15,433 nucleotides of DNA from Pseudomonadota bacterium (GTDB lineage: Bacteria; CALINM01): positions 1 to 15,433 of the forward strand of contig JAOAGA010000040.1 in assembly GCA_026415985.1 (NCBI GenBank), in the 5' to 3' direction. The position numbers and the translations under genes were made by a program. This document shows, piece after piece, positions 1-15,433 of the stretch. The notes under the pieces are model-generated. The model saw nothing but the letters and a program-made list of their open reading frames with translations, was not told the origin of the DNA and did no database searches. Within the stretch, counting starts at the first letter, position 1, and every line of letters begins with the position of its first letter.

Positions 1-353
1 AGGCACTTCCCCCAATCGAGGTATGGGAAAAAAATACTTTTTTCCTCCAAAGGGATTAATTGAGCACCCTTCTCCATCTTTTTTTCCACAAGGTTTTTAA
101 GATGAGTATTAAAAGAATTAATTATTTCTAAAGGTTTATCTTCCCCTGACGTCAGGATCTCACAGAAAACCTTTTCAATAGTCCCAGCGATCTCTAATCT
201 ATCAAGTTGAGTTGAAACCTGATTCCAGTATCTGTCAAAAAGTTCCTTATATTCATCATTATCAATGAGAAAAATATTGGGTACAAAATAAATTTTTCTT
301 TTATCTTTATAATCCCCTGCTTCAGGTCTTTCTATCTTTCCTAACTCAGCCAT
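1..353 (-). CDS. hypothetical protein, 5' part only (runs off left edge)
   Basis: An open frame of 117 codons reads leftward from ATG at 353-351 with no stop before the window edge. The N-terminus reads MAELGKIERPEAGDYKDKRK, followed by a hydrophobic patch (IYFVPNIFLID) and then a mostly helical, charged stretch containing YWNQVSTQLDRLE and later NTHLKNLVEKKME. There is no signal peptide and no membrane segment, so a cytoplasmic protein is likely. I do not recognise the family, and no catalytic motif is visible in the part present. A good promoter lies immediately upstream, so the first ATG is the likely start, although no Shine-Dalgarno sequence precedes it. The gene is transcribed divergently from the tRNA operon. 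The frame is open over its whole length and has gene-like codon use, so a real gene is likely. Confidence 0.75.
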   Translation of the reverse strand, partial: MAELGKIERPEAGDYKDKRKIYFVPNIFLIDNDEYKELFDRYWNQVSTQLDRLEIAGTIEKVFCEILTSGEDKPLEIINSFNTHLKNLVEKKMEKGAQLIPLEEKSIFFPYLDWGKC

Positions 354-359
354 AGTTTA

Positions 360-388
360 ATTCTATCTAATCAACTCTTTTTTTTCAA
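360..388 (-). promoter_or_regulatory. sigma70-type promoter for the leftward hypothetical gene
   Basis: On the minus strand, TTGAAA (388-383) is followed by a 17-base spacer and TAGAAT (365-360). Only six bases separate the -10 box from the ATG at 353. Transcription would therefore begin at or next to the start codon, which agrees with the lack of a Shine-Dalgarno sequence. Both boxes match consensus at five of six positions. Confidence 0.6.
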
Positions 389-480
389 CATATCTTTTTA
401 AAGAAAGTTTTTTAGCATTATGTCGTTAAATCAAAAAATTAATTTTTCTTATACAAGTCTGACTTTTTAGTATTGTCATG

Positions 481-514
481 TAAAATGTATTAAGTAACAT
501 ATGCGGACATTTTA
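481..514. repeat. 8-bp inverted repeat in the divergent intergenic region
   Basis: TAAAATGT at 481-488 is mirrored by ACATTTTA at 507-514, with 18 bases between. It lies in the 233-base gap between the leftward hypothetical gene and the tRNA promoter, about 30 bases upstream of the tRNA -35 box. It could be an operator or a weak hairpin. In AT-rich DNA an 8-bp match may also be chance. Nothing else was recognised in this gap apart from the two promoters. Confidence 0.3.
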
Positions 515-544
515 TTATAGTAACCGCAACCTTGAAAAATAAAC

Positions 545-573
545 TTGACGGAAGTCAGAAAAACTAATAAAAT
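545..573 (+). promoter_or_regulatory. tRNA operon promoter
   Basis: TTGACG at 545-550, a 17-base spacer and TAAAAT at 568-573 form a near-consensus sigma70 promoter. The predicted start near 580 leaves about a 7-base leader before tRNA-His at 587, as is usual for stable-RNA transcripts. Confidence 0.75.
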
Positions 574-586
574 CTATATTCTCAGT

Positions 587-661
587 GGTGAGCGTAGCTC
601 AGTAGGTTAGAGCACAAGGTTGTGGCCCTTGGGGTCGTGGGTTCGAGTCCCATCGCTCACC
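587..661 (+). tRNA. tRNA-His (anticodon GTG)
   Basis: A full cloverleaf is readable. The acceptor stem GTGAGCG (588-594) pairs with CGCTCAC (654-660). The anticodon stem CAAGG/CCTTG encloses the loop TTGTGGC, with anticodon GTG at 622-624. The T arm GTGGG-TTCGAGT-CCCAT is standard. A G at 587 faces C73 at 661, giving the genome-encoded G(-1):C73 pair that histidyl-tRNA synthetase requires. The 3' CCA is not encoded, so it must be added after transcription. This is the first gene of a two-tRNA operon. Confidence 0.97.
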
Positions 662-671
662 TGTTATCAAT

Positions 672-745
672 GGGCCATTAGCTCAGTTCGGTAGAGCAGC
701 TGACTCTTAATCAGTTGGTCCAAGGTTCGAATCCTTGATGGCCCA
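672..745 (+). tRNA. tRNA-Lys (anticodon CTT)
   Basis: The acceptor stem GGGCCAT (672-678) pairs with ATGGCCC (738-744), and the discriminator base is A745. The anticodon stem GCTGA/TCAGT encloses the loop CTCTTAA, with anticodon CTT at 706-708, which reads AAG. The T arm is CAAGG-TTCGAAT-CCTTG (721-737). The gene follows tRNA-His by ten bases and is presumably cotranscribed with it. CCA is not encoded. A CTT isoacceptor reads only AAG, so a separate TTT tRNA-Lys gene should exist elsewhere in this AT-rich genome. Confidence 0.96.
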
Positions 746-752
746 TTTTTTT
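746..752 (+). terminator. T-run following the tRNA operon
   Basis: Seven consecutive T residues directly follow the discriminator base of tRNA-Lys. A T-run after the stable tRNA acceptor/T-arm structure can act as an intrinsic terminator. There is no separate hairpin, so this call rests on position. Confidence 0.35.
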
Positions 753-839
753 ATCAGCCCTTTTGTTATTCGCTGTTATTCTAATCAGAGCTTAAAGCAA
801 TTTAAAAAATTTTTGGCTTCGGTTTAAAAATTCCTTTCG

Positions 840-868
840 TTGATTTTATTTCGTAAAACCTATAAAAT
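840..868 (+). promoter_or_regulatory. promoter of the protease-trpS-scpAB-rluB operon
   Basis: TTGATT (840-845), a 17-base spacer and TAAAAT (863-868) have the same geometry and the same -10 box as the tRNA promoter. The start of transcription would fall near 875, four or so bases before the ATG at 879. The mRNA would be essentially leaderless, matching the absence of a Shine-Dalgarno sequence there. Confidence 0.5.
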
Positions 869-878
869 AATAACTTCT

Positions 879-1520
879 ATGGAACACATAATTTTAAGTA
901 TTTCTGTCTATGCCTTTCCTATTCTTTTGGCCATAACGGTTCATGAGTATTTTCACGGATATATTGCATACAAACTGGGAGATCCGACCGCAAAGATGAT
1001 GGGGAGACTGACCTTAAATCCCTTTTATCATATAGATCTTTTCGGAACTATTATACTTCCTTTATTGCTTTTTATTATGAAATCACCTTTTGTTATAGCC
1101 TGGGCAAAACCGGTTCCCATAAACCCTATGAATTTTAAAAATCCCGATAGAGACACAGCCCTCTCTTCTGTGGCAGGTCCTTTGTCTAACCTTTTTTTAT
1201 GTGTAATATCAGTTCTTATATACAGCGAACTTTCGAAAAAAGGAATGGCGGGTAGTTCGGAGTATTTTATAAGAGTTCTGAAGGCAAGTTTTTTTCTGAA
1301 TTTTGCCCTTTTTGCCTTTAATCTCTTGCCTGTGCCACCTCTTGACGGCAGTAAGGTCTTATATTATTTTTTACCAAGAACTCTAAAAAATATTTTTAGC
1401 AGAATTGAACCTTATGGTTTTTTTATCCTTCTTGCACTTTTAATGACAAGAATTTTTGATATTTATGTGGGATTTCTCTTTAGAATTCTTCTATCTATAT
1501 TGGGAGGACTGTTTTTATGA
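879..1520 (+). CDS. M50-family (site-2-type) membrane zinc metalloprotease
   Basis: The 213-residue polytopic membrane protein carries both signatures of peptidase M50: the zinc site HEYFH at residues 22-26 in the first membrane segment, and NLLPVPPLDG at 148-157, whose Asp is the third zinc ligand. The short form without a PDZ domain resembles the SpoIVFB/YwhC-like branch often annotated as 'site-2 protease family protein'. These enzymes cleave substrates within the membrane; the substrate here is unknown. The start at ATG 879 is preferred over an in-frame TTG at 840. TTG 840 would add 13 residues but overlaps the predicted -35 box and has no ribosome site. The stop overlaps the trpS start (ATGA), so translation is coupled. 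A protease gene next to trpS and scpAB is an arrangement I recall from several bacteria. Confidence 0.9.
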   Translation: MEHIILSISVYAFPILLAITVHEYFHGYIAYKLGDPTAKMMGRLTLNPFYHIDLFGTIILPLLLFIMKSPFVIAWAKPVPINPMNFKNPDRDTALSSVAGPLSNLFLCVISVLIYSELSKKGMAGSSEYFIRVLKASFFLNFALFAFNLLPVPPLDGSKVLYYFLPRTLKNIFSRIEPYGFFILLALLMTRIFDIYVGFLFRILLSILGGLFL

Positions 1521-2500
1521 AAAGTAGAGTCCTTAGCGGGATGAGACCAACGGGAAAACTCCATTTTGGCCATTTGCACGGTGTCCTGAAAAACTGGCTA
1601 AGATTACAGGACGAGTACGAATGCTTCTTTTTTTCCGCGGATTGGCATGCCCTGACAAGTGAGTATGAAAATACTGAAAATCTTAAAGATTATATTTTGG
1701 ATAACATTATTGACTGGTTGTCGGTTGGTATAGACCCGGATAAGGCAACAGTCTTTGTTCAATCTAAGGTTATTGAGCATGCGGAGCTTAATCTTATTTT
1801 TGGCATGATTACACCATTATCATGGTTAGAAAGAAACCCTACTTACAAGGAACAGCTTCAGGAGATTAAAAATAAAGACTTACAGACCTTTGGATTCCTT
1901 GGTTATCCCGTGTTGCAGGCTGCTGATATCTTAATCTATAAAGCCCATTATGTGCCCGTTGGGATTGACCAGGTTCCTCATGTTGAACTTACAAGAGAGA
2001 TAGCAAGAAGATTTAATTATATATTCAAAGTTGAGCTTTTTCCCGTTCCGGAACCTCTTCTTACGGACACACCCAAGTTGTTAGGAACCGATGGCAGAAA
2101 GATGAGCAAAAGTTATAATAATTCTATTTACCTTTCTGACAAGCCAGAGGTTATTGAGAATAAAATCCTTACTATGATGACGGATCCTCATCGGGTTAGA
2201 AAAACTGATAAAGGTGATCCGGATCTGTGTCCTTTATTTTTATTTCATAAAATTTATACATCAGAAGAGGAAAGAAAAGAAATTATCCATAACTGCAAAA
2301 ACGCACTTTTTGGTTGCAGAGATTGCAAAAAAATATTATTAGGCAAGATGAAGCCTGAGATTGATAGTTATTGGGAGAAAAGAAATTACTATACTGAAAA
2401 CTTAGATAGGGTTAATGATATTATCTCTGAAGGAAACAAAAAGGCTAAAACCTTTGCTGAAAAGGTAATTAATGAGGTTAGGAATGCTGTTGGGCTATGA
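1517..2500 (+). CDS. trpS: tryptophanyl-tRNA synthetase
   Basis: This class I aminoacyl-tRNA synthetase charges tRNA-Trp with tryptophan in the cytoplasm. The 327-residue length is typical for bacterial TrpRS. The N-terminus has the TrpRS form of the HIGH region, SGMRPTGKLHFGH, with HFGH at residues 16-19. The second class I signature, KMSKS, is at 195-199 within TDGRKMSKSYNNS. Between them is a typical Rossmann segment with AADILIYKAHYVPVGIDQ, the tryptophan/dimer region of the family. The ATG overlaps the protease stop as ATGA, and GGGAGG at 1502-1507 provides a ribosome site nine bases upstream. The stop overlaps the scpA ATG in the same way. No tryptophan-responsive leader is visible, because the gene sits inside the operon. 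Confidence 0.97.
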   Translation: MKSRVLSGMRPTGKLHFGHLHGVLKNWLRLQDEYECFFFSADWHALTSEYENTENLKDYILDNIIDWLSVGIDPDKATVFVQSKVIEHAELNLIFGMITPLSWLERNPTYKEQLQEIKNKDLQTFGFLGYPVLQAADILIYKAHYVPVGIDQVPHVELTREIARRFNYIFKVELFPVPEPLLTDTPKLLGTDGRKMSKSYNNSIYLSDKPEVIENKILTMMTDPHRVRKTDKGDPDLCPLFLFHKIYTSEEERKEIIHNCKNALFGCRDCKKILLGKMKPEIDSYWEKRNYYTENLDRVNDIISEGNKKAKTFAEKVINEVRNAVGL

Positions 2501-3231
2501 GTATCAGTGTTAAGTTAGAAACCTTTGAAGGCCCCCTTGATCTGTTACTGCATCTTATTAAGAAAGAGAAGGTCGATATTTACGATATTCCAATCGTAAA
2601 GATTACACAGCAATATTTAGACTATTTAGATAAGATGAAGGAGCTAAACATATATATTGCCAGCGAGTTCCTTTTAATGGCAGCAACCCTTATTTATATA
2701 AAATCTAAAATGTTATTACCGAAAAAGGTTGAGATTGATAGTGAGATAGGAGAAATCCAAAAGGAAGAAGATCCAAGAGCACCACTCGTAGAAAAGCTTG
2801 TTGAGTACCAAAGGATCAAAGAAATGGTTGAGATTCTCGAAAAAAAGGACAGGCTTTTTGAAAGTTTTTTCCCCAGAGGTTATACAGAGTTTAAGTTTGA
2901 CTACTATGAGGAAGAGTTTGACCCCTATGTGCTTGTTAAGGCTTTTTATGATTTGGTAAAAAAACTACCCGATGAGAGCTACCTTACCATTGAGTTAGAA
3001 AATTTATCTATAGTTGATAAAATGAACGAGATAATGGAGCTTTTAAAAAATGAAAAAAAGATGACATTTTTTTCCTATACAAGCAGGATTAAAAAAAGGC
3101 TGGAACTGATTGTTTTTTTTCTGTCTCTTTTAGAGCTTGCAAGACTAAGAATGGTTTATCTGAGACAGTTAAGAGAGTTTAACGACATAGAGATTTTACT
3201 TAGAGTAGAAGAGAATGGAGATGGAGAATAG
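2497..3231 (+). CDS. scpA: segregation and condensation protein A
   Basis: This is the kleisin subunit of the bacterial SMC-ScpAB condensin, which bridges the SMC heads and helps compact and separate chromosomes. The 244-residue protein opens with the ScpA hallmark VKLETFEGPLDLLLHLIKKE and continues VDIYDIPIVKITQQYLDYL, the N-terminal SMC-neck-binding helices. The middle is acidic and linker-like. The C-terminal winged helix (about residues 185-240) includes FFLSLLELARL, which normally docks on the SMC head. The ATG overlaps the trpS stop and the end overlaps scpB by 17 bases. The smc gene itself is not in the window. Confidence 0.96.
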   Translation: MSISVKLETFEGPLDLLLHLIKKEKVDIYDIPIVKITQQYLDYLDKMKELNIYIASEFLLMAATLIYIKSKMLLPKKVEIDSEIGEIQKEEDPRAPLVEKLVEYQRIKEMVEILEKKDRLFESFFPRGYTEFKFDYYEEEFDPYVLVKAFYDLVKKLPDESYLTIELENLSIVDKMNEIMELLKNEKKMTFFSYTSRIKKRLELIVFFLSLLELARLRMVYLRQLREFNDIEILLRVEENGDGE

Positions 3232-3817
3232 GAGAGATTTAATACCCCTTGTTGAGGCTATAATCTTTGCTTCCGATAAGCCTATTTCTGCAGATAAGAT
3301 AGCAAAATATCTGGAGATTGAAAAGGAAGCCATTTCTGAAATTGTTGACTATCTGATGGAATATTACAAAGGGAACGAAACAAGAGGAATTGAGATAGCT
3401 GAAGTTGCAGAAGGGTTTTTTTTTAGAACAAAATTAAGGTTTTCTCCTTCTTTAAAAAAAGTTGTTTTAGGCAAAGAAGCACAGCTTTCAAAGTCATTAA
3501 TGGAAACCCTTTCTATAATTGCCTTCAAACAACCCATAACGAGGGCTGAGATCGAACATTTGAGAGGCGTTGATTCTAATAATGCCATAAGGGGGCTTCT
3601 TGAAAAGAAACTTATAAAGATAGTTGGCAGAAAAGATGTGCCCGGAAGACCCCATGTATATGGGACTACAAAGGAGTTTCTCCTTGCCTTTGGGCTCAAA
3701 AGTCTTTTAGACTTGCCAAACCTAAGAGAGATTAAGGAGATGGAAAAAGAAAGGGCTGTTCAGCCACAACTTATTGGAGATGACTATGAAGATAAGGCTT
3801 CAGAAGATAATAGCTGA
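3215..3817 (+). CDS. scpB: segregation and condensation protein B
   Basis: ScpB is the KITE subunit that dimerises and binds the ScpA linker in the SMC complex. The protein is 200 residues. It contains two winged-helix domains: about residues 8-80 (LIPLVEAIIFASDKPISADK) and about 85-160, with TLSIIAFKQPITRAEIEHLRG and GRPHVYGTTKEFLLAFGL, both strongly diagnostic. A second ATG two codons in (3221) is an equally plausible start, since the sequence before it is richer in purines. The gene overlaps scpA by 17 bases (11 if ATG 3221 is used), and the next gene starts 32 bases before its stop. Confidence 0.95.
   Translation: MEMENRRDLIPLVEAIIFASDKPISADKIAKYLEIEKEAISEIVDYLMEYYKGNETRGIEIAEVAEGFFFRTKLRFSPSLKKVVLGKEAQLSKSLMETLSIIAFKQPITRAEIEHLRGVDSNNAIRGLLEKKLIKIVGRKDVPGRPHVYGTTKEFLLAFGLKSLLDLPNLREIKEMEKERAVQPQLIGDDYEDKASEDNS
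3776..3779 (+). promoter_or_regulatory. ribosome binding site that sets the rluB start
   Basis: GGAG (within TTGGAG) lies inside the scpB coding sequence, six bases before ATG 3786. It argues for that ATG over the in-frame TTG 3774 and ATG 3780, which lie on or next to the site. Confidence 0.6.
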
Positions 3818-4511
3818 TGCAGGTATTGCTTCAAGAAGGGAAGCAGAAAGGTTAATACAAGAGGGCAGAGTTACTGTTAACGGTAAAGTTATAACCGAGT
3901 TGGGATTCAAAGCTGATCCCATCGAAGATTATATAAAAGTTGATGGAAAACTTATTAAAAGAGTCGAGAAAATAGTATATCTTTTATTCAATAAACCCAA
4001 AGAGGTTATGTGTACCACAAACGATCCGGAAGGGAGAGAGACAATCTTTGATATAGTCAAAAAGGGCGTTAAAGAAAGGGTCTGGCCAGTAGGCAGGCTT
4101 GATTATCACTCTGAGGGGCTGATATTATTGACTAACGATGGCGAACTTACCATGAGACTGACTCATCCTAAATACAAGGTAGAGAAGGTTTATGAGGTGA
4201 AGGTTAAAGATTTTCCCACAGAAGATAAGCTAAATAAACTCAGAAACGGGGTTTATTTAGAGGATGGCAAGACACTTCCCTGTGAGATAGAGTTCATTAA
4301 AAAGACAAAAGAGAACAGCTGGTATAAAGTGGTTTTAAGGGAAGGAAAAAAACAGCAAATCAGAAGAATGTTTATGAAAATAGCCCACCCCGTTATGAAA
4401 CTAAAAAGGATAGCCATAGGCCCACTAAAGTTAGGAAAACTACCTATTGGAAGTTATAGATATCTTACCGAAAAAGAGATTGCGGAACTAAAAAAATCAG
4501 TAGGCTTGTGA
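3786..4511 (+). CDS. rluB: 23S rRNA pseudouridine synthase, RluB/RsuA type
   Basis: The enzyme isomerises a uridine in rRNA to pseudouridine; members of this branch next to scpAB usually act on 23S rRNA. The 241-residue protein starts with an S4 RNA-binding domain (MKIRLQKIIADAGIASRREA through VNGKVI). The RsuA/RluB catalytic core follows, with PVGRLDYHSEGLILLTNDGE; the nucleophilic Asp is residue 106 in GRLD. The C-terminal motif EGKKQQIRRM is also typical. ATG 3786 was chosen because of the ribosome site at 3776-3779. The first 32 bases lie within scpB, so translation is coupled. Which of RluB, RluE, RluF or RsuA it matches in site specificity cannot be settled by eye, but the scpA-scpB-rluB order supports RluB. 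Confidence 0.9.
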   Translation: MKIRLQKIIADAGIASRREAERLIQEGRVTVNGKVITELGFKADPIEDYIKVDGKLIKRVEKIVYLLFNKPKEVMCTTNDPEGRETIFDIVKKGVKERVWPVGRLDYHSEGLILLTNDGELTMRLTHPKYKVEKVYEVKVKDFPTEDKLNKLRNGVYLEDGKTLPCEIEFIKKTKENSWYKVVLREGKKQQIRRMFMKIAHPVMKLKRIAIGPLKLGKLPIGSYRYLTEKEIAELKKSVGL

Positions 4512-4517
4512 TATAAT
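4509..4517 (+). promoter_or_regulatory. extended -10 promoter for the iscS-iscU group
   Basis: TGATATAAT contains a perfect TATAAT (4512-4517) preceded by the extended -10 TGN element. The TGA is also the stop codon of rluB. No good -35 box is present at the usual spacing, as is normal for extended -10 promoters. The start would be near 4524, leaving a leader of about 45 bases before ATG 4569. Confidence 0.5.
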
Positions 4518-4555
4518 TGTTAGTTATAAGGTATTAGTAGCTTTAGGTCTTTTAT

Positions 4556-4563
4556 AAAGGGGG
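4556..4563 (+). promoter_or_regulatory. strong ribosome binding site of the iscS-like gene
   Basis: AAAGGGGG ends five bases before ATG 4569. It decides in favour of ATG 4569 over the TTG immediately before it at 4566. Confidence 0.75.
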
Positions 4564-4568
4564 TATTG

Positions 4569-5807
4569 ATGAGAGAGATTTTTGTTGACTATGCTAATGC
4601 CTGTCCGGTGGATGAGCGTGTTTTTTCTGCTATGAAACCCTATTTTACTGAAAAATTCGGTAATCCTTCGTCTCATATAATTTCAAAAGGTAATGAGGCA
4701 CTGAAAGCTCTTGATGAATCAAGAAAAACTGTTGCAAATTTTCTTGGTGCAGAAAGTTTTGAGATAGTATTTACAGGTTCTGCTACGGAGGCTAATAATT
4801 TAGCCATTAAAGGCACAGCATTCAAAAATATCAACAAGGATAAGAAGCATATCATCGCTTCCGATATAGAGCATTTTAGTATAACTTCACCTTTAAGAAC
4901 TTTAGAGTTGGACTTTGATTTTAAAGTTGATTATGTCCCTGTTGATAACGATGGTATTGTTGAAGAATCGGCCTTAAGGAAAACATTGAGAGAGGATACA
5001 GTTCTTATTACAATTCAACTTGCCAATAATGAGATAGGTTCAATACAGGATATTAAAAATTTAGTTAAAATTGTCAAAGAGTTTAATGAGAATATAATTT
5101 TTCATTGCGATGCCAGTGCCTGTGGCGGGTTAATAGATGTAAATGTTAAGGAGCTGGATGTAGATTTGTTAACCCTTTCACCAATAAGTATGTATGGTCC
5201 AAAAGGTATTGCCTGTCTTTATATTAAAAAAGGTGTAACAGTAAAACCTTTAATTGAGGGTGGCTTTCAGGAAGCGGGTTTAAGGTCCGGAACTGAAAAC
5301 TTACCCGCCATAGTGGGATTTGCAAAAGCCTGTGAGATTTCAAAATTAGAGATGAATGAGAGGGCTAAGTACCTTTCCCGCTTAAGAGATAAACTTATGG
5401 ACGGTATTGAAAAAAACATTGACTTCGTTCACATTACCGGACACAGAACAAAAAGACTGCCAAACAACTTTAGCTTTTGGATAGAGTTTGCAGAGGGTGA
5501 ATCGTTATTGCTTATGTTAAATTATTTAGGAGTTATGGCAAGTAGCGGATCGGCCTGTAGCTCCAACTTAAGGGCACGCGATGAAGATGAGCTTGTTGCT
5601 TCGCCGGTTTTAAAAGCAATAGGAGTTCCTTCCGATATATGCACCGGTTCTCTGACCTTTTCCTTAGGGATGAAAAATACTGAAGAAGATATTGAGTATA
5701 TAATTCAGATAATGCCGGGAATTGTTAATAGACTATGGCAGATGTCACCCTTTTATTTAGATAAGATCAAGGGACATACACCAAAGATGACAAAGGTAGA
5801 TAAATGA
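4569..5807 (+). CDS. iscS: IscS/NifS-family protein lacking the PLP lysine (A. fulgidus IscS-like)
   Basis: The 412-residue protein has the fold-type I aminotransferase layout of cysteine desulfurases. It retains FGNPSS, GSATEANN (Thr73), IEH with His102, LANNEIG, Asp181, GLRSGTEN and the mobile-loop SSGSACSS with Cys330. The PLP site is broken. Canonical S-x-H-K-x-Y-G-P-K-G reads SPISMYGPKG here, so His and the Schiff-base Lys are Ile206 and Ser207. The PLP-contacting Gln of DATQ is Ala184 (DASA). The N-terminal DYANACPVDERV and the C-terminal LWQMSPFYLDK resemble Archaeoglobus fulgidus IscS as I remember it. That protein also lacks this lysine and is reported to have no desulfurase activity while supplying a cysteine ligand to the cluster on IscU. 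I infer a scaffold or ligand-donor role with IscU, encoded 100 bases downstream. The reading frame is intact and well translated, so this is not a pseudogene. Confidence 0.9.
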   Translation: MREIFVDYANACPVDERVFSAMKPYFTEKFGNPSSHIISKGNEALKALDESRKTVANFLGAESFEIVFTGSATEANNLAIKGTAFKNINKDKKHIIASDIEHFSITSPLRTLELDFDFKVDYVPVDNDGIVEESALRKTLREDTVLITIQLANNEIGSIQDIKNLVKIVKEFNENIIFHCDASACGGLIDVNVKELDVDLLTLSPISMYGPKGIACLYIKKGVTVKPLIEGGFQEAGLRSGTENLPAIVGFAKACEISKLEMNERAKYLSRLRDKLMDGIEKNIDFVHITGHRTKRLPNNFSFWIEFAEGESLLLMLNYLGVMASSGSACSSNLRARDEDELVASPVLKAIGVPSDICTGSLTFSLGMKNTEEDIEYIIQIMPGIVNRLWQMSPFYLDKIKGHTPKMTKVDK

Positions 5808-5841
5808 ATATAAGATATAGTAGCTTGGTTATTGCTTTTTG

Positions 5842-5870
5842 GTGAAATGAAAAAAAATGTAACAGATAAT
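5842..5870 (+). promoter_or_regulatory. possible separate promoter for iscU
   Basis: In the 100-base iscS-iscU gap, GTGAAA (5842-5847), a 17-base spacer and GATAAT (5865-5870) resemble a sigma70 promoter at four and five of six positions. A start near 5877 would give iscU a leader of about 30 bases. It could allow IscU to be made in excess over the IscS-like protein. The evidence is weak in AT-rich sequence. Confidence 0.3.
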
Positions 5871-5907
5871 AAAAAGTTAATATTTAAATTATAATTAGGA
5901 GGAACGT

Positions 5908-6303
5908 ATGGCAGATGCACAGGGACCATATAGTCAGAAAGTTATGGAGCATTTTTTAAATCCAAAAAATATGGGTGAAATCACCGATGCGAGCGGTATT
6001 GGAGAGGTAGGAAATCCATCCTGTGGTGACGTGATGAGACTGTATTTAAAAATAAATGATGATGGAATTATTGAAGATGCTAAGTTTATGACCTTTGGGT
6101 GTGGTGCGGCAATCGCTTCGAGCAGTATGGTTACAGAGATGATTAAAGGAAAGACGGTAGAGGAGGCTTTAAAGGTTACAAATGAGACAGTAGCTGAGGC
6201 TTTAGGCGGGCTTCCGCCTGCAAAGATACACTGTTCTGTTTTGGCTCAGCAGGCTATTGAAGCTGCAATTAAAGATTATAAAGAAAAAAAGGGTATAAAG
6301 TAA
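5908..6303 (+). CDS. iscU: Fe-S cluster assembly scaffold IscU/NifU N-terminal type
   Basis: IscU is the scaffold on which [2Fe-2S] clusters are built before transfer to client proteins. The 131-residue protein is a full-length IscU domain with the three ligand cysteines in their family motifs: NPSCGD (Cys39, with the conserved Asp41), FGCGAAIASSS (Cys65) and KIHCSVLA (Cys109, preceded by His108). LGGLPPAKIHC corresponds to the LPPVK region recognised by the HscA-type chaperone. AGGAGG at 5897-5902 is a strong ribosome site five bases before the ATG. It has no C-terminal Nfu or ferredoxin domain, so it is IscU-like rather than long NifU. It lies directly after the lysine-less IscS, its likely partner, and runs straight into the cation transporter gene. 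No hscA, hscB, fdx or iscR is visible in this window. Confidence 0.95.
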   Translation: MADAQGPYSQKVMEHFLNPKNMGEITDASGIGEVGNPSCGDVMRLYLKINDDGIIEDAKFMTFGCGAAIASSSMVTEMIKGKTVEEALKVTNETVAEALGGLPPAKIHCSVLAQQAIEAAIKDYKEKKGIK

Positions 6304-7221
6304 TTGGGGGAAAGTAAACATAATCATCACCACCACAGCCATTTAGACTCCAGAAAGGCTCTGTTTTTTTCTCTTATTTTTACCTCTTTTATCTTTTTAC
6401 TCGAACTTGTTGGTGGTTATGTAGCGAAAAGCTTATCACTACTTTCCGATGCATGGCATGTGGCTTCTGATGCTTTGGCTATTGGACTTAGCTGGTTTGC
6501 CAAGGTTCAGGGTGAAAGAAGTGCCGATCTGAAGAGAACCTTTGGTTATAAGAGGTTTGAGGTTTTATCCGGTCTTGTAAATGGTGTAACACTCATTGTT
6601 GTTGTCGTTTTTATAGTTTTTGAAGGGTTTGACAGATTTTTTAACCCGAAAGATATAAAGATTTTTTCTGCCATCTCCATATCTGTAATAGGGCTTTTGG
6701 CAAATATTATTGTTGCATTTATCCTCAATCCTCACAAAGATGATAGTATAAACACCAGATCCGCCTTTTTACATGTTATTGCCGATGCATTATCCTCTGT
6801 TGGTGTAATCATTGGATTATTAATAATTTACATAACGGGGTTAAGGTGGGTTGATCCACTGATTGCTATATTAATCTCACTTTATCTTTTTTACAGTGCC
6901 TTCAAGCTTGTCAAAGAAAGCATTCACATCTTTTTTGAAGGTGCACCATTGGAGTTTGATATCCTGAATATGATTGACGAGATAAAAAAGATTGAAAATG
7001 TCAAAGATGTTCACGATGTTCATGTATGGAGTGTTTCAGGTAAAGATATTTATGTTAGTATGCATATTGTTGTTGAGGAACCACTTAAGAGGACAAGAGA
7101 CCTGCTAAATATTGTCGAAGAACTACTTGAACAGAATTTTGGCGTAGATCACATAAATATTCAGATAGAAGAAGAATGCTCAAAAACCAATATTACTGGT
7201 TGTTTTAGCACCGTTAAATAA
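6304..7221 (+). CDS. cation diffusion facilitator, Zn2+/divalent metal exporter
   Basis: The 305-residue inner-membrane protein belongs to the CDF family (CzcD/ZitB branch), which exports Zn2+ and sometimes Co2+, Cd2+ or Fe2+ in exchange for protons. A His-rich N-terminus (KHNHHHHSH, residues 5-13) precedes six expected membrane segments. The transport site has HxxxD in TM2 (SDAWHVASD, His52/Asp56) and in TM5 (LHVIAD, His157/Asp161), the two-His/two-Asp set associated with zinc-type members rather than the Asp-rich site of FieF. A cytoplasmic domain follows, with VHDVHVWSVSGKDIYVSMH. The only plausible start is the TTG directly after the iscU stop; the frame has no ATG until the cytoplasmic domain. 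Reinitiation after iscU would couple the two genes. The position after iscU raises an iron role, but the residues favour zinc. Confidence 0.9.
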   Translation: MGESKHNHHHHSHLDSRKALFFSLIFTSFIFLLELVGGYVAKSLSLLSDAWHVASDALAIGLSWFAKVQGERSADLKRTFGYKRFEVLSGLVNGVTLIVVVVFIVFEGFDRFFNPKDIKIFSAISISVIGLLANIIVAFILNPHKDDSINTRSAFLHVIADALSSVGVIIGLLIIYITGLRWVDPLIAILISLYLFYSAFKLVKESIHIFFEGAPLEFDILNMIDEIKKIENVKDVHDVHVWSVSGKDIYVSMHIVVEEPLKRTRDLLNIVEELLEQNFGVDHINIQIEEECSKTNITGCFSTVK

Positions 7222-7377
7222 ATGGTTATTATATACAATTTTTTGCTTATGTTACGCTAAATAGCTGACTTGCACTGAATAGTCTATTAAAGATAGTTTC
7301 TTATCACATTGAAATTTCTTAAGCTTTGTTATTTTTTATTAATAGGAATAAATTTTGCTTTTTAAAGTTTTAAAAAT

Positions 7378-10300
7378 ATGAAACTAAGAATTAGATATAT
7401 ATTCATAGTCATTCTTTTTATAATCTACATTCCAATAATAATTAGTTTCTATATAAGCTACAGGAACTCACTTAGTGAGATTAAGAAAGAGTTTGAAACA
7501 AGCCATTATCATATCTTAACGGGTATAGAATCAAAAATTAATTCAGAGATTGAAAAAATCAATTTATTACTCGCTTCCATTTCATATCATCCGGAAGTTC
7601 GCAGAAAAAACACATTATTTTGTGATGGTTTTTTTGCAGAGTTAAAAAAGGATTGTAGTTATTGTCTCAACATACTTTTAGCTGATATTAACGGAAATAA
7701 TATAGGTAGTGCGGTTAACCCTGCGGAGGCACACAAGTTAAATTATATGGATAAAGAATGGTTTATAAATGGATTGAATGGCAAACCTAATATTAATCCA
7801 CCTCACGTCTCAAAACTTTTTAAAGAAAAGACCTTTATGATTACCTATCCGGTCTTTAACGGAGGAAAGCAGGTTGCTGTTTTGGGGATACCTATTAACT
7901 TAAGCAGGATAAGCGAAGAGATTAGTAAAAATTTTTCCGTTTCCCCTAAAACAAACATAGCAATTGTAAACGATAAAGGGATAGTAATGTATAATCTGTT
8001 ATTTCCTGATCTGGTAGGTGGACCTGTAAAGACAAAAGCGGTTAATGATCTGATATTCAGCGGTATTAAGGGCGGGAAAGAGATCGTTGGTTATGATGGT
8101 CTTAAGAGATATTATATTTTTGATACAATCGAGAAAATTAACTGGAAGGTTTTTGTAAGCATTCCACCGTCGGAGCTTTACTCTGAAGGTTTTGAAAGAA
8201 TAAAAAAACAGCTTTATATATCTTTCATAGTTTTTTCTTTTTCTTTTTTTGTTGCCATTATGGTTTCAAGAAGGTTTTCAAGAAATACAGAGTTACTTCT
8301 TTATGCTTTCAACGATTTAAAATCCGGCAGAAGAGAGCCCAAGTCTTTCCCTACCAGATGCTGTTATGAGTTTACAGAGATTTTTAAAGTCTTTAATGAG
8401 ACTACCGATAGTATTTCAAGTTATGAGAAGGAAATAGAACGACTAAATAGATTCTATCACTTACTTTCAGAGGTTAATCAAAAGATTGTTCGTTATGATG
8501 ACATAAATACTTTGGTTGGAGATATTTGTAAAGATATAATTAATATCGGCAGGTTTGATCTTGCGTTAATAGCAAAGTTCTGTGTTTCAGATAGTGAGTT
8601 TTTTTTCAGTCCTATAAGTTTTAATTATTCTGAAATAATCAAGGATGAAATTAGCCCAAAAGTTTTTGCTGAGAAAAAATTAAGTTCTAAGGTTTTTTTA
8701 AATATTGTCAGAAAAAAAGAACCGACTATCATTGATAAATGTTTTTTAAATGGCGATGAAGATAGTATTGACTTAACAACAGCGTATATACCTATCTTTA
8801 AAGGAAAAGATTTATTTGGTATTCTTATCGTTGGCACAAAGGAAAGGGTTTCTTTTACCGATAAAGAAGCTGCTTTGTTCAAAGAGATGTCTGATGATTT
8901 AGGCTTTGCTATAAATGCAAATTTTGTTAAAAAAGAGAAGGAAGAGGGAGAAATTTTACTTAAAAACCTCTTTGCCAATATGGGAGAGGGGCTTGTAATC
9001 ATTGATAAAAATAAAACGGTAGTTTTTACTAATAAGAAGTATACTGAGATGTTGGGCAAAAAAGAAAATGAAGTTATAGGACGATACTGCTATGAAATTC
9101 TTTATAATTTCGATGAATCATGTGATAATCTGAACAGGGATTGTCCTGCTGAACTGGTTTTTAAGGACGGCAAGGAAAGATCCACAGTTTTTGATATGAT
9201 AGATAGAGAAGGAAACAAAAAGACTTATTCAGTCAGGTTTAACCCCATCTTTGAAGGGAATGAGATCAGGTATGTTATTGTGATATTTAATGATCTCACA
9301 GATTATAAAAAGTTAGAGCAACAGTATCTCCATTCTCAGAAATTAGAGTCCTTAGGTAGACTTTCGGCAGGTATCGCCCACGATTTTAACAATATTCTTA
9401 CAGGCATAATTGGCTCTGCAAGCCTTGCTAAAATTTCCACAGAAGATGAAAAAATTCACAGTTATCTGGATACCATCATAACACTTTCTGACAGGGCGGG
9501 AAATCTTACCAAAAGCCTTCTTACCTTTAGCAGAAAGCAAACATCCAATCCTGAAATAATTAATGTTAATGAAATCCTACTTAATATTGAGAAAATTCTT
9601 AAAAGGGTTATCGGAGAGAATATAAGCGTTAAACTTCAGTTGTCGCCGGTACCTTTAAATATTTTTATAGATCCTCTTCAGTTTGAACAGATTGTTATGA
9701 ACTTGGCAGTTAATGCCAGAGATGCCATTACAAATAGTAATGGACTGTTTAAGATAAATACGGAATTGATCGAGATTACAGAAGATTTTATAAAAGCACA
9801 TGGCTACGGCAAAAGGGGTAGTTATGCGTTGATATCCTTTACTGATAACGGGGCTGGAATTCCTCAGGATATTATTGATAAGGTTTTTGAGCCCTTTTTC
9901 ACTACAAAAGAGGTTGGTAAAGGCACCGGTTTAGGTTTATCCGTTGTTTATGGGATTGTCAAAAGCTTTGATGGTTTTATAAACGTTTATAGTGAGGTAG
10001 GAAAGGGAACAACGTTCAAGGTTTATTTCCCAATCTATCCTGTTAAAGCTGAAAATATCAGGAAAGAATCAAACATAACAGAAAAAGGAAGTCTTAATAT
10101 TTCTGTTCTTCTTGTGGAAGATGAAAAGCAAGTCTCAGAGGTGTTAAAGAGTATCTTAGAAAATTTTGGATTATCGGTTGAAGTAACCGATAACGGTTTA
10201 TCTGCACTTAAAATATTAGAAAATAAAAGCTTTGACCTAATAATTACCGATATTATTATGCCTAAAATGAGTGGTGTGGAGTTGTATAACAACGTAAAAA

Positions 10301-10464
10301 AGACTCATTCTGAATCAAAATTTATCTTTATAAGTGGATATCCCTATGATTTTATAAAAGAAAATCTTATGATTGATGTAAAAGATCTGATTGTAAAACC
10401 AGTCACACCGGAAAAGCTTTATAATAAAATAGTAGAGATCTTTAAAGATAGAATTAAGACTTAG
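7378..10464 (+). CDS. membrane hybrid sensor histidine kinase (Cache-GAF-PAS-HisKA-HATPase-REC)
   Basis: This is a 1028-residue two-component sensor. TM1 is at about residues 7-28, followed by a periplasmic Cache-like domain (about 35-270, including YMDKEWFINGLNG and TYPVFNGGKQVAVLGI) and TM2 at about 279-297. The cytoplasmic part has a linker or HAMP-like helix, a GAF-like domain (about 370-510), a PAS domain (about 526-645, VIIDKNKTVVFTNKKYTEML), HisKA with the phospho-acceptor His668 (AGIAHDFNNIL), and an HATPase with N box (NLAVNARDAI), G1 (DNGAGIP) and G2 (GTGLGLS, 849-855). A C-terminal receiver has LLVEDE, phospho-acceptor Asp958 (TDIIMP) and Lys1007 (VKP). The periplasmic part has cysteines 82, 93 and 96 (DCSYC). 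No response regulator gene is adjacent, so output partner and signal are unknown. No Shine-Dalgarno precedes the ATG, and an in-frame stop 13 bases upstream fixes this as the first possible start. The 156-base gap before it holds no clear promoter or terminator. Its end overlaps the convergent MFS gene by 11 bases. Confidence 0.93.
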   Translation: MKLRIRYIFIVILFIIYIPIIISFYISYRNSLSEIKKEFETSHYHILTGIESKINSEIEKINLLLASISYHPEVRRKNTLFCDGFFAELKKDCSYCLNILLADINGNNIGSAVNPAEAHKLNYMDKEWFINGLNGKPNINPPHVSKLFKEKTFMITYPVFNGGKQVAVLGIPINLSRISEEISKNFSVSPKTNIAIVNDKGIVMYNLLFPDLVGGPVKTKAVNDLIFSGIKGGKEIVGYDGLKRYYIFDTIEKINWKVFVSIPPSELYSEGFERIKKQLYISFIVFSFSFFVAIMVSRRFSRNTELLLYAFNDLKSGRREPKSFPTRCCYEFTEIFKVFNETTDSISSYEKEIERLNRFYHLLSEVNQKIVRYDDINTLVGDICKDIINIGRFDLALIAKFCVSDSEFFFSPISFNYSEIIKDEISPKVFAEKKLSSKVFLNIVRKKEPTIIDKCFLNGDEDSIDLTTAYIPIFKGKDLFGILIVGTKERVSFTDKEAALFKEMSDDLGFAINANFVKKEKEEGEILLKNLFANMGEGLVIIDKNKTVVFTNKKYTEMLGKKENEVIGRYCYEILYNFDESCDNLNRDCPAELVFKDGKERSTVFDMIDREGNKKTYSVRFNPIFEGNEIRYVIVIFNDLTDYKKLEQQYLHSQKLESLGRLSAGIAHDFNNILTGIIGSASLAKISTEDEKIHSYLDTIITLSDRAGNLTKSLLTFSRKQTSNPEIINVNEILLNIEKILKRVIGENISVKLQLSPVPLNIFIDPLQFEQIVMNLAVNARDAITNSNGLFKINTELIEITEDFIKAHGYGKRGSYALISFTDNGAGIPQDIIDKVFEPFFTTKEVGKGTGLGLSVVYGIVKSFDGFINVYSEVGKGTTFKVYFPIYPVKAENIRKESNITEKGSLNISVLLVEDEKQVSEVLKSILENFGLSVEVTDNGLSALKILENKSFDLIITDIIMPKMSGVELYNNVKKTHSESKFIFISGYPYDFIKENLMIDVKDLIVKPVTPEKLYNKIVEIFKDRIKT

Positions 10465-11695
10465 AAAAATCTTTTAGTCTCCCTGCGAGACAGATTAAAA
10501 GAAGCAGGCTTAAAGATATAAGAGAGTTAAACAACAGGATTGTTTTTAAGTTAATATATTCTCCCAACATACCAATAGCAATTGTTCCTACCGGATAAAC
10601 TCCTAAGTAGACGGTGGTAAAAACTCCGAGAACACGACCCCTGTACTCTTCCTTTGACCACATTTGTAAAAATGAGTTGGCAGAGGCATAGAAAAATACC
10701 ATTAGCATTCCAAGAAAGAAGGTGGTTATTATATAAAATGGTAAGGATTTTGAAAGAGAAAAAATGGCCAATATTATGGAAAAAAGGAACCCGCTTATTA
10801 CAAATCTACTAAATACCTTTTTAATATCACGGGATATGAAGGATATTATTATTGCTCCGGAAATTGAACCAACTCCAATGGAACTCATTATATAACTCAA
10901 TGCCTTTGGGTTATCTTCAAGAAAGTTTTTGACCACGTAAGGCATAATTCCAAGATAGGGTAAAACCAGTATGCTGAAAATAAAGATTATCATTATTGAT
11001 AAAAATAAGATTTTATCTCCTCTTATATATCTGAAACCCGCCAAAACATTTTCTTTCAAATTTTCTTGGTCTTTCTTTTTAGAAAGCATTCTTTCCTTTT
11101 GCCTCATAAGTATAATCATAAATGGTAAGAAACTCATAGCGTTTAGTAAAAAACATCCCTCTATTCCGATAAAACTTACCAATAAACCAAATATTAAGGG
11201 ACCAACCATTCTTGATAAATTAAACTGGAGAGAGTGAATTGAGATAGCACGGGGTAGATTTTTAATCTCTACTATCTCGGTCATTAAGACATAATAGACG
11301 GGGTAAGAGATGGCGGTTGTTATACCAGTTATAAAGGTAAGAAATGCCAACCTTAAATATGTTATGAAATTAAATACTACTCCTATACCAATTACTAATG
11401 CAGAGCTTAGCGCTACTATCTGACAGCAGATCAAGGTTTTTCTTTTATTCAGGTTGTCTGCTATATATCCGCCGATGAAGGAAAAGAACAGGTTGGGAAT
11501 AGATCCAAGGAAGGTTATAAATCCAAAACTTGAAGGTGTATTTTTTAGCGACAGGGAAAGCCAGCTAAGGGCGAGATTTTGTAGCCAGTTACCTACATTT
11601 GACAAAAAGACTGCAAGAAAAAAGAGTAAAAATTTTTTTTCTTTAAGTAGTAAAAAGGCGGGACCTTTCTCATCGAGGGATTTATCATAGGGCAT
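10454..11695 (-). CDS. MFS transporter, EntS/MFS_3-like exporter family
   Basis: The 413-residue protein has the pattern of 12 membrane helices of a major facilitator exporter. The region after TM1, LSNVGNWLQNLALSWLSLSL, and the MFS motif A in the TM2-TM3 loop, GGYIADNLNKRK (75-86), match the MFS_3 group, which includes the enterobactin exporter EntS and many uncharacterised proteins. A relative of motif A recurs in the second half (SKEEYRGRVLGVF). The substrate cannot be predicted, and no siderophore or antibiotic genes are nearby. It is the third gene of the leftward UDG-mogA-MFS group, with its ATG two bases after the mogA stop. Its stop lies inside the 3' end of the convergent histidine kinase gene. 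Confidence 0.85.
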   Translation of the reverse strand: MPYDKSLDEKGPAFLLLKEKKFLLFFLAVFLSNVGNWLQNLALSWLSLSLKNTPSSFGFITFLGSIPNLFFSFIGGYIADNLNKRKTLICCQIVALSSALVIGIGVVFNFITYLRLAFLTFITGITTAISYPVYYVLMTEIVEIKNLPRAISIHSLQFNLSRMVGPLIFGLLVSFIGIEGCFLLNAMSFLPFMIILMRQKERMLSKKKDQENLKENVLAGFRYIRGDKILFLSIMIIFIFSILVLPYLGIMPYVVKNFLEDNPKALSYIMSSIGVGSISGAIIISFISRDIKKVFSRFVISGFLFSIILAIFSLSKSLPFYIITTFFLGMLMVFFYASANSFLQMWSKEEYRGRVLGVFTTVYLGVYPVGTIAIGMLGEYINLKTILLFNSLISLSLLLLICLAGRLKDFSKS

Positions 11696-11697
11696 TT

Positions 11698-12183
11698 TTA
11701 ATCACCACAGGGCTTTGTATCGCCTTTAAGTTTCTCCAGAGCGTGGGGAAGAACCGGTACTATAAACTCTAAACTTTCTCTGACTGCCTTAACACTACCG
11801 GGTAAGTTTATAATAAGACATTTTTTTCTTATTCCGCTGATACCTCTTGACAGAATTGCGTTGGGACTTTTTTCAGCACCCCTTAATCTTATATACTCTG
11901 ATATTCCGGGTACTTCTCTCTCAATTATCCTTTTTGTTGCCTCAGGGGTGATGTCTCTTTCTGTGAAGCCCGTTCCACCTGTTGTTATAATCAAGTCTGC
12001 CATATCATTATCACATAAATGGGCTAACCTTTCCGATATGAGTTCTAAATCATCGGGTAAGACCTCATAAAATACCATCTTCCCTAAAGATTCAATAATT
12101 TTTTTTATCTCTTCTCCGCTCTTATCTTCCCTTTCTCCTTTAAAACCGCTGTCGCTTAATGTGATAATTGCTATTTTAAACAT
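11698..12183 (-). CDS. mogA: molybdopterin adenylyltransferase / MogA-MoaB family protein
   Basis: The family adenylylates molybdopterin before molybdenum insertion in molybdenum cofactor synthesis. The 161-residue protein has the typical short MogA/MoaB length. Motifs are TLSDSGFKGEREDKSGE near the N-terminus, ITTGGTGFTERDITPEAT in the nucleotide-binding centre, IREREVPGISEYIR-like sequence after it (read IIEREVPGISEYIR), and INLPGSVKAV toward the C-terminus. The start is ATG 12183: GGGAGG lies six bases upstream, while a TTG two codons earlier (12189) overlaps the spacer. The first 8 bases overlap the end of the UDG gene, so the two are coupled. It implies the cell makes molybdoenzymes or tungstoenzymes, although none is encoded here. 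Confidence 0.92.
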   Translation of the reverse strand: MFKIAIITLSDSGFKGEREDKSGEEIKKIIESLGKMVFYEVLPDDLELISERLAHLCDNDMADLIITTGGTGFTERDITPEATKRIIEREVPGISEYIRLRGAEKSPNAILSRGISGIRKKCLIINLPGSVKAVRESLEFIVPVLPHALEKLKGDTKPCGD

Positions 12184-12928
12184 TTTCAACCTCCCTGAGT
12201 CTATTTAGCATCTCTTTTATCTTTTTAAAATCTTCCCAAACCTCTTTTTTGGCTATGGGGTTTCGTAAAAGGTAAGAGGGGTGATAGGTTGTAATAACCT
12301 TGATATCATTGTATCTGAAAAATCTTCCCCGTATTTTTGTTATGGGATCCTTAATCTTTAAAAGTGAGTGTGCTGAAATTGTTCCGAGACAGACTATTAG
12401 TTTTGGTTTTATAATATCAATCTGTTTTAAAAGAAATGGCAGGCAGGCATCAATGGAACTCATATGATTTATTATCTTGTTCTCGGGAGGTCTTGATTTT
12501 AAAACATTTGAGATATACACATTATCTTTACGGGAAAGTCCTATTGATTCGAGTATTTTATCGAGTAGTCTCCCTGCCCTTCCGACAAAAGGTTCCCCTT
12601 TTAAATCTTCTTCTTCACCGGGAGCTTCTCCTATAAACATAATATCAGCGCATGGGTTTCCAACCCCAAAAACGAGATTTGTCCGTGTTTTATACAGCTC
12701 ACACCTTTTGCAATCCCCGATCTCATTAATTAACCTTCTCATAAGCTCATTTTTGTCTTTGCAAGTGTTTTCAGCATCATCAGGAGTTGGATCTTTTTTT
12801 GCCAATTGGTTATAAGAAAATCCTAAACTTTTAAGATAAGATTTTATAAAATTTTCCATATCTTTTCTATTAACCTTATCTGAAAAGTTGCTATAATTTT
12901 TGTAGATGCTATTTTTTGTGTCATTCAT
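12176..12928 (-). CDS. udg: uracil-DNA glycosylase family 4 (Fe-S type), with altered cluster ligand
   Basis: Family 4 UDGs excise uracil from DNA after cytosine deamination, the first step of base excision repair; they carry a [4Fe-4S] cluster and are common in thermophiles and anaerobes. The 250-residue protein has motif [10 protein letters not shown] (100-108), GEPFVGRAG, and motif B HPSYLLR (216-222). The N-terminal 70 residues are an extension seen in many bacterial members. Cluster ligands are Cys73 and Cys76 (DCKRC) and Cys162 (ACLPFL). The expected third Cys of KCRPP is Ser145 (KSRPPENK), and an extra Cys180 appears in IVCLG. The cluster may therefore use a different fourth ligand. 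ATG 12928 is taken as the start; ATG 12859 is a possible shorter alternative. The 5' end overlaps the divergent PLC-like gene by 23 bases. Confidence 0.93.
12190..12195 (-). promoter_or_regulatory. ribosome binding site that sets the mogA start
   Basis: On the minus strand GGGAGG lies six bases before ATG 12183 and within the last codons of the UDG gene. It excludes the in-frame TTG at 12189 as the likely start. Confidence 0.7.
12870..12897 (+). promoter_or_regulatory. promoter of the PLC-like gene inside the UDG gene
   Basis: TTAACC (12870-12875), a 16-base spacer and a perfect TATAAT (12892-12897) preceded by TGC form an extended -10 promoter. The expected start near 12904 is two bases before ATG 12906, so the transcript would be leaderless. 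The promoter lies within the coding region of the divergent UDG gene. Confidence 0.55.
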
Positions 12929-13811
12929 AGTTTTTTTTCTCTTCCCTGAATTTTTATATGCCTTTGGTCCCGCCTTCCACCTTCAGATTGGAAGGGAGAT
13001 ACTTAATTATTTAAACCTATTTTCGCCATTAACTCAACAAATTATTAGTTCTTATCCTTATGATTTTCTATATGGCAATATTAGTGCCGATATTATTGTA
13101 GGTAAAAGATTTATGCCCTATCATAAGCATTGTCACAGTTTTGAGGTTGCCAAAAGCCTTCTTGATCAATCAACAAATGACAGACAGAAGGCTTTTTCTT
13201 ACGGCTATCTCTGTCACCTTGTATCGGATGTAGTTGCACATAACTTTTTTGTCCCCTATATGATAATATCGACCTTTAAAAGCCGGACGCTTACCCATCT
13301 TTACTGGGAAACAAGGCTTGACAATAAGGTTGATAAAAGTATATGGAATATCATAGATACCTTTAAAAGAAAGGATTTTACAGAGAATGAAACCCTTCTT
13401 AAAAGGGTTTTGACATACAATTTTTTCCCCTTTGAGGTTCATAATAAAATCTATAAAGGTTATATACTGTTCCTTAGACTTGACAGATGGCACAAAACAC
13501 TTGATTTTGTTAAAAATTTTTCCAAATATAAGATACTCAAGTTTGTAATAAATGATACATTAAAAATATCGGTAGATTACTGTAATAGGGTTTTGATGAG
13601 GAATAATGACGAATTTATTTATAAAAATGATCCCATGGGGAGAAAGACCTTACAAACTGCCTCAATGATAAAACGAAACCTAAAAAGGGTACACATGTAT
13701 AAACCAATAGACTTTGAAACCGAAAAAAACCTGGCAAACCATTTTAGAAAAAGGTTGAAAATTGCCATGCAAAATCCCGATAGGTTTTCTGAAATCATTT
13801 CTGCGGAATAA
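12906..13811 (+). CDS. exported zinc-dependent phospholipase C-like protein
   Basis: The 301-residue protein begins with a signal-peptide-like hydrophobic stretch ending LYA-FGPAF, giving a likely cleavage near residue 19. The mature part has the ligand pattern of the zinc-dependent phospholipase C/S1-P1 nuclease fold: His25 near the new N-terminus, Asp62 (ISADII), HKHCHS (73-78), YGYLCHLVSDVVAH (His104, Asp108, His112) and THLYWE (His131/Glu135). It therefore probably binds a multi-zinc site and acts outside the cytoplasm. Whether the substrate is a phospholipid is an inference; many bacterial members are uncharacterised. The C-terminal half is basic and has no family signature I recognise. 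ATG 12906 has no ribosome site but is placed right after a promoter. The gene stands alone, divergent from the UDG gene and convergent with the ATPase gene 24 bases downstream. Confidence 0.75.
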   Translation: MLFFVSFIVFFLFPEFLYAFGPAFHLQIGREILNYLNLFSPLTQQIISSYPYDFLYGNISADIIVGKRFMPYHKHCHSFEVAKSLLDQSTNDRQKAFSYGYLCHLVSDVVAHNFFVPYMIISTFKSRTLTHLYWETRLDNKVDKSIWNIIDTFKRKDFTENETLLKRVLTYNFFPFEVHNKIYKGYILFLRLDRWHKTLDFVKNFSKYKILKFVINDTLKISVDYCNRVLMRNNDEFIYKNDPMGRKTLQTASMIKRNLKRVHMYKPIDFETEKNLANHFRKRLKIAMQNPDRFSEIISAE

Positions 13812-13835
13812 AAGTTCCAGATTAAATATTAAATA

Positions 13836-15433
13836 TTATAACATTTTATTTTTTAAAGCTTTTCTTATCTCATCAACAGCTAAAAGCATAACTGCAAAGG
13901 GCAGTTGATATAAAAAAATTACAGGACTGATTGAGAGAGTCTGAAAAATCCTGTTTCCTGTGTCGGTATAGAAGATAAAAAGAGCAATTAAAACCTCCAA
14001 AAAGATTCCGTAGAGTATTAATCTGTTACTGAAAAAACCTAATTTAAAAATAGATAAGGTATTTGATCTGCAAGTAAAGACGTTGGCAATCTGAGTTATT
14101 ACTATACCAGACAAACAGGCGGTTGTAGCAGTTATGTAAAGTGGATCTGTGAAAGATAAGACTTCACCGTATTTCCATCCCCCCTGATATAAAACAAGAA
14201 AAAAACCAGATAAACCACAAAGGGCCTCTATTGGACCCAAAATTAGGTAAGCTCTTGTTAAAACTCCTTTGTTAAGAAGTCTTTCCTCTTTTTTTCTCGG
14301 TGGTTTTTTCATCACCTCTTCTGAAGGTTTTTCCGAACCTAAGGCAAGGGCAGGAAATAGGTCTGTGCCTAAATCAACAGCTAAAATTTGCATTATTGTT
14401 AAAGGAAGCGGGATGCGAAACATAACATAGAGTATATAGGGTATTATCTCCGGAATGTTAGAGGAAAAAATGTAAGTTACAAAATTTCTGATATTTTCAA
14501 AAATTGCCCGTCCTTCTTCTATTGCATTGATAATTGTTGCAAAATTATCGTCTAACAATACTATTCCTGCACTTTCTTTGGCAATATCAGTTCCTGCTAT
14601 GCCCATAGATATACCAATATCAGCCCTTTTTAAAGCAGGGGCATCATTAACACCATCTCCTGTTACCGCTACTCTTAGTTTTTTATCCTTTAACAAGGTT
14701 ACTATCCTTAATTTGTCTATGGGGGTCATTCTCGCAAAAATAAGGTTTTCTGAATCTAATATTTTCAGAAGATCTTTGTCTTTCAGAGACAAAAACTCTC
14801 TCCTTTCTATAACCTTTGCATTAGCATCTGTTAACCCTATTTCTCTTGCAATGGCTTCTGCAGTTCTACCTGCATCACCGGTAATCATAATAATTTTTAT
14901 CCCTGCAGATTTGCATTTTTTCACGGCCTCATAAACCTCCGGTCTTGGAGGATCGTAGAGACCGATAAAGCCTAAAAAAATAAAATCTTCCTCTATTGCG
15001 GTATCATCAGAAAAATTTTTATACGCTAAGGCTATTACTTTTAGACCTTCACCTGTCATTTTATCGTAAATATTCTGAATTTCATGTTTTTCCGACTCAT
15101 CAATCAGAAAATTATCATTCCCAATCTCAATTTTAGTACATAGAGGGAACAGGTTTTCAAAAGCACCTTTAGAAAATACATACTCCTTATCTCCAATCCT
15201 GTTAACCGTGGTCATTATCTTACGGTCTGAATCGAAGGGTATCTCGCTTTTTTTAATAACATCAGCTTGATAATAGTCTTTTGCAAACTCAAAAAGAGCA
15301 ACTTCTAACGGATCACCTTTGGGAATATTTTTCTCTATAATCAAGCTGTTACAATAGATAGCGCAACTATAAATAATATTAGTCTGAGATTTTGACCATA
15401 TTTTTTTTACTACCAGTCTGTTTTCTGTAAGGG
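13836..15433 (-). CDS. P-type cation-transporting ATPase, C-terminal 531 residues (5' end outside window)
   Basis: The frame is open to the right edge, and its first visible residues, LTENRLVVKKIW, are the end of the phosphorylation motif DKTGTLTEN, so the catalytic Asp lies just outside. The rest is the nucleotide-binding domain (GDPLEVALFEFA; KGAFENLF), the P domain (DPPRPEV, TGDAGRTAEAI, VTGDGVNDAPALKRADIG) and a C-terminal membrane part of about six helices. The TM6 region reads ILAVDLGTDLFPALALGSE. This layout is that of P2-type ATPases, which pump Ca2+, Na+/K+ or H+. The DLGTD in TM6 resembles the Na,K/H,K-type pair of Asp residues more than the Ca2+-pump sequence, but the ion is not assignable without TM4. 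The TTG at 15344 is not the start, since conserved sequence continues upstream. No terminator is evident between the convergent ends. Confidence 0.93.
   Translation of the reverse strand, partial: LTENRLVVKKIWSKSQTNIIYSCAIYCNSLIIEKNIPKGDPLEVALFEFAKDYYQADVIKKSEIPFDSDRKIMTTVNRIGDKEYVFSKGAFENLFPLCTKIEIGNDNFLIDESEKHEIQNIYDKMTGEGLKVIALAYKNFSDDTAIEEDFIFLGFIGLYDPPRPEVYEAVKKCKSAGIKIIMITGDAGRTAEAIAREIGLTDANAKVIERREFLSLKDKDLLKILDSENLIFARMTPIDKLRIVTLLKDKKLRVAVTGDGVNDAPALKRADIGISMGIAGTDIAKESAGIVLLDDNFATIINAIEEGRAIFENIRNFVTYIFSSNIPEIIPYILYVMFRIPLPLTIMQILAVDLGTDLFPALALGSEKPSEEVMKKPPRKKEERLLNKGVLTRAYLILGPIEALCGLSGFFLVLYQGGWKYGEVLSFTDPLYITATTACLSGIVITQIANVFTCRSNTLSIFKLGFFSNRLILYGIFLEVLIALFIFYTDTGNRIFQTLSISPVIFLYQLPFAVMLLAVDEIRKALKNKML

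Follow-up and report, generated by a model that had tools for sequence, protein, structure and literature searches.

A bacterial IscS-family protein without the Schiff-base lysine, encoded beside IscU, and its lysine-less relatives

The window considered here is a stretch of 15,433 nucleotides from a pseudomonadotal genome. It carries, at 4569..5807 on the + strand, a gene for a 412-residue IscS-family protein that lacks the lysine on which desulfurase chemistry depends. We judge it likely that the product is an IscS-fold partner of IscU unable to act as a PLP-dependent desulfurase, with Cys330 receiving or holding sulfur that comes from elsewhere. Judged by alignment, the Schiff-base lysine, His205, Gln183 and the substrate arginine have all been lost, while the cysteine and the C-terminal tail are retained, and the gene adjoins the only IscU found in the genome.

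Pfam places the product in aminotransferase class V (Aminotran_5, 219 bits); the equivalog models for NifS/IscS in NCBIfam match it only below their cut-offs (412 against 530.75 bits, and 346.9 against 643.2). The reference for alignment was the IscS of the E. coli MG1655 record (L191), in which Lys206 is the Schiff-base lysine, Gln183 the PLP-contacting residue and Arg354 the substrate-binding one. Ile206 and Ser207, in the motif PISMYG (5181..5198, +), stand in place of His205 and Lys206; Ala184, closing the segment Asp181-Ala-Ser-Ala184 (DASA; 5109..5120, +), replaces Gln183; Thr363 (5655..5657, +) occupies the position of Arg354. Kept are Asp181 (E. coli Asp180), His102 (His104) and Cys330 (Cys328), and Asn155 is present. 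The mobile cysteine loop, SGSACSSN (residues 326–333; Cys330 codon at 5556-5558), is followed by a 7-residue insertion (5565-5591), loop and insertion together falling within 5544..5603 (+); the C-terminal VNRLWQMSPFY (5724..5756, +) matches RLRxMSPLY, the tail that lysine-containing IscS proteins conserve. E. coli IscS and NifS (group I) thus have in common with this protein the fold, the loop, the tail, and the equivalents of His104 and Asp180, but not Lys206, His205, Gln183 or Arg354. As tests of membership in IscS/NifS, the mobile-loop cysteine is satisfied by Cys330; the Schiff-base lysine (Ser207 instead) and the substrate-binding arginine (Thr363 instead) are not.

The DNA at 5181-5198 reads CCAATAAGTATGTATGGT and encodes PISMYG without ambiguity, in a translation that runs SPISMYGPKG at residues 204–213. 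A sequence-only reading of the window had already claimed the exchange of His-Lys for Ile206-Ser207 and of Gln for Ala184, with Cys330, His102 and Asp181 kept and the nucleotides unambiguous; translation, alignment and the DNA itself bear this out, so that the losses it named are real, but the list was short by one, the change of Arg354 to Thr363 having been overlooked. It also named the finding that would overturn it, another lysine in the Schiff-base position, and the alignment of homologs shows none. Lysines do lie near the active site, at 212, 220, 221 and 226. Lys212 is part of a GPKG motif that lysine-containing homologs also have, and outside that motif the class has no conserved lysine; a substitute Schiff-base lysine was rejected.

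An AlphaFold model of the monomer alone (pLDDT 86.5, pTM 0.87) has low pLDDT at 329–341, and its cysteine loop and insertion are of low confidence. Its best structural matches are the E. coli IscS–IscU complex 3lvl (Z 52.8, rmsd 1.5 over 383) and the Archaeoglobus fulgidus IscS–IscU complex 4eb5 (Z 52.7, rmsd 1.5 over 376), with many further IscS entries tied with these.

The protein is not alone. Among 177 homologs from bacteria and archaea, 49 are lysine-less and 128 contain the lysine; active-site residues were read for the best-scoring homologs only, and taxon sampling is uneven. The bacterial lysine-less members come from Aquificota and from at least 18 family codes. Cys330 is invariant in all 177, and in 49/49 lysine-less proteins so are His102, Asp181, Arg239 and Glu243; in desulfurases, the equivalents of His102 and Asp181 touch PLP. 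Other active-site positions have relaxed. Lysine-less homologs keep Gln183 in 5/49 cases, His205 in 14/49 and Arg354 in 0/49, against 128/128 for both Gln and His and 126/128 for Arg354 where the lysine is present. In place of the lysine stands Asp in 18 proteins, Gln in 10, Ser in 6, Tyr in 4, Arg in 3 and another residue in the rest, and the Gln183 and His205 sites vary likewise. In an entropy scan over all columns, the five sites that have relaxed most are Lys206, Gln183, His205, Arg354 and Asn155; Lys206 ranks first by definition, as it defines the groups, and the other four are independent. On the evidence of these columns, loss of Arg354 is a marker independent of the lysine-based grouping. 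Chance cannot explain the losses, because four active-site columns go together across 49 homologs. These 49 support the suggestion that non-desulfurase IscS proteins form a wider class, one that has given up PLP chemistry and retains the cysteine loop and the framework for IscU.

Several members deserve separate mention. The only lysine-containing homologs without Arg354 (2/128) are a near-identical pair, L116 and L121 (each at 2007-3149 of its own locus), which keep His-Lys and Gln; their cysteine loop is altered and reads SPGSTCTFTAR. Four archaeal lysine-less proteins (L171, L172, L178, L180) read SWDMYGPYG, having lost the GPKG-motif lysine too, and have dsrE-type genes adjacent. Four from Aquificota (L039, L041, L042, L044; Hydrogenothermaceae and one other MAG) have Tyr for the lysine, in GHYFYAPKG. 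Close to these last is a cysteine desulfurase represented in the PDB by a mutant series, 9wep to 9wfy, that ends in a Lys-to-Leu change (9wfy); substitutions in the series recur in the natural proteins from Aquificota, which have GHY. No publication on these entries was found.

The gene's neighbour fits the role proposed. An IscU/NifU-type scaffold gene (5908..6303, +; NCBIfam TIGR03419, 208.8 bits against a cut-off of 187.9) starts 100 bases downstream of the lysine-less iscS, meeting the test of pairing with IscU, and no other NifU_N match was found in the genome. IscU adjoins the lysine-less gene in 32/45 loci, compared with 33/121 for lysine-containing genes. SufB/D is absent from 23/26 bacterial genomes that carry the class, as opposed to 14/40 of those that do not. 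In 14 genomes, of which 9 are at least 98% complete, the only IscU found adjoins a lysine-less IscS, and the search for SufB/D found none (G000, the window's own, with G002, G013, G044, G058, G089, G126, G161, G185, G189, G201, G250, G300 and G321). The window's genome is 84% complete, so a SUF system may have escaped notice there; none was found either in two relatives at 91–92% completeness.

A second, lysine-containing desulfurase, which the sequence-only reading had advised looking for, is present. In the window's genome it lies on another contig (C87; L002 1492-2649) with mnmA directly 3′ of it, and the arrangement is the same in two genomes of the same family (G001 and G002). Altogether, a lysine-containing paralog was found in 16 class-bearing genomes, beside mnmA in at least 5. 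With one copy beside mnmA and the lysine-less copy with IscU, a division of labour is suggested: the canonical IscS would serve tRNA thiolation, and the lysine-less IscS would work with IscU.

Neighbouring genes offer a lead to the source of sulfur. In a Pfam scan of 102 neighbour ORFs of lysine-less loci, the families met most often were DrsE_2 (12), DsrE (9) and TusA (8); in 110 neighbours of lysine-containing loci the commonest were Rrf2 (9) and MnmA (6), and none of the three carrier families appears among the 25 listed. By profile search of similar flanks, tusA/dsrE-type genes accompany 21/48 lysine-less and 0/128 lysine-containing loci (Fisher p 2.8e-14; 1.1e-9 on dereplicated rows). These p values ignore kinship, and are too small because the rows are related. 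The DsrE profile was seeded from lysine-less loci; the unbiased Pfam scan with its control agrees with it. Both lysine-less groups, bacterial and archaeal, show the linkage, yet it rests on merely 2–3 independent transitions in the tree; an independent-pairs test for tusA/dsrE and for IscU linkage was underpowered, with 2–3 pairs, too few for a phylogenetic test of neighbour association. No tusA/dsrE gene was found in the flanks searched beside the window gene or elsewhere in its subclade. The window's genome does encode a YedF-like TusA–DsrE fusion (L209 2337-2930) and a separate TusA-like ORF (L208 1-246) near hdrA-like genes, both unlinked to iscU.

One way to understand the retained cysteine is as a station in a sulfur relay. 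The protein would dock IscU as IscS does, an inference without binding data, and Cys330 would handle sulfur made elsewhere: it may accept persulfide from a TusA/DsrE-type carrier, possibly charged by the lysine-containing paralog, and pass the sulfur to IscU. The tusA/dsrE linkage suggests such a relay in much of the class, and for the class as a whole we lean towards it.

A second perspective limits the protein to the part reported for A. fulgidus IscS. Here the sulfur comes as free sulfide; Cys330 never carries persulfide, and its task is to complete the coordination of the cluster forming on IscU. That archaeal protein is described as without desulfurase activity and as giving a cysteine ligand to the [2Fe-2S] cluster on IscU (PMC7585200), just as the sequence-only reading had stated. 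Sulfide, moreover, can feed IscU, as H2S rescues an E. coli strain that lacks iscS and not one that lacks iscU (PMC13015791), and the window locus has no adjacent carrier genes. Free sulfide alone nevertheless fails to explain the tusA/dsrE linkage at 21/48 loci, bacterial and archaeal. As a complete account it keeps a substantial minority of our credence. The kept loop and tail fit both Cys330 as relay and Cys330 as ligand to a cluster that free sulfide completes; in the subclade of the window protein, without adjacent carrier genes, we hold the two options about equal.

The archaeal parallel is close in features and distant in descent. In A. fulgidus IscS (PDB 4eb5, 4eb7, 4hvk; D199K mutant 4r5f) the lysine is Asp199, the His Asn198, the Gln Ala176 and Arg354 Leu347; like the window protein it keeps the cysteine loop, and it forms a complex with IscU. 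The window protein meets the test for this type (fold, replacement of Lys206, His205, Gln183 and Arg354, loop kept). The two are about 45% identical, and the archaeal protein belongs to a separate clade and lacks the 7-residue insertion. In a tree computed with the trait columns left out, the 25 bacterial lysine-less rows and L116 form one clan (100/98), and 13 archaeal rows, A. fulgidus IscS among them, form another group (93/91). Within the bacterial clan the window protein has its own subclade (100/98) with L010, L099, L101, L133, L134 and the long-branched L038; the insertion is present in all of these but L038, and also in L011. A single clade for all lysine-less rows is rejected (AU p 0.026); one for the bacterial rows without L116 is not (AU p 0.41). 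Since the one-clade tree fails and the bacterial and archaeal groups stand apart, the lysine was probably lost at least twice, the losses in bacteria and archaea being probably convergent on this phylogeny; a single bacterial loss is not rejected, although the lysine-containing L116 sits inside the clan. L116 and L121 look transitional, as Arg354 has gone while the lysine remains, and L116 is possibly such a state. Simple orthology to A. fulgidus IscS was rejected by the tree and the AU test. The comparison drawn earlier therefore holds for the equivalent replaced positions (Asp199, Ala176) and not for kinship: the bacterial family is a separate clan, and the window protein is probably an analogue.

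Could the protein still be a desulfurase, binding PLP without a Schiff base and using His102 or some other residue to transfer protons? The invariance of His102 and Asp181 speaks for this, as does the K206A variant of E. coli IscS, which retains some PLP and yields intermediates when given cysteine (PMC9978102); for both reasons some ligand may remain in the pocket of the lysine-less protein. Activity is another matter. K206A, H104Q and Q183E of the E. coli enzyme have no desulfurase activity (PMC9978102), which makes a desulfurase very unlikely here; moreover, the substrate arginine is lost in 49/49, no lysine besides that of the shared GPKG motif is conserved in the class, and A. fulgidus IscS is reported inactive (PMC7585200). 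We regard continued desulfurase activity as highly improbable.

The losses are also not an artefact. Orthologs in the two same-family genomes are 71–72% identical to the window protein and carry equivalent losses, both reading SPTSLYGPKG and DATA, with Thr-Ser and Ala at the sites; between these two, dN is 0.086 and dS about 1.6. The gene is under strong purifying selection. Sequencing error and pseudogene are both ruled out, as the relatives carry the same kind of loss and dN lies far below dS. That the gene is a decaying paralog without function, as its faster evolution might hint (71.5% identity to the G002 copy, versus 85.0% for the lysine-containing paralog), is scarcely credible given intact ORFs, the low dN, a cysteine loop invariant in 49 homologs and linkage to the only IscU found.

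Two known systems resemble the locus in part. Methanosarcina acetivorans IscS1, which is archaeal, reportedly has no catalytic lysine and lies in an iscSU pair (PMC7585200). The MIS system (MisS–MisU; PMC12442378, citing Garcia et al.) is, like the window locus, a bare iscS–iscU pair; it is described with a cysteine desulfurase, which the window IscS very probably is not.

A broad bacterial family of lysine-less IscS is apparently undescribed: no paper on it was found in the open-access literature, which is weak evidence of novelty. Automatic annotation would give these proteins the name of cysteine desulfurase. Should that be wrong, the source of Fe–S sulfur in many SUF-less bacterial lineages is unknown, and the tusA/dsrE linkage is a concrete candidate for the supply, hinting at another route by which sulfur is fed into Fe–S clusters. 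In E. coli sulfur passes from IscS to TusA. That a PLP-free IscS is the housekeeping partner of IscU in many bacteria, most of them without SUF, and in archaea, and is loaded by TusA/DsrE persulfide carriers, remains a tentative proposal to which we give a little less than even odds. If true, loading would run opposite to the E. coli direction, in an Fe–S route whose IscU partner does not desulfurate cysteine. The class makes testable a role for the IscS fold in cluster assembly beyond the production of persulfide from cysteine.
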